From assembly GCA_900114805.1 (NCBI GenBank), contig FOZN01000004.1, positions 186,001 through 250,000 on the forward strand: a stretch of DNA of 64,000 nt. The letters run 5' to 3'. The translations under genes were made by a program, and so were the position numbers. The notes beneath the pieces are model-generated. The model saw only the letters and a program-made list of their open reading frames with translations. It did no database searches and had not been told where the DNA came from. Each line of letters opens with the position of its first letter. Within the stretch, counting starts at the first letter, position 1. The DNA comes from Agrococcus baldri (GTDB lineage: Bacteria > Actinomycetota > Actinomycetes > Actinomycetales > Microbacteriaceae). Positions 1-64,000 of this stretch are shown piece after piece.

Positions 1-55
1 GCGGCGGGTCGCCGTGTCGGGTCGCCGTGTCGGCGGGCGATGGCAGAGTGGGCGC

Positions 56-1210
56 GTGCACGACAACCCCTTCAGGCCCGGATTCGGTATCTCGCCGCCC
101 ATGCTGGCGGGTCGGGATGCGCTGCTCGACGAGTGGCGCGAGGTGTTCGGCCTGGGCGCGTGGTCGCCCTATCGCGCCGCGCTCGTCACCGGCATGCGCG
201 GCGTCGGGAAGACCGTGCTGCTGAACGCAGTGGAGGATCTCGCGCTCGCCCACGACTGGACGGTGGTGCACGGCACGCTGCATGCGAGCCTCGTCGACGA
301 ACTCGAGCACGACCGGCTGCCCGCGCTCCTGCAGGCGCAGGACGCGGAGGCCGTCACGCGCGACGTCACGGGCGTCTCGGTGCCGCAGCTCGGCGGGATC
401 ACGACCGCCGTCGTGCGGCAGTACGAGCGCGAGCCTCGCCTCGAGAGCATGCTCGGCCGGCTCGTCGAGCTGGCGGAGGGGCGCGGCGCCGGTGTGCTGG
501 TCTCGCTCGACGAGGTCGCGATCGAGTCGCTCGACCAGCTGCGCCGCATCGCCATCGCGGTGCAGCACCTGATGCGCGAGGACCGCCGCATCGCGATCGT
601 CGCCGCCGGCGTGCCCGCCTCGATCGCAGCCGCGCTCGACGCCGACGGGCTCACCTTCTTCCGCCGCGCGCAGCAGGTGCGCCTCGACACCCTGACGCTC
701 GCCGAGACCCGCGCCGCCATCGCCGAGCCCGTGCGCAGCCGCGGGCGCACCATCGGCGAGGCGGCCCTCGACCGCGCCGCGAGGGGCAGCGAGGGCTACC
801 CCTATCTCGTGCAGTCCATCGGCGCCCGCGCCTGGGAGTACACGCCCAGCACCTCCGCGATCACGACGGATGCGGTGCAGCACGCCGTCGAGGTCGCGCA
901 CGCAGCCATGGGGGAGAGCGTGATCGTGCCGGCGCTGCGAGGGCTCTCGGCGCGCGACCGCGACTACCTGCTGGCGATGGCCGAGGACGACGGGCCGGCC
1001 TCGACGGCTGCGGTCGCCGAGCGCATGGGCGCGACGAGCGGCAATGCCGGCAGGCAGCGCTCGCGCCTGCTCGACGGCGGCATCATCGTCGCGCCCGAGC
1101 GCGGTCGGGTGGAGTTCGCGATCCCGCGCATGCGCGAGCACCTGCGCGCACATCCGCACGACGCGCAGCTGGGCCTGCCCACCAAGGCTCGCGAGACCTT
1201 CCGCGACTGA
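56..1210 (+). CDS. AAA-type ATP-binding protein
   Basis: P-loop ATPase of about 384 residues. From the GTG at 56 the protein begins VHDNPFRPGFGISPP, the usual opening of an actinobacterial family of lone ORC/AAA-like ATPases; an earlier in-frame GTG at 14 exists, and the frame is open to the window edge, so the start is not certain. Walker A GMRGVGKT lies at about residues 46-53 and a Walker B-like stretch (VLVSLDEV) near 150. The C-terminal third looks like a winged-helix region. Substrate unknown; no partner gene is adjacent (next gene 174 bases away, same strand). Confidence 0.8.
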   Translation: MHDNPFRPGFGISPPMLAGRDALLDEWREVFGLGAWSPYRAALVTGMRGVGKTVLLNAVEDLALAHDWTVVHGTLHASLVDELEHDRLPALLQAQDAEAVTRDVTGVSVPQLGGITTAVVRQYEREPRLESMLGRLVELAEGRGAGVLVSLDEVAIESLDQLRRIAIAVQHLMREDRRIAIVAAGVPASIAAALDADGLTFFRRAQQVRLDTLTLAETRAAIAEPVRSRGRTIGEAALDRAARGSEGYPYLVQSIGARAWEYTPSTSAITTDAVQHAVEVAHAAMGESVIVPALRGLSARDRDYLLAMAEDDGPASTAAVAERMGATSGNAGRQRSRLLDGGIIVAPERGRVEFAIPRMREHLRAHPHDAQLGLPTKARETFRD

Positions 1211-1384
1211 CCGCCGACCGGATACGATCGTCGGCGTCAGGCATCGCGTCCCACCCGGTGCCGGTCTCGAGAAAAGGGACCACGCGCATCCGCGCGCGAC
1301 ACACATGGACCCCATCGATGAGGTTCCGTGCCGTGTCGCAGCAGCGCCGCGCCGTCGAGCCTCCTTCTCTGCCGGAGAGCCCCC

Positions 1385-3088
1385 ATGTCTGAGACCACCA
1401 TCACCGTCTCGGCCGCAGTCGCGGCCGAGCTCGAGCAGCACGCCAGCGATGTCTTCGCCCTGATGGGCAACGGCAACGCCTGGTTCCTCGACGCCGTCGT
1501 CCGCCGCAGTGCCATGCGGCTGACGACCGTGCGCCACGAGGCGGCGACCGTGGCAGCTGCCGACGCCTTCTACCGGGCGAGCGGGCAGCTCGCGGTCGCC
1601 ACCACCACCTACGGCCCGGGCTACACGAACGCCATCACCCCGCTCGCCGAGGCCGCGCAGGCGCGCATACCGCTCGTGCTCGTCGTCGGCGACCAGCCCA
1701 CCAGCGGCCGCCGCCCGTGGGATGTCGATCAGGCCGCGATCGCCGACGCCGTCGGTGCGGCCGCGATCGTGGTCGGCCGTGGCGACGCCCGGTCGGCGAC
1801 CCGTCGCGCGGTCGAGACCGCGCTCCTCGAGCGCCGTCCTGTCGTGCTGGGCATCCCGTACGACGTCGCGCACGCTCAGCTCGAGGGCGACGGCGTGCAG
1901 TCAGCATCGCTCGATGCAGCTTCGGAGCCGTTCGTCTCGATCGACGCCGAGCAGCTCGCCGGGGTGGCCCAGGCCCTGGCGGGAGCGCGCCGGCCGCTGC
2001 TGCTCGCGGGGCGCGGTGCACACTTGGCCGGCGCAGCGGAGGCCCTGCGCGAGCTCGCGGCTCGGCTCGGCGCGCGCACTGCCTCGAGCGCGCTCGGCAG
2101 CGGCATCTTCGCGCCCGACCACCGCCACCTCGGCATCTGCGGCGGCTTCGCCTCCGACCGCGCGGCGGAGGCGATCGAGCAGGCCGACGTGGCGCTGGTC
2201 GTCGGCGCCGGCCTCAACCAGTTCCAGATGCGCTTCGGCGACGCCTTCGCGGCCGACGCCCGCATCGTCCAGGTGGACATCCTGGACGCCGCGACCAACC
2301 CTCGCGTCGACGAGCTCGTGCGCGGCGACGCGCGGCTGGTCGCCGAGGCGCTGCTCGCGCTGACCGCCGGCGACGCCGCGGCCGCCGAGGACAGCAGTCG
2401 ACAGGGCGACGAGGGGTGGGCCGCGGCGGGCTTCGGCGACGTCACCGGCGTGCACTTCGAGCGCCAGCCTGGCGATGCGGCCGCACCGGACGGCCGCCTC
2501 GACCCGCGCAGCCTGTTCCACGCGCTCGAGCGCATCCTGCCCGCCGACCGCGTCATCGTGCAGGACGGCGGCCACTTCATCGGCTGGGCGCCCACGCACC
2601 TCAGCGTCGCCGACCCCGAGCGGCTGCTGATGGTCGGCACCGCCTTCCAGACGATCGGCCTCGGGTTCCCGAGTGCGGTCGGCGCCGGTGCCGCGCGGCC
2701 CGAGTCGACCATCGTGCTGGTCTCCGGCGACGGCGGAGCGCTGATGGGGCTGGCCGATCTCGACAGCGTCGTGCGCACCGTGCGCCGCGGCGTGATCGTG
2801 CTCGTGAACGACGCCGCTTACGGCGCCGAGGTGCACCAGTACGCCGTGCGAGGCGTCGCCGAGGCGCCGATGCTCATCGAGCAGGTCGACTTCGCCGCAC
2901 TCGGCCGAGGCCTTGGCGCCACCGCGGCGGTCATCGAGACGCTGGACGACCTGCGGCAGCTGGAGGACTGGCTCGCCGCGGGAGAGGACGGCGTCTTCGT
3001 CGCCGACTGCCGCGTGAGCCAGCAGGTCGTCGCGCCTTACATGGTCGAGATCCGCGAGGCGGCCATGCGCGCCGCCGCAGCGGACTAG
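1385..3088 (+). CDS. thiamine pyrophosphate-binding enzyme, acetolactate synthase-like
   Basis: 567-residue TPP-dependent enzyme with the three-domain layout of the acetolactate synthase/pyruvate oxidase superfamily: N-terminal PYR domain with the catalytic-type Glu at about 52 (RHEAA), a middle domain, and a C-terminal PP domain with the metal/TPP motif GDGGA near 448 followed by VNDAAYG about 27 residues on. Start chosen at ATG 1385 because GGAG lies about 8 bases upstream; the longer open frame from 1328 lacks coding character. No small regulatory subunit (ilvN) or ilvC neighbour, so a branched-chain biosynthetic role is unlikely and the substrate is unknown. A TACGAT box near 1222 would imply a leader of roughly 150 bases. 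Confidence 0.85.
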   Translation: MSETTITVSAAVAAELEQHASDVFALMGNGNAWFLDAVVRRSAMRLTTVRHEAATVAAADAFYRASGQLAVATTTYGPGYTNAITPLAEAAQARIPLVLVVGDQPTSGRRPWDVDQAAIADAVGAAAIVVGRGDARSATRRAVETALLERRPVVLGIPYDVAHAQLEGDGVQSASLDAASEPFVSIDAEQLAGVAQALAGARRPLLLAGRGAHLAGAAEALRELAARLGARTASSALGSGIFAPDHRHLGICGGFASDRAAEAIEQADVALVVGAGLNQFQMRFGDAFAADARIVQVDILDAATNPRVDELVRGDARLVAEALLALTAGDAAAAEDSSRQGDEGWAAAGFGDVTGVHFERQPGDAAAPDGRLDPRSLFHALERILPADRVIVQDGGHFIGWAPTHLSVADPERLLMVGTAFQTIGLGFPSAVGAGAARPESTIVLVSGDGGALMGLADLDSVVRTVRRGVIVLVNDAAYGAEVHQYAVRGVAEAPMLIEQVDFAALGRGLGATAAVIETLDDLRQLEDWLAAGEDGVFVADCRVSQQVVAPYMVEIREAAMRAAAAD

Positions 3089-3094
3089 GAGCGG

Positions 3095-3109
3095 GCCGCC
3101 CGCGGCGGC
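3095..3109. terminator. GC hairpin between convergent genes
   Basis: GCCGCC-CGC-GGCGGC perfect stem-loop seven bases past the stop of the TPP enzyme and seven bases past the stop of the convergent fusion gene. No T-run follows, so it is at best a weak or bidirectional terminator. Confidence 0.35.
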
Positions 3110-3115
3110 GGTGGA

Positions 3116-5344
3116 CTACGCGGGCTCGTCACCGAGCTCGAGCAGGCGCCTGAACAGCGACAGCACCTCCTCGGGCAGCAGCGGCTCGGCGACCGTCACG
3201 TCGCACTTCGTCTCGACCGTCACGCGCCACAGCGGGGCATCCGGCAGCGTCTGCCCGCCGAGGTCCTCCAGCACGCCGGAGGCGACGAGCGTGTCGAGCT
3301 GCTGCCGGTCGTCGCCCGGGATGACCTGCAGCTCGAGCACCGCAGCCTGTGTGCGCCCGAGCATGCCACCCGTGCGGGCGACCCTGACCTCGTCGGCGAC
3401 CGGCGCATCCGGCACTGCCTCGTCGGTCACGCCGACTGCCGCCCACGCCTCGCGCACCGCCCGCGTCTCGGCAGCGTCGTCGCCGAAGCGGGCGACGGAT
3501 GCGTCCACGGTCGCGGCCGCGAAGGTCGCGAAGTCGGCGGTGCGGTCCAGGCTGCCGGTGAGGGCGTCCATCCAGATCAGGCCCGGTGCCTCCCACGCGT
3601 TCCCGCCGATCGCGGTGGCGACCAGGTAAAAGGCCTTGTTCGGGATGCCGGAGTTGATGTGCACGCCGCCGAGATCGTCGCGGGTGACGATGAAGTCGCG
3701 CATGTGACCGGGCTGCGGGTCCTTGCCGAGCGCCGGATCGTCGTAGGCGGTGCCGGGCGCCGACATCGAGCGCAGCGCCACGCCCTGCACCGTGTCGGTG
3801 AAGACGCCGGCGCCGATGAGCCAGTCGGCCTGCTCGGCGCTCTGCCGGAGCGCGTGCTGCTTGACGAGCGAGCCGAGCACATCGGCGATCGACTCGTTCA
3901 GGGCACCGGACTGGTCGCGGTAGACGAGGTCGGCGGTGGAGGAGATCACGCCGTGGCCGAGCTCGTGCCCGATCACGTCGACGGCGTTCGTGAAGCCGGC
4001 GAACACCTCGCCGTCGCCGTCGCCGAACACCATGCGCGTGCCGTCCCAGAAGGCGTTCGCGTAGCGGTCGCCGTAGTGCACGGTCGCCAGCAGCGGCATG
4101 CCCGCGCCGTCGAGCGAGTCGCGTCCGAAGGCATCCATCAGCAGCTGCCACGAGGCGCCGAGGCCGTCGTACGCCTGGTTCACGGCGATGTCGTCCGTCG
4201 GCTCTTCGCCCTCGGTGCGCACCGCGCTGCCTGGCAGCGTCGTGGCCCCCTTCGCGTCGCTGATCGTGCGGTGCGGCGCTGGCGGCTCGCCCGGGACGCG
4301 CACGGGGGCGTCGGGTCGCAGGCTCGGCTGTTGCGGCGCGGTGGTCTCGCGACCGGTGCGGATGCCTCGGTCGAGGCCCAGGGTGCGCTCGGCGACGATC
4401 GAGGCCGTCGGGAGGCCCGCGGCGGCGAGCTGCTCGAGCAGGTACGGCGGCACGATGCCCCGGCGGACCGGCGCCGACAGCTCGGTGGCGGCGGGGGCGA
4501 CCGACGGAGTCTCGGCTGCTGGAGCGTCGGTCGCGCGGCGTGCGAGCGCCTGCGCGACGCGCGGGGCGACGATGCTCGACCACAGCCGGTAGCCCGCGGC
4601 CGAGGGGTGGAAGCCGTCGGCCGCGTGCTGCTCGGGCTCGACGATCGCCGGCGTCGGCAGGTGGAGCACGCGCGGATCGTCGGCGGCGATGCGCTGCTGC
4701 ACGTCGTCGAGCGTGCGCGCATGGCCGCCGATGAGCGAGCGGACAGGCTGCGGCAGCCAGACGAAGGTGTCGATCTGGGGCGTGCCCGTGAGGCCGATGA
4801 CGCCGCCGGGGGAGAGGTGCTCGGAGAGCCCGGCGACCAGCCGGCGGATGGATCTCGCGAAGGCCCCGCGGCCGACCAGCTGCAGCGCGTCGTTGGCGCC
4901 GACGAGGAGCAGGATCGCGTCCCACTCGCCCTCCACCTCTGGCAGGTGGCGCTCGAGCACCTGGGCCGTGGTCAAGCCCTCGAGCCCGATGATGCGCCAC
5001 GCGACCGGCCGCTGCTCGCGAGCGGCGAGGCGCTTGCCGGTCTGCAGCACGAGGCCGTCCTCGAGCCGCTCTGCGCCGACGCCCGTGGCGGTGGAGTCGC
5101 CGATCGCGAGCAGGCGCAGCGGAGTGGCGCCGCCGCCCTCGGGTGCCGCGATCGTGCCGTGCCGCTGCCCCTTCGGCTCCGGCAGCCACACGAGGTTGCG
5201 CTGCAGCTGCTTCGCCTGCTGCAGCAGCACCGGTGCCAGGGCGAGTGCGGCCGGCTTCGCGAGGCGGTGGATGGTGCGCTCAGCGGCCTTCGCCGCATCT
5301 GCGGTGAGGCTGCCGAGACGTGCTGCGATCTCCATGCCCCTCAT
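3116..5344 (-). CDS. SGNH esterase - protealysin-like M4 protease - emfourin-like fusion protein
   Basis: One uninterrupted 742-residue frame with three modules. Residues about 75-270 are an SGNH/GDSL hydrolase: GDST (82-85), GAND (149-152), DGFHP (243-247), preceded by a short hydrophobic N-terminal segment (31-41). Residues about 293-645 are a protealysin-type M4 metalloprotease: short propeptide with the PPY motif (299-301), HELGH zinc motif (460-464), zinc Glu in NES (484) and catalytic-type His in GGVHINSG (562). Residues about 652-735 resemble emfourin, the protein inhibitor of protealysin (RVARTGG, then a closing PLLPEEVLSLF helix). Protealysin and emfourin are normally separate adjacent genes. 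No signal peptide is evident. Start ATG 5344 overlaps the stop of the DUF1905 gene (ATGA), so the two are translationally coupled. Confidence 0.9.
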   Translation of the reverse strand: MRGMEIAARLGSLTADAAKAAERTIHRLAKPAALALAPVLLQQAKQLQRNLVWLPEPKGQRHGTIAAPEGGGATPLRLLAIGDSTATGVGAERLEDGLVLQTGKRLAAREQRPVAWRIIGLEGLTTAQVLERHLPEVEGEWDAILLLVGANDALQLVGRGAFARSIRRLVAGLSEHLSPGGVIGLTGTPQIDTFVWLPQPVRSLIGGHARTLDDVQQRIAADDPRVLHLPTPAIVEPEQHAADGFHPSAAGYRLWSSIVAPRVAQALARRATDAPAAETPSVAPAATELSAPVRRGIVPPYLLEQLAAAGLPTASIVAERTLGLDRGIRTGRETTAPQQPSLRPDAPVRVPGEPPAPHRTISDAKGATTLPGSAVRTEGEEPTDDIAVNQAYDGLGASWQLLMDAFGRDSLDGAGMPLLATVHYGDRYANAFWDGTRMVFGDGDGEVFAGFTNAVDVIGHELGHGVISSTADLVYRDQSGALNESIADVLGSLVKQHALRQSAEQADWLIGAGVFTDTVQGVALRSMSAPGTAYDDPALGKDPQPGHMRDFIVTRDDLGGVHINSGIPNKAFYLVATAIGGNAWEAPGLIWMDALTGSLDRTADFATFAAATVDASVARFGDDAAETRAVREAWAAVGVTDEAVPDAPVADEVRVARTGGMLGRTQAAVLELQVIPGDDRQQLDTLVASGVLEDLGGQTLPDAPLWRVTVETKCDVTVAEPLLPEEVLSLFRRLLELGDEPA

Positions 5345-5628
5345 CGTCCCAGACGCATCCGGGCAGTCATCTGATCGCCGACGCCGACCCCCTCGGCGCG
5401 CTGCACCGCCACCTTGACCGGCAGCAGGTAGCCGCCCTCACGCGGGAAGAGCGAGGTGGTGAAGGTCGTGCCGCCGATCACGGCCTGCGCGGGGATGCAG
5501 CCCCAGCCGTAGGTGAGCTCGCTCGCCAGCTCGGCGATCATCGCCGCCTCGTCGGGCGGCACCGGGAGGAAGACGAAGGGCGCAGGGCCGCGCCACTCGA
5601 TCGCGATGCCGGTGAACTCGAACTCCAC
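5341..5628 (-). CDS. DUF1905 domain protein
   Basis: 95-residue protein with the small beta-barrel DUF1905 pattern (EFTG-A-EW near the start, FVFLPVP, WGCIPAQAVIGGTTFTTSLFP, LPVKVAVQRAEG.. GDQMTARM). Function of the family is unknown. Its TGA overlaps the ATG of the esterase-protease-emfourin fusion by four bases, so it is the first gene of that two-gene operon. Confidence 0.8.
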   Translation of the reverse strand: MEFEFTGIAIEWRGPAPFVFLPVPPDEAAMIAELASELTYGWGCIPAQAVIGGTTFTTSLFPREGGYLLPVKVAVQRAEGVGVGDQMTARMRLGR

Positions 5629-5722
5629 GGCGCGAGACTACTCGCGCGCGCCGACACGACCCATGCCAGATGCACAGCCCATCGGGGCAGGTAATGCCTG
5701 TTCGCCGGGTAACCTTGTACCC

Positions 5723-6370
5723 ATGTCGAAGAACGCCGTCATCAGCATCGCCACCGTCGTGGGGGCGATCGTCGTGATCGTCGCCGTCGCCCTCCTGGTG
5801 GTGCGCCCGTGGGAGAGCTCGCAGCCGGTCGCCGGCAGCGACGTGCAGCTGGTCGACGAGAGCACGCACATCCTGGACGACGCGGGGGAGGGCGCCCCGG
5901 TCGTCGTGGAGTTCTTCGACTACGAGTGCCCGTCGTGCGGCCAGTTCCACCCGATCGTGGAGGACCTGCGCGAGCGCTACGAGGGCCAGGTGACCTTCGC
6001 CGTGCGCTACTTCCCGCTGGAGATGCACCCGAACGCGGTGCCCGCCGCTGCTGCCGCCGAGGCTGCCGCGCAGCAGGGTGAGTTCGAGGCGATGCACTCC
6101 ATGCTCTTCGAGCACCAGGCCGAGTGGGCCGGCACCGAGGACGCCGCGGCGACCTTCCGCGGCTACGCCGAGCAGCTCGGCCTCGACCTGGCGGCCTACG
6201 ACGCCGCAGTTGTGGCCGAGGAGACGGCCGACCGCATCGCGCACGACTACGAGGCCGGCATCGCGGCGGGCGTGCAGTCGACCCCGACGTTCTTCGTCGA
6301 CGGTGAGATGGTCGAGCTGCAGAACTACGACGACGTCGAGACGGCGATCCAGCAGGCGCTGGAGCAGTAG
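5723..6370 (+). CDS. DsbA-family thiol-disulfide oxidoreductase, membrane-anchored
   Basis: 215 residues. One N-terminal membrane segment (about 6-27), short linker, then a thioredoxin-fold DsbA domain with CPSC at 69-72 (EFFDYECPSCGQFHP) and the cis-Pro region GVQSTPTFFVDG near the C terminus. Predicted to act outside the membrane on cysteine pairs of exported proteins. Start at ATG 5723: TAACCT lies seven bases upstream and no ribosome-binding site is seen, suggesting a leaderless message. A longer frame from 5513 overlaps DUF1905 on the other strand and is not used. Divergent from DUF1905. Confidence 0.88.
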   Translation: MSKNAVISIATVVGAIVVIVAVALLVVRPWESSQPVAGSDVQLVDESTHILDDAGEGAPVVVEFFDYECPSCGQFHPIVEDLRERYEGQVTFAVRYFPLEMHPNAVPAAAAAEAAAQQGEFEAMHSMLFEHQAEWAGTEDAAATFRGYAEQLGLDLAAYDAAVVAEETADRIAHDYEAGIAAGVQSTPTFFVDGEMVELQNYDDVETAIQQALEQ

Positions 6371-6591
6371 CCCGGCCGGCGGCTCATACCTGGGACGAGT
6401 GAGCGGCGGTGCCGCTGGCGGCCCGACGGGGAGATGGGCCACCAGCGACGGCGACTCGAGGCGCGGCTTGCGCTCGTGCCCTCTGTCGCGCTCACCGTAG
6501 ACCCAGCGGGCAGGCCAGACGATGGGCAGAACTCCCCATCACGCTCGCCAGCCCGCGTCCAGTCCGCGGCACACCGGCAGCCGCCGGGCGA

Positions 6592-8139
6592 TCAGCCGTC
6601 GGATCGCGGCGTCTGCTCGACGCCGTCGCGCCCGACCGGTTCGCCGTGGATCGCCGACAGGTCGAGGCGCGACGTGCCCACCCGGTCGCCCGCCTTCCAG
6701 TCGGCCCAGCCGGGCTGATCGCCCATGAACGCCTCGATCTCGCCCTTCGACGCCTCGAGCCTCGGGTCGTGCCTGAGGTAGTGCCGGGTCTCGCGGGCGA
6801 CGAGCCCCGAGAGGATGAGCAGCCCGATCAGGTTGGGCAGCGCCATCAGCCCGTTCGCGATGTCCGAGAACTTCCAGACCGTGTCGAGCGAGATCGTGCA
6901 GCCGACGAAGACCACCAGCGCGAACAGCACGCGGAACGGCATCACCAGGCGGCGCCCGAAGAGCCGCTCGATGTTGCGCTCGCCGTAGTACGACCAGCCG
7001 AGGATGGTGGAGAAGGCGAACATCACGAGCCCGATGGTCACGACCCAGTGGCCCCATTCGCCCGGCAGCCCATGGGTGAAGGCCTCGCCGGTCATGAGCG
7101 CGGCGCTGAGCTGCTCGCCGGTGGCGGCGTCGATGTCGTCCCACACCCCCGTGACGACGATCGTCAGCCCGGTGATGCTCACGACGATGAGCGTGTCGAT
7201 GAACGTCTGCGTCATCGACACCAGCCCCTGCCGCACCGGGTGGGTGGTCTTCGCGGCCGCCGCCGCGATGGCGGCGGAGCCGAGGCCCGACTCGTTCGAG
7301 AAGAGGCCGCGCGCGACGCCCATCTGCACGGCGATGATGAGCACCGAGCCGGCGAAGCCGCCCACCGCCGCCGTGCCGGTGAAGGCCTGCGAGACGATCG
7401 CGCCGAAGGCTGCCGGCAGCTCGCCCGCGTTCGCACCCAGGATGTAGAGCCCGCTCAGCACGTAGAAGACGATCATCACGGGCACGAAGGCGGCGGTGAC
7501 CTTGCCGATCGACTTGATGCCGCCGACGAGCACGACCAGCGTCAGCACCGTCAGCACCGCTCCGGTGACCCAGGTCGGCAGCCCCCAGCTGTGCTCGACG
7601 TTGGAGGCGATGGAGTTGCCCTGCGTCATGTTGCCGATGCCGAAGCAGGCGACGACCGTGAAGATCGTGAACGAGAGCGCCAGCACCTTGCCGAGCGGTC
7701 CCCGGATGCCCCGCTGCAGGTAGATCTGCGGGCCGCCCGACTTCTCGCCCGCCTCGTCGGTGGTGCGGAAGCGCACGGCGAGGTACGCCTCGGTGTACTT
7801 CGAGGCCATGCCGACCAGGCCCGTCACCCACATCCAGAACAGCGCGCCGGGCCCGCCGATGCCGATCGCGGTCGCGACGCCGACGATGTTGCCCGTGCCG
7901 ACGGTCGCCGCCAGCGCGGTGGTGAGCGCCTGGAACTGCGAGATGTCGCCCTCTGCGCCCTGATCCCGGCTCTTGCCGATCCCCAGTCGCAGGCCCGCGG
8001 CGAGCTTCAGGAACTGCAGCCCGCCGAGCCGGATCGTCAGGTACAGCCCGGTGCCGACCAGCAGCGGGATGAGCAGGAAGGGCCCCCAGATCACGCCGCT
8101 GATGGTGTCGAGGATGTCGTTCAGTGGCGTCAGATCCAT
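6592..8139 (-). CDS. alanine/glycine:sodium symporter (AGCS family)
   Basis: 515-residue multi-pass membrane transporter of the AGCS family: about eleven hydrophobic segments, the family signature ATVGTGNIVGVATAI in the first third, GGPQIYLQRGI, and the conserved GVARGLFSNESGLGSA loop. Carries small neutral amino acids inward with sodium. ATG 8139 is preferred over the upstream ATG 8160 because GGAGAG lies four bases before it. Its 3' side faces about 220 bases without a gene (6371-6591), which hold only a small AGCGGC-GGT-GCCGCT dyad near 6402. Confidence 0.92.
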   Translation of the reverse strand: MDLTPLNDILDTISGVIWGPFLLIPLLVGTGLYLTIRLGGLQFLKLAAGLRLGIGKSRDQGAEGDISQFQALTTALAATVGTGNIVGVATAIGIGGPGALFWMWVTGLVGMASKYTEAYLAVRFRTTDEAGEKSGGPQIYLQRGIRGPLGKVLALSFTIFTVVACFGIGNMTQGNSIASNVEHSWGLPTWVTGAVLTVLTLVVLVGGIKSIGKVTAAFVPVMIVFYVLSGLYILGANAGELPAAFGAIVSQAFTGTAAVGGFAGSVLIIAVQMGVARGLFSNESGLGSAAIAAAAAKTTHPVRQGLVSMTQTFIDTLIVVSITGLTIVVTGVWDDIDAATGEQLSAALMTGEAFTHGLPGEWGHWVVTIGLVMFAFSTILGWSYYGERNIERLFGRRLVMPFRVLFALVVFVGCTISLDTVWKFSDIANGLMALPNLIGLLILSGLVARETRHYLRHDPRLEASKGEIEAFMGDQPGWADWKAGDRVGTSRLDLSAIHGEPVGRDGVEQTPRSDG

Positions 8140-8270
8140 CGTCTCTCCGGTTGTGTGCATCGCGGTCGGTGGGGCGCACGGCGGCTGGTGCTGGCGCGCG
8201 GCACGATGTCAGAGATTACATGCCGAGCGGGTCGCTGCCGGGCTCACGCCGCGCGTGGCACCATGGCGGC

Positions 8271-9215
8271 GTGCGGGTGCGGAGGAGCGGGTGCGTCGGG
8301 CTGGCGCTCGGCGCACTGCTGCTGACGGGCGGATGCGCTGCCTCGCCCGCGCCGGCGCCCTCCGTGACCGCGGGGGCGACGCCGATGCCGAGCGCCGGCG
8401 TCGCGCCGGCGGGGCCCGAGGTGCCTGCGGAGCCCGAGGTGCCGGCGGAGCCGGAGGTGCTGATGGAGATCGTGCAGCTGCGCGGCGACGTCGCCTCCGG
8501 GCACATCGAGCTGCGCGTCACGAATGGGTCGGATGCGTCGCTGCGCGTCGTGCGGGCGACGTACGCGTCGAGCAGGTGGTCGGCGCCGATGGTGCGCGAG
8601 GACGAGGCCGTCATCCCGCCGGGGCAGCGGCGCAACCTGCGGCTGCAGCTGCCGGAGCCCACGTGCGACCGGCGCGCGCCGATCGAGCACCTGGCGACGC
8701 TCGAGCTGACGGACGGCACGGTGCTGGAGCAGCAGCCGGCCGATCCGCTCGACCAGCTCGAGCGGCTGGGGCAGGAGATCTGCGACCTGCGGCTGTTCGA
8801 GGAGGCGGTGGCGCAGCTGACCTGGCTCGAGCCGAGCATCCCCGCCGACGGCTCGGGGCCGGCGGTGCTGCGACTGCACGTCGTGCCCGCGCAGCAGCCC
8901 GGTGAGCAGCGCGGCTGGATCGGAGCGCTGACAGCCACCGTCCTGCTCACGCCCGTGGACGCATCCGGCACCAGGGTCGAAGACCTGCCGCTCGACCTCA
9001 CCATCGAGCGCGGTGACGCGGCGACCGTGCTGGAGATGCCGCTGGAGCCAGGCCGATGCGACCCGCACGCGATCGCGGAGGACAAGCAGGGCACGATCTT
9101 CCGCCTGCTGGCGATGATGGGCGGCGAGCCCGTCGAACTCGTGCTGCCATCGCCGGATGCCCAGCGGGAGGCGCTGCTCGACTGGGCGGTCGCGCGCTGC
9201 GCCGCCGAGCCGTAG
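8271..9215 (+). CDS. hypothetical lipoprotein
   Basis: About 314 residues. From GTG 8271 it has a lipoprotein signal peptide: RVRR, hydrophobic GLALGALLL, lipobox LTGGC, then an Ala/Pro/Glu-rich linker with repeated PEVPAE units. The remainder is acidic with no recognised domain. Surface lipoprotein of unknown role. GTG 8277 is an alternative start; an open frame back to ATG 8124 overlaps the divergent transporter and lacks signal-peptide logic. Confidence 0.7.
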   Translation: MRVRRSGCVGLALGALLLTGGCAASPAPAPSVTAGATPMPSAGVAPAGPEVPAEPEVPAEPEVLMEIVQLRGDVASGHIELRVTNGSDASLRVVRATYASSRWSAPMVREDEAVIPPGQRRNLRLQLPEPTCDRRAPIEHLATLELTDGTVLEQQPADPLDQLERLGQEICDLRLFEEAVAQLTWLEPSIPADGSGPAVLRLHVVPAQQPGEQRGWIGALTATVLLTPVDASGTRVEDLPLDLTIERGDAATVLEMPLEPGRCDPHAIAEDKQGTIFRLLAMMGGEPVELVLPSPDAQREALLDWAVARCAAEP

Positions 9216-9254
9216 CGCGCGTCGGCGGCCGTCGTCCGTGGCACGATGGCAGCC

Positions 9255-9785
9255 ATGAGCGACGCAGATGCGAGGACCCCGGCCGGCGAGCCCGACCTGA
9301 CGGCCGCAGCGGCCATGTGGGATGCCTATGCGGCGGCCCATCCGCAGGCGGTCGCGAGCGGCGCCGAGCACACCGTGGAGCGGTTCGGCGACTCCGAGCA
9401 GCTCGCCGACGCGCTGCTCGAGATCGTGCTGAGCGGCCGCAAGCGCGCGACCGCCGAGCTGGTCTCGGAGTTCCTCGCCGCCGGTGAGCAGCTGCCGCGC
9501 GTCGGCTCGCACTGGATCGCCTGCGACGGCCGTGGCGCACCGCGCATCGTCATCCGCAGCACCGAGCTGCGCGTCGGGCCCTTCGGCAGTGTCGACGCCG
9601 CCTTCGCCGCCGACGAGGGGGAGGACGACGGCTCCCTCGCGTCGTGGCAGGACGAGCACCGCCGCTACTGGCAGCGCACCACCGCCGCACGCGGTGCGAC
9701 CTGGAACGAGCAGGACGAGATCGTCTTCGAGCGCTTCGCGGTGGTGTGGCCGCCCGAGCTCGCGGACGGAGCCGTCCGCGGCTGA
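9255..9785 (+). CDS. ASCH domain protein
   Basis: About 176 residues with the ASCH fold pattern: LEIVLSGRKRATAELV (G-K/R-K-x-x motif), LPRVGSHWIACDGRGAPRIVIRST, then FAADEGEDDGSLASWQDEHRRYW and ATWNEQDEIVFERFAVVWP. ASCH proteins are PUA-like and thought to bind RNA; specific role unknown. ATG 9246 nine bases upstream is an equally possible start; no ribosome-binding site is clear for either, and a CACGAT box precedes ATG 9255 by seven bases. Confidence 0.82.
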   Translation: MSDADARTPAGEPDLTAAAAMWDAYAAAHPQAVASGAEHTVERFGDSEQLADALLEIVLSGRKRATAELVSEFLAAGEQLPRVGSHWIACDGRGAPRIVIRSTELRVGPFGSVDAAFAADEGEDDGSLASWQDEHRRYWQRTTAARGATWNEQDEIVFERFAVVWPPELADGAVRG

Positions 9786-9795
9786 GGCGGCTCCG

Positions 9796-10620
9796 CTACT
9801 GCCGCAGCGGCGAGGGCCGCACGGTGAGCGTCTGCAGCGCGAAGCCGACGTGCCCGCGCTCGTCGTGCAGCGCGGTGTGGGTGATGCCCTGGCCGGCGGG
9901 GCCGAACGAGACGGTCGTTTCGTAGCCGACCCAGGCACCCTCGGGCTCGCGGTGCAGGTGGATCGTCAGATCGAGGTTGGGGAACATCCACGCGTCCGGC
10001 TGCTCGCGCACGGCGATGCCGTTCGCGCCGTCGATGAGGCCGATCCAGGCCGCGATGTGCTCGTAGGCCTCGCCGGCGACGAGCGGATGCGCGGTGCGCT
10101 GCCAGCCGCGGTTGCGGCCGGGTGCGCGGGAGCCGTCCTCGCGGAACTCGACCGAGTGCACGTAGCCGCCGCCCCAGCCCTTGGCGAAGTCGGAGGCCTG
10201 CATCGCCGCGGGTGCCGGCAGCGGCTCGGCGTCGCCGCCCGCGACCGCCGCGGTGTCGACCGCAACGCTGTGCCAGGCGCGCGCGACGGCGACGTCGCGA
10301 CCGGCGATGGATGCGGTCGCCTCGGTGAGCTCGATCGTGCGACCCGGGCGCCGGGTCTCGACCCGCACCGTCGTCTCCTCGAGCGCGAGGAAGCCGAGGA
10401 TGTCGAAGGTCATGCGCGAGAGTCGCAGCGGCGCGGCCTCACCCGCGTGCCGCTCGATGCGATGCGCCTCGATCGCGTGCGTCAACAGCCCGCCGAGCGG
10501 CGCGAAGTGCATCTCGCCCGGCTGCCAGGCGCCCTCGGCCGCCGCGGTCGGCGCATAGCGGCCCTCGCCGTGCGCGACGAAGTACGGATCGGGGGCGGCG
10601 GCAGCGGCATCAGCGGGCAT
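9796..10620 (-). CDS. acyl-CoA thioesterase-like (hotdog fold) protein
   Basis: 274 residues from ATG 10620 (MPADAAAAAPDPYF). Resembles the TesB-like acyl-CoA thioesterase group: APLGGLLTHAIEAH early, LSRMTFDILGFLALEETTVRVETRRPGRTIELTEATAS, and a C-terminal second hotdog half (DLTIHLHREPEGAWVGYETTVSFGPAGQGITHTALHD). Likely hydrolyses an acyl thioester; substrate unknown. The frame stays open to 10746 but residues before 10620 are cysteine-rich shadow sequence of the neighbouring gene. Confidence 0.8.
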   Translation of the reverse strand: MPADAAAAAPDPYFVAHGEGRYAPTAAAEGAWQPGEMHFAPLGGLLTHAIEAHRIERHAGEAAPLRLSRMTFDILGFLALEETTVRVETRRPGRTIELTEATASIAGRDVAVARAWHSVAVDTAAVAGGDAEPLPAPAAMQASDFAKGWGGGYVHSVEFREDGSRAPGRNRGWQRTAHPLVAGEAYEHIAAWIGLIDGANGIAVREQPDAWMFPNLDLTIHLHREPEGAWVGYETTVSFGPAGQGITHTALHDERGHVGFALQTLTVRPSPLRQ

Positions 10621-10672
10621 GGCTCCGATCCTGCCAGCGAATGGGCAGCGGTCCGTGCGCACCGACGTTCGG

Positions 10673-11200
10673 CTACGCGCCTTGGGGCGGGTGCAGCAGC
10701 AGGTCGGCGAGGTCGTCGAGGTAGCGCTCGAGCAACACGGGCGCATCGCGGCCCCACCGTGCCCACGCCTGCCCGTCCTTCACGAACAGCGGTCCGGAGG
10801 CGCCGATGAGCGTCTCGTCGACCGCGATCGGCGTGATGCCGTGGTTGACCGACTCGCCCATCGGGAAGCCGCCGACGAGCGCTGCCGCCCGGTACGCCCG
10901 GCGGGTCTCGACGGATGCGGTGTGATGCTGCGGGCGGCCGGGCTCGGCCACGCGGGTGGAGATGCCCGTCGCCCAGACCGCGCCGTCCCTCTGCAGCAGC
11001 AGGGAACCCATCCGCCATGCCCGACCGAGGGGGCGCATCGTCGGCCGGCGCTGGATCATGCCCAGCAGCGGCTTCGGCTCGTCGTAGCGGGCGAGCGCCT
11101 CGTCACGGGCGCCGGCAGCGGCGAGTCGCTCGGCGGTCGCGCGCAGGAGCGCCGCGGCGTGCTCGATCGCCGCGGCGTCCGCCGCTGCTGGGTGGCTCAC
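10673..11200 (-). CDS. hypothetical protein
   Basis: 175 residues, start ATG 11200 six bases after the kinase stop on the same strand, so likely cotranscribed with it. No family recognised. It is soluble-looking with a helical Ala-rich N terminus and a mixed C-terminal half (GRAWRMGSLLLQRDGAVWATG.. VNHGITPIAVDETLIGASGPLFVKDGQAWARWGRD). No membrane segment or signal peptide. Confidence 0.65.
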   Translation of the reverse strand: MSHPAAADAAAIEHAAALLRATAERLAAAGARDEALARYDEPKPLLGMIQRRPTMRPLGRAWRMGSLLLQRDGAVWATGISTRVAEPGRPQHHTASVETRRAYRAAALVGGFPMGESVNHGITPIAVDETLIGASGPLFVKDGQAWARWGRDAPVLLERYLDDLADLLLHPPQGA

Positions 11201-11205
11201 GTCGC

Positions 11206-12750
11206 TCAGCTGCTGCTGGTCTCTTCCGGCGGAGCCGGCATGCCTGACGGGGCTGGAGACGTCTCGGTGGGCGCGGGCGGCGGCGGCGCCGACTGGGTGG
11301 GCGCAGGCTCGGCGGGGGCGGTCTCGGCGGGGGCGGTCTCGGCAGGGGCGGTCTCCGCCGGCGCCGTCTCCGCGGGAGCGGTCTCGGCGGGTGCGGTCTC
11401 CGGCGGCGCTGGAGCCGGCTCGTCGTCGGTGACGACGGGGGTCGTCGTGCCGGTGGTCGGCGTCGGGGTGGGGGGCGCCGAGGTCTCGGTGACGAGGTCG
11501 GCGGGGGCCTGCGAGACCTCGGGCACGTCGGCCGTGCCCGACTGGGGGAGCCCGATGCCCTGCATCGCGAAGACCGCGACGGCGGCCACGATCGCCAGGG
11601 CCGCGGCCACGCTGCCGGCGACGACCCAGTTGCGCCGAGGCCGGCGGCCGGTCGGCACGGCGAATTCCTTGGTGTCGCCGTGGTCGTCGTCGTTGTCGGC
11701 GAGCGACGGGGCCGCGGCGACGGGTCGGGCGGCGCTGGCGGCAGTCGCTTCTGGCACAGCGCCGGCGCCGGCGATGTCGGTGGCGACCAGGCCGGTGGCG
11801 GTCGCGCCAGTTGCACCTGCGCCGGTCGCCGCTGTGCCGAGCGCCGCGGCTCCGGCCGCCGGCGCAGCAGCGGGCGCCGGCTGGTCGCGCGGCGGCACTA
11901 CCGGCAGCTCCTCCGCGGTCGCCGCGAGCCGCTGGAGCACCGCCTTGGCCGTGGGGCGGGAGTCGGGGTCGCGGGCGGTCATCGCCGTGAGCAGCGACTT
12001 CCAGTGGTAGCCGATCTCACCGGGCACCTGCGGGTCGCGGGCCTGCCGGGCGCTCAGCGACTCCATCAGCGGTCCGGGGTACTCGCGGTGGCCCGTGATG
12101 GCCTCGAGCAGCACGAGGCCGAGCGAGTAGACGTCCGACGCGGGTCCGACGCGCCCGCCGGCGGCCTGCTCCGGGCTCAGGTAGGCGGCGGTGCCGAGCA
12201 CGGTGCCGGTATCGGTCAGCCGGTCGCCGTCGATGATGGCCGCGATGCCGAAGTCGGCGAGCTTCGCGGTGAACTCGTGCCCCGGCACGAGCGAGGGCGC
12301 CAGCAGGATGTTGGCGGGCTTGATGTCGCGGTGCACGACGCCGTGCGCGTGCACGACGACGAGCGCCTCGATCATGTCCTGCGCCATGTGCGCGAGGTCG
12401 ATCGGCGCGATCGGCCCTGCTGCGGCGCGCATGCCGAGGGTCGGTCCGTCGACGAGCTCCATCACCAGGTAGGTCACGGGGCGCGCCTCGAGCACGGCGG
12501 TGCCCGCGTCGAACAGCGTCACGAGCGCGCGATGGCTCAGGGTGGCGAGCAGGTCGATCTCCGCGCCGATGCGCTCGAGCTCCACCGGCTCCGCCGACGT
12601 TCGGATGAGTGCCTTCACGGCGACCTCGCGGCCGAGCGTCTCGTCGACGGCTCGGTGCACGAAGGACATGCCGCCGGCACCCAGCAGCGAGCCGATGCGG
12701 TACCGGTCGGCGAGGAGCGCTCCGGGCGTGAGCGGATCGACTCCCTGCAC
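11206..12750 (-). CDS. membrane Ser/Thr protein kinase
   Basis: 514 residues from GTG 12750, which has GGAGGG five bases upstream. Complete Hanks-type kinase domain (about 12-280): glycine loop GAGGMSFV (24-31), Lys46, HRDIKPAN (140-147), DFG (166-168), LSPEQ (191-195). An Ala-rich linker follows, then one membrane segment (about 374-397) and a Pro/Ala/Glu/Thr-rich outer tail containing six APAET units, instead of PASTA domains. Likely a receptor-type kinase. An earlier frame start at 12828 has no ribosome-binding site. Confidence 0.92.
   Translation of the reverse strand: MQGVDPLTPGALLADRYRIGSLLGAGGMSFVHRAVDETLGREVAVKALIRTSAEPVELERIGAEIDLLATLSHRALVTLFDAGTAVLEARPVTYLVMELVDGPTLGMRAAAGPIAPIDLAHMAQDMIEALVVVHAHGVVHRDIKPANILLAPSLVPGHEFTAKLADFGIAAIIDGDRLTDTGTVLGTAAYLSPEQAAGGRVGPASDVYSLGLVLLEAITGHREYPGPLMESLSARQARDPQVPGEIGYHWKSLLTAMTARDPDSRPTAKAVLQRLAATAEELPVVPPRDQPAPAAAPAAGAAALGTAATGAGATGATATGLVATDIAGAGAVPEATAASAARPVAAAPSLADNDDDHGDTKEFAVPTGRRPRRNWVVAGSVAAALAIVAAVAVFAMQGIGLPQSGTADVPEVSQAPADLVTETSAPPTPTPTTGTTTPVVTDDEPAPAPPETAPAETAPAETAPAETAPAETAPAETAPAEPAPTQSAPPPPAPTETSPAPSGMPAPPEETSSS
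11311..11400 (-). repeat. 15-bp tandem repeat, six copies, inside kinase gene
   Basis: Six consecutive 15-base units (plus-strand consensus GGCGGGGGCGGTCTC) encode repeated Ala-Pro-Ala-Glu-Thr in the extracytoplasmic tail of the kinase. The unit is also seen in degraded form on both sides. Copy number is likely variable by slippage. Confidence 0.85.
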
Positions 12751-12865
12751 GATGTCCCTCCAGGTCTTCGGCGCAGTGCTGCCGTTGTACCCCAAGCGTA
12801 CCCATGCAAGCCTGGGGCCCGGCCCCACACCGGCCGATGCCGGCTCAGCACCGGTGGATGCCGGC

Positions 12866-13384
12866 TCAGCGCGGTGTCGGCACGAGCGTCACCTCGCGCA
12901 GCGCTCCCGCCTCGGCCTCCAACGTCATCACGGTGCCGACCGGCTGGCGGCGGCGGTCGGTGGGCGAACCGGGATTGAGCAGGCGCAGCCCCGACGGGGA
13001 GACGCTGTCCCAGGGGATGTGGGAGTGCCCGAACACGAGCACGTCGGCCGGCTGCTCGGATGCCGGCCCGAAGCGCGCGTCGCACCGGCGCTCGCGCCCG
13101 GCGGCGCTGCCGGTCTCGTGCACCACGGCGAAGCGCACGCCCTCGACCTCGACGCGCGCGAGACCGCCGAGCCGCTGCCAGAGCTCGGGACCGTCGTTGT
13201 TGCCCGCGACGGCCACGAGCCGGCGAGCCCGGACCTCGAGCGCATCCAGCAGCGCGACATCGACCCAGTCGCCGGCGTGGATGACGAGATCGGCCTCGTC
13301 CACCATCCGCCACACCTGCTCCTGCAGCGCCTTCGCGCGCACCGGCAGGTGGGTGTCGCTCAGCAGCAGCACGCGAGCGCTCAC
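12866..13384 (-). CDS. YfcE/MJ0936-type metallophosphoesterase
   Basis: 172 residues from GTG 13384. Calcineurin-like phosphoesterase motifs: LLLSDTHLP near the N terminus, HAGDWVD, GNNDG, VVHETG and FGHSHIP followed by LLNPGSPTDRR. This is the compact YfcE-type domain that hydrolyses phosphodiesters with two metal ions; physiological substrate unknown. Start overlaps the stop of the RES-domain gene by GTGA. Last gene of a four-gene coupled chain; the kinase gene follows after about 115 bases containing a GGGGC-CCG-GCCCC hairpin. Confidence 0.88.
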   Translation of the reverse strand: MSARVLLLSDTHLPVRAKALQEQVWRMVDEADLVIHAGDWVDVALLDALEVRARRLVAVAGNNDGPELWQRLGGLARVEVEGVRFAVVHETGSAAGRERRCDARFGPASEQPADVLVFGHSHIPWDSVSPSGLRLLNPGSPTDRRRQPVGTVMTLEAEAGALREVTLVPTPR

Positions 13385-13890
13385 CCGCGCCCACCGGCCA
13401 TCGTCACCACCGGAGCACCGGGGCGGTTCCAGTCGAACAGCGCCAGATGCCACAGGCCGGGGCGCTTGCGCGAGGGGTCGATGAGACCGCGGGCACCGAG
13501 CTCGACCAGCCGATCGCGCACACCCCACGACGGCGGCTCCGCACCGGCGCGCACCGCCGCCTGCCACGGCGCGGTCGCATCGGCCAGCTCGATGCCGGCA
13601 GCCTCGAGCGCAGCCGCGTCCCGCAGATCGACGATGCCCGACGCATCCACGTCGATCTCGACCACCACGAGCTTGCTGCTGCGGGCATCCGCGTGCGCCT
13701 CGAGCGCGGCGGCGACCCCCTCGCGGGAGGCGCTGAGGTACAGCGTCGGCGAGGACGCCCGGGAGTAGCGGCCCGCGGTTCGCGAGCCTTCGAGCGCCGA
13801 GTCGAGATGCGCGGGGTCGACGGCCCGGTAGCAGCGGCCCGTGACGCGCGAGGTGAGCGCGTCGATGCGCACGACCGCGGGGCCGGTCAC
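13381..13890 (-). CDS. RES domain protein
   Basis: 169 residues. RES-family pattern: RCYRAVDP near the N terminus, the central GRYSRASSPTLYLSASREGVAAALEAH, then LVVVEIDVDASGIVDLRD. RES proteins include the NAD-degrading toxins of Xre(MbcA/ParS)-RES systems. No Xre/MbcA-type antitoxin gene lies beside it, so it may be a non-toxin member. GTG start overlaps the SDR stop (GTGA) and its own stop overlaps the phosphoesterase start (GTGA). Confidence 0.8.
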   Translation of the reverse strand: MTGPAVVRIDALTSRVTGRCYRAVDPAHLDSALEGSRTAGRYSRASSPTLYLSASREGVAAALEAHADARSSKLVVVEIDVDASGIVDLRDAAALEAAGIELADATAPWQAAVRAGAEPPSWGVRDRLVELGARGLIDPSRKRPGLWHLALFDWNRPGAPVVTMAGGRG

Positions 13891-14735
13891 CGCGCGCCCC
13901 GCAGCCAGGGCGCGACGCGCGCCTCGCTGCGCTCCCAGAGGCGGTCGACGAGCACGTCGGCGTGCACGAGCGGGTTCGTCTGCGACGGGGTTGCGGGGGT
14001 GGTCTCGGCGTAGAAGGTGCCCGGCTGCCAGGTGGTGCCGGGGGTGCCCTCGACGAAGTGCCGCAGGTGCTCGCCGCCCTGCTCGGGGCTGATGAGCAGC
14101 AGCCGCGCGAGCGGCGTGCGGTAGACGAGGCGCAGGATGCTGGTGGAGCCGGTGGCGAAGCCGGTGCGCACGTTGCCGGGGTCGAAGGCGACGGGGCGGA
14201 TGCCGGCGTCGCCGTAGCGCGCCAGCAGGCCACGGGCGTGCAGGACGTTCGCCAGCTTCGCATTGCCGTAGGCGCGGTTGGAGCTGTACGAACGCTCGGT
14301 GTCGAGGTCGTCGACATCGAAGCGGGCGAGCAGCCGGGCAGCGGAGCTCGACGTGTTGACGACGATGCCGCTGCCCGCCTGCAGCTGCGGCAGCAGCAGC
14401 TGCGTGAGCAGGAACGGCGCCAGGTGGTTGACCTGGAAGGTGAGCTCGTTGCCGTCGGCGGTGACGGTGCGACGGCCGAGGAGGCCGCCGGCATTGTTGG
14501 CCAGCACGTCGATGCGGTCGGCGGCGCCGCGCAGCTCGTCGGCGAGCCGCGCCACCTCGTCGAGGCTCGAGTAGTCGGCGATGAAGCGCTCAGCACCCAG
14601 CGCATCCGCGACCGCTGCCGTCTTCTCGGGGGAGCGGCCCACCAGCAGCAGCCGATGCCCCACCCGCGCCAGCTGCCGCGCCGCGGCCGCGCCGATGCCG
14701 TCGGAGGCGCCGGTGAGCACGATCGTGCGCGTCAC
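13887..14735 (-). CDS. short-chain dehydrogenase/reductase
   Basis: 282 residues from GTG 14735. Classical SDR features: nucleotide motif TGASDGIG, NNAGG, catalytic-type Ser in NTSSSAA and an AYGNAKLAN segment in place of the usual YxxxK (Tyr and Lys retained). Similar to retinol-dehydrogenase-type SDRs; substrate unknown. Second gene of the four-gene GTGA chain. The much longer open frame reaching 16127 on this strand is the shadow of the plus-strand reductase gene. Confidence 0.88.
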   Translation of the reverse strand: MTRTIVLTGASDGIGAAAARQLARVGHRLLLVGRSPEKTAAVADALGAERFIADYSSLDEVARLADELRGAADRIDVLANNAGGLLGRRTVTADGNELTFQVNHLAPFLLTQLLLPQLQAGSGIVVNTSSSAARLLARFDVDDLDTERSYSSNRAYGNAKLANVLHARGLLARYGDAGIRPVAFDPGNVRTGFATGSTSILRLVYRTPLARLLLISPEQGGEHLRHFVEGTPGTTWQPGTFYAETTPATPSQTNPLVHADVLVDRLWERSEARVAPWLRGAR

Positions 14736-14938
14736 GGGCGTCGCTGCATTCGCTCGTTGCCGTGCTTGTAGTTGCCGGTCACGCGCGCCATCAGCTGCTG
14801 CCGGTCGCCGCACTCGACATCCCGCAGGAACTTCGCCGCCGCCGCCTTGCGCAGGGTCGACGCGAGCGTGCCGTGGTGCCGGATCTCCACGCGATCGTCT
14901 CGCGCCGTGTACTCGAACCCCTCTGGTGCGCCAGCCAT
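14732..14938 (-). CDS. small conserved-looking hypothetical protein (68 aa)
   Basis: 68 residues from ATG 14938 (MAGAPEGFEYTARDD...). Charged, soluble, ending in a helix (STLRKAAAAKFLRDVECGDRQQLMARVTGNYKHGNER). No family assigned. ATGs at 14950 and 14968 are alternative starts; none has a clear ribosome-binding site. Its stop overlaps the SDR start (GTGA), placing it first in the chain that includes the RES gene. Confidence 0.65.
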   Translation of the reverse strand: MAGAPEGFEYTARDDRVEIRHHGTLASTLRKAAAAKFLRDVECGDRQQLMARVTGNYKHGNERMQRRP

Positions 14939-15031
14939 GCGCACCAGCATGCCAGCGCACGCGCGCATCGTGCCGAGACCAGCCGCTCACCTGCCAGCCG
15001 GCTCGGAGAAGACCGGAGGACGATGAGCGGC

Positions 15032-16252
15032 ATGGCTGACCGCGAATTCGACCTGACACTGTTCGGCGCGAGCGGCTTCGTGGGGCGGCTGGTGGCCGAG
15101 CACCTCGCGCGCACCGCACCGGCGGGCCTCCGCATCGCGCTGGCGGGCCGGTCGCAGGAGCGGCTCGCGCGCGTGCGGGCCGAGCTGCCCGGTGCCGCCG
15201 CCGACTGGCCGCTGGTGCTGGCCGACAGCGACGACCGCGCGAGCCTGCGAGCCCTGGCGACGCGCACCCGCGTGGTGGTGAGCACGGTCGGCCCCTACCT
15301 GCGGCACGGCATCCCGCTGGTGGAGGCCTGCGCGGAGCTCGGCACCGACTACGCCGACCTGAGCGGCGAGGTGCTGTTCGTGCGCGAGATCGTCTATCGC
15401 TGCCACGATGCGGCGGTGGCGAGCGGTGCGCGCATCGTGGTGTCGTGCGGCTTCGACGCGGTGCCCTCCGACCTCGCGGTGCACCTGCTGCACGAGCGCG
15501 CGCTCGCCGACGGCGCGGGGGCGCTGACCGACACGACGCTGCGGGTGCGGCGCCTCGCGGGCGGGCTGAGCGGCGGCACGATCGATTCGATGCGGCTGCA
15601 GCTCGCGAGGATGCGCGGGGACCGATCGGCGCAGCGGATCGTCTCCGACCCTGCGGCGCTGAGCGGCGGGCGGGAGGCCGCCCCCGGCCAGCCGGATCTC
15701 TGGCGGCACTTCGCTGACGACGAGACGGGCACGTGGAACGCCCCGTTCGTGATGGCCGGCTACAACACGAGGCTGGTGCGGCGATCGGATGCCCTGCTCG
15801 GCGGAGCCTACGGCGCGAGGTTCCGCTACCGCGAGGTCGTGCCCACCGGCCGCGGCCTGCGGGGGAGGGCGCGGGCGGCGCTGCTCGCGGCGGGCTTGCG
15901 AGCGGCGATGGCGGGCATGGCGACGCCGGGCATCCGCGACGTCCTCGATCAGCTGCTCCCTGCACCAGGGGAGGGTCCGTCCGCCGAGCGGCGCAGGACA
16001 GGATCGTTCGTGATGGAGACGCGCACCCGCACCGAGCACGGGCGCCGATACACGGCGACCGTCGCCGCAGAGGGCGATCCCGGGTATGCCGCGACCTCGG
16101 TGATGCTGGGCCAGGCCGGTCTCGCACTCGCTGTCGACGCCGAGCGCTGCAGCGAGCAGGGCGGCGTGCTCACGCCGGCGGTGGCGCTGGGCGGGGTGCT
16201 CGCGGAGAGGCTGTGCGCGCAGGGCTTCACGCTCGAGGTGCACGAGGTCTGA
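15032..16252 (+). CDS. saccharopine dehydrogenase-like / trans-acting enoyl reductase family protein
   Basis: About 406 residues. Rossmann N terminus FDLTLFGASGFVGRLVAEHLA, followed by LAGRSQERLARV, VVSTVGPYLRHG, YADLSGEV and GFDAVPSDL, the pattern of the saccharopine-dehydrogenase-like family that includes mycobacterial trans-acting enoyl reductase. NAD(P)-linked reductase of unknown substrate. GGAGGA sits at 15015-15020; ATG 15032 gives 11-base spacing while ATG 15023 gives only 2, so 15032 is preferred. Divergent from the 68-aa protein chain. Confidence 0.85.
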   Translation: MADREFDLTLFGASGFVGRLVAEHLARTAPAGLRIALAGRSQERLARVRAELPGAAADWPLVLADSDDRASLRALATRTRVVVSTVGPYLRHGIPLVEACAELGTDYADLSGEVLFVREIVYRCHDAAVASGARIVVSCGFDAVPSDLAVHLLHERALADGAGALTDTTLRVRRLAGGLSGGTIDSMRLQLARMRGDRSAQRIVSDPAALSGGREAAPGQPDLWRHFADDETGTWNAPFVMAGYNTRLVRRSDALLGGAYGARFRYREVVPTGRGLRGRARAALLAAGLRAAMAGMATPGIRDVLDQLLPAPGEGPSAERRRTGSFVMETRTRTEHGRRYTATVAAEGDPGYAATSVMLGQAGLALAVDAERCSEQGGVLTPAVALGGVLAERLCAQGFTLEVHEV

Positions 16253-16275
16253 GCGCACCGGGCATGATGGCAGGT

Positions 16276-17592
16276 ATGGCAGCCGAGCAGCGAGTGACGC
16301 ACTGGAGCACCAGCGCGATGTGGTGGCACGTGTACCCGCTGGGCTTCACGGGCGCTCCCATCCGCGACGCGCACGGCGACGAGGTCGTGCACCGGCTGCC
16401 GCGCATCGAGGCATGGCTCGACCATGTGCTCGAGCTCGGCCTCAACGGCATCGCGCTGGGCCCCATCTTCGCCAGCAGCACGCACGGCTACGACACGGTC
16501 GACCATTTCGCGCTCGACCCGCGGCTGGGCGACGACGCCGATCTCGACCGGCTGATCGCGGCGGCGCACGAGCGCGGCATCCGCGTGCTGCTCGACGGCG
16601 TCTTCAACCACGTGGGACGCGAGCACCCGGCCTTCGCCGCCGCGCAGGCAGACGCGCGCGCGCCCGAGGCGGCGCTGTTCCGGCTCGGCGAGGGCGGCGA
16701 GGCAGAGGTCTTCGAGGGCCACGGTGCGCTCGTCGAGCTCGACCACACCTCGCCCGCGACCGCGCAGCTGGTGGTCGACGTGATGCGGCACTGGCTCGAG
16801 CGCGGCGTCGACGGCTGGCGGCTCGATGCCGCCTACGCCGTGCCCGCCGACTTCTGGGCCCGCGTGCTGCCGCAGGTGCGCGAGCATCACCCGGATGCCT
16901 GGTTCCTGGGCGAGGTGATCCACGGCGACTACTCGGGCTTCGCCGCCGAGTCGACCATCGACAGCCTCACGCAGTACGAGCTGTGGCAGGGCATCTGGCA
17001 CGCCATCGTCGACCGCAACCTGTTCGAGCTCGAGCACGCCATCGGCCGCGGCAACGAGCTGCTCGAGGCTTTCGTGCCCTACACGTTCCTCGGCAACCAC
17101 GACGTCACCCGCATCGCCTCGGCGGTCGGTGCCGAGCTCGTGCCGCACGCCCTCGCCGTACTCTGCACGGTCGCCGGGAGCCCTGCGATCTACGCCGGCG
17201 ACGAGTACGGCTGGCAGGCCGTCAAGGAGGAGCGCGAGGGCGGCGACGACGCGGTGCGGCCCGAGTTCCCGGCCGAGCCGGTCTCGCCCGACGACCTGGA
17301 CGCATCCGCTCGTCACCTGCTCGACGTGCACCGCGAGCTGCTGGCACTGCGTCGGCGCAACCCGTGGCTGACCACCGCGCGCACCGACGTGATCGAGGTG
17401 GCGAACACCTCGATGGTGCTGCGCACCGCGACGGGCGAGGCGGGACTCATCACCGCGCTGAACCTCGACGACGAGCCGGTGACGATGCCGGCGGCGGATG
17501 CGTCGTCGGTCGTCGCGGGGGAGTGCGAGCTGGCAGATGGTCGCCTCACGCTGCCGCCGCGCGGCTGGGCGGTGCTGGAGGTCGCGCGGTAG
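16276..17592 (+). CDS. alpha-amylase family (GH13) glycoside hydrolase
   Basis: 438 residues. GH13 regions are visible: LGLNGIALGPIF, DGVFNHVG, GWRLDAAYAVP (nucleophile Asp), WFLGEVIHG (acid/base Glu) and FLGNHDVTR. A small C-terminal beta domain (ALNLDDEPVTMP.. PPRGWAVLEV) closes the protein. No signal peptide, so it acts on cytoplasmic alpha-glucosides or trehalose-type substrates; exact specificity unresolved. Follows the reductase gene by 23 bases. A CATGAT box lies seven bases before the start and no ribosome-binding site is clear. Confidence 0.88.
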   Translation: MAAEQRVTHWSTSAMWWHVYPLGFTGAPIRDAHGDEVVHRLPRIEAWLDHVLELGLNGIALGPIFASSTHGYDTVDHFALDPRLGDDADLDRLIAAAHERGIRVLLDGVFNHVGREHPAFAAAQADARAPEAALFRLGEGGEAEVFEGHGALVELDHTSPATAQLVVDVMRHWLERGVDGWRLDAAYAVPADFWARVLPQVREHHPDAWFLGEVIHGDYSGFAAESTIDSLTQYELWQGIWHAIVDRNLFELEHAIGRGNELLEAFVPYTFLGNHDVTRIASAVGAELVPHALAVLCTVAGSPAIYAGDEYGWQAVKEEREGGDDAVRPEFPAEPVSPDDLDASARHLLDVHRELLALRRRNPWLTTARTDVIEVANTSMVLRTATGEAGLITALNLDDEPVTMPAADASSVVAGECELADGRLTLPPRGWAVLEVAR

Positions 17593-17677
17593 CACTTCGC
17601 GGCCGATTCGCGATGCGGATGGACGGAACGGCCGCTGCCGGGCATGCACTGTGCAGGATGACCCTGAGGAGGCAGCC

Positions 17678-18322
17678 GTGGACGAGTCGTTCGAGACCAG
17701 GTTGGAGCGCGCCGGCGGAAGCGTGCATCGTGACGCCGCAGTGGGCGAATCGCTCACCCGCATGGTGGAGGCGACGCTCCCGCAACGGACCGCGCGGCGA
17801 TCGCGCTGGATGTCGGGGCTCGGCATCGGCGGACTGCTGCTGGCACTTGGTGCGCCCGCTGCCGTGGCGGCGACGGTGTGGGGACCGTGGAGCATCGTGA
17901 CCGAGCCAGAGCTCGTGGTCGAGCGCAGCTGGACCGACGTCGAGGGCACGCCGCTGGGCACCTGCGCCTCGCACTTCGCCACCCACGGCCTGCCTGCGGA
18001 CGCGCTCGCGACAGGACTCGCCTACCTCGAGTCGCTCGACGTCGATGCGCTGACAGCCGATCCCGAGCGGGTGGCCGCTGGCCTCAACAGCGCGGGCAGA
18101 CTCGACGAGATCGGACGGCTCGTCGCAGACGCTCAGCCAGGCGACTTCGACGTGCGCCACGAGGGCGCGCTGATCCTGGAGTCGGACGCACGCATCCTGC
18201 AGGACGCGATGATGCTGTCGGTGAGCCAGGATCTCGCCCAGGTGATCTTCGCGGAGCACGCGGAGCTCGGTGACGCGGGCATCGAGATGGCGCTGGAGAC
18301 GCAGTGCGTCGAGGCACCGTGA
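17678..18322 (+). CDS. membrane protein, probable partner of adjacent ECF sigma factor
   Basis: 214 residues from GTG 17678, which has GAGGAGG five bases upstream. Charged N-terminal segment (about 1-43, ending RTARRSRW), one membrane segment (about 45-70) and an acidic extracytoplasmic part. Topology fits an anti-sigma factor but no zinc H-C-C motif is present. Stop overlaps the start of the sigma factor gene by GTGA. Family not recognised; the anti-sigma role is inferred from context only. Confidence 0.7.
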   Translation: MDESFETRLERAGGSVHRDAAVGESLTRMVEATLPQRTARRSRWMSGLGIGGLLLALGAPAAVAATVWGPWSIVTEPELVVERSWTDVEGTPLGTCASHFATHGLPADALATGLAYLESLDVDALTADPERVAAGLNSAGRLDEIGRLVADAQPGDFDVRHEGALILESDARILQDAMMLSVSQDLAQVIFAEHAELGDAGIEMALETQCVEAP

Positions 18323-18837
18323 CGGAATCCGCCTCGCGGCAGCGTGAGGTGGAGCAGGTGCTGCGTTCCGTCGCACCCGATCTGCTCGGCTACTTCCTCC
18401 GTCGCACGCCGAGCCCGGAGGACGCCGCCGACATGGTCAGCGAGACGCTGGCGGCGACATGGCTCTCGACCTCGAAAGTTCCGCAGGAGCCTGAGCAAGC
18501 ACGGATGTGGGTCTTCGGTGTGGCGCGCAATGTGCTGCGCCACCATCACCGCAGCGGCAGTCGACGCAGCGCTCTCGCCGAGCAGCTGGCGGCGGCCGTG
18601 CGGCAGGCGCAGACGACGACGGTGCATGGCGTCGACGAGGACGCGCTCGACGTGCAGCTCGCGGTCGCGGCGCTGCCGACGCAGCTGGCAGAGCTCATCC
18701 GCCTGGTGCACTGGGACGGCTTCTCGATCGAGCAGGCCGCCCGGCTGCAGCAGATCCCCGCATCCACAGCGCGCAGCAGGCACGCCCGTGCCAAGCAGCT
18801 GCTGAAGGAGCGCCTCGAAGCGCCCGTGAAGCGCTGA
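18319..18837 (+). CDS. ECF-type RNA polymerase sigma factor
   Basis: 172 residues from GTG 18319. Region 2 is visible (LLGYFLRRTPSPEDAADMVSETLAATW; MWVFGVARNVLRHHHRS) and region 4 (LPTQLAELIRLVHWDGFSIEQAARLQQIPASTARSRHARAKQLLKERL). Directs transcription of an unknown regulon, probably held by the preceding membrane protein with which it overlaps by four bases. The gene order, membrane partner first, is the reverse of the commoner sigma/anti-sigma order. Confidence 0.88.
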   Translation: MTESASRQREVEQVLRSVAPDLLGYFLRRTPSPEDAADMVSETLAATWLSTSKVPQEPEQARMWVFGVARNVLRHHHRSGSRRSALAEQLAAAVRQAQTTTVHGVDEDALDVQLAVAALPTQLAELIRLVHWDGFSIEQAARLQQIPASTARSRHARAKQLLKERLEAPVKR

Positions 18838-18909
18838 GTCGGCGGCGCCTCATGCTTGTGCGGCGGCGCGTTCGCCGGTCGTCGACACGACCGGCGAGCT
18901 GCCGCGCGG

Positions 18910-19401
18910 CTAGAGCGGCACGACGCCGCTGTCGCCGAGATCCGGCCGCTCGTCGCCGACCAGCCCCTTGACGAGCTGCACGGCGGTCGCGATCCCGCCG
19001 GGTGAGTCCCAGTACTCGGCGGAGGTGGCAGTCACCTCGAGCAGGCCGTTGCCGGGATCCTCGGGATCGCCCTCCATGAAGGCCCCGGCGGAGGCGTCCC
19101 AGAGTTCGCGCAGCTTCGCGTCGTCCTGGATGAACCGCGCGGTGCCGGCCAGCGACACCCAGCCGCCCTTGCCGGCGTAGTGCACGTTCACGCGGGGGTC
19201 GGCGCTGATCGCCTCGACCTTGTCGGTCGCGCGCTCGGTGATGAACCAGACGGTGCCCGGCTCGGCGAAGTCCTGCGTGCCCATCGGCGTCGACACCAGG
19301 TCGCCGCCGGTCGAGATGTAGGAGAGCGCCGCGATGCGCGTGGAGCGCATGATGTCGGTGACGGTCTGCAGCTGATCGTTGTGCGTGGTGTCCGTGTCCA
19401 T
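18910..19401 (-). CDS. pyridoxamine 5'-phosphate oxidase-family (general stress protein 26-like) protein
   Basis: 163 residues with the split-barrel flavin-binding fold pattern of the GS26/PNPOx-like family: MRSTRIAALSYIS, STPMGTQDFAEPGTVWFITERATDKVEAISADPRVNVHYAGKGGWVSLAGTARF and C-terminal VTATSAEYWDSPGG. Probably binds FMN, F420 or heme-like cofactor; substrate unknown. Start ATG 19401 with GTGGGG upstream. Divergent from the GNAT-nuclease fusion. Confidence 0.85.
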   Translation of the reverse strand: MDTDTTHNDQLQTVTDIMRSTRIAALSYISTGGDLVSTPMGTQDFAEPGTVWFITERATDKVEAISADPRVNVHYAGKGGWVSLAGTARFIQDDAKLRELWDASAGAFMEGDPEDPGNGLLEVTATSAEYWDSPGGIATAVQLVKGLVGDERPDLGDSGVVPL

Positions 19402-19502
19402 GTGCCCCACGGTGGCACCGTCGGCTGACTGCGGGCTGAGGCCGCCGCGTCCGGTGGACGATTGCGTCAGACTGGTGGCCGCGTCGGGGGAGGGAGCAGC
19501 GC

Positions 19503-20726
19503 ATGATCGTCTTCGAGGAGCGCGTGCCGTCGGCTGCCGAGCAGCGCGCGGTCGCGGAGTCGGTGGGCTGGGACGACCACTTCGACTGGGCGAGCCTGCC
19601 CGCGTCGCTGCACGGCTCTGAGCACGGCGTCGTCGCGCGCGAGGGGGATCGCGTCGTCGGCGTCGGACGGCTGGTGGGCGACGGCGTGCGCTACTGGTAC
19701 GTGCAGGACGTGATGGTGCGACCGGATGCCGCCGATCAGGGCATCGCCTCCGGCATCGTCGCGCGGCTGCTCGCCCGGGTGCGCCGAGTCGCGCCGGCAG
19801 AGGCGATCGTCGGCCTGTTCGCGAGCCCGGAGGCTGTCGGCGTCTACGAGGAGCTCGGATTCGTCGTCGCGACGGACGATCCGCTCGGCATGACGCTGAC
19901 CGTGGAGGGCGAGGGTGCGCCGGCGCGGAGCCGATCGACCGATGCCGCGGCGGCGCTGGGCTACGACGCTGCATTCCTCGGTGAGCCGGTCGCGGCGCCG
20001 GCACCGGCGGCCGATGCAGCCGCGCCGGTGCTGCCGTATGTGCACTTCAGCGTCACGATGCACCTGCAGCGGCGGCTCGCGTGGTCGGTCGCCTGGAACG
20101 TCGACGGGCTGCGCCTCCAGCCGGGCATCGCGCGCAGCAGCCGCTTCTTCCTCGACGACCGGCTCACTGACGAGCAGCAGACCGGCGAGGCCGTCTACCG
20201 CGACAACGATCTCGACCGCGGCCACATCGCCCGCCGCGCCGACCTGCTGTGGGGCACGGTCGAGGAGGCGAAGCAGGCCAACCGCGACTCCTTCACGTTC
20301 ACGAACATCTCCCCGCAGCTGGCCGGCTTCAACCAGTCGAGCCGCGGCGGCATCTGGGGCGAGCTCGAGAACGGGGTGCTCGAGCTCGACGAGCTCGTCG
20401 ACCGCCGCATCAGCGTCTTCGCCGGACCCGTGCTCGCCGACGACGACCCCTGGTACCGCGACCTCGTGCAGGTGCCGCGCGACCACTGGAAGGTCGTCGT
20501 CTACAAGGTGGCGGATGCGCTGCGGTCGAAGGCGTTCCTGCTCACGCAGGACCTGGACGGGCTGCGCACCGCCTACCTGGATGCGTTCCGCACGTACGAG
20601 CTGAGCCTGGCGGAGCTGGCCGAGCGCACCGGGCTCTCCTTCGACGGGCTGCCCGGCGCTGACCAGCCCGACACCAGGCAGTGCCCACCGCGCGAGATCA
20701 TCGGGCTCGACGACCTGCGCTGGTGA
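19503..20726 (+). CDS. GNAT acetyltransferase - DNA/RNA non-specific endonuclease fusion
   Basis: 407 residues, one frame, ATG 19503 with GGGGGAGGGAG upstream. Residues about 1-135 are a GNAT domain (WYVQDVMVRPDAADQGIASGIVARLL, then YEELGF). An Ala/Pro linker (about 160-177) leads to an Endonuclease_NS (NucA/Serratia-type beta-beta-alpha-metal) domain, about 178-400, with DRGH at 238-241, FTFTNISPQ at 264-272 and the metal-ligand-type Asn at 268. No signal peptide, unlike most secreted NUC enzymes, so the nuclease appears cytoplasmic. No immunity gene was recognised beside it. Confidence 0.88.
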   Translation: MIVFEERVPSAAEQRAVAESVGWDDHFDWASLPASLHGSEHGVVAREGDRVVGVGRLVGDGVRYWYVQDVMVRPDAADQGIASGIVARLLARVRRVAPAEAIVGLFASPEAVGVYEELGFVVATDDPLGMTLTVEGEGAPARSRSTDAAAALGYDAAFLGEPVAAPAPAADAAAPVLPYVHFSVTMHLQRRLAWSVAWNVDGLRLQPGIARSSRFFLDDRLTDEQQTGEAVYRDNDLDRGHIARRADLLWGTVEEAKQANRDSFTFTNISPQLAGFNQSSRGGIWGELENGVLELDELVDRRISVFAGPVLADDDPWYRDLVQVPRDHWKVVVYKVADALRSKAFLLTQDLDGLRTAYLDAFRTYELSLAELAERTGLSFDGLPGADQPDTRQCPPREIIGLDDLRW

Positions 20727-20761
20727 GCGCGGCCCCGATCAGCAGATGCGGGCGCTGTCGC

Positions 20762-21238
20762 TCAGCCCGTGACCTCGAACTCGCCGCGCATGTTGCTCTG
20801 GTGCGGGTCGCAGACGAAGGTGTACGTGCCGGGCTCGAGCGTCACCTCGACCGTCGTCTCGTCGTTGCCGGCGACATCGGTCGCGACATCGACGCCGCCC
20901 GGCCCGGTGAGGTGGAAGTTGTGCATCCGGGACAGATCGGCGAAGGTCAGGCTGTAGTCGCCCGCGGGCAGCGACGTGACGGGGTTGCCCTCGGCGTCCA
21001 GCAGCGCGATCTCGTACGCCTCCGGGTCGTCAGCGGTGCCGACCATGCCCGTCAGCTCGCCGCCGGCGGCGGGAGCCTCGGAGTCGTCGGAGCCGCCGCC
21101 GTCGTCGGAGGTGGCCGCCGGCGCGGTCGCGGCGGGCTCGCTCTCGGCCGGGGCCTCGGGGGTGCTGCCTGTGCAGCCGGTGAGCACCAGCGCAGCGGCA
21201 GTCAGCAGCACGGCGAGCGCGCTTCGGGTGTTCGACAT
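20762..21238 (-). CDS. cupredoxin-like lipoprotein
   Basis: 158 residues. Signal peptide with lipobox LTGC, an Ala/Ser/Asp-rich linker, then a plastocyanin-like domain: NFHLTGPGG supplies one His and the closing FVCDPHQSNMRGEFEV supplies Cys, His and Met, the usual type 1 copper ligand set. Predicted surface-anchored copper electron carrier. Convergent with the GNAT-nuclease gene; AAGGGA lies six bases before the ATG. Confidence 0.88.
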   Translation of the reverse strand: MSNTRSALAVLLTAAALVLTGCTGSTPEAPAESEPAATAPAATSDDGGGSDDSEAPAAGGELTGMVGTADDPEAYEIALLDAEGNPVTSLPAGDYSLTFADLSRMHNFHLTGPGGVDVATDVAGNDETTVEVTLEPGTYTFVCDPHQSNMRGEFEVTG

Positions 21239-21364
21239 CGGCGGTCCCTTCGCTCCGGGAGGTGGCTCGGCAGTCGCCGAGCGCTGTTCCTCCGCAGGTC
21301 GGGGCTGAGTGTAGACCCGCGGTGTGTGCGTCGCCCGTTGACGCCAGCACCGGTCGCCGCCCGA

Positions 21365-23113
21365 CTACTCGACGAGCTTGCCGGCGACGGAGTCGTCGGC
21401 GCCGGCCTCCGCCAGGTGACGGAAGCTGTCGGGCGCGGTCGAGAGGGGCTCGAAGCTGACACCCTCGGCGGGCGACCAGACGAAGTTGCCTTGCATGGCC
21501 GGGTCGGTCTCCGGGAAGTCGGCGCGGTTGTGGGCGCCGCGCGTCTCCCGCCGCTCGAGTGCGCTCTCGAGCGTGGCGCGGGCTGCCAGCAGTGAGCCGA
21601 GCAAGTCGTAGGCGTGGGCCAGATCGTCGAAGCCGGCGATGTCGGGGTGCGCCGTCACGCGCTCGGCGCGATCCTCGAGCGACGTCAGCTTGCGCAGCCC
21701 CTCCTGCAGCCCGCGCTCGGTGCGGACGACCCCCGCGTGCTCGCTCATGAGGTTGCGCACCTCGCGCTGCAGCCGGCGGGCGGATTCGGTGCCGCGCTCG
21801 CGCATCAGCGACCGCATCTCGTCGCGCGCCGCCTCGACGGCAGCCGGGTCGCGGCGCACGTCGGTGCGCGCGCCGGCATAGTCGGCGGCGTGCTGCCCGG
21901 TGATGCGCCCGTAGACCAGCAGCTCGATGAGCGAGTTGCCGCCCAGCCGGTTCGCGCCGTGCAGGCCGGAGGAGGCCTCACCGATCGCGTACAGCCCGTC
22001 GACACCGGTGCCGTGGTGCTCGGGGTCGACCCAGACGCCGCCCATCGAGTAGTGCGCGGTCGGAGCGATCTCCATCTTGGTCGTGGTGATGTCCAGCATC
22101 TGCAGGTCGATCAGGGTGCGGTACACGCGCGGCAGCTGGCGCAGGATCTGCTCGCGCGGCAGGTGCGAGACGTCGAGGTAGACGCCGCCCTTGTCTGTGC
22201 CGCGGCCCTCGGCGATCTCGGTGAAGCCGGCCAGCGCCACCCGGTCGCGCGTCGAGAGCTCCATGCGCTCGGGGTCGTAGCGCTCCATGTAGCGCTCGCC
22301 GAGGGCGTTCGTGAGGATCCCGCCCTCGCCGCGCGCGGCCTCCGAGACGAGCGTGCCGGCGGCGTCGTCGGGCTCCAGCAGGCCGGAGGGGTGGAACTGT
22401 ACGAGCTCGGGGTCGCGGATGCGTGCACCGGCCAGCGCTGCGAGCCGGAACGCATCCCCCGTGTTCTCGTCACGGCGCGAGGAGGTGTGCCGCCAGATGC
22501 GGGTATGGCCGCCCGCGGCCAGGATGACGGCGTCGGCCAGGATCTGCACGGGCGTGCCGTCGAGGATGTCGAAGCCGTAGGCGCCGAAGATCGTGCCGTC
22601 TGCGACCAGCAGGCGCGTGATGTAGATCGTGTCGACGATCTCCACCCGCAGCTCGGCCGCGCGCCGCATGAGCGTGCGCTGCAGCTCCAGGCCGGTGTAG
22701 TCGCCCGCGTAGGCGGTGCGGCGGTAGGTGTGCGCGCCGAAGAAGCGCTGCGAGATGCGGCCGTCGTCCTCGCGGGCGAACGGCATGCCCCAGCGCTCGA
22801 GCTCATCGATGCCCTGCGCCGCGCCGCGCGCCACCGTCTCGACGATGGCCGGGTCCGCGAGGAAGTACGACTCGCGCAGCGTGTCGGCCGCGTGCTGCTG
22901 CCAGGAGTCCTGGGGGTCGATGGTGCCGAGCGCGGCGTTGATGCCGCCCGCCGCGAGCGTCGTGTGCGCGTCGTGCTTGCGGCGCTTGCCGACCGCGAGC
23001 ACCTGCACGCCGCGCTGCGCCAGCTCGATCGAGGCGCGCAGCCCCGCGCCGCCGGTGCCGATCACCAGGACGGAGGTGGAGAGGAGGCGTTCGGATGCGT
23101 GTGGTGCGGTCAT
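21365..23113 (-). CDS. FAD-dependent fumarate reductase/succinate dehydrogenase-type flavoprotein
   Basis: 582 residues. FAD-binding GTGGAGLRASIELAQRG near residue 20, TTLAAGGINAALG (the flavin-attachment His position of SdhA is Thr/Ala-like here), HPSGL, GEGGILTNALGERYMERY, HYSMGGVWVD and GLHGANRLGGNSL. Family covers SdhA, FrdA and L-aspartate oxidase. No iron-sulfur or membrane-anchor subunit gene and no nadA/nadC lies nearby, so it acts as a soluble dehydrogenase or oxidase on an unknown dicarboxylate-like substrate. Divergently transcribed from a LysR regulator that probably controls it. Confidence 0.88.
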   Translation of the reverse strand: MTAPHASERLLSTSVLVIGTGGAGLRASIELAQRGVQVLAVGKRRKHDAHTTLAAGGINAALGTIDPQDSWQQHAADTLRESYFLADPAIVETVARGAAQGIDELERWGMPFAREDDGRISQRFFGAHTYRRTAYAGDYTGLELQRTLMRRAAELRVEIVDTIYITRLLVADGTIFGAYGFDILDGTPVQILADAVILAAGGHTRIWRHTSSRRDENTGDAFRLAALAGARIRDPELVQFHPSGLLEPDDAAGTLVSEAARGEGGILTNALGERYMERYDPERMELSTRDRVALAGFTEIAEGRGTDKGGVYLDVSHLPREQILRQLPRVYRTLIDLQMLDITTTKMEIAPTAHYSMGGVWVDPEHHGTGVDGLYAIGEASSGLHGANRLGGNSLIELLVYGRITGQHAADYAGARTDVRRDPAAVEAARDEMRSLMRERGTESARRLQREVRNLMSEHAGVVRTERGLQEGLRKLTSLEDRAERVTAHPDIAGFDDLAHAYDLLGSLLAARATLESALERRETRGAHNRADFPETDPAMQGNFVWSPAEGVSFEPLSTAPDSFRHLAEAGADDSVAGKLVE

Positions 23114-23135
23114 TCCTCCACGCTAGGGAGCGACA

Positions 23136-23156
23136 ACGCATGCGTCCAATGCATTG
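23136..23156. promoter_or_regulatory. paired palindromes in divergent flavoprotein/LysR promoter
   Basis: Two perfect 10-base palindromes, ACGCATGCGT (23136-23145) and CAATGCATTG (23147-23156), with centres 11 bases apart, one helical turn. They lie between the divergent flavoprotein and LysR genes and overlap the putative -35 elements of both, which suits a LysR-type operator. Confidence 0.55.
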
Positions 23157-23183
23157 ATCGGCTGACTGTCATGTCGGTACGCT
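23154..23183 (+). promoter_or_regulatory. promoter of LysR gene
   Basis: TTGATC (23154-23159), 18-base spacer, TACGCT (23178-23183). The -10 ends six bases before ATG 23190, so transcription would begin at or next to the start codon. Confidence 0.5.
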
Positions 23184-23189
23184 ATGGCG

Positions 23190-24140
23190 ATGAAGCTCGA
23201 GCACCTGCGTTCATTCGAGGCCGTGGCGCGCATCGGCAGCTTCACCCGTGCCGCCGATGAGCTCTTCGTCGCCCAGCCCTCGCTCAGCCGTCAGATCGGC
23301 GCGCTGGAATCCGACCTCGGCACCGAGCTGCTGCGGCGCGCGCCCTCCGGCGTCACGTTGACGGCGGCGGGGGAGGTGCTGCTGCCGATCGCGCGGCGCA
23401 TGCTCGGCGATGCGCGCACCGCACGCGAGCAGCTCGACGAGCTCGCGGGCCTGCGACGCGGCAGCGTCCGGCTGGGCGCCCCACCGACGCTCTGCGTGTC
23501 GCTGGTCGCCGACGCGGTCGCGGCGTACCGGGCCGCGCATCCGGGTGTCGAGCTGCACATCACCGAGGGCGGTTCCCGCTTCCTGGTGGATGCGCTGAAC
23601 GAGGGCGCGCTCGACCTTGCGCTCGTGGTGACGCGCAGCGCGCAGCCGGCAGCGCCTGCCACCGAGCTGATCCCGCTGCTGTCGGAGGAGCTGGTCGTCG
23701 TGTCGGCAGCGAGCGCCGGGGAGCGGAGCGGCGCCGGGCGGCGCGAGCTCACACTGGCGCAGCTGGCGAGCGTCCCGCAGGTCGCGTTCAGCCGCAGCTA
23801 CGACCTGCGCGTGGCGACCGACGCCGCGTTCGCGGCCGCAGGCCTCACCCCGACGATCGCCGTCGAGGGCGCTGAGATGGATGCGGTGCTGCGGTTCGTG
23901 GAGCGCGGGATCGGGGTCGCGGTGGTGCCGGCGATGGTGGTGATCGACCGGCCCGGATTGCACAGTCGGCGCCTTGTGCGACCCCAGCTCACCCGCACCG
24001 TCAACCTCGCCCGGCGCACCGACGTCGGCGCTTCGGCCGCCGCGTCCGAGATGCAGCGGATCATCTTCGAGGCGGTCGACCGCCTCGCCACGCCCGGCAC
24101 CGAGCTCGCGCAGCGCGTGGCAGTGGCGTCGCGCGCCTAG
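23190..24140 (+). CDS. LysR-family transcriptional regulator
   Basis: 316 residues from ATG 23190 (MKLEHLRSFEAVARIGSFTRAADELFVAQPSLSRQIGALE), a standard LysR winged-helix start; ATG 23184 two codons earlier is possible. C-terminal substrate-binding domain follows (GSVRLGAPPTLC.. LALVVTRSAQP). No ribosome-binding site; leaderless expression is likely. Divergent orientation implies control of the flavoprotein gene and itself. Confidence 0.9.
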   Translation: MKLEHLRSFEAVARIGSFTRAADELFVAQPSLSRQIGALESDLGTELLRRAPSGVTLTAAGEVLLPIARRMLGDARTAREQLDELAGLRRGSVRLGAPPTLCVSLVADAVAAYRAAHPGVELHITEGGSRFLVDALNEGALDLALVVTRSAQPAAPATELIPLLSEELVVVSAASAGERSGAGRRELTLAQLASVPQVAFSRSYDLRVATDAAFAAAGLTPTIAVEGAEMDAVLRFVERGIGVAVVPAMVVIDRPGLHSRRLVRPQLTRTVNLARRTDVGASAAASEMQRIIFEAVDRLATPGTELAQRVAVASRA

Positions 24141-24214
24141 GTCGCCGCCGGCGCTCTCCACAGCGCGGGTCGCGGTGCCCGATGTGCGCCCACGTCTTCC
24201 CGCACACTGACCGC

Positions 24215-24811
24215 GTGACCGCGATCGACAGCATCCACGCCCAGCACGACCAGCCCAGTGACCGGGTGCCCGCCAAGCACGGGAGCCGGTGGGAGGAGGG
24301 AGACTTCGCCGTCATCATGCAGGCGTGCCGGGAGGGCTGCGGCCTGGAGGAGATCGCCGTCAGGCTCGAGCGCACCGTGCAGGGGCTCCGCGGCCAGCTG
24401 CGCCGCATGCTGCCTGCGGCGGAGCGCCATCTGTCTCCCGAGCTGGTGCTGCCGCGGCTGCGCCAGCTCGAACGGGACGGGGACTACGACTGGCTCGCCG
24501 CGATGGCGGAGCGGACGGTCTCGCCTTGGGAACGGCGTCGGGAGGAGAAGGCCGAGCGCCACGAGCGCGGCATCGGCGCGCTCGACGATGAGGATCTCCT
24601 CGGCATCGCGCAGGCGGTCGTCGACAGCACGGTGCGGCAGTCGCCCGAGCTCCGACGGGCGCTGTCGGACGAGCTGCACCGCAGGGAGCTCGACGGACTG
24701 GTGCGGCGCCGCGCCCTGGCGGCGGCTGAGACTTCGGTGGACTCGCTGGTCCGCGACGGATGGAGCTATCCGGGCGAGCGGTATCCGTCGGAATGGATGT
24801 TCGGAGACTGA
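24215..24811 (+). CDS. hypothetical protein with helix-turn-helix-like N terminus
   Basis: 198 residues from GTG 24215; an upstream ATG at 24182 is possible. The segment GSRWEEGDFAVIMQACREGCGLEEIAVRLERTVQGLRGQLRRM reads like a SANT/Myb-like helix-turn-helix. The remainder is charged and helical, and ends GWSYPGERYPSEWMFGD. No family assigned. Confidence 0.65.
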   Translation: MTAIDSIHAQHDQPSDRVPAKHGSRWEEGDFAVIMQACREGCGLEEIAVRLERTVQGLRGQLRRMLPAAERHLSPELVLPRLRQLERDGDYDWLAAMAERTVSPWERRREEKAERHERGIGALDDEDLLGIAQAVVDSTVRQSPELRRALSDELHRRELDGLVRRRALAAAETSVDSLVRDGWSYPGERYPSEWMFGD

Positions 24812-24816
24812 CCGCC

Positions 24817-25317
24817 TCACCCCAGGATGCCGCCCCAGACGGCGCGGGCACCTGAGTCGCCGATCAGCACGACGGTCACCGTGGCGCCCGCAGCGGCCAC
24901 GAGCGCCAGCGCGGCGAGCACGATCGTCACCGGTCGAGCCCGACGGGAGGAGCCGTCCGGCCCGCGCCTGCCGCCCCAGCGGAACCACGCCCACTGCGCT
25001 GCCGCGACCACGAGCATCCCGATCACCCACGGCAGCAGCATCTCCGCGTAGTCCTCGTGGGTCTCGACGGCCGGGGTCTCACCCACGATGTCGGCGAGCG
25101 CCTCACCGGCGGACACGGTGATCGGCACGAGCACGACCAGCAGCGCGGCCGCGAGCGGCGTCACGATGCCGAGGCGGCGCTGCGCCGCGGGCCACAGGCT
25201 GCCGAGCACGAGCGCGAGCGCGGTCAGCGGCACGAGGATCACCACCGCATGCACCATCAGCGGGTGCAGGGGGAGGCCGGCGATCGCGAAGCCGTTGCCG
25301 GCGAGCAGGAGATCCAT
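24817..25317 (-). CDS. DUF2231 membrane protein
   Basis: 166 residues from ATG 25317. Four membrane segments; the opening FAIAGLPLHPLMVHAVVILVPL is typical of DUF2231 proteins, where the His residues are suspected heme or metal ligands. Divergent from the ECF sigma operon that encodes a COG4315-type lipoprotein, a recurring association suggesting a shared redox or envelope role (inference). Confidence 0.82.
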   Translation of the reverse strand: MDLLLAGNGFAIAGLPLHPLMVHAVVILVPLTALALVLGSLWPAAQRRLGIVTPLAAALLVVLVPITVSAGEALADIVGETPAVETHEDYAEMLLPWVIGMLVVAAAQWAWFRWGGRRGPDGSSRRARPVTIVLAALALVAAAGATVTVVLIGDSGARAVWGGILG

Positions 25318-25402
25318 ACTGGATAGTACGAGGCGCGACGGCGCGAGGTTCACCATGAACCGCGAGGCGCTCGCTCTCGTGTCACCTTCGAGGAGGTGGA
25401 CG

Positions 25403-25906
25403 ATGCCGCCGGAGGACGCGGAGCAGCTCGGTGCGCTGTACGACGCGCACGCCGCGCCCGTGTGGCGCTACGTCGTGCACCTGACGGGCGATCGCGCCGG
25501 TGCCGACGACGTGGTGCAGGAGACACTGCTGCGCGCATGGCGCAGCCCGCAGATCCTGGCGGAGCCGGCGACGGCACGCGCGTGGATGCTGACCGTCGCC
25601 CGGCATCTGGTGATCGATGAGACGCGCACAGCGCGCCGGCGCCACGAGGTGATCGTCGCGGAGCTGCCGGAGCGGTCGACGACCGACGCCACCGACGCGC
25701 TGTTCGAGGCGATCCTGATCGAGGATGCGCTCGCCGAGCTGAGCGCGGAGCATCGCGGCGTCATCATCCGCGCCTACTTCGGCGGCCGGCAGATCGCCGA
25801 GATCGCCGCAGAGCTCGAGATCCCGGAGGGCACGGTGAAGTCGCGGCTGCACTACGGGCTGCGCGCGCTGCGACTCGCACTGCAGGAGACGGGGGTGACC
25901 CGATGA
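25403..25906 (+). CDS. ECF-type RNA polymerase sigma factor
   Basis: 167 residues from ATG 25403, with AGGAGGTGG upstream. Region 2: LYDAHAAPVWRYVVHLTGDRAGADDVVQETLLRAWR; region 4: LSAEHRGVIIRAYFGGRQIAEIAAELEIPEGTVKSRLHYGLRAL. Stop overlaps the anti-sigma start (ATGA), so the pair is made stoichiometrically. Confidence 0.92.
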   Translation: MPPEDAEQLGALYDAHAAPVWRYVVHLTGDRAGADDVVQETLLRAWRSPQILAEPATARAWMLTVARHLVIDETRTARRRHEVIVAELPERSTTDATDALFEAILIEDALAELSAEHRGVIIRAYFGGRQIAEIAAELEIPEGTVKSRLHYGLRALRLALQETGVTR

Positions 25907-26625
25907 GCCAGGCCCACGAGCACTTCTCGGACTGGGACGCCGCATATGTGATCGGTGCCCTGAGCCCGTCGGATCGCCGCGCCTTCGAGGAGCACCTGGA
26001 GGGGTGCGAGCGCTGCGCTCGCGCGGTGGCCGAGATCGCCCCGACGCTCGGGCTGCTCGCGCGCGTCGACCCCGGTCGCGCCGAGTCGATGCTGGACGAG
26101 CAGCGCGACGATGCGGCTGAACCGGGGGAGCGGTCGGCCTCCTCGATGCTGACTCGCGACGCGCTGCTCGAGCGCGCGGCGCGAGAGGGGCGGATGCGTC
26201 GCACACGGTGGGCAGGCATGCTCGCCGCCGCCGCGGTGCTGGTCGTCGCCCTCGTGGTGTCGCTCGGCGGACTGCTGGTTCCCGTCTCGTCGCGCGGCGA
26301 CGTGCGAGCGGCGGAGCTGGTGGCTGCCGGCGACCTGCCGCTCACCGCGAGCGTCGAGCTGGACCCGGTCGGCTGGGGAACGCGAATCGAGCTCGAGTGC
26401 AGCTATCGGGGCAGCGGCGGGCCGGTCGACGGCCGGCCGTACGTGCTGGTGGTCGTGGACCGAGACGGGGCCGGCAGCCAGATCTCGAGCTGGCGCGCGG
26501 CGCCCGGCTCGACCGCGCGGCTGAGCGCCGGGACCGCGCTCGACGTCGCCGACATCGCCGCCGTCGAGATCCGTGCCGAGGGGAGCGGCGACGTGCTCAT
26601 GCGGGCAGAGCTCGACGAGGGATAG
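25903..26625 (+). CDS. zinc-finger anti-sigma factor, membrane-anchored
   Basis: 240 residues. N-terminal zinc anti-sigma motif H31-x3-C35-x2-C38 (HLEGCERC), helical linker, one membrane segment (about 104-126) and an extracytoplasmic domain of about 110 residues with little similarity to known sensors. Expected to hold the preceding sigma factor inactive until an envelope signal. Confidence 0.9.
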   Translation: MSQAHEHFSDWDAAYVIGALSPSDRRAFEEHLEGCERCARAVAEIAPTLGLLARVDPGRAESMLDEQRDDAAEPGERSASSMLTRDALLERAAREGRMRRTRWAGMLAAAAVLVVALVVSLGGLLVPVSSRGDVRAAELVAAGDLPLTASVELDPVGWGTRIELECSYRGSGGPVDGRPYVLVVVDRDGAGSQISSWRAAPGSTARLSAGTALDVADIAAVEIRAEGSGDVLMRAELDEG

Positions 26626-26717
26626 GCGCGCCGCAGACGGAGCCGTGGTGAACCTCCGTGCGCCCGGATTCGTGTCCCCAGTGACCGCATCCGCGGCCCC
26701 GATGAAGGGACGCTCTC

Positions 26718-27251
26718 ATGAGCTCGAGAATCACCTCGGCGGCGCTGGCCGCCGGACTGCTCGTCGTCGCACTCGCCGGCTGCGCGAGCCCGGCGGACGA
26801 CGCCGAAGCGCCACCGGCGGCGCCGGCATCCGAGACCACCGACTCGGGCGCCGGCGACCCGTATGGCGGCTCCGACGCCTCTGACGCGCCGGCCGCCGCG
26901 GCCGCGTTGATGGTGGCCGACTCCTCGCTCGGCGAGATCGTCGTCGACGGCGAGGGCATGACGGTCTACATGTTCGACAACGACACCCAGGGCGGCGACG
27001 CGAGCACCTGCGAAGGGGAGTGCGCCGCGAACTGGCCTGCGGTGACGACCGAGTCGGACGCGCCGGAGGTCGAGGGTGTGACCGGCGAGGTGAGCACGAT
27101 CACCGGCATCGACGGCGGCATCCAGGTGACGCTCAACGGCTGGCCGCTCTACTACTTCGCGGGTGACGCGGCGGCCGGGGATGTCAACGGCCAGGGCGTC
27201 AACGAGGCGTGGTGGGTGCTCTCACCGGACGGCGAGCGCATGGCCGAGTGA
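26718..27251 (+). CDS. COG4315-type secreted lipoprotein
   Basis: 177 residues. Lipobox LAGC after a hydrophobic signal, an Asp/Ala-rich linker, then two Yx(F/W/Y)xxD-type repeats: MTVYMFDND with CEGECAANWPAV, and WPLYYFAGD with GVNEAWWVLSPDG. Family function is unknown but it is commonly under ECF control in actinobacteria. AAGGGA precedes ATG 26718 by seven bases. Probably the target or a co-operonic product of the preceding sigma/anti-sigma pair (93-base gap). Confidence 0.85.
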   Translation: MSSRITSAALAAGLLVVALAGCASPADDAEAPPAAPASETTDSGAGDPYGGSDASDAPAAAAALMVADSSLGEIVVDGEGMTVYMFDNDTQGGDASTCEGECAANWPAVTTESDAPEVEGVTGEVSTITGIDGGIQVTLNGWPLYYFAGDAAAGDVNGQGVNEAWWVLSPDGERMAE

Positions 27252-27362
27252 GGCGACCCGCCCGGCGCCGGACCGACGCCGCGCGGTCAGGCTGGCGACG
27301 TCGAGCTCCTCGGTGAGGTCCTCCTCGATGAGTTCGACGAGCCGGTTGAGCGCTGCGATCAT
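27222..27362 (-). pseudogene. truncated AraC-family regulator remnant
   Basis: ATG 27362 is preceded by a near-perfect GGAGGGACACC ribosome-binding site and encodes 46 residues. The first 28 (MIAALNRLVELIEEDLTEEL, then DVASLTAR) match the N-terminal helix of AraC/GyrI-type regulators, where a helix-turn-helix should follow; instead the frame degenerates and ends inside the 3' end of the lipoprotein gene on the other strand. The rest of the gene is absent. Confidence 0.5.
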
Positions 27363-27411
27363 GGTGTCCCTCCTGCCTCGAGGATCCCCGGCAGCGCCGG
27401 AAGGCACCCGA

Positions 27412-28227
27412 CTATCGCGGTTCGATGCGATCGCGCAGGCGCTGCAGCTGCGCCCGGTGCACGTCCGCCATCCAGTCGAGCGGCGCGTCGGGGCCGATGC
27501 GCGGGTCGTCGGGCTCGCGGCCGCGCTGCAGCGCCTCGATGTACGCCGTGTCGAGCGCGATGCGATCGCGCAGTGCCTGCCCGTCACCGACCGAGCCGTG
27601 GCCCGGCACGATCGTGCGCACCGCATCCGCGATCTCCTCGAAGCGCGAGAGCGCGCCGAGGTAGTCGTCGAGCGGCTGGGCGGCGTCGAGGTCGAGGAAG
27701 GGGATCAGCGCATCCGAGAGCATGTCGCCGGCGACGAGCACGCCGGCGTCCTCGATGAGCAATGCCGCGTGGCCGGGGGCGTGCGCGCGGTGCTCGATGA
27801 TGCGGATGCGCGGGCCGGCCCACGGGATGTGCGCGGCACCGGGCGAGAGGGGTGTGATGTCGCCGAGCAGCTCCATCGGGATGTCGTCGGCGAACTCGGG
27901 CGGTAGATAGTCGGCCAGCTCGGCTCGCCAGCCGTCGCGACCGACGAACGCGCGGATGGTCGCGGCGCAGTCGGCCGTGCCGTACCGCTGTGCATCGCCG
28001 AGCGCGGGGTGCCAGAGCACGTGATCCCAGTCGGGATGGGTGGCGAAGCCCGCGACGACCGGCAGGCCTCGCTCGTCGAGCGCTCGCGCGATGCCGGCCA
28101 GCTCGTCGCGCGTGATGCCCGGGTCGATCAGCAGCGCGCCCTCGTCGCCGCGCACGATGACGCAGTTGCTCTGGATGCACGCGCTCTCGTGGACGAGCAC
28201 CCCGTCGGCGATCTCCTGCAGTGGCAT
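27412..28227 (-). CDS. MBL-fold metallo-hydrolase
   Basis: 271 residues from ATG 28227 (AAGGAG five bases upstream). Beta-lactamase-fold landmarks: ALLIDPGIT, ATHPDWDHVLWHP, later AHAPGHAALLIE, VAGDMLSD and VPGHGS. The usual HxHxDH motif reads HPDWDH, so the second metal His is an Asp. Hydrolase of unknown substrate. Fourteen bases downstream of the GNAT fragment on the same strand. Confidence 0.85.
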   Translation of the reverse strand: MPLQEIADGVLVHESACIQSNCVIVRGDEGALLIDPGITRDELAGIARALDERGLPVVAGFATHPDWDHVLWHPALGDAQRYGTADCAATIRAFVGRDGWRAELADYLPPEFADDIPMELLGDITPLSPGAAHIPWAGPRIRIIEHRAHAPGHAALLIEDAGVLVAGDMLSDALIPFLDLDAAQPLDDYLGALSRFEEIADAVRTIVPGHGSVGDGQALRDRIALDTAYIEALQRGREPDDPRIGPDAPLDWMADVHRAQLQRLRDRIEPR

Positions 28228-28241
28228 GGCGCTCCTTGCGC

Positions 28242-28661
28242 TCAGGCGGGCTCGACCGTGCGCCGCATGACGGTGTTCTTCAGCCCCTTCGGGCGGATGT
28301 GCGTGAAGCCGGCCTCCTCGTACATCGTGCGAGTGCCGTTGTAGACGAAGGAGTTGCTCGGTCGCTTGGCGCCGATCTCGTGCGGGTAGCCCTCGACGAC
28401 GCCGCCGCCCTGCGCGGCGATCAGGCCGAGTGCGCCCTGCAGCGCGGCCTTGGCGAGGCCGTCGCCACGGTGCCGCTTGTCGACGAAGATGCACGTGATG
28501 CGGTAGTCGGGGGCGAGGTCGGCCTCGGCGTCGTACTGCTTGCGGTGGTGGATGTTCGGCAGCTCCTCCGGGGTGCCGAACTCCGCCCAGGCGATCGCCT
28601 CGTCGCCGGCCATCACGAGCGCCGCGTGCGCACGCCCGGCCTCGACCAGCTGCCGCTTCAT
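28242..28661 (-). CDS. GNAT acetyltransferase, C-terminal part of a split gene
   Basis: 139 residues from ATG 28661 (MKRQLVEAGRAHAALVMAGD...). Contains the acetyl-CoA-binding core ITCIFVDKRHRGDGLAKAALQGAL and the C-terminal AGFTHIRPKGLKNTVMRR. The family's N-terminal strand-helix is encoded immediately upstream in another frame (28661-28822); the two frames meet at TGATG. Either a frameshift mutation or sequencing error, or a two-cistron arrangement by re-initiation. Confidence 0.7.
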   Translation of the reverse strand: MKRQLVEAGRAHAALVMAGDEAIAWAEFGTPEELPNIHHRKQYDAEADLAPDYRITCIFVDKRHRGDGLAKAALQGALGLIAAQGGGVVEGYPHEIGAKRPSNSFVYNGTRTMYEEAGFTHIRPKGLKNTVMRRTVEPA

Positions 28662-28822
28662 CAGCCTGTGCCCTCGGCGCCGGGCTGCCGGTCGGCGCAC
28701 TCGGGGTGGAAGTACGTGCACCAGCAGCCGCCGAAGATGCCGTTGTGCCGGTCGACCATCGCGGCGAACGCGTCCCACGTCTCCACGCTGAGCGGCTCGA
28801 TCGCGTAGTCGTCGGCCGCCAT
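28661..28822 (-). pseudogene. GNAT acetyltransferase, N-terminal fragment
   Basis: From ATG 28822, 53 residues (MAADDYAIEPLSVETWDAFA... GGCWCTYFHPECADRQPGAEGTG) end at a TGA that overlaps the ATG of the C-terminal part by one base. GGCWCTYFHP is the conserved N-terminal motif of this GNAT family, which is normally continuous with the downstream part. A one-base shift near the junction restores a single protein of about 190 residues. Confidence 0.7.
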
Positions 28823-28887
28823 GCCGTCGATCGTAGGGGGAGCGGCGCCCTCGCGGGGCGGTCGATTCGGCGATAGCGTTCGGGAAC

Positions 28888-29583
28888 ATGGACATGCTGG
28901 GAGGCGGCGCGATCGCCGCGGCCGATCTGACCGACTGGCGCAAGCTCGCGCAGGGGCTGCACGCCCGCTACCTGATCGACGACTTCGGCGCCGGCGTCAG
29001 GTTCCTGGCGGCGGTGGGCGAGGCGGGCGACGAGCTCGGTCACCATCCGCGCGTCTCGATGGCCCCTGGCTGCGTCGACCTCAAGCTGACCAGCGACGAC
29101 GCGGTCTACCGCGACGGCGACACCGAGCACATCGTCGAGTGGGTCACGCAGCTCGACATCGACCTCGCGCGGCGGATCACGGCGATCGCGGGCGAGCGGC
29201 GGCTGCGGTCGGAGCCGGGCTCGGTGAGCGTCATCGAGCTCGGCCTCGACGCGGCGCGCTCCGCGACGATCGCGCCGGTGTGGGCAGCGCTGCTCACAGG
29301 CGACGCCTCATCGCAGGGCCACGGCTCACCGAGCGACGAGATCCGGGATGCGTCGGGTCGCGTGCCCAACCTGTGGTTCGGTGAGGCCGGGGGAGCGGGC
29401 CAGCGATTCCACGTCGAGGTGTACGTGGCGCCCGAGACCGCCCAGCAGCGGATCGATGCCGCGGTCGCCGCCGGTGGACGGGTCGTCGATCGCGGCGATG
29501 AGTCGGGGCTCACCGTGATCGCCGATCAGGAGGGCAACACGGGCGTCGTCTGCGTCGATGTGAGCGCGGTGCAACGGGGCTGA
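28888..29583 (+). CDS. pterin carbinolamine dehydratase-like / VOC domain fusion
   Basis: 231 residues. N-terminal half (about 17-105) matches the pterin-4a-carbinolamine dehydratase fold with its signature DELGHHPRVS (HHP at 52-54) and VDLKLTSDD. C-terminal half (about 112-228) is a VOC/glyoxalase-like domain (SVIELGLDAARSATIAPVWAALLTG.. LWFGEAGGAGQRFHVEVYVAPE). Role unknown; this domain pairing occurs in actinobacteria. TAGCGT lies eight bases before ATG 28888 and no ribosome-binding site is seen. Confidence 0.82.
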   Translation: MDMLGGGAIAAADLTDWRKLAQGLHARYLIDDFGAGVRFLAAVGEAGDELGHHPRVSMAPGCVDLKLTSDDAVYRDGDTEHIVEWVTQLDIDLARRITAIAGERRLRSEPGSVSVIELGLDAARSATIAPVWAALLTGDASSQGHGSPSDEIRDASGRVPNLWFGEAGGAGQRFHVEVYVAPETAQQRIDAAVAAGGRVVDRGDESGLTVIADQEGNTGVVCVDVSAVQRG

Positions 29584-29627
29584 GGGCGCCCAACCTACGA
29601 TGCACCTCACCGATCTACACTCTGCCC

Positions 29628-29876
29628 ATGAAGACGATCTCCGTGCGTGAGCTGCGACAGAACCCGATGCAGATGCTGCGCGACGTCGAAGCGGGGGAGA
29701 GCTACACGATCACCTCCTACAACCGACCTGTCGCAAGGGTCGAGCCGACGGCGTCGTCGACGCGAATCATCCCGAGCAAGAGGACGGGCCGCCCGAATCT
29801 GTCCGCGCTGCCGAAGCATGAGCTGCGCACCGCCGAATCGATGGACGAGCTGCTCGACGACCTGCGGGGGCAGTGA
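29628..29876 (+). CDS. Phd/YefM-family antitoxin
   Basis: 82 residues: MKTISVRELRQNPMQMLRDVEAGESYTITSYNRPVARVEP is the Phd DNA-binding and dimerisation module, followed by a flexible toxin-binding tail. TACACT (29616-29621) stands six bases before the ATG, with no ribosome-binding site, so leaderless. The expected toxin gene should begin at the stop; only a broken remnant is there. Confidence 0.88.
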   Translation: MKTISVRELRQNPMQMLRDVEAGESYTITSYNRPVARVEPTASSTRIIPSKRTGRPNLSALPKHELRTAESMDELLDDLRGQ

Positions 29877-29970
29877 TCTCGACGTTCTGCGTCATCCTCG
29901 GTCCGTCCAGGCGGTCAAGCGCTGGTCTCAGCAGAAGTCTTCCGCGAGTCGGATCACCTCCTCTACATAG
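29875..29970 (+). pseudogene. probable VapC/FitB-type toxin remnant
   Basis: Directly after the antitoxin, one frame reads DLDVLRHPRSVQAVKRWSQQ before running to a stop at 29970. This resembles the N-terminal PIN-domain pattern (LDTDVL..LRHP..S.AV.RW). The normal start and all later PIN residues are missing. The break lies just left of the metal-resistance module. Resemblance is by eye only. Confidence 0.35.
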
Positions 29971-30056
29971 GTGGTGTCCGCACGCAGTTGTTGCTCTGCA
30001 TCGGCAGGTCGTGTCACCGCATGAAGGGGAGCGTTCAAGCGCGTCGTCCCGTCTGG

Positions 30057-30076
30057 GACTGGATATCGGGGATATC
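30057..30076. repeat. 20-bp direct repeat, left copy (mer module)
   Basis: GACTGGATATCGGGGATATC, identical to 32234-32253 in the same orientation; similarity continues about 20 bases further right (CA-GTCGTGA). Each copy holds GATATC-GGG-GATATC, which is also an inverted repeat. The two copies bracket merR-merA. About 290 bases between the antitoxin and merR (29877-30168) hold no gene other than the toxin remnant. Confidence 0.85.
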
Positions 30077-30168
30077 AACCCAGGTCGTGAACCTGAGCAC
30101 AGAGTCGCCTTGAGCAGTCCGCACCGGTCGTCATGCGCTACCGCCGCGGCCTTATGGCCACGAAGGGC

Positions 30169-30558
30169 TCACAGGTATCGGCATACGTCCTTGGACTGGC
30201 ATTCGGAGGGGTTGGCTTGTGCGGCGTCGTCTCGGAGGTGGGCGACGTTGGTGCGGAGCGCTTGTAGGTCGGCGATCTGCTGGTCGAGGGCAGTGAGGCG
30301 GATGTCGAGGAGCTCCTTGACGTGGTGGCACGGGGCGGTCCCGGCATCTCGAATATCGAGCACCTCGCGGACCTGAGCGAGTGTGAGTCCGGTGGCGCGC
30401 CCTCGCCGGATGAAATCCAGCCTGGCGATGGCATCCTGGTCGTAGTCGCGGTATCCGCTGACGGTCCGTTCGGGGGGCGGCAGCAGTCCGCTGTCCTCGT
30501 AGAACCGCAGGGTCTTGGTGGTCGTGCCAGTGGCCTCGGCGAGTTCACCGATTCGCAT
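30169..30558 (-). CDS. merR: MerR-family metal-responsive regulator
   Basis: 129 residues from ATG 30558: MRIGELAEATGTTTKTLRFYEDSGLLPPPERTVSGYRDY is a MerR helix-turn-helix. Cysteines at 77, 120 and 126 (APCHHVKELL; ECQSKDVCRYL) occupy the positions of the metal-binding Cys triad of mercury MerR, though the last two are closer together (5 between) than in Tn501 MerR (8). Divergent from merA over a MerR-type operator, so a mercury sensor is most likely. Confidence 0.85.
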   Translation of the reverse strand: MRIGELAEATGTTTKTLRFYEDSGLLPPPERTVSGYRDYDQDAIARLDFIRRGRATGLTLAQVREVLDIRDAGTAPCHHVKELLDIRLTALDQQIADLQALRTNVAHLRDDAAQANPSECQSKDVCRYL

Positions 30559-30579
30559 GGCGGTCTCCGCTCTCGGTAC

Positions 30580-30611
30580 TTGACCTTCTACTGCACTGGA
30601 AGGTCCATGGT
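30580..30611 (+). promoter_or_regulatory. MerR-type operator/promoter of merA
   Basis: TTGACC (-35, 30580-30585), a long spacer of 19-20 bases and CATGGT (-10, 30606-30611). The spacer carries the inverted repeat GACCTTC (30582-30588) / GAAGGTC (30599-30605). Over-long spacer plus dyad is the hallmark of MerR-activated promoters. Confidence 0.75.
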
Positions 30612-30651
30612 GGGTGATGGATGGGCGAATACCAAACCGGAGGAGCTTGAG

Positions 30652-32043
30652 ATGAGCGCGGAGTACGACGTTGACCTGGCCGTAATCGGGTCGGGAGGAG
30701 CCGCGATGGCAGCAGGTATCGCGGCCCGCAAGGCGGGCGCCGAGGTCGTACTGATCGAGCGCGGCGCTCTGGGCGGGACCTGTGTCAACGTCGGCTGTAT
30801 TCCGTCCAAGACCCTGCTGGCCGCTGCCGGGACACGGCACAGTGCGCTAACCAACCCGTTCGACGGCGTTCCCACCTCCGCGGACGGCGTGGACCTGGAC
30901 GCCCTGGTGGCGCAGAAAGCTGAGTTGATCGACCGACTCAAGCAGCACAAGTACACCGAGGTCGCTGACGCGTGGGGGTTCCCGCTGATCTCAGGTGAGG
31001 CTCGCTTCGCCGACAAGGACACGGTGGAGGTCGACGGGAAGCCGCTGCGGGCACGGTCCTACGTGATCGCGACCGGTTCGCAGCCCACGGTGCGCGGCAT
31101 CGACGGGATCGAGGATGTGGAGTACTTGACGTCGACGACTGCGATGGAACTGACCGAGGTGCCCGAGTCGCTGGTGATCATCGGTGGCGGCTATGTCGGG
31201 ATGGAGCAGGCCCAGCTGTTCGCGCACCTCGGCGCTCGCGTGACTGTGATCGGGCGCCTGGCGTCGCGCGCAGAGCCGGAGTTGCGCGAGGTCATGGCCG
31301 GTGTGTTCGCCGATGACGGTATCGCCGTGATCGCCGAACACGCGACCGGTGTCGAGACCGCCGAGGAAGGCGGCGTCAGAGTGATCACCGCGTCCGGGAA
31401 CCAGGTGACTGCGGAGCGACTGTTGGTGGCGACCGGCAGGCACTCCGACACCATCGCGTTGGATCTCGCGGCAGCGGGCGTCGACACCGACGCCCGGGGC
31501 TTCGTCGTGATCGACGAACACCAGGCCACGTCCAACCCGCGGGTGTATGCAGCGGGCGACGTTGCGGGCACTCCGCAGTATGTGTACGTCGCCGCCGCCT
31601 CTGGACGGGTCGCTGCCGTCAACGCACTCGGCGACGGTGGGGCAAAGCGTGAGACGGTGGACTACACCGGCCTGCCGGCGGTGATGTTCACCCGCCCACA
31701 GTTGGCCTCGGCAGGGCTCACTGAGAAAGAAGCGCTTGAGCAAGGCCACCCGTGTGCCTGCCGCACTTTGGCGTTGGAGGACGTGCCGAGCGCACTGGTG
31801 AACCGCGACACTCGCGGCGCGCTGAAACTGGTCGCCGACGCACGCACCGGCAAGGTCCTAGGCGTCCACGCGGTCGCTGACGGAGCGGGCGAGATCATGC
31901 TCGCCGCCACTTACGCGATCAAGGCCGAGATGACCGTCGACGACCTCGCCGACACCTGGGCTCCCTACTTGACCATGGCCGAGAGCCTGCGGATCGCCGC
32001 CGGGCTGTTCCGCAACGAACTACCCACCTCCTGCTGTGCCTGA
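30652..32043 (+). CDS. merA: mercuric reductase
   Basis: 463-residue pyridine-nucleotide-disulfide oxidoreductase reducing Hg(II) to Hg(0) with NADPH. FAD motif IGSGGAAMAAGIAA near 12, redox pair C44/C49 in GGTCVNVGCIPSK, second nucleotide motif VIIGGGYVGMEQAQLFAHLG, and the MerA-specific C-terminal CysCys at 461-462 (PTSCCA). The N-terminal heavy-metal-associated domain found in long MerA proteins is missing. ATG 30652 has GGAGGA seven bases upstream. No merT, merP or merB is present, so mercury uptake genes are lacking here. Confidence 0.95.
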   Translation: MSAEYDVDLAVIGSGGAAMAAGIAARKAGAEVVLIERGALGGTCVNVGCIPSKTLLAAAGTRHSALTNPFDGVPTSADGVDLDALVAQKAELIDRLKQHKYTEVADAWGFPLISGEARFADKDTVEVDGKPLRARSYVIATGSQPTVRGIDGIEDVEYLTSTTAMELTEVPESLVIIGGGYVGMEQAQLFAHLGARVTVIGRLASRAEPELREVMAGVFADDGIAVIAEHATGVETAEEGGVRVITASGNQVTAERLLVATGRHSDTIALDLAAAGVDTDARGFVVIDEHQATSNPRVYAAGDVAGTPQYVYVAAASGRVAAVNALGDGGAKRETVDYTGLPAVMFTRPQLASAGLTEKEALEQGHPCACRTLALEDVPSALVNRDTRGALKLVADARTGKVLGVHAVADGAGEIMLAATYAIKAEMTVDDLADTWAPYLTMAESLRIAAGLFRNELPTSCCA

Positions 32044-32140
32044 CCCGACCCGGGCCGCACCGGCCGGGCCGCAGGACGCCGGGTTGGTGCATTGTCTGCA
32101 TCACCTATGAGCGGTGAGCGCTCGTTAAGAGTTCACCACG

Positions 32141-32170
32141 CACGGAAAACGCCCGGTCAGGCGCGAGTTT
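32141..32170. repeat. 30-bp imperfect direct repeat, left copy (cadmium module)
   Basis: Matches 34610-34639 at 26 of 30 bases in the same orientation; shared core GGAAAAC-CCCGGTCAGG. Can fold weakly (GGAAA...TTTCC). It lies in the 273-base gene-free stretch between merA and lspA (32044-32316), which also holds the right 20-bp repeat and a GTGGG/CCCAC dyad near 32213. Confidence 0.65.
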
Positions 32171-32233
32171 CCGCCAGGGCGCGTCGTGGGCGTGAAGTGA
32201 TACCAACGTGCGAGTGGGGGTACTGCCCACCTT

Positions 32234-32253
32234 GACTGGATATCGGGGATATC
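32234..32253. repeat. 20-bp direct repeat, right copy (mer module)
   Basis: Exact copy of 30057-30076, 2177 bases apart. With the left copy it brackets the mercury genes, as expected for a duplicated target or recombination site. Confidence 0.85.
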
Positions 32254-32316
32254 GACTCACGTCGTGAGCTGCCGCGCTCGGACTCGGCCGAGCGCGGCAC
32301 AGCCAGGTCCTGAGGA

Positions 32317-32877
32317 TTAGGACCGCATGGGTTTGCCCTTGAAGGCGAGGGCGATGCAGAGCGTCAGGCCGCCGAACACGAACACGTCTGCGACGTTTCC
32401 GATGAACCAATCGGCGTAGGCGATGAAGTCCACCACGTGGCCTCGGCCGGGACCGGGGTGCCGTACCAGGCGGTCGATGACGTTCCCGAGGCCACCGCCG
32501 AGGATGAGGCCAAGGCTCAGCGCCCAGGGTAGCGACGTGGTTCTCCAGGTGAGCCAAGCCGCGAATAGAGTGCCCGCAGCTGCGAGGGCGGTGATGAGCG
32601 GTGTCGCGCTGGCGCCGAGCGAGAGTGCCGCACCCGGGTTATAGGTGAGTTGCGTTGCGAGCATGTCGCCCAGCAGTGGATGACGCTCGCCCACAGCGAG
32701 GGTCGCCTCTGCCCAGATCTTGCTGAGTTGATCGATCGCCACGGCGGCGAGCGCAGCGAGGTAGCCGAGCAGGGTCACCCTCCACAATCGAGGTGTCGTG
32801 TGTGGCGGGGAGGCGCCTCCCGCGGCGACTGCCGGTGCTGCCGCGGGACTTGGCGAGCTGTTGCCAGTCGTCGACAT
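32317..32877 (-). CDS. lspA: lipoprotein signal peptidase (SPase II), metal-module copy
   Basis: 186 residues. LspA motifs: DQLSK, NPGAALSLG, GGGLGNVIDRL and DFIAYADWFIGNVADVFVFGG, giving the two catalytic aspartates. An extra Ser/Pro/Ala-rich N-terminal extension of about 30 residues precedes the first membrane segment. LspA paralogues are common passengers of Cd/Pb/Zn resistance clusters. ATG overlaps the cadD stop by one base (TAATG). Confidence 0.9.
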   Translation of the reverse strand: MSTTGNSSPSPAAAPAVAAGGASPPHTTPRLWRVTLLGYLAALAAVAIDQLSKIWAEATLAVGERHPLLGDMLATQLTYNPGAALSLGASATPLITALAAAGTLFAAWLTWRTTSLPWALSLGLILGGGLGNVIDRLVRHPGPGRGHVVDFIAYADWFIGNVADVFVFGGLTLCIALAFKGKPMRS

Positions 32878-33485
32878 TAGGCCAGTGCCTCGAAGAGGCG
32901 GGGGACGACGCCGGATTCGATCAGGATGAACAGGCCGAGGCCGATGAACACGGCGGGCACGAGCCAGTGCTCGATGCGCTCGAGAGTCTCGGTGACGGCC
33001 TTGTGCGTGCCGATGACCTTACCGAAGAGGCACCAGACGCTCACCAGAGCGAGGAACACGACGATGGTGATCGTGGTGTCTGCGGGCGAGATGGTTCGGA
33101 ACACCGGCGTGTAGAGGCTGATGTTGTCCGCCCCATTCGCGATGGTGATCCCGGCGATGCCGAGCAGGCCGAGGCCCTTCATCGTTGACTCGTCAGGATC
33201 TGCATCGTCGCGCTCGCGCAGTCCCCGGATGAGTCCGATTACACCGATCAGCAGGGGGAGGAGGCCAAGGAAGCCGACCCACTCGTCCGGGATGATCGTG
33301 AGCCCGAGTGCCGCGACAACGCTGATCGCAACGAGGGTTGCGAATCCCAGGTATTGGCCGAGGACGATCTGCCAGGGTCGAGGCCCGCCGCGGGACGATG
33401 CGAGGAAGAGCACGGTGAGTATGACGATGTCGTCGATGTTGGTTGCCGCGAACATGCCGATCGCGGAGGCAATGGTCGCGAGCAT
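32877..33485 (-). CDS. cadD: CadD-family cadmium resistance transporter
   Basis: 202 residues, about five membrane segments. Opening MFAATNIDDIVILTVLFLA and GITIANGADNISLYTPVF are the conserved acidic/Asn motifs of CadD. Exports or sequesters Cd(II). Start ATG 33485 follows the CDF stop without a gap (TAGATG), with GGAGAAGGA upstream. Confidence 0.88.
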   Translation of the reverse strand: MLATIASAIGMFAATNIDDIVILTVLFLASSRGGPRPWQIVLGQYLGFATLVAISVVAALGLTIIPDEWVGFLGLLPLLIGVIGLIRGLRERDDADPDESTMKGLGLLGIAGITIANGADNISLYTPVFRTISPADTTITIVVFLALVSVWCLFGKVIGTHKAVTETLERIEHWLVPAVFIGLGLFILIESGVVPRLFEALA

Positions 33486-34139
33486 CTAGAGGTCCTTCTC
33501 CTCGAGATCGCCCAGGACCTCGAAGGGCGATTCGACATCGCCGCGCCATGCCTCGACGCCTTCGCGGATCGCGAGTCCCGCGACAACGAGTGCAGCCACG
33601 GAATCTGCCCACATCCAGCCGAAGAGCAGGTTGAGCAACAGGCCGACGAGCACCGTGCCGGACAGGTAGATGCACAGGAGCAATTGCTTGGCGTCCGCCT
33701 GCACGCTGCGCGAACCGAGCTCGCGACCGGTGCGGAACTCGAACCAGGCCAGTGCCGGCATGACGAGCAGGCTGAGGCTGGCGATGCCGATGCCGAGCGG
33801 GCTGTGATCGACCTCTTCCACCCCGGTCAGCGTGAGCACCGCGTCGATGATGACGTACGCGGCGAGCGCGAAGAACGCGATGCCGATCGCGCGGACGGTC
33901 GCCTTCTCCCACCGTTCCGGATCCTTGCGCGTGAACTGCCATGCGACTGCGGCCGCGGAGAGCACCTCGACGATCGAATCGAGCCCGAACCCGATCAGCG
34001 CGGCCGAGGAGGCCATCGAGCCCGCCCAGATCGCGACGATCGCCTCAATGAGGTTGTAGGTGATCGTGAAGCCGACGATGAACCGCACTCGGCGATGCAG
34101 GGTGGTTCGTCGTGCCTCGGTGAGCGTCTCTGCGCTCAT
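33486..34139 (-). CDS. CDF-like cation efflux protein
   Basis: 217 residues, six membrane segments. Metal-site motifs in segment 2 (ALIGFGLDSIVEVLSAAAVAW) and segment 5 (LLFGWMWADSVAALVVAG) match the cation diffusion facilitator fold; the usual long cytoplasmic C-terminal domain is reduced to a short acidic tail. Proton-coupled export of divalent metal, here probably Cd, Pb or Zn. ATG overlaps the cmtR stop (ATGA). Confidence 0.85.
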   Translation of the reverse strand: MSAETLTEARRTTLHRRVRFIVGFTITYNLIEAIVAIWAGSMASSAALIGFGLDSIVEVLSAAAVAWQFTRKDPERWEKATVRAIGIAFFALAAYVIIDAVLTLTGVEEVDHSPLGIGIASLSLLVMPALAWFEFRTGRELGSRSVQADAKQLLLCIYLSGTVLVGLLLNLLFGWMWADSVAALVVAGLAIREGVEAWRGDVESPFEVLGDLEEKDL

Positions 34140-34489
34140 CGGGTCGACTCGCAGCAGCCGGGGACCGGGCACTCCGGATCCAGGCACGGTGCTTGCTCGT
34201 CGACAGCCAACGTCACCTCGACCAGCGCGGTCAGTGCCTGGGCGAGGTGTGGGTCGGCGATCTCGTATCGCGTCTGCCGGCCTTCGGGCTCGGCCACGGC
34301 GATGCCGCAGTCCCGCAAGCAGGCGAGATGGTTCGACACGTTCGAGCGTGTCAGCTCGAGCTCGCGCGCAAGGACAGCGGGGTAATTCGGTCCCTGTAGC
34401 AAGTTCAACAAGATGCGTGAGCGCGTCGGGTCCGCCAGTGCCCGGCCCAGCCGATGCATCACGTCCGGTCGATTCGCAATAGTCAGCAT
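34136..34489 (-). CDS. cmtR: ArsR/SmtB-family Cd(II)/Pb(II) repressor CmtR
   Basis: 117 residues from ATG 34489. Winged helix with ELELTRSNVSNHLACLRDCGIAV; Cys57 and Cys61 in the recognition helix and Cys102 (APCLDP) coincide in number and position with the Cd/Pb ligands of Mycobacterium tuberculosis CmtR. Three extra Cys (107, 112, 113) follow. Represses the cmtR-CDF-cadD-lspA operon. A TATAGT box 6 bases before the ATG makes the message leaderless. Confidence 0.92.
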   Translation of the reverse strand: MLTIANRPDVMHRLGRALADPTRSRILLNLLQGPNYPAVLARELELTRSNVSNHLACLRDCGIAVAEPEGRQTRYEIADPHLAQALTALVEVTLAVDEQAPCLDPECPVPGCCESTR

Positions 34490-34515
34490 GCACTGACTAT
34501 ACAGCAGATGCTGAC
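34482..34515 (-). promoter_or_regulatory. cmtR operator and promoter
   Basis: Perfect 8-base inverted repeat GTCAGCAT (34482-34489) / ATGCTGAC (34508-34515) with an 18-base gap. The gap contains the minus-strand -10 TATAGT (34501-34496); the left arm includes the cmtR ATG. Repressor bound here would block polymerase on its own gene. Confidence 0.7.
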
Positions 34516-34554
34516 CTACGACGCCCGAGGCGCTGGATGACTTGCATTCATGGT

Positions 34555-34571
34555 GGTGCAAACTTTGCACC
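34555..34571. repeat. 17-bp perfect palindrome
   Basis: GGTGCAAA-C-TTTGCACC. It lies upstream of cmtR in the 293-base gene-free stretch 34490-34782, with no gene reading away from it. Could be an orphan operator or a recombinase site. Confidence 0.7.
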
Positions 34572-34609
34572 AATCAGGAGCGGCGCCCGTCGGCCGGCGT
34601 CCGGCCCTG

Positions 34610-34639
34610 CGCGGAAAACACCCGGTCAGGAGCGGGTTT
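34610..34639. repeat. 30-bp imperfect direct repeat, right copy (cadmium module)
   Basis: Matches 32141-32170 at 26 of 30 bases. Together the copies bracket lspA, cadD, the CDF gene and cmtR. The right copy can form AAAAC(A)CCCG / CGGGTTTT, a terminator-like hairpin. Confidence 0.65.
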
Positions 34640-34700
34640 TGGTGGGATCTGTTTGCTGAGTTGGGCCTCAGGGAGAGTGGGGCCGGAGCTTCGGTATCAA

Positions 34701-34737
34701 CTCAATCCGACATAATGTGCATTATCGGCGCATTGAG
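34701..34737. repeat. compound palindrome at right edge of metal module
   Basis: Nested arms: CTCAAT (34701-34706) with ATTGAG (34732-34737), CCG with CGG, and ATAATG (34712-34717) with CATTAT (34720-34725). Size and shape resemble a serine-resolvase crossover site; no recombinase gene is in the window. Confidence 0.5.
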
Positions 34738-34782
34738 CAGGGCGCGGAACGGCGGCCGCACAACGCGCACGATGCGCGTCGG

Positions 34783-34965
34783 TCAGCGTTCTGACGACCG
34801 GCGGCCTATCAAGGAGCGGAGCACGAAGAACACCACGACGGCGACGACGGCCACGATGACGAGCTTCCCGATGAACCACAGGAGGCTGAAGACGACGTCG
34901 ACGATCAGCCACGCGATGACGATCGCCACGATCGCGCAGATGACAGCCCATACGGTGCGACTCAT
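34783..34965 (-). CDS. small two-segment membrane protein
   Basis: 60 residues, almost all hydrophobic (two membrane segments), ending RSLIGRRSSER. No family named. ATG overlaps the stop of the HIT gene (ATGA), so it is translated with it. First chromosomal-backbone gene to the right of the metal module. Confidence 0.7.
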   Translation of the reverse strand: MSRTVWAVICAIVAIVIAWLIVDVVFSLLWFIGKLVIVAVVAVVVFFVLRSLIGRRSSER

Positions 34966-35423
34966 GCTTCGAGGCTAGTCGTCTCGAGCGCGGCCGCGAG
35001 CACCCGTGCGCGCTCCGCGATGGCCGCCGCATCGGCCGGGTGGCCCGGCTCGAATGGCAGCTCCAGGCGATCCTTGGCTCTGTCCCGGTAGCGCGGGATC
35101 ACGTGCAGGTGGAAGTGGAACACCGTCTGCCAGGCCTCGGCCCCGCTGCACTGCAGCAGATTGACGCCGTCAGCGTCGAGTTCGCTGAGCGCGACCCTGG
35201 CGATGCGCTGGGCAGCGAGCACCGTCGCGGCGAGGGCGTCGGCCGGGATGTCGATGAGGTCGGCGCTGTGCTGCTTCGGGATCACGAGCAGGTGGCCGTC
35301 CGCACCCGGATCGATGTCCATGAAGGCGAGGGTCGTCGCATCCTCTGCCACCTTCGCGCACGGCACCGCGCCGGTGACGATGCCGCAGAACACGCAGTCG
35401 CTTCGATCAGCCTCGTCGCTCAC
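34962..35423 (-). CDS. HIT-family nucleotide hydrolase
   Basis: 153 residues. CVFCGIV zinc-type Cys pair at the N terminus, DIDPGADGHLLVIPKQH and the histidine triad HFHLHVIP. Acts on adenosine nucleotide conjugates. Followed by the coupled small membrane protein. Confidence 0.92.
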   Translation of the reverse strand: MSDEADRSDCVFCGIVTGAVPCAKVAEDATTLAFMDIDPGADGHLLVIPKQHSADLIDIPADALAATVLAAQRIARVALSELDADGVNLLQCSGAEAWQTVFHFHLHVIPRYRDRAKDRLELPFEPGHPADAAAIAERARVLAAALETTSLEA

Positions 35424-35433
35424 AGCAGCGATG

Positions 35434-35970
35434 CTAGCGAGCGGGCGTCCGTGCTGCGTGGCCAGGCTGCTCGTGATCGTCGACCGTCTCGACCGCCTCG
35501 CACATGCGCTCCAGGAAGCCCGCGACCGTGCGGCGCTCGGCGTCGCCCAGGTTGTCGAGCGCGTCGATCATCCGCCGGTGCATCGCGCCGAGGGTCGCGC
35601 GCACCTCGTCGTCGGTGTCGACGGTCGGCACGACGATCGAGGCCCGTCGGTCGTCCGGGTGAGGCTCGCGACGCACATGCCCGCTCTTGACCAGCCGGTC
35701 GACGAGCGCCGTCACCGACGGCGATGCGAGCCCCAGTGCAGTGGCGAGGTCCCGCTGGCGCAGCGTCTCACCGCGCCGCTCCGCCTGCAGCAGCAGCCGC
35801 AGCGCGAGCAGGTCGGTCTCCCCCATGCCCATCGACGACCGCGTCCGCGCCCGCATGGCCTTCTCGGCCGATCGGTAGCGCCGCAGCAGGTTGAGCACGT
35901 CGACGCTCGTCGGCACCCCGTGCTCCGGGTACCAGTAGCCGGAGTTCTGTGGCGTCGCAGCAGCGTGCAT
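35434..35970 (-). CDS. MarR-family transcriptional regulator
   Basis: 178 residues. Winged helix LRQRDLATALGLASPSVTALVDRLVKSGHVRREPHPDDRRASIV with flanking dimerisation helices. Divergent from a 110-aa hypothetical gene across an inverted repeat (36009-36039) that is its probable operator. Confidence 0.9.
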   Translation of the reverse strand: MHAAATPQNSGYWYPEHGVPTSVDVLNLLRRYRSAEKAMRARTRSSMGMGETDLLALRLLLQAERRGETLRQRDLATALGLASPSVTALVDRLVKSGHVRREPHPDDRRASIVVPTVDTDDEVRATLGAMHRRMIDALDNLGDAERRTVAGFLERMCEAVETVDDHEQPGHAARTPAR

Positions 35971-36008
35971 CGTGGTGCTCCTCTCTCTCGCGTCGATGTC
36001 ACCCTATC

Positions 36009-36039
36009 GTTCGACGATGGTATAGGTTGATCATCGAAC
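36009..36039. promoter_or_regulatory. probable MarR operator
   Basis: Inverted repeat GTTCGACGAT (36009-36018) / ATCATCGAAC (36030-36039), 9 of 10 paired, centres 21 bases apart, enclosing a TATACC (minus strand) -10-like box in the divergent region. Confidence 0.55.
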
Positions 36040-36064
36040 TAATGATGTAACGAAGGAGCAAGCA

Positions 36065-36397
36065 ATGTCGCAGACGCTGGTGCCTGAGCGCCGCTCGATC
36101 GCTCGCACGACGGACGGTGGACGCTCCGCGGTGACGTGGTCGTCGCCGAGCGAGGACCTGTGGGTGGCCTCGCGGTCGGACGCCGGCGGCGCGCACTTCC
36201 TCGGCTTCATCGAGCGCAGCCTCGACCTCTTCCACGCGGTCGACGGGCAGGGCGTCGGGCTCGGTCGCCACTCCCGCGTCGACGACGCGAGGCAGGCGGT
36301 GCTCGCGTCTGATCGCGCCGTGGCGGCATCCGCACCCGAATCATGGAGTGCGGCGGGCGCTCCCGTGCTGGCCGTGCGCGACCTCCGGCGGCGCTGA
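36065..36397 (+). CDS. hypothetical protein
   Basis: 110 residues; AAGGAG six bases before ATG 36065 supports it. Soluble, no recognised domain (TWSSPSEDLWVASRSDAGGAHFLGFIERSLDLFHAVDG). Position across the operator suggests it is the MarR target. Confidence 0.7.
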   Translation: MSQTLVPERRSIARTTDGGRSAVTWSSPSEDLWVASRSDAGGAHFLGFIERSLDLFHAVDGQGVGLGRHSRVDDARQAVLASDRAVAASAPESWSAAGAPVLAVRDLRRR

Positions 36398-36429
36398 GGC
36401 CCAGGCGCAGCCGCGCAGGCCGCCGCCGA

Positions 36430-37488
36430 TCAGCTGCCGAGCGCGTGCAGCAGATCCTCGGCCAGGTCGTCGATGTGCTCGATGCCGACCGACAGCCGGA
36501 TGAGCCCTTCCGGGATGGTCGGCGCCTCCGTCGGCCAGCGCCGGCGCCGCTCGAGCGTCGACTCCACTCCCCCGAGGCTCGTCGCCGGGATCCACAGCTG
36601 CACGCGCTCGACGACCCGGTCGGCGGCGGCCGCATCGGCGAGCACGATCGCCAGCACCGTGCTGAAGCCGGGGTCGCGCACGTCGACGACACCCGGCGCA
36701 CCCGCGAGCCTGCGTGCGAGCTCGCGCGCATTCGACGCGGCGCGCTCGAGCCGCACCGACAGCGTGCGAAGCCCCCGCAGCGCCAAGAAGACCTCCATCG
36801 GGCCCGGGATGGCGCCGTGCAGACCGCGGTGGTGACGGATGCGCTCGGCCAGCTCGGGCGTGCGCGTCACGACCGCACCCAGCACGACGTCGCTGTGGCC
36901 CGCGATGAGCTTCGTCGCGGAGTGCACGACCACGTCGGCGCCGAGCTCGAGCGGGCGCTGCAGCAACGGCGTCGCGAAGGTGTTGTCGACGATGCTCAGC
37001 GCCCCGGCTGCCTGCGCCGCGCCCGTCAGGCGCGGGATGTCGGCGATCTCGAGCGCTGGATTCGTGGGCGACTCGAGCCACAGCAGCGCCGCTCCGGGCA
37101 GCGCGGCCTCGACCGCGTCGGCGTCGGTGATGTCGACGCGCCGCACCTCGAAGCGGCCGGTCGCGGCGCCCTCGTCGAGCAGCAGCAGCGCGTGCTGGTA
37201 GGTGTGGCGCGCGACGACGACCGCTCCCCCGTGCGGCACCTGCGCCATGACGGCACTCACCGCAGCCATGCCGCTCGCGAACGCGATGCAGTCGCCGCCC
37301 TCGAGCTCTCCCAGCGCCTCCTCGAAGGCGCTCCACGTGGGGTTGCCATAGCGCGCGTAGACGGGGTCGCCGCCCTGCACGAAGGTGCTCGTGAAGGTCA
37401 CGGGCTCGTTGAGGGGCGCTCCTGGCGCGTGCGGCGGGCGCCCCGCGGTGACGGCGACGGTCTCGGGGCGGCGGCGCGTGTCTGACAT
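36430..37488 (-). CDS. cystathionine gamma-synthase/lyase family PLP enzyme
   Basis: 352 residues from ATG 37488. Trans-sulfuration family motifs: [42 protein letters not shown] Lys in [12 protein letters not shown] and [12 protein letters not shown]. Makes or breaks cystathionine, or acts as methionine gamma-lyase; assignment between these is not possible from motifs alone. Convergent with the 110-aa gene. Confidence 0.88.
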
Positions 37489-37587
37489 GTGGCAATTCTG
37501 GCACCGCGGGTGCGCCGGGGGCGTACACGCAGGAGGCGGCAAGCGAGGCGCCGGAGCTGATATGCGACGCACAGCCGCGGTCCGGCA

Positions 37588-38187
37588 TCAGGCGAAGTCT
37601 GCGCGCAGCACCTTCCGTCGCTTCGTCGGGTGCGAGACCTCGGTGAGGCCGGCCGCCTCGAAGGTCGGCAGCGTGCCGACGTGCAGCTCCTCTTCGATCA
37701 CCGCGGTGGTCGTGATCGGGTATGCCTCCACCGCTCGCGCGCCGCGCTCCCGAGCGAACGCCACGGCAGCCGCCGCGAGCTCGCGGCTGATGCCGCTCCT
37801 GCGGTGCCCCGCGCGCACGAACAGGCACGTGATCGCCCACACCGACGCATCCGCGCTGTGCTCATCCCGGTCCTTCCAGGGCACCGTGAACTCGCGCACC
37901 AGTCCCTGGTGCTCCGAGCGCGGCGCCACGGCCGCCCAGCCCACCGGCAGCTGGCCCAGGTAGGCGACGAGGCCGGTGGTGGCGGATGCGTCGGGCTCGC
38001 CCGCGCTCGTCTGGTCGCGCAGGCGCGTGGCGCGCTCCTCGACGGGGGTGCCTGCGAAGGTCTCGCCGCGCTCGAGCCGGTAGCGCTGGCATCGGCAGCG
38101 GGATCCGTTGCCGCGACTGCCGAAGATCGCGTCGAGGTCGGCGGGACTGGCACGGTTCGCCGGCACGATGCGGAGCTCGTCCTCCAT
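37588..38187 (-). CDS. GNAT-family acetyltransferase
   Basis: 199 residues from ATG 38187 (GGAGG eight bases upstream). Cys-rich N-terminal motif GSRCRCQRYRLE, acetyl-CoA segment VWAITCLFVRAGHRRSGISRELAAAAVAFARERGA and VEAYPI. Same broad subfamily as the split GNAT at 28.2-28.8 kb. Substrate unknown. Confidence 0.88.
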   Translation of the reverse strand: MEDELRIVPANRASPADLDAIFGSRGNGSRCRCQRYRLERGETFAGTPVEERATRLRDQTSAGEPDASATTGLVAYLGQLPVGWAAVAPRSEHQGLVREFTVPWKDRDEHSADASVWAITCLFVRAGHRRSGISRELAAAAVAFARERGARAVEAYPITTTAVIEEELHVGTLPTFEAAGLTEVSHPTKRRKVLRADFA

Positions 38188-38245
38188 GCGCCCATCCTCC
38201 CCCACACCACGGACTCGCGTCGGCGGCAGTGCGTAGCATCGCCAC

Positions 38246-39373
38246 ATGGTTGTCAGCGAGGTGCGCACGATCACGGCCGAGGAGGCGCGGCGCATCGCGG
38301 TGCGCGCGCAGTGGCTCGACGCCGACGGGTATGACCAGCGCGACGCGGGCGACCTGCCCGCGCTCGCCGAGCAGCTGACGCTGCTGCCGCTGAACCCGGC
38401 CGACATCGTGTGCCCCTCGGCCGAGCAGATCGCGCACACGCGCATCCCGGAGCTCGCCTACGAGGACGTGCGGCGCAGCGTCGAGGTCGACCTCAGCCTC
38501 GTCGAGCACCTCGGCCCCCACCGGCACCCGATGGAGGCGTGGGCGATCGCGCTGCGGGCCACGAGCGACCTGCCGTGGCTCACGGCCATCGGCCGCTCCG
38601 CCGACGCGATCCACGCCTCGGCGCGCGACTGGCTGGAGGCCAACGATGGCTTTCGCGCCCGGGTGCTGGCGCAGCTGCGCGAGGACGGCCCGCTGCCGCA
38701 GGCCGACATCGACGACGCCGCCGACGTGCCCTACCGCTCCAGCGGCTGGAACACCGACCGGAACGTCGCGATGATGCTCGAGCTGCTGCAGATCCGCGGC
38801 GAGGTGGTCGTCGCCGAACGGCTCGGCACCGCGCGCGTCTGGGATCTGGCCGAGCGCGTGCTGCCGCCCGTCGAGCCGGTGGAGCGGGAGCAGGCGGAGC
38901 GCACCTGGGGGCAGCGCTGGCTGCGCGCGTGCGGCATCGCGCGAGCGACCCACCTGGGCGACGAGGGCGAGCCCGTGCGCGTCGAGTGCGCCGACGGAAC
39001 GGTGCTGCGCGGCCAGTGGCGGCTCGACCCCGATGCGAGCGCCGAGGGCTTCGCCGGCCGGGTGGCGCTGCTCTCGCCGCTCGATCGGCTGATCGCCGAT
39101 CGCAAGCGCATGACGCAGCTGTGGGGCTTCGAGTACGCGCTCGAGCAGTACACGCCCGCCGCCACGCGCAGGTGGGGCGCCTTCGCGCTGCCGATCCTCG
39201 ATGGCGATCGGCTGGTCGGCAAGGTGGATGCGAAGTCCGATCGCGACGCGGGTGCGCTGCGCGTGCACCGCATCCACTGGGACGAGGATCCGAGCGCCCG
39301 CCTGCGTGATGCGGTGCACGATGAGATCGCGCGGCTGGGCGCCTTCCTGTCGCTGCGGCCTATCATGCCGTGA
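38246..39373 (+). CDS. winged-helix DNA-binding protein, AlkZ/YcaQ-like
   Basis: 375 residues of the HTH_42 (DUF1006) family, which includes the interstrand-crosslink DNA glycosylases AlkZ and YcaQ. Family landmarks: ITAEEARRIAVRAQWLD, YRSSGWNTDRNVAMMLELLQIRGEVVVAER, and C-terminal LLSPLDRLIADRKRMTQLWGFEYALEQYTPAATRRWGAFALPIL with GKVDAKSDR. The catalytic Q-x-Q/Q-x-D tripeptide expected after the first helices appears replaced by LLPLNP. TAGCAT lies six bases before ATG 38246 (leaderless). Confidence 0.85.
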   Translation: MVVSEVRTITAEEARRIAVRAQWLDADGYDQRDAGDLPALAEQLTLLPLNPADIVCPSAEQIAHTRIPELAYEDVRRSVEVDLSLVEHLGPHRHPMEAWAIALRATSDLPWLTAIGRSADAIHASARDWLEANDGFRARVLAQLREDGPLPQADIDDAADVPYRSSGWNTDRNVAMMLELLQIRGEVVVAERLGTARVWDLAERVLPPVEPVEREQAERTWGQRWLRACGIARATHLGDEGEPVRVECADGTVLRGQWRLDPDASAEGFAGRVALLSPLDRLIADRKRMTQLWGFEYALEQYTPAATRRWGAFALPILDGDRLVGKVDAKSDRDAGALRVHRIHWDEDPSARLRDAVHDEIARLGAFLSLRPIMP

Positions 39374-39478
39374 TCGTCGCGCTCGTGCTCGCCGTCGCCT
39401 ACGGGCAATGCCGGGCCGGTGGCGCCCTCACGACGGCGTGACCGCCGGCCGCCGAGTGCGCGCGGCTACGCTGGCCGC

Positions 39479-40411
39479 GTGCCCTCGCTCGCCGTCATCG
39501 GCAATCCCACCGCGCGAGGCTTCGACCGCGCCGTCGACGCGGTGCTGCGCGAAGCGGCAGCCACCGGGGCAGACGCGCGTGTGCTGCCCACGAGCATCGC
39601 TGAGCCGGGTGGTCCGCAGACCAGTGCGGCGCTGCAGCAGGGGGCGGATGCCGTGGTCGCCATCGGCGGCGACGGCACCGTGCGGGAGGTGGCGAGCGTG
39701 CTCGCCCACACCGGCGTGCCGCTCGGCATCGTGCCGGCCGGCACGGCCAACCTGTTCGCTCGCAACCTCGACCTGCCGCTGCGGGATGCGGCAGCGACGG
39801 CGCGCATCGCCGTGGGCGGATCGGCGCCGAGCGGCAACGCCGCGCGCATCGACCTCGGCCGCGTCGTGCTCACGCGGGGCGACGGCGTGACCGAGCCCGA
39901 GCGCGCCTTCCTGGTCGTGACCGGTGTCGGCAACGACGCGCTGGCTGTCGAGGCTGCCTCGCTGCTGCACAAGCGCCGGCTCGGCTGGGCCGCCTACATC
40001 GCCATCGGAGCGCGCCGGCTGCGCAGCCCGAGCTTCGCCGTGCGCGGCCGCTTCGACGGCGGCGAGATCGAGTCGACGCACGCCTGGAGCGTGCTCGTGC
40101 ACAACGCCGCACGCATCCCCGCGGGCCTGCAGGTGCTGCCCGACACCCGGCTCGACGACGGCCTGCTGCACATCGCCGCCGTCAGCCCGCGCCACCTCGC
40201 CCACTGGGGTCGCATCGCTGCCGCCGGCGCCGGCATCGCGCGCGCCGAGGGCGTGCTGCGGCACCGCACCGCCGAGCGCGTCACACTGGGCTGGACGGAT
40301 GAGCTGCTGCCGGTGCAGATCGACGGCGATGCGGCGGGCCGCATCACGCGGCTGGACGCGCGCATCGATCGCGGGGCGCTCAGCATCCGCCTGCGAGGAT
40401 CGCTCGTATGA
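39479..40411 (+). CDS. diacylglycerol kinase-like lipid kinase
   Basis: 310 residues from GTG 39479, with TACGCT six bases upstream and no ribosome-binding site. DAGK catalytic motif VVAIGGDGTVREVA and PLGIVPAGTANLFARNL, then the C-terminal beta-sandwich. Phosphorylates diacylglycerol or a related lipid to phosphatidate. TGA overlaps the ATG of the App1-like phosphatase (ATGA). Confidence 0.9.
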   Translation: MPSLAVIGNPTARGFDRAVDAVLREAAATGADARVLPTSIAEPGGPQTSAALQQGADAVVAIGGDGTVREVASVLAHTGVPLGIVPAGTANLFARNLDLPLRDAAATARIAVGGSAPSGNAARIDLGRVVLTRGDGVTEPERAFLVVTGVGNDALAVEAASLLHKRRLGWAAYIAIGARRLRSPSFAVRGRFDGGEIESTHAWSVLVHNAARIPAGLQVLPDTRLDDGLLHIAAVSPRHLAHWGRIAAAGAGIARAEGVLRHRTAERVTLGWTDELLPVQIDGDAAGRITRLDARIDRGALSIRLRGSLV

Positions 40412-41463
40412 AGCCGAGGGAAGCACTGCAGCAGCTGCGCGCGACGCCCCAGGGGCAGCTCGAGTGCGTGCTCGAACAGATCGATCTCGAGCGCTCCGTG
40501 GCAGCGATCGCCGGCACCGTGCTCACCGGCCTCTTCCGCGGCGACGAGCGCCGCGAGCTCGTGCAGCTGCTGTGCACCGACCGTGTCGACGAGCTGAGCC
40601 CTGCCATGCGCGCCCGCGTCGTGCACGCGCTGCGGCGCCTCTCCCCCAGCCCGATCCTGTCGACGGGCATCCGATCGATGCTCACCTCCCTGACCGGTGA
40701 GCCCTTCCGCGACATGAAGTACCTGCTGAACGCCACCGGCGACAGCCACGACCTCGAGCACGTGGTCTACGAGCGCCTCACGCCCGCCGACCGCGACGCC
40801 GTGCTCGCCCACATCGCCGCCGAAGCGGCATCCGCACCCTCGCCCGACCTGCGCATCCTCTGCGACATCGACGACACCGTCAAGGCGATGCTGCACGACG
40901 GCCGCTATCCGCGCGGCACCGTCTACCCGGGCGTGGTCGAGCTGCTCAAGGCGCTCGACCAGGGCCGCGCGGCGGAGCCCTCGCGGCCCGGCGACCTGAC
41001 ATTCGTGACAGCGCGCCCAGGAGGCCCGAAGGGGCTGATCGAGCAGTACACGCGCAACGCCCTGACCGGCCTCGGCATGCCGCCGCACGCGGTGCTCGGC
41101 GGCTCCGTCTTCAACCTCTTCACGAAGGCCTCGATCAAGGCGCGCAAGCTGCAGAACTTCGAGCGCGAGCGCTCGCTGTTCCCCGAGTGCCGGTTCCTCT
41201 TCCTCGGCGACAGCGGCCAGGCCGACGCGCAGGTGGGCGCCGAGATGCTGCGCCGCGGCCCCGACTTCGTGGTCGCGGTGCTCATCCACGAGGTGGTGCC
41301 GGTCACCGGCGCCAAGCGGGCGAGCCTCGAGCAGGCGGGCATCCGCTTCCACAGCTCCTACGACGAGGCGGCGAGCATCCTCTACGGGCTGGGCGTCATC
41401 GATCGGGTCGGGCGGGATGCGGTGGTGCGGGCCGTCGACGAGATCAGCGGGATGATGACCTAG
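40408..41463 (+). CDS. App1-like phosphatidate phosphatase domain protein
   Basis: 351 residues. Helical N-terminal half, then the HAD-type App1/DUF2183 catalytic domain from about 148: DIDDTVKAML (153-162), TYPGV-like VYPGVVELL, FVTARPGGPKGLIEQ, KARKLQNFER and FLGDSGQADAQVGAEML. Members dephosphorylate phosphatidate. Coupled by ATGA to the lipid kinase, the enzyme of the opposite reaction. Confidence 0.85.
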   Translation: MKPREALQQLRATPQGQLECVLEQIDLERSVAAIAGTVLTGLFRGDERRELVQLLCTDRVDELSPAMRARVVHALRRLSPSPILSTGIRSMLTSLTGEPFRDMKYLLNATGDSHDLEHVVYERLTPADRDAVLAHIAAEAASAPSPDLRILCDIDDTVKAMLHDGRYPRGTVYPGVVELLKALDQGRAAEPSRPGDLTFVTARPGGPKGLIEQYTRNALTGLGMPPHAVLGGSVFNLFTKASIKARKLQNFERERSLFPECRFLFLGDSGQADAQVGAEMLRRGPDFVVAVLIHEVVPVTGAKRASLEQAGIRFHSSYDEAASILYGLGVIDRVGRDAVVRAVDEISGMMT

Positions 41464-41489
41464 GTCACCACCCCGCCGAGCCCGTCCCC

Positions 41490-43496
41490 TCAGCCGTGGT
41501 TCAGGGGCGTCGGCAGGTGCTTCGCCCACCACGCGAGGATGTGCTCGAATCGCTCGACGCGGTGCCGCGGCTGACCGGTGCGCGTGAGCTCGTGGTCCTC
41601 CCCCGGGAAGAGCAGCAGCGCGGTCTCCACGCCGTTCCGCTTGAGCGCCGCCCAGTAGCGCTGGGCCTGCTCGGGTGGGCAGCGCCAGTCCTGCTCGGAG
41701 TGCACCACGAGGGTCGGGGTCTGCACGTTGCCGACCTGCGCCATCGGGGACTGCGCCCGCACCGCATCCGCGTCGGTGCCCGTGTACTCCCCCGAGAAGA
41801 ACCAGCCGATGTCGCTCGTGCCGACGAACGACTCGGGGTCGAGGAAGCCGCGCTCGACGACGGCCGCGGTGAAGCGGTGGTCGTTGGCGATCGTCCAGGC
41901 AGTCAGGTAGCCGCCGTACGAGCCGCCCATGATGCCCAGTCGCTCTCGGTCGAGCGACGGATGCGCGTCCAGCGCGCCGTCGAGGAAGTCGAGCACGTCG
42001 TGCAGGTCGACGGTGCCCATCGCCTGCTTGATCGCGGCGCCGTGCGCGCGCCCGTAGCCGGCGGAGCCGCGAGGGTTGCACTGCACGACGGCGTAGCCGG
42101 CGGCGACGGCCACCTGCGCCTCGTCGAAGACGCCGACGCCGTACTGCGCGAAGGGGCCGCCGTGGATGTTCAGCAGCACCGGGTGCGGGCCCTCGCCCTC
42201 GGGCATGAAGACCCAGCCGTGCACGGTGCCGCCGTCGCGGGCGGCGAACTCGTGCTCGCTCGGCTCCACCAGGCCGGTCTCACCCAGCGCCTTGCCGAAG
42301 TCGGTCAGCACCGTCAGCCCGCGGTCGTCGAGCACGGCGAGCTCGCCCATCGAGGTGGGCGTGCGCACGGTCGCGACTGTCACACCCTCGCCGACGCCGT
42401 GGCCGAGCACCTCGAGGTCGCCGCCGATGAGCTCCTTCGAGCCGCCGCCGGTGACGTGCACCAGCCGCACGCGGCCGCGCCGCCGCTCCTGCACGAGCAC
42501 GCCGTCCTCGACCACCGTCGAGTGGCTGCCGCTCTCGCCCAGGTCGACCGACTCCTCGTCGGTGACCTCCTCGGCGTGCGCGCCCGGCTGCTCGAGCACG
42601 AACAGCTGCGCCTGGCGGGCGACGAAGTCACGACCCGAGTCCCCCAGCTTGCCCGCGATCAGCACGAAGCCGCCGTCGGGCGTCGCCTGCACCTCGTCGA
42701 CGCTGAGGCCCGCGCGGGAGGAGAGGATCGTGTGCGGCTCACCCTCGGCGACGGTCGCGTCGAACTCCACGACGGCCGTCAGCAGGTCGTCGTCGCGGGT
42801 GTCGTGCCGGGCCGTCGTGCACAGCACGCGCTCGCCGTCGCTCGAGAACGCGGGTGCCGCGTGGTCGAAGTCGCCGTGGCTGAGCTTGACCGCCTCGGGC
42901 GCGTGCGGCGCGTCGTCCTTCGTCGTCTCATCGTCGTGCGGATGCGCGGCGCGGTCGTAGCGGGGCTCGGCATCGAGATCGGGCAGCGCCGCGGTGAACA
43001 GGTGGGCGTGCCGGCCGACGAGGCTGCCGAGCCCGTTGGCGAGGTTGCGGTTGCGGGTGATCAGGCGCGGCGACTCCTGCGCCGGCGAGACGCCGGCGAC
43101 AGAGCCGTAGCGGCCGGGCTCGGCCACGATCGAGGTGAAGGCGATGCGGTCGCCGGTGGGCGAGACCGCGAACTCCAGCACGCCGCCCGCCTGCGCGGTC
43201 GCCTGCACGGGCTCGCCGCCGTCCACGCGCATGGCCCACACCTGCGGCGTGTCGGCCGCATCGGGGCGCACGAACAGCACCGTCTGGCCGTCGGGCGTGA
43301 GCTGCGGGGCGCGGTCGGCGGTGCCGCCGGTGAGTCGTCGTCGCGAACCGTCGCGCAGCGAGACCTTCCAGAGCTGCCCGACGTTGCGGTTCGCGCGAAG
43401 GTCGGGCCGTGAGGCCGCGACGATCGCCCACTTGCCGCCGGGGTGCACGGCGGGGCGGGAGAGCGTGACGAGCTGCTCGATGTCCTCGGCGCGCAT
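41490..43496 (-). CDS. S9-family (prolyl oligopeptidase-type) serine peptidase
   Basis: 668 residues. N-terminal beta-propeller with WD40-like TolB repeats (LTPDGQTVLFVRPDA; SPTGDRIAFTS; FSSDGERVLCTT), C-terminal alpha/beta hydrolase with the nucleophile elbow GGSYGGYLT, HGGPFAQYG and a final His in PGEDHEL. Acylaminoacyl-peptidase or DPP-like. No signal peptide. ATG overlaps the SDR stop by one base (TGATG). Confidence 0.92.
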   Translation of the reverse strand: MRAEDIEQLVTLSRPAVHPGGKWAIVAASRPDLRANRNVGQLWKVSLRDGSRRRLTGGTADRAPQLTPDGQTVLFVRPDAADTPQVWAMRVDGGEPVQATAQAGGVLEFAVSPTGDRIAFTSIVAEPGRYGSVAGVSPAQESPRLITRNRNLANGLGSLVGRHAHLFTAALPDLDAEPRYDRAAHPHDDETTKDDAPHAPEAVKLSHGDFDHAAPAFSSDGERVLCTTARHDTRDDDLLTAVVEFDATVAEGEPHTILSSRAGLSVDEVQATPDGGFVLIAGKLGDSGRDFVARQAQLFVLEQPGAHAEEVTDEESVDLGESGSHSTVVEDGVLVQERRRGRVRLVHVTGGGSKELIGGDLEVLGHGVGEGVTVATVRTPTSMGELAVLDDRGLTVLTDFGKALGETGLVEPSEHEFAARDGGTVHGWVFMPEGEGPHPVLLNIHGGPFAQYGVGVFDEAQVAVAAGYAVVQCNPRGSAGYGRAHGAAIKQAMGTVDLHDVLDFLDGALDAHPSLDRERLGIMGGSYGGYLTAWTIANDHRFTAAVVERGFLDPESFVGTSDIGWFFSGEYTGTDADAVRAQSPMAQVGNVQTPTLVVHSEQDWRCPPEQAQRYWAALKRNGVETALLLFPGEDHELTRTGQPRHRVERFEHILAWWAKHLPTPLNHG

Positions 43497-44284
43497 CAGG
43501 CGGTGCCCTCGGCAGCGCCGAATCCCTCGACGTCGCCGACCAGGCGCGTGTGCTCGGCAGGCACCGGCTCGACAGCGGCGAGCGCGACCTCCTGCGCGAA
43601 CTCCTCGACGTTGTAGAGCTTGCCGGCGTCCTCGCGGCGGCTGGCGATCGCGCCCGGGTTGGCGCGCTCCAGCAGGGTGGCGGTGATGGTGCCCTCGATC
43701 ATGTCGCCGGAGACCACCACGAGCTCGATGCCGCGCTCGGCCAGCGCCGGGATGCGCTCGCGCAGGGCGTCCTCGCCCGCACGCTTCGACAGCGCGACGG
43801 CCTCGTACTCGGGCAACGTCGGCGTGGTGCGGATGAAGTGGGCCTGGTGGCTGGTGACGAACACGACGCGGGCCCCATTGCTCAGCACCGGGAGCGCGGC
43901 CTCGAGCAGCGCGACCTGCGCATCGCGGTTCAGCCGCATGGCGTAGTCCTCGCCCATGCCGCTCTCCATGCCGCCGGAGGCGTTCATCACCAGGATGTCG
44001 ATCCCGCCGAAGCGCGAGCGCGCCGCCTCGAACATGGTCGCGAGGCTCGCGGCGTCGGTGAGGTCGGCCTGCACGGCGATCGCCTCGACGCCCTGCTCCT
44101 GGGCGGCCGCGACGACCTTCTCGGCGCGCGGCGCCTTGGCGCGGTAGTTCACGACGACGTTCGCTCCGGCGGCGGCGAGCAGCGCGACGGTGGCCGCGCC
44201 GATGCCGCGGCTCGAGCCGGTCACGAGCGCGGTGCGGCCGGTCAGCGAACCGGGCTCAAGGGGGGCGGTGGGGGTCTCCGACAC
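43496..44284 (-). CDS. short-chain dehydrogenase/reductase
   Basis: 262 residues from GTG 44284 (AAGGAG upstream). TGSSRGIG nucleotide motif, VMNASGG and FVTSHQAHF; the usual YxxxK reads YEAVALSKRAG, so Tyr and Lys are displaced. Substrate unknown. Coupled to the S9 peptidase gene. Confidence 0.86.
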   Translation of the reverse strand: MSETPTAPLEPGSLTGRTALVTGSSRGIGAATVALLAAAGANVVVNYRAKAPRAEKVVAAAQEQGVEAIAVQADLTDAASLATMFEAARSRFGGIDILVMNASGGMESGMGEDYAMRLNRDAQVALLEAALPVLSNGARVVFVTSHQAHFIRTTPTLPEYEAVALSKRAGEDALRERIPALAERGIELVVVSGDMIEGTITATLLERANPGAIASRREDAGKLYNVEEFAQEVALAAVEPVPAEHTRLVGDVEGFGAAEGTA

Positions 44285-44405
44285 GTGTGCTCCTTCGTTC
44301 CCGATGAGACTACTGTGCGGCCCGTGCGGCCACGGCGGCGACCCGCGACCGGGCTGGCCGCGCGCGCCTTGCCCGGTCACAGCATCCGCTCAATATGCTG
44401 GGCGT

Positions 44406-44864
44406 GTGGATCTCGTCCAATATGCCTGGATCGCGTGGCTCGTCGTAGCGCTCGTGTGCTTCATCATCGAGATGGTGACGCTCGAGTTCACGTTCCTGAT
44501 GATCGGCATGTCGTCGGTCGTCGGCCTCGTCTCCAGCATCACCGGGCTGCCCTGGTGGGCGCAGATCCTGATCGCCGCCGCGGCTGCCATCACGCTGCTG
44601 TTCCTCGTGCGGCCGAAGCTGCTGCATCGCCTGCACGAATCCGGCCAGGTCAATCTGCAGGGCATCGAGGCGCTGCTGGGCATGGCGGGCGAGGTCACTC
44701 GCTCCTTCGTGCGCGGCGCGGGTGAGGTGACGCTCGTGAACGGCGACATCTGGACGGCCCGCCTCTCCCCCGCGGTGCAGCCGCGCGATCCCGACGTCGG
44801 CGAGCGCATCGTCGTCACCGCCATCGAAGGGGCGACGGCCATCGTCGTCCCAGCCCAGCGCTAA
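44406..44864 (+). CDS. NfeD-family membrane protein
   Basis: 152 residues from GTG 44406. Three membrane segments and a C-terminal OB-fold (GIEALLGMAGEVTRSF.. GEVTLVNGDIWTARLS.. VGERIVVTAIEGATAIV). NfeD proteins pair with SPFH proteins, and the next gene is one. TATGCT sits exactly six bases before the start: leaderless. Confidence 0.9.
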   Translation: MDLVQYAWIAWLVVALVCFIIEMVTLEFTFLMIGMSSVVGLVSSITGLPWWAQILIAAAAAITLLFLVRPKLLHRLHESGQVNLQGIEALLGMAGEVTRSFVRGAGEVTLVNGDIWTARLSPAVQPRDPDVGERIVVTAIEGATAIVVPAQR

Positions 44865-44880
44865 CCCAAGGAGCTGCCTC

Positions 44881-46134
44881 ATGCCGATCGACGGACAATT
44901 CATCCTCGGAGCATTCCTGCTCGTCGTGGTGATCCTGGTCGTCCTGTTCGTGCTCGTCACGCTCTTCAGGTCGATCAGGATCATCAAGCAGGGCTTCACC
45001 GGTGTGGTCGAGCGGCTCGGCCGCTTCCACAAGGTGCTGCAGCCCGGCCTCAACTTCCTCGTGCCGTTCATCGACCGCGTCGCGTACCACGTCGACATGC
45101 GCGAGCAGGTGCGCTCGTTCCCGCCGCAGCCGGTGATCACCGAGGACAACCTGGTCGTCTCGATCGACACCGTCGTGTACTTCCAGGTGACGGATGCGCG
45201 CGCGGCCACCTACGAGATCGCCGACTACCTCTCGGGTGTCGAGCAGCTCACCACCACCACGCTCCGCAACGTGGTCGGTGGCATGAACCTCGAGGAGGCG
45301 CTCACCAGCCGCGACACGATCAACGGCCAGCTGCGCAACGTGCTCGACCAGGCCACCGGCAAGTGGGGCCTGCGCGTCGGCCGCGTCGAGCTGAAGGCGA
45401 TCGACCCGCCCCACTCCATCCAGGACTCGATGGAGAAGCAGATGCGCGCCGAGCGCGACCGCCGCGCCGCGATCCTCACCGCAGAGGGCTCGAAGCAGTC
45501 GCAGATCCTCGAGGCCGAGGGCCTCCGCCAGTCGGAGATCCTGCGAGCCGAGGGCCAGGCCAAGGCACAGGTGCTGCGCGCCAAGGGTGACGCCGAGGCC
45601 CAGGTGCTGCTGGCCAAGGGCGAGTCGGAGGCGATCGAGCGCGTGTTCGCCGCCATCCACGAGGGCGACGCCGACAACAAGCTGCTCGCCTACCAGTACC
45701 TGCAGACGCTGCCGAAGCTCGCCGAGGGCGACTCGAACAAGCTCTGGATCATCCCGTCGGAGCTCACCGACGCGCTGCAGCAGGTCGGCAAGGGCTTCTT
45801 CGAGGGCCGCGCCGAGGTGCCGGCGCAGAAGGCCAAGACCAAGCACAGCGGTGAGACCGGCCAGTCGATCCTGGACGAGACCTTCCAGGCCGACTCGGTC
45901 TCCGACGTCGAGGTGCCCTCGATCGCCGAGACGCTGCAGGCCAGCGGCATCGACCCGAAGGACGCCGGCCGCATCGACAACGTCTCCTCGTCCACGTCGC
46001 TCGCCGACGAGACCCCCGACACCGACTACAGCGAGGCGATCGAGACGGCGCGCGAAGTGCGGGCGGATGCACCGGCGGTCGACCCCGAGGATCTCCCCGA
46101 CGCCCCCCAGGACGGCGGGCCCACGCGGGCGTGA
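44881..46134 (+). CDS. SPFH/band 7 (stomatin/paraslipin) protein
   Basis: 417 residues. N-terminal membrane segment (about 8-30), band 7 domain (IIKQGFTGVVERLGRFHKVLQPGLNFLVPF.. ), then a long Ala/Glu coiled coil (KQSQILEAEGLRQSEILRAEGQAKAQVL) and an acidic, low-complexity tail. Organises membrane microdomains and works with the NfeD protein encoded 16 bases upstream. AAGGAG precedes the ATG. Stop overlaps the GDPD start (GTGA). Confidence 0.93.
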   Translation: MPIDGQFILGAFLLVVVILVVLFVLVTLFRSIRIIKQGFTGVVERLGRFHKVLQPGLNFLVPFIDRVAYHVDMREQVRSFPPQPVITEDNLVVSIDTVVYFQVTDARAATYEIADYLSGVEQLTTTTLRNVVGGMNLEEALTSRDTINGQLRNVLDQATGKWGLRVGRVELKAIDPPHSIQDSMEKQMRAERDRRAAILTAEGSKQSQILEAEGLRQSEILRAEGQAKAQVLRAKGDAEAQVLLAKGESEAIERVFAAIHEGDADNKLLAYQYLQTLPKLAEGDSNKLWIIPSELTDALQQVGKGFFEGRAEVPAQKAKTKHSGETGQSILDETFQADSVSDVEVPSIAETLQASGIDPKDAGRIDNVSSSTSLADETPDTDYSEAIETAREVRADAPAVDPEDLPDAPQDGGPTRA

Positions 46135-46874
46135 GCGCGTTCCTGACCCCGGCGTCGCCGCGGGTGCTGGCGCATCGGGGGCTCGCCCTCGATGCGCCGG
46201 AGAACACGATGATGGCGTTCATCGCCGCAGTGGATGCCGGTGCCACGTTCCTCGAGACCGATGTGCACGCCACCGCCGACGGCGTCGCCGTGCTCGCGCA
46301 CGACCCGGGCCTCGACCGGGTCGCCGGGCGGGACGTCGTGATCGAGCAGACGCTCTGGAAGGATCTCGGCGAGATCGACCTGGGCCAGGGCGAGCGGGTG
46401 CCGGGGTTGCGCGAGGCGCTGCTGGCGCTGCCGGACGCGAAGTGGAACATCGACCTGAAGTCGGATGCCTCCGTCGTGCCCGCGGTGCGTGCGGTGGTCG
46501 AGGCGAAGGCCACCGACCGCGTGCTGCTCACCTCGTTCTCGGAGCGGCGGCGCAAGCAGGCGCAGCAGCTGCTGCCGGGGGTCGCCACCAGCGCGTCGCA
46601 GTCGCTCGCCGTGCGCGCACTGGCCGCCCAGCGGCTCGGCCTGCACGGTCAGCTCGAGCGCATCCTCCGCCCGGTGGTGGCGCTGCAGGTGCCGCGCAGG
46701 CACAAGGGGCTCGAGATCATCACCGAGCGCAGCGTCGCCGCGTTCCGGCGCGCGGGCGTCGAGGTGCACGTGTGGACGATCAACGACCCGGTCGAGATGC
46801 AGGAGCTGCTCGATCTGGGTGCCGACGGCATCGTCACCGACCGCTGCGATCTGGCGCTGCCGCTGCTGCCGTAG
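46131..46874 (+). CDS. glycerophosphodiester phosphodiesterase
   Basis: 247 residues, GTG start. GDPD motifs: LAHRGLALDAPENTMMAF, LETDVHATADGVAVLAHD, WNIDLKS, VHVWTINDP and GADGIVTDR. Hydrolyses glycerophosphodiesters to glycerol 3-phosphate. Cytoplasmic. Third gene of the NfeD-SPFH-GDPD run; convergent with the Ppm1 gene with a one-base gap. Confidence 0.92.
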   Translation: MSAFLTPASPRVLAHRGLALDAPENTMMAFIAAVDAGATFLETDVHATADGVAVLAHDPGLDRVAGRDVVIEQTLWKDLGEIDLGQGERVPGLREALLALPDAKWNIDLKSDASVVPAVRAVVEAKATDRVLLTSFSERRRKQAQQLLPGVATSASQSLAVRALAAQRLGLHGQLERILRPVVALQVPRRHKGLEIITERSVAAFRRAGVEVHVWTINDPVEMQELLDLGADGIVTDRCDLALPLLP

Positions 46875-46875
46875 C

Positions 46876-47604
46876 TCAGCGCGGCGGCTTCGGCAGGGCG
46901 CGCACGCCCGACAGCCCCCACTTGGTGACCGCCCCGATCGTTCCGAGCTCTTCCAGCACGCGCATCTTCGAGCTGCCCACGGCGCGCTCGATGAAGCCGA
47001 CCGGCACCTCTGCGATGGTGCCGCCGGCCTGCGCGACGCGCACCGCCATGGCGATCTGGAAGGCGTAGGCGTCCACCTTGATCGCATCGAGGTCGACCGA
47101 CTCCAGGATGCGGGTGCGGTAGACGCGCAGGCTGCTCGTGAGGTCCTTGACGCCGGTGGAGAGCATCGTGCGCGCGTAGGCGTTGCCGACCTTCGCCGCG
47201 ACGCTGCGCCGCCAGCCCATGTTGCGCACGTCGCTGCCCTCGACGAAGCGGGAGCCGATCACCAGATCCACCCCCGACTGCGAGACGGCCAGCAGCTCAG
47301 GCAGGGCGTCGGCGTCGTAGGAGCCGTCTGCGTCGGTGACGACGACCCGGGTGGCGCCGCGAGACATCGCGAAGCGCATGCCCTCGATGACGGCGGAGCG
47401 GTAGCCGCGCTCGCTGCGGTGGATGACGAGCGTGCCGGCGTCAGCCTTCGCGAGCCGGTCGGCGAGCTCGCCGGTGCCGTCGGGGCTGCCGTCGTCGATG
47501 ATCACGAGCTCGGCGTGCGGCACCGACTGGCGCAGCCGCCCCACCGTGCGCTCCAGGCCCTCGACCTCGTTGTAGGTCGGCACCACGATCATGACGTCAG
47601 GCAT
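46876..47604 (-). CDS. ppm1: polyprenol monophosphomannose synthase
   Basis: 242 residues, GT2 family: MIVVPTYNEVEGLERTV, VIIDDGSPDGTGELAD, VVTDADGSYDADALPELL and the typical RGATRVVVTDADGS loop. Transfers mannose from GDP-mannose to polyprenyl phosphate for lipoglycan and protein mannosylation. ATG overlaps the Lnt stop by eight bases; in mycobacteria the two activities are one fused protein. Confidence 0.9.
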   Translation of the reverse strand: MPDVMIVVPTYNEVEGLERTVGRLRQSVPHAELVIIDDGSPDGTGELADRLAKADAGTLVIHRSERGYRSAVIEGMRFAMSRGATRVVVTDADGSYDADALPELLAVSQSGVDLVIGSRFVEGSDVRNMGWRRSVAAKVGNAYARTMLSTGVKDLTSSLRVYRTRILESVDLDAIKVDAYAFQIAMAVRVAQAGGTIAEVPVGFIERAVGSSKMRVLEELGTIGAVTKWGLSGVRALPKPPR

Positions 47605-49192
47605 CCGCTCGCTCCTTCCGCTGCATTGCCGTGGCGACTCCGAGGCCGGCCAGGGTGAGGACGCTGCCGATGCACAGGGCCCAGTCGATCCATGCTCCCA
47701 GACGGATGCCCGGGGTCACGGTCGTCGACAGCGGCAGGTCGTCGAGCATGGTCCCCGGCTCGTACTGCGGCAGCCGATCGATGATCGTGCCATCGGGACC
47801 GATCATCGCACTCGTGCCGACGGTGGAGATGTTGACGACCGCGCGGCCCGCCTCGACCGCGCGCAGCTGCGCGATCGCGAGCTGCTGGACGTTCTCGGCG
47901 GAGCCCTCGCCGAAGTCGGCGTTGTTCGTGGGCGCGAGGATGATCTGGGCGCCGTGCTCGAGCACCATCTCGCGCGCGAGGTAGTCGTCGATGATGTCGA
48001 AGCAGATCGCCAGCCCCGCGCTGGTGCCCGCGAGGCGGAAGGCGTTCGGGCTCGCCGGGTCGATCGAGAAGTCGCGCGGGATGAGCTCGAGGAACCCGAG
48101 CTGCTCGAGGATGGGCCCGAAGAACTCGCGCTGCGGCAGGTACTCGGCGAACGGCACCGGATGCTGCTTGCGGTACTCGGCCACAGCGCCCTGCCCCGGC
48201 TCGATCTGCAGCAGCGCGTTGTAGGTGTCGTCGCCGTCGCGGGTGACGGTGCCGACCACCAGCGGCGCGTCGAACTCGGTGGCGACGCGGTCGAGCGCCG
48301 CCAGGGTCGCTGGTGTCTCGTCGGCGTAGAACTCGGCGGCGTTCTCGGGCCAGACGAGCAGGTCGAGCTGTGAGCCAGCGAGCTCGCGCGTGGCATCGAC
48401 GTGCTGCTGCAGGATCTGACCCGGCACGCGCGGGGCGAGCAGGCCGGCCTCGCTGTCGCCCTGCACGGCGCCGACGCGCAGGCTGCCGCTCTGCTCGATG
48501 GGGAAGCCGGGGATGGCGACCAGCAGGATGAGGGCGATGGCGCCGAAGGTGAGCCGGCGGCGCAGGATCGTGCGGTGGTGCAGCGCCAGCTGCACCACCA
48601 GCGCCGAGACGGTCGCGATGAGGAAGCTGAGGCCTGCGAAGCCCACCCAGCTGGTCGTGTCGGCGAGCGGGCTGGAGGCCTGCGAGTGCGCGAGCCTGCC
48701 CCAGGCGAAGCCGCCCCACGGCACGGTCGACGAGAGCGATTCCCGCAGCAGCCAGAGGCCGCCCAGCAGCAGGGGCAGCATGACGAACGACCCGATCGGG
48801 CCCGGCATGCGCGGCTCCGCCCAGCGCCAGGCGAGCGCAAGCACGACGCCGCCCATCCCCCACCAGACGGCCATCCATGCCGTCAGGGCGATCAGCGGCA
48901 CGGGCCCGAGGTACACGGAGATCCACTGGATGTGGAGCAGGAAGAAGATCGCACCGGTCGTGAAGCCCAGTCCGAAGGAGGTGCCGATCGTGCGGCCCCG
49001 CAGCGAGAGCAGCGAGAGCGCGACCGCGAGCACGATCAGCGGCCACCAGTCGAACGGCTGGAAGGCGAGCGGCATGATCGCCCCAGCCAGGATGGCTGCT
49101 GCCCACGCGTACGCCGTCGACAGCGGCTGCCGCGCGCGGGTGCGGGCGACGCGCTGCTTGATGCCGGCGCCGGCGAGGGGGTTGACGGTCAC
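47597..49192 (-). CDS. lnt: apolipoprotein N-acyltransferase
   Basis: 531 residues from GTG 49192. About six membrane segments, then a nitrilase-like domain with the Glu-Lys-Cys triad visible in VWPENAAEF, YRKQHPVPF and GLAICFDIID. Adds the third acyl chain to lipoproteins, several of which are encoded in this window. Overlaps the helicase stop (GTGA) and the Ppm1 start. Confidence 0.93.
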   Translation of the reverse strand: MTVNPLAGAGIKQRVARTRARQPLSTAYAWAAAILAGAIMPLAFQPFDWWPLIVLAVALSLLSLRGRTIGTSFGLGFTTGAIFFLLHIQWISVYLGPVPLIALTAWMAVWWGMGGVVLALAWRWAEPRMPGPIGSFVMLPLLLGGLWLLRESLSSTVPWGGFAWGRLAHSQASSPLADTTSWVGFAGLSFLIATVSALVVQLALHHRTILRRRLTFGAIALILLVAIPGFPIEQSGSLRVGAVQGDSEAGLLAPRVPGQILQQHVDATRELAGSQLDLLVWPENAAEFYADETPATLAALDRVATEFDAPLVVGTVTRDGDDTYNALLQIEPGQGAVAEYRKQHPVPFAEYLPQREFFGPILEQLGFLELIPRDFSIDPASPNAFRLAGTSAGLAICFDIIDDYLAREMVLEHGAQIILAPTNNADFGEGSAENVQQLAIAQLRAVEAGRAVVNISTVGTSAMIGPDGTIIDRLPQYEPGTMLDDLPLSTTVTPGIRLGAWIDWALCIGSVLTLAGLGVATAMQRKERADA

Positions 49193-51606
49193 AGCGCGGA
49201 GCCCGATGCGTCGACGACGCCGCGGCGGATGCGCTCCACGGCCTCGCGGGCGTTGCGGGTGAGGCGCTTGGGCGCGACCTGCTCGATCTGCTCGAGCACA
49301 TCGATCGTCTGCTTGGTCCAGCGCACGAAGTCGCCGGCGGCCAGCTCGGTGTCGCGCAGCACGCCGTCGAGCGGGTAGCCGCGCGCCCAGCGGTGCATCG
49401 CGAGGGTGAGCCCCGTCTGCAGCGGCTCGGAGCCCGGCAGCCGGTGCTCCTGCTCGAGGTCGTCGAGCTGTGCCCAGAGCGTGTGCGTCGCATCCAGCGC
49501 GTCGAGGAACGCGCCCTTGGGCAGCATCCGCTGCGGCAGCATGCCGTCGTCTCGGCGGCCCTCGAAGACCAGCGCGCTGGCGAGCGCCGCCAGTGCGGGC
49601 GCGTCCAGCCCGTTCCAGAGACCCTGCCGGATGCTCTCGGCGACCAGCAGGTCGCGCTCGCCGTAGATGCGGCGCAGCACCTCGCCGGCGGGCGAGACGC
49701 GCGAACCCGACTCGGTCTCCGCGACGTAGCCGAGCGTGCGCAGGATCACGGTGATGCGGTCGAAGCGCTCGGCGATCTCGCCCGTGCGGCGGGCGATCTG
49801 CCGCTCGGCCTTCTCGACGTCGCGCTGCAGGCGCCAGTAGCGCTCGCCCCATCGGGCGTGCGACTCGCGCTCCGGGCAGGCATGGCAGGGGTGCTGCTTC
49901 ATGCGGCCGCGCACGCCCTTCAGCTGCTTCTGGATGCGGTCGTGCTCGCTGTGGCCGAGGTTCTTGCGCTGCGCGTCGCGCTCGAGGTCGGCCAGCTCGC
50001 GCCGCAGCGCGGCGTACTCGGAGAAGTCGCCCAGGTGGCAGCGCATCGACTCCTCGTAGCCGGCCAGGCTGGCGCGCTGGTCGACCACCCGCCGCGCCAG
50101 CTGCACGACCGAGCGATCGGCCTGGAACTGCGCGAACGAGGTCTCGAGCACCTCACGGGTGCCGGGCACGCCCAGCCGGTCGATGAGGTTGACGGCCATG
50201 TTGTAGGTGGGCTTGAAGCTCGAGTGCAGCGGGTAGGTGCGGCGGGAGGCGAGCGAGGCGACCTCCACCGGCTGCAGCTTGCCGCTCCAGATCACCACCG
50301 CATGACCCTCGGTGTCGATGCCGCGGCGGCCGGCGCGGCCGGTGAGCTGCGTGTACTCCCCCGGCGTGATGCGCACGCGCGCCTCGCCGTTGAACTTCTC
50401 GAGCTGCTCGAGCACGACGGTGCGGGCGGGCATGTTGATGCCGAGCGCGAGGGTCTCGGTCGCGAAGACCACCTTCAGCAGGCGGGCGCGGAAGAGCTCC
50501 TCCACGACCTCCTTGAACACCGGCAGCAGGCCGGCGTGGTGGGCGGCGACGCCGCGCAGGAGGCCGTCGATCCAGTCGTAGTAGCCCAGCACGCCCAGGT
50601 CGGCGTCGTCCAGCAGCCGCGTGCGCTCGTCGACGATCGCGCGGATCTCGGCGCGATCCTCAGGGCTCGTGAGCCGCACCCCGCCGTCCACGACCTGCTG
50701 CACAGCCGCGTCGCATCCGGCCCGGGAGAAGATGAAGTCGATCGCCGGCAGCATCTCCTGCCGGTCGAGCTGCTCGATCAGCGCCACCCGGTCGACCCGG
50801 GGCGGGCCGCCCCAACCGCCCGGCGCGCCCCGGCGGCCGCCCTTGTCGGGGCGCCTCGAGCGATAGCGGTTGTGCCCGCCCCGGTCGCGGTGGCCGTGCG
50901 CGGCGGAGTCGGCCAGGTCGGTGCCGCGCGCCAGCTGCTGCAGCTCCTTGCTGGGCCGGTGCGTGTCCTCCCCCGCCTTCGAGTCGAACAGATCGACCAG
51001 GCGGCCCTTGATGTGCACGTGCGCGTCCAGCGGCACCGGCCGGTGCTCCGAGACGATCACGCGGGTGTCGCCGCGCACCGCGTCGAGCCAGGCGCCGAAC
51101 TCCTCGGCGTTCGAGACGGTGGCCGAGAGCGAGACCATCCGCACGTGCCGCGGCAGGTGGATGATGACCTCCTCCCACACCGCCCCGCGGAACCGGTCCG
51201 CGAGGTAGTGCACCTCATCCATCACCACGTACTCGAGCTGCGACAGGTCGCGGCCCTCGTAGAGCATGTTGCGCAGCACCTCGGTGGTCATCACCACGAT
51301 GCGGGCATCGCCGTTGATGGAGGTGTCGCCGGTGAGGAGGCCGACGGATGCGCTGCCGTAGACCTCGGTCAGCTCACGGTGCTTCTGGTTCGACAGGGCT
51401 TTCATAGGCGTCGTGTAGAAGACGCGACCGGTCGGCGCCTCCATCGTGAGGTGGATCGCGAACTCGGCCACGACCGTCTTGCCGGCGCCGGTCGGAGCGG
51501 CGACGAGCACGCTCGAGCCCTCCTCGATGGCCTCGCACGCCTCGCGCTGGAAGGGGTCGAGCCCGAACGGCATCGCGCGGGCGAACGCGTCGGTCGCGAT
51601 GGTCAT
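49189..51606 (-). CDS. helY: HelY/Ski2-type DEAD/DEAH RNA helicase
   Basis: 805 residues from ATG 51606. Walker A APTGAGKT (37-44), DEVHYL, LSATV, and QLTGRAGRRGID. Long helical C-terminal region with a CHACPERESHARW cysteine motif and a final DSH-C-like domain. An RNA-remodelling helicase. Sits downstream of tatC as in other actinobacteria. The frame is open to a TTG at 51630, which is less likely as the start. Confidence 0.92.
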   Translation of the reverse strand: MTIATDAFARAMPFGLDPFQREACEAIEEGSSVLVAAPTGAGKTVVAEFAIHLTMEAPTGRVFYTTPMKALSNQKHRELTEVYGSASVGLLTGDTSINGDARIVVMTTEVLRNMLYEGRDLSQLEYVVMDEVHYLADRFRGAVWEEVIIHLPRHVRMVSLSATVSNAEEFGAWLDAVRGDTRVIVSEHRPVPLDAHVHIKGRLVDLFDSKAGEDTHRPSKELQQLARGTDLADSAAHGHRDRGGHNRYRSRRPDKGGRRGAPGGWGGPPRVDRVALIEQLDRQEMLPAIDFIFSRAGCDAAVQQVVDGGVRLTSPEDRAEIRAIVDERTRLLDDADLGVLGYYDWIDGLLRGVAAHHAGLLPVFKEVVEELFRARLLKVVFATETLALGINMPARTVVLEQLEKFNGEARVRITPGEYTQLTGRAGRRGIDTEGHAVVIWSGKLQPVEVASLASRRTYPLHSSFKPTYNMAVNLIDRLGVPGTREVLETSFAQFQADRSVVQLARRVVDQRASLAGYEESMRCHLGDFSEYAALRRELADLERDAQRKNLGHSEHDRIQKQLKGVRGRMKQHPCHACPERESHARWGERYWRLQRDVEKAERQIARRTGEIAERFDRITVILRTLGYVAETESGSRVSPAGEVLRRIYGERDLLVAESIRQGLWNGLDAPALAALASALVFEGRRDDGMLPQRMLPKGAFLDALDATHTLWAQLDDLEQEHRLPGSEPLQTGLTLAMHRWARGYPLDGVLRDTELAAGDFVRWTKQTIDVLEQIEQVAPKRLTRNAREAVERIRRGVVDASGSAL

Positions 51607-51619
51607 CGGGTCACCGCGC

Positions 51620-52411
51620 TCATGCCTCAACCCTGGCAGACTCGCGCTTGGCGCGCCGCCGGTCGACGAGCAGCGCGATGCCGGCGGCCGCGAAGTACAG
51701 CACCACCATCGGCACCGAGATGATGAACATGCTCCACACGTCGCCGGCCGGCGTCACGAAGGCGCCGAACAGCGTGGCCGTCAGGATGGCCCAGCGCCAC
51801 GCGCCCAGGATCGCCCTTCCCGAGACGATGCCGGCAAGGTTCAGGAAGACGACCACGACCGGCAGCGTGTAGGCGACGCCGGCGGCGAAGACGAGCTTGA
51901 GTGAGAAGTCCCAGTAGTCGGTCGCGCCGAGGAAGGCGGTGAAGCCGTCGGGCGTGAAGCCGACGAAGAGGCGGATGATGCGCGGCAGCACGAACCAGCC
52001 GGTCGCGCAGCCGGCGATGAACAGCGGCACGGCTGCGGCGATGAACCCGAACACGTAGCGGCGCTCGATGGTGCGCAGCGCCGGCACGATGAACGCGAGC
52101 AGCTGCCAGATCCAGATCGGGCTCGAGATGATGATGCCCAGCAGGAAGCCGATGCGCATCTGCACGTCGAAGGCCTGCGTGATGTTGGTGATGTTCAGCT
52201 CGACGTCGAGTCCCGCCGCCTGCAGCTCGGCGAGCGGCGAGCTCAGCAGCCGCAGCAGCGGCTCGGCGAGGAAGAAGCCGCCGATGGCGGCCGCCACGAT
52301 CGCGGCACCCGAGATGTAGAAGCGACGCTTGAACTCGCGCAGGTGCTCAGCCAGCCGCATGCGGCCTTCCAGCTTCGACTGCCGCTCAGCCGTGCGCCCC
52401 TTGCGGGCCAT
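51620..52411 (-). CDS. tatC: twin-arginine translocase subunit TatC
   Basis: 263 residues, six membrane segments. LAEHLREFKRRFYISG is the TatC N-terminal signature, followed by the conserved periplasmic and third-segment motifs (SSPIWIWQLLAFIVPAL; ERRYVFGFI). Docking subunit for folded Tat substrates. Three bases after tatA. Confidence 0.95.
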   Translation of the reverse strand: MARKGRTAERQSKLEGRMRLAEHLREFKRRFYISGAAIVAAAIGGFFLAEPLLRLLSSPLAELQAAGLDVELNITNITQAFDVQMRIGFLLGIIISSPIWIWQLLAFIVPALRTIERRYVFGFIAAAVPLFIAGCATGWFVLPRIIRLFVGFTPDGFTAFLGATDYWDFSLKLVFAAGVAYTLPVVVVFLNLAGIVSGRAILGAWRWAILTATLFGAFVTPAGDVWSMFIISVPMVVLYFAAAGIALLVDRRRAKRESARVEA

Positions 52412-52414
52412 CGG

Positions 52415-52627
52415 CTACTTCCGGTCGGTGCTGGCGGTCGAGTCGCCGCCGTCGGTGCTGGCGGCGTCGTCCTTCGTGCCGTCGCCCTTGACTTCCTTCT
52501 TCAGGATGTTGACCGACTGCCCGAGGCTGCGGGCGAGCGCCGGCAGCTTCGCCGCACCGAAGACGAGCACGACGATGATGAGGATGATCCACCAATGCGC
52601 TCCCGCATTGCCGAGAAATCCACCCAT
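52415..52627 (-). CDS. tatA: twin-arginine translocase subunit TatA
   Basis: 70 residues from ATG 52627 (GGAAGG upstream). Single membrane segment HWWIILIIVVLVFGAAKLPALARSLGQSVNILKKEVK with the FG hinge and amphipathic helix of TatA, then a Ser/Thr/Asp tail. Forms the Tat pore with TatC. Confidence 0.93.
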   Translation of the reverse strand: MGGFLGNAGAHWWIILIIVVLVFGAAKLPALARSLGQSVNILKKEVKGDGTKDDAASTDGGDSTASTDRK

Positions 52628-52690
52628 GATCGCCTTCCGCCCCGTCTTGGTCGTCACCCATCCTACCGGCATCGCGGTGGGACGGGTGCG

Positions 52691-53644
52691 TCAGTCCTGC
52701 TGCGTCTGCTCCCGGCCGCTGCTCGCGCTCCCGAGCGCGTCGACGGCGAAGCGGCGCATCGCGCGCCGCAGGCTCGCGGGTGCCACGATCTCGGCGTCCC
52801 CGCCGCACGCGGCGACTGCGCGCAGCACAGCAGGCTCGCTCCACACCTCGATGTCGAACCGCACGCGCTCCCCGTCGACCGAGACCGGCTCCGAGGTGGC
52901 GTAGTCGCGCAGCAGGGCCGCCGCAGCGCGGGTCGAGACGACCTGTGCGGTGCCCGTGACGGTGCGCTCACGCTCTGGCAGCGCATCCGGCCATGCATCG
53001 TCCGTCGGCTCGATCGCCTCGATGCGGTCGAGCCTGAAGGTGCGCATGCCCTGCTTGTCGAGATCGGCGGCCTCGACGAAGACCTGGCCCTCGTTGAGGT
53101 TGAGCGCCACCGGGGCGATGCGCCGCCGCTGCGTTCCGGCCCCCGGCTTGCGGTAGTCGATCGCCAGCACGGAGCGGTCGCGGATCGCGTCGCGGATGCG
53201 CTGCGCCGCCAGCGGCACGGCGAGCGCGTCGACGGCGACCGTGTCGGCGCCCTGCGAGGCGGCTCTGCGGAGCTTCTCGCGCAGCGCCGCCACCCGCGCC
53301 GGCGCGGCGCCTGTGTAGCCGGCGACGAGGGTGAGCCCGGCGATCAGCGCGCTGGCCTCGCGCGGCGAGAGGCGCACCGTCTCGTCCTCGAAGGCGGGCC
53401 GCATCGTCACCGAGATGACGTCCTGCTGCTCGAACGCGTCGAAGTCGATGTCGAAGCGGATGAAGTCGCCCGCGCCGTCGGGCACCCCGGCCATGAAGAC
53501 GCGCTCGACGGCCTCGCGGATGCGCTGCTCGGGCACGCCGAAGTGGGCGGCCGCCTCCTGCACCGTCACCGACCCGGACGCGGTGACGTACTGGATGAGC
53601 GAGAGCAGCAGGCCGATGCCGCGCTCGATGCGGCTCTCGCTCAC
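52691..53644 (-). CDS. pafC: WYL-domain transcription activator PafC
   Basis: 317 residues from GTG 53644. N-terminal winged helix (SVTVQEAAAHFGVPEQRIREAVERVF), WYL domain centre (SVLAIDYRKPGAGTQRRRIAPVALNLNEGQVFVEAADLDKQGMRTFRLDRI) and C-terminal extension. With PafB it forms the LexA-independent DNA-damage response activator. Overlaps pafB by GTGA. Confidence 0.9.
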   Translation of the reverse strand: MSESRIERGIGLLLSLIQYVTASGSVTVQEAAAHFGVPEQRIREAVERVFMAGVPDGAGDFIRFDIDFDAFEQQDVISVTMRPAFEDETVRLSPREASALIAGLTLVAGYTGAAPARVAALREKLRRAASQGADTVAVDALAVPLAAQRIRDAIRDRSVLAIDYRKPGAGTQRRRIAPVALNLNEGQVFVEAADLDKQGMRTFRLDRIEAIEPTDDAWPDALPERERTVTGTAQVVSTRAAAALLRDYATSEPVSVDGERVRFDIEVWSEPAVLRAVAACGGDAEIVAPASLRRAMRRFAVDALGSASSGREQTQQD

Positions 53645-54687
53645 GAGGCGGCCTCCTCGGTGCGCTCGTCGTCATGGGCGTCGCGGATGCGCTCGAGGCG
53701 CTGCCGCACCAGCTCGCGCTGCTCGGCAGGCCAGGCGATGGCGACGTCGGAGCCGAAGCCGGTCAGCTCGTCTGCGATGAGATGACGGTCGGCATGGTGG
53801 ACGACGAGCAGGCCGTCCTCCTCCCTGGTGTCGCGCCGGTGCCGGAGACGGATGTCGGCGTCGCTGCCGGGCAGCGCGTGCACGCCCACCGAGGCGGTCG
53901 CCCAGATCTGCTCGAGCTTGGCCAGGGCCGCGGTCGCCGCATCCTCCGGAACCTCGAAGGGATGCTTGGCTGCGCGGTCCTTCACAGGCGAGACGATGCG
54001 CTGCATGAGGAAGGTGCGGGTGTCCTCAGCGCCGAGGTCATGGCCGACCAGCATCCAGCGGCCGCGGAACAGCACGGTCGCCCACGGCTGCACCGTGCGG
54101 CTGCGGGGTGTGCGCTCCCCCGGCTTGAGGTAGTCGAAGACCACCTCGCGGTGCCGGTCGGCGGCGCGCTTCAACGCCTGGAAGGCGCTCTCGCGGGGAC
54201 GCTGGCGGGGCTGCAGGACGGATGCGGTGGCCGGCTCGGCGTCCTCGGGGTCACTCGTGCGGCCGGGGGTGCGCTCGAGCGGCAGGCCGCCGCGGAACTC
54301 GGGGTCGGCGCGCAGCTTCAGCGCCGCGCGCTGCGACTCCTCGGTGAGGCCGCCCTCGTGCCACACGCGCAGCGCGAGGTCGAGCAGGTCGCGCTCCTCG
54401 GCGTCGAACTGCAGCTCTGCGGGCGAGCCGAGCACACCGTCGAGCACGCGGTAGCGGGCCTCCTGGTTGCTGTCGTCGCCCGGGGGCTGCACGACGTCGA
54501 TGACGATGCCGTGCTCGCGCAGCGCATCCTTGTCGCGCTCGAACATGCGCTCGAGCGCATCGCCGACCGGCTGGCCCTGGTAGCCGGCGACTCGGGTGAA
54601 CAGCTCATGCTTCGTGAAGCCGACGCTCGTGTCCACGAGCGCGAGCAGCAGAGAGAACTGGCGCTCCTCGGCCTCGACGCGGTTCAT
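53641..54687 (-). CDS. pafB: WYL-domain transcription activator PafB
   Basis: 348 residues. Winged helix (VGFTKHELFTRVAGYQ), then a WYL domain (REVVFDYLKPGERTPRSRTVQPWATVLFRGRWMLVGHDLGAEDTRTFLMQRI) and C-terminal domain. Partner of PafC. No pafA beside it. Confidence 0.9.
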   Translation of the reverse strand: MNRVEAEERQFSLLLALVDTSVGFTKHELFTRVAGYQGQPVGDALERMFERDKDALREHGIVIDVVQPPGDDSNQEARYRVLDGVLGSPAELQFDAEERDLLDLALRVWHEGGLTEESQRAALKLRADPEFRGGLPLERTPGRTSDPEDAEPATASVLQPRQRPRESAFQALKRAADRHREVVFDYLKPGERTPRSRTVQPWATVLFRGRWMLVGHDLGAEDTRTFLMQRIVSPVKDRAAKHPFEVPEDAATAALAKLEQIWATASVGVHALPGSDADIRLRHRRDTREEDGLLVVHHADRHLIADELTGFGSDVAIAWPAEQRELVRQRLERIRDAHDDERTEEAAS

Positions 54688-54700
54688 CGACGGGTCGCCG

Positions 54701-55681
54701 TCAGCCGGCGACGGGCTCGACCCGGTCGAGGATGTCGATCACGAACAGCAGGTGGTCGCCCTCCTGGATCGTCGCGGGGCGCGTGGCCGCGTCGTTGTAG
54801 CCGAGCTCCTGCGGGATCGAGACCACGACCTGGCTGCCGATCGGCTGGCCGACCACCGCGTCCACGAAGCCGGGGATCAGGTTCGCGTCGTCGATGGTCA
54901 TGACGGTCGGGGCGCCGCGCTCCCATGAGGAGTCGAACACCTCCTCGGTCTCCCAGACGATGCCGGTGTAGTGCAGCAGCACGCTGTCGCCCTCGGCGAC
55001 GGGCTCGCCGGTGCCCTCGATGCTCTGCATGACCGTCAGCTCTGCCGGTGCGGGGCCGCCTGGGAAGGTGACCCCGGGACGGCCGTCGGTGGCGAGGGTG
55101 ATCGCCGGCATGCCCTGCTGGCCGGGGCGCGCGTTGCCCTCGGCGCGGCCCGGGTGGGTGCCGGTGACGTCGAGCACGACCACCGCGGTGTCGGCCGCGG
55201 CGATGTCCATCTCCGGCGACTCTGCGCCGGGGCCGAACAGGCTCTCGATGGTGGTCGTGAGCACGACGGTCGAACCGGGGGCCGCGCACGAGACCGCCTG
55301 GCTGAGCGCCGTGTCGCCGCCGGCGGACAGGCGCAGGGCCTCGGCGGCCGGGACGTCGGAGCCGGGCTCGGGGTACGAGCTGGTGATGATCATGCCGGTC
55401 TTGCCGGAGTAGACGACGTAGTTCGCGTCGACGACGTCGCCGTCCTCGATGCGGTCAGCGTCACCGCCGGTCAGCGTCGCCTGGTCGCCGTCGGTCACCA
55501 GCGGGATCTCGAAGTCGACCGTCGGCGCACCCTCCGTCTGCTCGACGCTCACCTGGTTCGACGCGGCTCCGGCGGGCAGCGTCGGCATGCAGCCGTCGAT
55601 GCTGCCTGCGGGCGCCTGGCAGGCGGTGAGGCCGGCTGCGGCGACGAGCAGCGCGGCGATCATGAGGGGGCGTGTGCGCAC
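54701..55681 (-). CDS. FKBP-type peptidyl-prolyl isomerase lipoprotein
   Basis: 326 residues from GTG 55681 (AAAGG seven bases upstream). Lipobox LTAC after a short signal. Residues about 85-185 look like a degenerate FKBP-like domain; about 230-326 are a canonical FKBP domain (GDSVLLHYTGIVWETEEVFDSSWERG, LIPGFVDAVVGQPIGSQVVVSIPQELGY, LLFVIDILD). Extracytoplasmic protein folding. Located 29 bases after trmI. Confidence 0.9.
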   Translation of the reverse strand: MRTRPLMIAALLVAAAGLTACQAPAGSIDGCMPTLPAGAASNQVSVEQTEGAPTVDFEIPLVTDGDQATLTGGDADRIEDGDVVDANYVVYSGKTGMIITSSYPEPGSDVPAAEALRLSAGGDTALSQAVSCAAPGSTVVLTTTIESLFGPGAESPEMDIAAADTAVVVLDVTGTHPGRAEGNARPGQQGMPAITLATDGRPGVTFPGGPAPAELTVMQSIEGTGEPVAEGDSVLLHYTGIVWETEEVFDSSWERGAPTVMTIDDANLIPGFVDAVVGQPIGSQVVVSIPQELGYNDAATRPATIQEGDHLLFVIDILDRVEPVAG

Positions 55682-55710
55682 AGCGATGCCTTTCAGGGTT
55701 CGGGACCGGG

Positions 55711-56730
55711 TCAGTCTACCTGCGCGTCGTCGACGTCCGACGCTGCCTCGCCAGCCGGCTCCGAGCCCGCCGCTATCGCCTCCGCCTGCCGCTGCGCGTC
55801 GCGGCGCGCGCGACGCGCGCGCTTCGCGCTCGGGGTGCGGTCGCCGACGGCGCCCGGGGTCCATGCCTCGATGTCGGCCTCGGCGAAGTCGGCCTTGGCC
55901 GCTCGGCGTCGGAAGGAGGGCAGCTCGACGCCGTCGGCGATGCGGCGGGCGGTCATCAGGAAGCCGGTGTGGGCGACCATCCGATGGTCGGGCCGCACGG
56001 CGAGGCCCTCCACGTGCCAGCCCCGCACGAGCGTCTCGGACGACTTCGGGGCGGTGAAGCGGCCGTCGGCGCGGATGGCTTCGACCGTGCGCGAGAGCTG
56101 CGTCACGGTGGCGACGTAGCAGAGCACCAGGCCGCCGGGGCGGAGCGCGGTCGCCGTGGCGTCGACGCACTCCCAAGGCGCCAGCATGTCGAGCAGGACG
56201 CGGTCGGCCTCGCCCTCGCTCACGTGCTCCCCCAGCTCGTCGGCGAGGTCGCCGAGCACGGTGTCCCAGTTGCAGGGCCGCTCGCCGAAGAAACCGGTCA
56301 CGTTCGCCTCCGCGACGTCGCGGAACTCCTCGCGGCGCTCGAAGGAGACGAGCCGGCCGGTGCCGTGCAGCGCTCGCAGCAGCCACAGCGAGAGCGCACC
56401 GGAGCCGACCCCGGCCTCGACGATCGTGAGATCGGGGTGGATGTCGGCGAAGCCGAGGATGTGCGACGCGTCCTTAGGGTAGATGATCGCGGCGCCGCGC
56501 GGCATCGACATGATGTAGTCCTGCAGCAGCGGACGGATCGCGAGGTGCTCGGCGTCGCCGACCGTGACGAGCGAGCCGTCGTCGAGCCCGACGATGGCCG
56601 AGTGCGGTACGGCGCCCTTCTGCGTGCCGAACTGCTTGCCCTCCGTCAGCACGATCGTGTACATGCGCTGCTTCGGGCCCGTCAGCTGCACCACGTCGCC
56701 CCACTGGAACGGGCCGGTCCTGCCCATCAT
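55711..56730 (-). CDS. trmI: tRNA (adenine-58-N1)-methyltransferase
   Basis: 339 residues. N-terminal small beta domain (GDVVQLTGPKQRMYTIVL.. ), then Rossmann methyltransferase: YPKDASHILGFADIHPDLTIVEAGVGSGALSLWLLRAL and LDMLAPWECV. Methylates A58 of tRNA. ATG 56730 overlaps the HAD stop (ATGA). A charged tail follows the catalytic domain. Confidence 0.92.
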   Translation of the reverse strand: MMGRTGPFQWGDVVQLTGPKQRMYTIVLTEGKQFGTQKGAVPHSAIVGLDDGSLVTVGDAEHLAIRPLLQDYIMSMPRGAAIIYPKDASHILGFADIHPDLTIVEAGVGSGALSLWLLRALHGTGRLVSFERREEFRDVAEANVTGFFGERPCNWDTVLGDLADELGEHVSEGEADRVLLDMLAPWECVDATATALRPGGLVLCYVATVTQLSRTVEAIRADGRFTAPKSSETLVRGWHVEGLAVRPDHRMVAHTGFLMTARRIADGVELPSFRRRAAKADFAEADIEAWTPGAVGDRTPSAKRARRARRDAQRQAEAIAAGSEPAGEAASDVDDAQVD

Positions 56731-57425
56731 GCGCGGGCCTCCCCGATGCTCGCAGCCACCTCTGCCACGCTGCGACTGGCGAGGCTCGGCCAGTGCACGA
56801 TGCCGGGCAGCTGCGAGATGTCGACGGCGTGCGGCACCCCGATCGTCGTCAGCCCCGCGGCGAGCGCGCTGCGCGCACCGTGGAGGGAGTCCTCGATCGC
56901 GACCGAGCGCTCCGCGCTCACCCCCAGCATCCGCAGCGCCTGCAGGTAGGGCTCGGGGTGCGGCTTGCCCTCCGTGCACTCATCGCCCGCCACGGTCACG
57001 GTGAAGGGCGCGCGGCCGAGCCGCTCGGCGAGGGCGGCCTCGACGCGGTCGACGATCTCGCGCGTCGACATGGTCACGAGCGCCACGGGCACTTCGGCGT
57101 CGAGCAGCGCCCTCAGCAGCTCGAGCGCACCTGGCCGTACGGGCAGCTCGTCGCCGAGGGCGCTGAGCACCTCCCCGACCAGGCGCGCGACGATCGCATC
57201 CTCGTCGAGCGGCACGCCCTTGGCGATGAACACGCGGGCGCCGTCCCAGAGGTCGACACCGACGAGCGCCTCCGCCTCCGCACTCCCCCACGGGATGCCG
57301 TGCTCGGCGGCGAGTCGGGCCTCGGCTGCCATCCACTGCGGCTCCGTGTCGATGAGCGTGCCGTCCATGTCGAACAGCACGGCATCGAGGGCTCGTGAGA
57401 CGGCGTCGGGGGTAGGCGAAGTCAC
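56727..57425 (-). CDS. HAD-superfamily phosphatase
   Basis: 232 residues, GTG start. DxD motif LFDMDGTLIDTEPQW, TMSTREI (motif II), GKPHPEPYLQA and AIEDSLHGARSALAAGLTTIGV. Beta-phosphoglucomutase-like phosphatase; this HAD gene next to trmI is conserved in actinobacteria. Substrate unknown. Confidence 0.9.
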   Translation of the reverse strand: MTSPTPDAVSRALDAVLFDMDGTLIDTEPQWMAAEARLAAEHGIPWGSAEAEALVGVDLWDGARVFIAKGVPLDEDAIVARLVGEVLSALGDELPVRPGALELLRALLDAEVPVALVTMSTREIVDRVEAALAERLGRAPFTVTVAGDECTEGKPHPEPYLQALRMLGVSAERSVAIEDSLHGARSALAAGLTTIGVPHAVDISQLPGIVHWPSLASRSVAEVAASIGEARA

Positions 57426-57481
57426 CGCGCAAGCCTACTGGCGCGCGTAGAGTGTCCGTTTGACGCGAGGAGGTGCCGTCA

Positions 57482-58447
57482 GTGGCACGAGGACCCATCG
57501 AGGGTCGCATCATGGTCGTGGCCTTCGAGGGCTGGACGGATGCGGGCGACGCCGCGAGCGGTGCGGTGCGGAAGCTGATCGAGGCGTGCGAGCTCGAGGC
57601 GTTCGACGAGATCGAGCCTGAGGACTTCGTCGACTTCGCGCTGCACCGACCGGTGGTGCGCACGCTCGAGGACGGCACGCGTGCGCTGCAGTGGCCCGCC
57701 ACCATCGCCTACGCCCCGACGCGGCCCTCCAGCAGGACCGCGCTCGCCGAGGACGCCGGTCTCGACGTCTCTTCCGGCAACGAGGGCGAGGTCTTCGCGC
57801 TCGTCGGTGCGGAGCCCAGCCGCAACTGGACGGCCTTCGCGGCGGAGTTCCTGGAGATCGCGCGCGGCTGCGAGATCGACGCGATCGTCTTCGTGGGCTC
57901 GATGCTGGCCGACGTGCCGCACACCCGCCCCATCTCGACCTCGATCACCAGCGACAGCGCCGAGCTGCAGTCGCGCCTCGGTGCGGTCGCCAGCGACTAC
58001 GAGGGCCCCACCGGCATCATGTCGGTGCTGGCGCTGCTGGCCGGTGAGGCGGGCATCGCGACTGCGTCGCTGTGGGCATCGGTGCCCCACTACGTGCACA
58101 ACGCGTCGGCGCCGAAGGCCATCGTGGCGCTGCTCGACCGGCTCTCGGAGATGCTCGACGTGACGATCCCGCTCGGCGACCTGCCGGAGCAGGCCGGCGA
58201 GTGGGAGCGCGGCATCGACGAGATCACCGAGCGCGATGACGAGATGCGGGCCTACATCGGCAAGCTCGAGGAGCAGCGCGACGCCGTCGAGAGCCCCGAG
58301 GCGAGCGGCGAGGCCATCGCCCACGAGTTCGAGCGCTTCCTGCGCGATCAGGGCCCGAAGCCGCCTCGCCAAGGCGGCAGCGTGCCTCCCGCGCCGCCCG
58401 CGGAGCCGCGCGACGACCAGCCGGACGAGGACGCCCCGCCGGTCTGA
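57482..58447 (+). CDS. PAC2-family (proteasome assembly chaperone-like) protein
   Basis: 321 residues from GTG 57482 (GAGGAGGT eight bases upstream). PAC2 pattern: IMVVAFEGWTDAGDAASGAVRKL, EDFVDFALHRPVV, FVGSMLADVPHTRP and GIMSVLALLAGEAGIATASLWASVPHYV. Function in bacteria unknown; it is kept here although no 20S proteasome genes are nearby. Divergent from the HAD gene. Confidence 0.88.
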   Translation: MARGPIEGRIMVVAFEGWTDAGDAASGAVRKLIEACELEAFDEIEPEDFVDFALHRPVVRTLEDGTRALQWPATIAYAPTRPSSRTALAEDAGLDVSSGNEGEVFALVGAEPSRNWTAFAAEFLEIARGCEIDAIVFVGSMLADVPHTRPISTSITSDSAELQSRLGAVASDYEGPTGIMSVLALLAGEAGIATASLWASVPHYVHNASAPKAIVALLDRLSEMLDVTIPLGDLPEQAGEWERGIDEITERDDEMRAYIGKLEEQRDAVESPEASGEAIAHEFERFLRDQGPKPPRQGGSVPPAPPAEPRDDQPDEDAPPV

Positions 58448-58459
58448 GTATCGGCCCGA

Positions 58460-58478
58460 GCGGCCGTCAGCCGGCCGC
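58460..58478. terminator. bidirectional hairpin between convergent genes
   Basis: GCGGCCG (58460-58466), loop of five, CGGCCGC (58472-58478), centred between the PAC2 and mshC stops. No T-run. Confidence 0.4.
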
Positions 58479-58483
58479 GTGCG

Positions 58484-59752
58484 TCAGCGCGCTGCTACGG
58501 CGGCGAGATCGATGCCCAGCAGGGCGTCGATCGCCGCGAGGCTGCCGGCATCGGCGGGGGCGCGCTGGATGAAGGCGTCGACCGCCTGCAGCGCGGCGGG
58601 CGTGTTGAGGTCGTCGGCGAGCGTCACGCGCAGCCATGGCACGACCGACTCCCCCAGCGAGGGGTCGTCGTCCGGAGTGGTCGACCACGCCAGCCAGCGG
58701 TCGAGCCGCTGCTCGGCGGCTTCGAGCTCGTCGTCCGCCCACTCCCAGTCCTGCCGCCAGTGGTGGTCGAGCAGCGCCAGGCGCAGCGCGGCCGGCCGGG
58801 CGCCCTGCGCGAGCAGCTTCGACACCAGCACCAGGTTGCCGAGCGACTTCGACATCTTCTCGCCCTGGTAGGCGACCAGACCGGCGTTGAGCCGCGTCAT
58901 GCTGAACAGCGGCGCACCGAGCGCGATGGCGTGGTGCCCCTGCAGCTCCTGATGCGGGAAGCGCAGGTCGCGGCCGCCCGCGGCGACCGTGAACGGCGCT
59001 CCCAGCTCGTCCATCGCGATCACGGTGCACTCCACGTGCCAGCCCGGGCGCCCGCGGCCGACTGCAGAGTCCCAGGCAGGTTCACCGGGGCGCTCGGCGC
59101 GCCACAGCAGCGGGTCCAGCGGCGAGCGCTTCCCCGGGCGGTCGGGATCGCCGCCGAACTCTCGGGTGAGCTCGAGCATCTGCGCGGCATCGGTGCGGCT
59201 GCCCTCGCCGACGGCGAACCGCCGCGCGCGGGTGGTGTCGAACAGCACGTCCTCACCCAGCGCATCTTCGCCGTCGGGGGCCGCCAGCCGGTAGGCGTCG
59301 CCGGAGTCGAGCAGCCGGCGCACGGCATCGCCGATGGGAGCGATGCGCTCGGTGACGGCGACCCAGTGGTCGGGCGGCAGGATGCGCAGCGCCTCCATGT
59401 CGGTGCGGAAGAGCTGCTGCTGCCGCTGCGCGAGCTCTCGCCAATCGACACCGTCGCGCGCCGCCCGCTCGAGCAGCGGGTCATCGACGTCGGTCGAGTT
59501 CATCGCCGTGCGCACCTCGATGCCGGCGTCGAGCCAGACGCGGGTGAGCGTGTCGAACGCGAGGTAGGTGAACGCGTGCCCGAGGTGCGTCGCGTCGTAC
59601 GGGGTGATGCCGCAGGTGTACATGGATGCGGTAGGCCCCTCGGGCACGACCACCCGGGCATCCGTGCGCACGTCGTGGACGCTCGGGCGGGTGCCCTCGC
59701 CCGTTCCCAGCGCCTCCAGCGAGGGCACCGCGGGGCGCTGCCAGCTGTGCAT
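58484..59752 (-). CDS. mshC: cysteine:1-D-myo-inosityl 2-amino-2-deoxy-alpha-D-glucopyranoside ligase (mycothiol ligase)
   Basis: 422 residues from ATG 59752. Cysteinyl-tRNA synthetase-like: YTCGITPYDATHLGHA (zinc Cys47, HLGH at 56-59), WHVECTVIA and KMSKSLGN. The short length and missing anticodon domain distinguish MshC from CysS. ATP-dependent Cys-GlcN-Ins formation in mycothiol synthesis. Overlaps the uppP stop by one base. Confidence 0.93.
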   Translation of the reverse strand: MHSWQRPAVPSLEALGTGEGTRPSVHDVRTDARVVVPEGPTASMYTCGITPYDATHLGHAFTYLAFDTLTRVWLDAGIEVRTAMNSTDVDDPLLERAARDGVDWRELAQRQQQLFRTDMEALRILPPDHWVAVTERIAPIGDAVRRLLDSGDAYRLAAPDGEDALGEDVLFDTTRARRFAVGEGSRTDAAQMLELTREFGGDPDRPGKRSPLDPLLWRAERPGEPAWDSAVGRGRPGWHVECTVIAMDELGAPFTVAAGGRDLRFPHQELQGHHAIALGAPLFSMTRLNAGLVAYQGEKMSKSLGNLVLVSKLLAQGARPAALRLALLDHHWRQDWEWADDELEAAEQRLDRWLAWSTTPDDDPSLGESVVPWLRVTLADDLNTPAALQAVDAFIQRAPADAGSLAAIDALLGIDLAAVAAR

Positions 59753-60585
59753 CAGAGCGCCTCGATCCAGCCGGCGCTGAGGGCGACCAGCAGCAGCGCG
59801 CCCAGCACGATGCGGTAGACGACGAAGGGCATGAAGCTGCGGCGCGAGATCCAGTCCATCAGCCACTTGATGACCACCAGGCCGACCAGGAAGGCGACCG
59901 CCGTCGCGAGGATCGTCGGGCCCATGCCCAGGCCGACGGAGCTCGGCTCGCTGACCGCCTGGATGGTCTCGTAGATCCCGGCGCCGAAGACGGCCGGGAC
60001 GGCGAGGAAGAACGCGTACTTTGCCGCTGCGGGCCGTTCGTAGCCGAGCGCGCGTCCCATCGTGACGGTGGCCCCGGAGCGCGAGACGCCGGGGATCAGC
60101 GCGAGCACCTGGGCGACGCCGATCAGCAGTCCGTCGCGGTAGGTGGTGGTCTCGAGCGTCTTCACGCGACGGCCGAGCATGTCAGCGATGCCGAGGATGA
60201 TGCCGAAGACGATCAGCACCGTCGCGGTGATCCAGAGGCTGCGCAGCTGGTCGCGGATGAGGTCCTGGAAGAGCACGCCGGCGATGACGATCGGCACCGT
60301 GCCGATGATGACCAGCCAGCCCATCTTCACGTCCGGGTCGCTCCGGTCGGTCTTGCCGGAGAACTGCTGGAACCACTTGCCGATGATGCGCGTGATGTCC
60401 TTCCAGAAGAAGATCACCACCGCCAGCTCCGTGCCGATCTGGGTGATGGCGGTGAAGGTGGCGCCGGGATCCTCGGCGCCCGGCAGGAACAGCCCGGCGA
60501 TGCGCAGGTGGGCGCTCGAGGAGATGGGCAGGAACTCGGTGGCGCCCTGGAGCGCACCGAGCAAGATCGCGATCAGCCAGTCCAT
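59752..60585 (-). CDS. uppP: undecaprenyl-diphosphatase
   Basis: 277 residues, about eight membrane segments. UppP/BacA motifs GATEFLPISSSAH (residues 16-28) and GVSRSGATVTMGRALGY. Recycles the lipid carrier for cell-wall synthesis and confers bacitracin tolerance. Coupled to mshC by TGATG, a conserved actinobacterial neighbourhood. Confidence 0.94.
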   Translation of the reverse strand: MDWLIAILLGALQGATEFLPISSSAHLRIAGLFLPGAEDPGATFTAITQIGTELAVVIFFWKDITRIIGKWFQQFSGKTDRSDPDVKMGWLVIIGTVPIVIAGVLFQDLIRDQLRSLWITATVLIVFGIILGIADMLGRRVKTLETTTYRDGLLIGVAQVLALIPGVSRSGATVTMGRALGYERPAAAKYAFFLAVPAVFGAGIYETIQAVSEPSSVGLGMGPTILATAVAFLVGLVVIKWLMDWISRRSFMPFVVYRIVLGALLLVALSAGWIEAL

Positions 60586-60600
60586 GGATTCAGCAGGTCC

Positions 60601-61896
60601 TCAGTAGGTCAGCAGCAGGTCTTCGAGCACGTCGGTGCCGAACTCGAGGGCTTCGAGGGGCACGCGCTCATCGACCCCGTGGAACATCGCCGCGAAGTCG
60701 AGGTCGGGCGTCAGGCGCAGCGGCGCAAAGCCGTAGCCGGCGATGCCGAGCTCTGACAGCGGCTTGTTGTCAGTGCCGCCGGAGAGCATGTACGGCAGCA
60801 CCGGGGCGCCCGGGTCGTGACGGCCGATCGCGGCGGTCATCGCCTCGACCAGCGCACCCGAGAAGGGCTGCTCGAGGCCGACGTCGCCGTGCACGAGCTC
60901 GACCTCGATGTCGTCGCCGACGAGCGCCCGGATGGTGTCGAGCGCCTCCTGCTCGCGGCCGGGCAGCGGGCGCATGTCGATGCGAGCCTCGGCGACCGAT
61001 GGGATGACGTTGTGCTTGTAGCCGGCGTCGAGCATCGTCGGGTTGGCCGTGTGGCGCAGGCTCGAGCGCAGGAACCGCGAGACGGTCCCCAGCTGCTCGG
61101 CCACCGCATCCGGGTCGTCGTCCTCCATGCCCTGCAGCTCGGCCAGGCGGGCGAAGAGCTCGCGCGTCGTGTCGGTGTATTCGACCGGGAACTCGTGGGC
61201 GCCGACCGCGGCGACGGCGCGGGCGAGCCTCGTGACGGCGTTGTCGCGCATATGCTGCGAGCCGTGGGCGGCCGTGCCGCGCGCACGCAGCAGGATCCAC
61301 TGCAGCGCCTTCTCGGCGGTCTGCAGCAGGTAGGCGCGCTGCCCCGCGACGTCGATGGAGTAGCCGCCGACCTCGCTGATGGCCTCGGTCGCGCCCGCGA
61401 ACAGCTCGGGATGGTTGCGCACCAGCCACTGCGCGCCGTAGACGCCGCCGGCCTCCTCGTCGGCGAAGAACGCGATCACCAGTCCCCGGCGTGGCCTCCT
61501 GCCGCTGGCGAGGATGCGCTCGAGCGCGACCAGGATCATCGCGTCCATCTGCTTCATGTCGACTGCGCCGCGGCCCCACAGCAGGCCGTCGCGGATCTCA
61601 CCGGCGAACGGGTCGACGCTCCACTCGCTCGCGTCGGCGGGCACGACATCGAGGTGCCCGTGCACGACCAGCAGCGGCAGCGACGGGTCCTCCCCCTCGA
61701 TGCGCGCCACCACGCTCGCGCGGCCGGGCGCCGACTCGACGGTCTCGCTCGCCACGCCCATCGCGGTCAGCACCTCGGTGACGTAGGCCGCCGCATCCGC
61801 CTCGCCGTTGGAGCGGCCGCCGCCCCAGTTCTGGGTGTCGATGCGGATGAGGTCCCTGGCGATCTGGGCGGTGCGGGTCAGGCGGTCGGTCACCAC
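60601..61896 (-). CDS. M20-family metallopeptidase
   Basis: 431 residues, GTG start. VHGHLDVVPAD, GRGAVDMKQMDAM, ADEEAGG and the C-terminal DNKPLSELGIAGYGFAPL give the dizinc site residues of M20 dipeptidases/deacylases. Dimerisation lid domain in the middle. Sixteen bases upstream of uppP on the same strand; substrate unknown. Confidence 0.9.
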   Translation of the reverse strand: MVTDRLTRTAQIARDLIRIDTQNWGGGRSNGEADAAAYVTEVLTAMGVASETVESAPGRASVVARIEGEDPSLPLLVVHGHLDVVPADASEWSVDPFAGEIRDGLLWGRGAVDMKQMDAMILVALERILASGRRPRRGLVIAFFADEEAGGVYGAQWLVRNHPELFAGATEAISEVGGYSIDVAGQRAYLLQTAEKALQWILLRARGTAAHGSQHMRDNAVTRLARAVAAVGAHEFPVEYTDTTRELFARLAELQGMEDDDPDAVAEQLGTVSRFLRSSLRHTANPTMLDAGYKHNVIPSVAEARIDMRPLPGREQEALDTIRALVGDDIEVELVHGDVGLEQPFSGALVEAMTAAIGRHDPGAPVLPYMLSGGTDNKPLSELGIAGYGFAPLRLTPDLDFAAMFHGVDERVPLEALEFGTDVLEDLLLTY

Positions 61897-62060
61897 GCAA
61901 GGCTAGTCGCTCGGTGCGGCCGCGACCGCCTCGGCCGGGGTGCGCGCAGTCGGCACGCCGGTGGTGCTGCAGCTCGGCGCGTCGCCCTGCGCGATGGTCG
62001 TGAGCGCGTCGCGGGCCGTGCTAATGTCTTCTCTTGGTCCACCAAGTGGTCCGACACCTT

Positions 62061-62146
62061 GCGCGGGTGGCGGAATTGGCAGACGCGCTAGCTTGAGGTG
62101 CTAGTGCCCGTATTAGGGCGTGGGGGTTCAAGTCCCCCCTCGCGCA
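62061..62146 (+). tRNA. tRNA-Leu (GAG)
   Basis: 86 bases. Acceptor GCGCGGG pairs with CTCGCGC plus discriminator A; anticodon stem CTAGC/GCTAG with loop TTGAGGT (anticodon GAG, codon CUC); long class II variable arm (TGCCCGTATTAGGGCG); T arm GGGGG-TTCAAGT-CCCCC. No encoded CCA. Upstream, TAATGT (62022-62027) is a possible -10, and a perfect CTTGGT-CC-ACCAAG dyad sits at 62033-62046. Confidence 0.96.
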
Positions 62147-62152
62147 CAGGCA

Positions 62153-62181
62153 GAGGCCCGGAGCTCATCGCTCCGGGCCTC
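62153..62181 (+). terminator. intrinsic terminator after tRNA-Leu
   Basis: Twelve-base perfect stem GAGGCCCGGAGC / GCTCCGGGCCTC around TCATC, followed by TTCTC. Seven bases after the tRNA. Confidence 0.85.
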
Positions 62182-62222
62182 TTCTCGTTCCGCGCGTCAG
62201 CGGGTCGTGGCAGGCTCGCCGC

Positions 62223-62478
62223 ATGGCACTCCCGACTGCAGAGCGCGACGCGCTGTTCGCCTCTCCCGGTACGCCGATCATCGCCATCGAGCGAGCTGGC
62301 CGAGCGCGGGGCGGTCGAGGAGCGGTCCGGCGCACCCGTCGACGCCGAGCGTTTCGCCCGCCGGCACCTGCCGCCGGAGGCGGTGGACGGCGCCCGCGCC
62401 TTCGCGGGTGAGCAGATCGGTGCCCAGGTGCGCTTCCGGCTGCGACAGGTCGCGTGGCTCTCGGCCGCGATCGGCTGA
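62223..62478 (+). pseudogene. frameshifted small hypothetical gene
   Basis: Two frames with strong GC3 coding bias abut near 62287: ATG 62223 encodes MALPTAERDALFASPGTPIIAI, and the next frame carries on ELAERGAVEERSGAPVDAERF ... QVAWLSAAIG to a TGA at 62478. Joined they make about 84 residues. No family recognised; the frameshift call rests on codon bias only. Confidence 0.4.
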
Positions 62479-62535
62479 GCCGATCGTCGAGCGTCCGCCT
62501 GCTCGGCGCACAGCCTGCAGGGCTACCGTTGCGGC

Positions 62536-62772
62536 ATGTCGTTCTTCAACTCCATCCGCTCCGCGGGGTTCCGTCGCGGTCCCGCCCGCCTGCTGGCCGG
62601 CATCTGCGGCGGCATCGCCGCGAAGACCGGCGTCAACGTGTGGCTCGTGCGACTGCTGACGCTGCTGCTGTTCGCGCTGCCGGTGCTCGGCTGGGGCGTC
62701 TACGCGGGCGTCTGGATCCTGACGCCGAACCAGTCGGGCTCCATCCCGCTGGAGCGCTGGCTGGGCCGCTGA
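62536..62772 (+). CDS. PspC-domain membrane protein
   Basis: 78 residues. PspC signature RGPARLLAGICGGIAAKTGVNVWLVRLLTLLLFALPVLGWGVYAGVWILTP with two membrane segments. Envelope-stress-type small protein. TACCGT lies exactly six bases before ATG: leaderless. Confidence 0.88.
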   Translation: MSFFNSIRSAGFRRGPARLLAGICGGIAAKTGVNVWLVRLLTLLLFALPVLGWGVYAGVWILTPNQSGSIPLERWLGR

Positions 62773-62857
62773 CGCCGATGTCGGCTGAAGGCAGCTTCGA
62801 CCGGAGGCAGCGTCGGCCTCGGGACAGCGCTCGCCTCGGGACAGCGCTCGCCTGGGA

Positions 62858-63616
62858 TCAGCGCGCCCCTGAGGTCTCGAAGCCGCCCTCCAGGCGGCTG
62901 CGGGCGCCGGGCTGCGTGAGCCTCACGACGCTCACGAGGCCCTCGGCCGACCAGGTGCTGCGGCGGATCTGCAGGCACGGCTCATGCGGCTCGATGCCCA
63001 GCAGCGCCGCCTGCTCGTCGGTCGGCAGCACCGCCTCGATCACCAGCTCGGTGCGCACCAGCGGCACGACGCGGGTGAGGTAGTCGTTGGGCGTGAAGCT
63101 GGTGAAGTCCTGCTGCAGGTACTCCGGCACGAAGGCCGGGTTGACCAGGCGATCCTCGAGCTGGATCGCGGTGTCGTCCTCGAAGTGCACGATGACCGAG
63201 CGGTAGACCCGGTCGGTCATCGAGTCGGCCGCGAACGGCCGGTCGTCGGCGTCCTCCGCCGCGAGTGAGACGAGCCGGGTGCTGTGCCGGTGCCCCCGCC
63301 GCTGCACCTCGTCGGCGATGTTGCGCACCTCAAGCAGCGGAGAGGCGGCCTTCGTCTCGGCCACGAAGCTGCCCACGCCCATGCTGCGGACGATCGTGCC
63401 GCCGTCGGCGAGCTCGCGCAGCGCCCGATTGACCGTCATGCGCGAGACGCCCAGCGCCGTCACCAGCTGATGCTCGGACGGCAGCCGGTCGCCCTCAGCC
63501 CACTTGCCGGTGCGGATGCGGGCGCCGATGACGCGCTTGATGCGCTCGTACACCGGCGTGCCGTCGCCTCCGGTGGCCTCGAACTCGCGGGCGAGCGCGG
63601 CGGTGTCGACCAGCAT
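62858..63616 (-). CDS. hutC: GntR/HutC-family repressor
   Basis: 252 residues from ATG 63616 (a GTG one codon earlier overlaps hutG by GTGA). N-terminal GntR winged helix (GDRLPSEHQLVTALGVSRMTVNRALRELADGGTIVRSMGVGSFV) and C-terminal UTRA effector domain (VIEAVLPTDEQAALLGIEPHEPCLQIRRSTW). HutC-type UTRA and the coupled formiminoglutamase-like gene indicate a histidine-utilisation repressor sensing urocanate. Confidence 0.85.
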   Translation of the reverse strand: MLVDTAALAREFEATGGDGTPVYERIKRVIGARIRTGKWAEGDRLPSEHQLVTALGVSRMTVNRALRELADGGTIVRSMGVGSFVAETKAASPLLEVRNIADEVQRRGHRHSTRLVSLAAEDADDRPFAADSMTDRVYRSVIVHFEDDTAIQLEDRLVNPAFVPEYLQQDFTSFTPNDYLTRVVPLVRTELVIEAVLPTDEQAALLGIEPHEPCLQIRRSTWSAEGLVSVVRLTQPGARSRLEGGFETSGAR

Positions 63617-64000
63617 CACGCGACCCCTGCCGCTGCGACGGGCACGTGGCGCATCGCGATGCGGTGGATGAGACGGGCGGCGACGCGGGCCGTGCGACGG
63701 TCGATGTCGAACGCCGGGTTCAGCTCAGCGACGTCGACGAGCGCCAGCTTGCCGCTCGCGCTCATCCGGTCGCACACGTGCTGCACGATCTCGAGCGGCA
63801 CCCCGAACGACGCCGGCGCCGAGACGCCCGGCGCGATCCACGCCGGCAGCACGTCGAGGTCGATCGTCAGGTACAGCACGTCGATCTCGCTGAGGAAGGA
63901 ATCCAGGAAGGCATCGACGGATGCGGTGTCGCGGCTGTCGTCGTCGAGCAGGTGGCGCACGCCGTGCTGCGCCGCAGTGTCGAACAGCGCGTGCGTGTTG
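63616..64000 (-). CDS. hutG: formimidoylglutamase / arginase-family protein, 5' part outside window
   Basis: C-terminal 127 residues of an arginase/ureohydrolase; the frame continues through the window edge (NTHALFDTAAQHGVRHLLDDD), so an internal GTG at 63960 is not the true start. Metal motif LYLTIDLDVLPAWIAPGVSAP and VDVAELNPAFDID match the family. Coupling to HutC suggests N-formimidoyl-L-glutamate hydrolysis in histidine degradation. TGA overlaps the HutC start. Confidence 0.85.
   Translation of the reverse strand, partial: NTHALFDTAAQHGVRHLLDDDSRDTASVDAFLDSFLSEIDVLYLTIDLDVLPAWIAPGVSAPASFGVPLEIVQHVCDRMSASGKLALVDVAELNPAFDIDRRTARVAARLIHRIAMRHVPVAAAGVA

Follow-up and report, generated by a model that had tools for sequence, protein, structure and literature searches.

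The window, a 64,000-nucleotide stretch of the Agrococcus baldri genome, contains on its minus strand an open reading frame (5344..3116) whose translation gave 742 amino acid residues followed by a TGA stop codon. Translation may begin at the ATG of M1 (5344) or at that of M4 (5335), where the alignment of several relatives begins. The original prediction of a single 742-codon frame with three modules, which left the strand unstated, was confirmed, and each motif named in it lies at the residues given there: GDS (82–84), GAND (149–152), DGFHP (243–247), PPY (299–301), HELGH (460–464), E484 and H562. The domain search suggested with it matched the Pfam families Lipase_GDSL_2, Peptidase_M4 and Emfourin, in that order, defining a fusion gene (3116..5344) for an SGNH hydrolase, a protealysin-like M4 protease and an emfourin. 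No Pfam domain beyond the GDSL/SGNH hydrolase, the M4 peptidase and the Emfourin domain was matched in the fusion protein. All parts of the fusion gene described below are on the minus strand.

The SGNH/GDSL hydrolase domain (residues 80–254; 4583..5107) was matched by Lipase_GDSL_2 at 8.1e-17. Its conserved Ser, Asn and Asp-x-x-His blocks are present, with S84, N151, D243 and H246 identical in all 16 aligned Agrococcus rows. A profile search against solved structures gave distant matches to the carboxylesterases 7c23 (1.1e-06) and 1yzf (6.5e-05), which resemble the SGNH part in sequence profile but are distant from it in sequence and whose chains, about 200 residues long, lack a protease. This part of the protein is predicted to be an esterase-like enzyme. 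It is joined to the propeptide by linker 1 (residues 269–292; 4469..4540), conserved neither in length nor in sequence.

A probable protealysin-type propeptide (residues 293 to ~346; 4307..4468) precedes the mature part of the M4 protease (residues ~347–640; 3425..4306), which was matched by Peptidase_M4 at residues 385–467 (5.7e-25) and by Peptidase_M4_C at residues 471–639 (1.3e-50). The HExxH motif and the downstream Glu are present, and H460, E461, H464, E484 and H562 were invariant in all 33 aligned protease rows. The best solved relative was 2vqx (entry titled METALLOPROTEINASE), which we take to be the protealysin precursor of Serratia proteamaculans and which aligned with residues 295–639 (E 8.1e-106), through the propeptide. 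Protealysin removes its own propeptide, and its mature chain, which presumably begins with AKTST, aligns near residue 347 of the fusion protein. The PPY motif and the 2vqx alignment favour a propeptide of the protealysin type; the PLN_propep Pfam model gave no match in the window protein and matched four of the six fused relatives from outside Agrococcus. The fusion protein shares with protealysin the M4 protease and probably the short propeptide of the PPY type but differs in gene arrangement, emfourin being a separate partner in the protealysin operon according to PMC9505478, whereas the Agrococcus chain has an SGNH hydrolase before the propeptide and emfourin after the protease.

Linker 2 (residues 641–654; 3383..3424), of nearly constant length in Agrococcus, leads to the emfourin-like domain (residues 655–734; 3143..3382), which was recognized by Pfam, profile searches and alignment and bears the signature R-T-G-G-M-L-G. 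The Emfourin model (PF20242) matched residues 655–734 at 2.1e-07 with 31.7 bits, against a curated cut-off of 27, and with 36.6 bits in another search, and the C-terminal domain called emfourin-like in the original prediction was thus upheld. It is the weakest domain call in the fusion protein, and relatives score better (to 5.4e-16). A single-sequence search of this part against solved structures gave nothing significant (best E 1); a solved emfourin structure exists. The 80 residues resemble emfourin (M4in, PF20242) in scoring over the cut-off and in keeping the R-x-GG signature; they differ in being fused, emfourin itself being a free protein, and in the loop, which reads GG-M-L-G in six Agrococcus rows and GG-F-A-G in the majority of the other fused and free emfourins read. 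Given this replacement, inhibition by the Agrococcus emfourin may be altered. In Serratia, as PMC9505478 describes, emfourin forms a 1:1 complex with protealysin, binding in the region of the active site; when the emfourin gene is deleted, the amount of the protealysin substrate FtsZ falls.

The fusion protein contains no stretch as hydrophobic as a signal or membrane segment, the best 19-residue mean being 0.93 at the N-terminus and 1.26 overall in a simple mean calculation, which is not a signal-peptide predictor. Since no stretch reaches the hydrophobicity of a membrane anchor, the protein is likely to be cytosolic. The domain arrangement is new and is built from known parts; no report of it was found among the papers listed on emfourin, protealysin, M4in and metalloprotease inhibitors, M4–SGNH fusions and Agrococcus, and its absence from print is not claimed.

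Upstream of the fusion gene lies a DUF1905 gene (5341..5628, minus strand; Pfam 1.6e-20), which overlaps it by the four nucleotides ATGA. A DUF1905 gene directly precedes the SGNH gene in all 17 Agrococcus genomes that have the latter and may therefore be a real operon partner. The ATGA coupling proposed in the original prediction is present in the window gene but is local: it was found in three of the 17 genomes (the window's, G014 and G001), the matched parts being about 45–120 nt apart in the other 14. In the same region of the window (5341–5740) the DUF1905 and DsbA-like genes run in opposite directions, and the listed DsbA frame (5513) overlaps DUF1905 in antisense; translation of DsbA probably starts only at the later ATG (5723). 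Elsewhere in the window, a metal-resistance-like group (30322–34493) comprises a pyridine nucleotide-disulphide oxidoreductase, a signal peptidase II, a Cad transporter and a cation efflux protein, with a third-position GC of 0.73–0.85, below that of most window genes. At 47597–51630 an apolipoprotein N-acyltransferase frame (47597–49852) and a long frame (49189–51630) overlap on one strand, and their starts are doubtful.

A survey for the exact module order, suggested with the original prediction, found a single open frame encoding SGNH hydrolase, protease and emfourin in 14 of the 24 Agrococcus genomes (that of the window among them), and none was seen outside the genus. In G003 (one contig) and G020 (a draft) the SGNH hydrolase and the protease-emfourin are two overlapping genes, and in G002 (one contig) they lie at 0.98 and 2.32 Mb of one chromosome, 1.3 Mb apart. 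Three further genomes (G006, G007 and G013) have the protease-emfourin, and an SGNH match was not found in them. A protease match was not found in G004, which is 100% complete, in G011 and G022, which are 78 and 86% complete, or in G017, a 340-contig draft with an emfourin fragment only. An assembly artefact or a chance frame was ruled out, the open frame being common to the 14 genomes and the two overlapping split cases being coherent two-gene arrangements.

Outside the genus, the searches at three levels, which score the best few candidates per genome and are blind to an unrelated SGNH family, gave no second example. In the order-level search of 297 genomes, 100 matched at E ≤1e-60, including two Agrococcus, and every other row began at residue 228 or later. 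In the phylum-level search of 396 genomes, 28 matched at E ≤1e-90, and the match of the window itself was alone in beginning within the SGNH part. In the family-level search, 244 of 398 genomes matched at E ≤1e-10, and among the matches listed every row from outside Agrococcus began at residue 168 or later. In addition, no related SGNH gene was found at 74 non-Agrococcus protease loci, of which up to 4 kb were read, some being ended by the contig. The SGNH-protease fusion has thus been seen only in Agrococcus, and within this genus it is labile.

The junction sequences reflect the different states. The stop codon of the SGNH gene and the start codon of the protease gene share an ATGA in G003 and G020, where AGGAG lies 10 nt upstream of the protease ATG; the SGNH and protease-emfourin genes look like a translation-coupled pair. 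In the fused gene of G001 the position matching the split junction still has an ATGA, together with an in-frame GTG that is preceded at 9 nt by AGGA, likely a relic start. No ATG, GTG or TTG was found in the protease frame of the window gene within 150 nt before the GIVPP codons, which rules out an internal protease start there; if autocleavage fails, the protease of this gene therefore exists only as a fusion. The first join, measured from W255 to P299, ranges from 22 to 51 residues across Agrococcus; the second, from V637 to R657, is 19–22 residues long in 13 genomes out of 14, the exception being G012 with 33. Over seven pairs, dN/dS was 0.14–0.37 for the SGNH part, 0.06–0.28 for the protease and 0.11–0.38 for emfourin, and purifying selection acts on all three domains; linker 1 gave 0.26 to 2.24, on 4 to 25 codons. 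All three domains are therefore maintained, and the first join is loose.

The protease tree places G003 and G020 immediately outside the group of six that contains the window (supports 91/94 and 96/91), and G003 takes the same position (94/97) in an rpoB tree, from which G011 and G022 (partial) and G019 and G020 (rpoB not found) were left out. The SGNH tree does not resolve the placement of G003 and G020 within the window's eight-member clade, and fused genomes occur outside this clade too. The three states need four state changes. All fused forms as one clade were rejected (p-AU 0.012); G003 and G020 held together were not rejected (p-AU 0.295), and the two together with G002 were borderline (0.046). 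As the groups tested were picked with the tree in view and the 17-member clade has an unresolved base, more than one event is claimed but no direction. On these trees, the SGNH and protease genes appear to have merged and/or separated more than once within Agrococcus.

In G002 the protease half keeps the AAA and TPP-enzyme neighbours of the window gene and the SGNH half keeps DUF1905, DsbA and a symporter, which places the break between the SGNH domain and the protease domain. The separated SGNH gene is immediately followed, at the point of rearrangement, by a DUF222/HNH endonuclease gene (L130:6750-8525). An ORF before the G002 protease was ComF-like in appearance by eye; Pfam gave no family, and this assignment is not claimed. 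At L133, L134 and L135 (in G013, G006 and G007) the protease-emfourin gene is divergent to DsbA and DUF1905, without SGNH and with some shared neighbours in another order.

The second join is of wider occurrence. Among 80 protease loci of named genomes, six of them Agrococcus, emfourin was fused in 17 (11 of them non-Agrococcus), encoded by a separate gene just downstream in 52 and undetected in 11, by a home-made profile that was built from fused copies, so that distant free copies were possibly missed, and with which many free ones score only 1e-4 to 1e-2. Emfourin thus adjoins the protease, fused or just after it, in 69 of the 80 loci; this, the score over the cut-off, the kept signature and the better-scoring relatives ruled out a chance match in the window protein. 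When six fused proteins from outside Agrococcus were put to Pfam, the protease-emfourin fusion was confirmed in all of them (E 1.9e-09 to 5.4e-16). Among the 19 non-Agrococcus loci read at order level (L197–L215), 14 have the emfourin part in the same frame as the protease, at least four of these being identical to loci of another locus set in this analysis. The fusions of Knoellia, Janibacter, Actinotalea, Brevibacterium and others have the same protease-emfourin order in one frame, but no related SGNH hydrolase stands in front and their second linkers are mostly longer than those of Agrococcus. The protease-emfourin join therefore recurs in other actinobacteria and is not specific to this gene. 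In G1014, G878 and G711, which belong to one genus, residues from about 291 to 738 align in the same frame, interrupted by one TAG that presumably falls between protease and emfourin; a single stop would then divide the fused from the separate state.

The original prediction had read the protein as a self-regulated enzyme released by processing, with the protease tethered to its own inhibitor and to an esterase. Part of this holds: the fusion exists and is conserved, and the sequence does encode a protease with emfourin tethered to it. The protease-emfourin join, on the other hand, is not peculiar to this gene, and the esterase join is dispensable, three relatives having the two proteins as overlapping genes or at separate loci. 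It is therefore unlikely that all three parts share an obligatory function.

The best explanation of the whole, to which we assign a probability of about 0.55, is that merged SGNH and protease-emfourin genes encode a cytosolic, polyprotein-like, self-cutting precursor in which emfourin is a tethered inhibitor. An SGNH hydrolase gene would have come to adjoin, on the upstream side, a protealysin-like protease gene already bearing a C-terminal emfourin, an order of events that we infer; the two frames would then have merged, and within Agrococcus merged and/or separated more than once. The cytosolic product would be a precursor of the order SGNH, linker, propeptide, protease, linker, emfourin. 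By analogy with protealysin, the protease would cut off its own propeptide near residue 347, plausibly releasing the SGNH hydrolase as well, to give SGNH with propeptide (~1–346) and protease with emfourin (~347–742). Emfourin, tethered by about 19 residues, would plausibly inhibit in cis (or a neighbouring molecule), the protease being silent until emfourin is displaced or cut, a self-regulation suggested by protealysin biology, and the SGNH hydrolase and the protease would act independently. Against this explanation, a tightly inhibiting tethered domain could block autocleavage, and the PLN_propep model has no match in the window protein. A more general proposal, put forward only tentatively, is that of a self-separating polyprotein in which autocleavage of a propeptide releases an unrelated N-terminal enzyme while the inhibitor stays tethered; the gene pair would repeatedly fuse and separate in one genus because autocleavage makes the join harmless.

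Nearer to the original prediction is a functional three-part enzyme, in which esterase and protease act on one substrate, the fusion is selected for stoichiometry or channelling and emfourin is a built-in brake. The retention of the fusion in 14 of 24 genomes, the catalytic residues in place and the purifying selection are consistent with it, but the separate esterase in G003, G020 and G002, its missing match in G006, G007 and G013, the non-conserved linker 1 and the 74 non-Agrococcus loci, read for up to 4 kb and in some cases ended by the contig, with no related SGNH gene make it unlikely. Rather improbable as well is a near-neutral accident, a stop lost between overlapping genes with no processing and both enzymes working as fused domains: a join gained and/or lost more than once, the likely relic start in G001 and the variable linker would fit, but protealysin normally removes its own propeptide and a chain that stays uncut would be unusual. 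A toxin-immunity-like pair, with the protease delivered to rival cells, emfourin as immunity and the SGNH hydrolase as a second toxic enzyme or passenger, follows a role proposed for Serratia protealysin and emfourin in PMC9505478 but is highly improbable, as the protein has no signal-like hydrophobic stretch and no further domain by Pfam, and a covalently fused immunity protein would travel along and silence the toxin in the target.

In Agrococcus the two proteins form a natural series: they are encoded by distant genes, by ATGA-overlapping genes, by a fusion with a likely relic start and by clean fusions. With this series two questions become testable inside a single genus: does a self-cleaving propeptide tolerate (or invite) fusions at its N-terminus, and does emfourin act in cis? 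The tethered emfourin of other actinobacteria would be a ready source of built-in control of M4 proteases.
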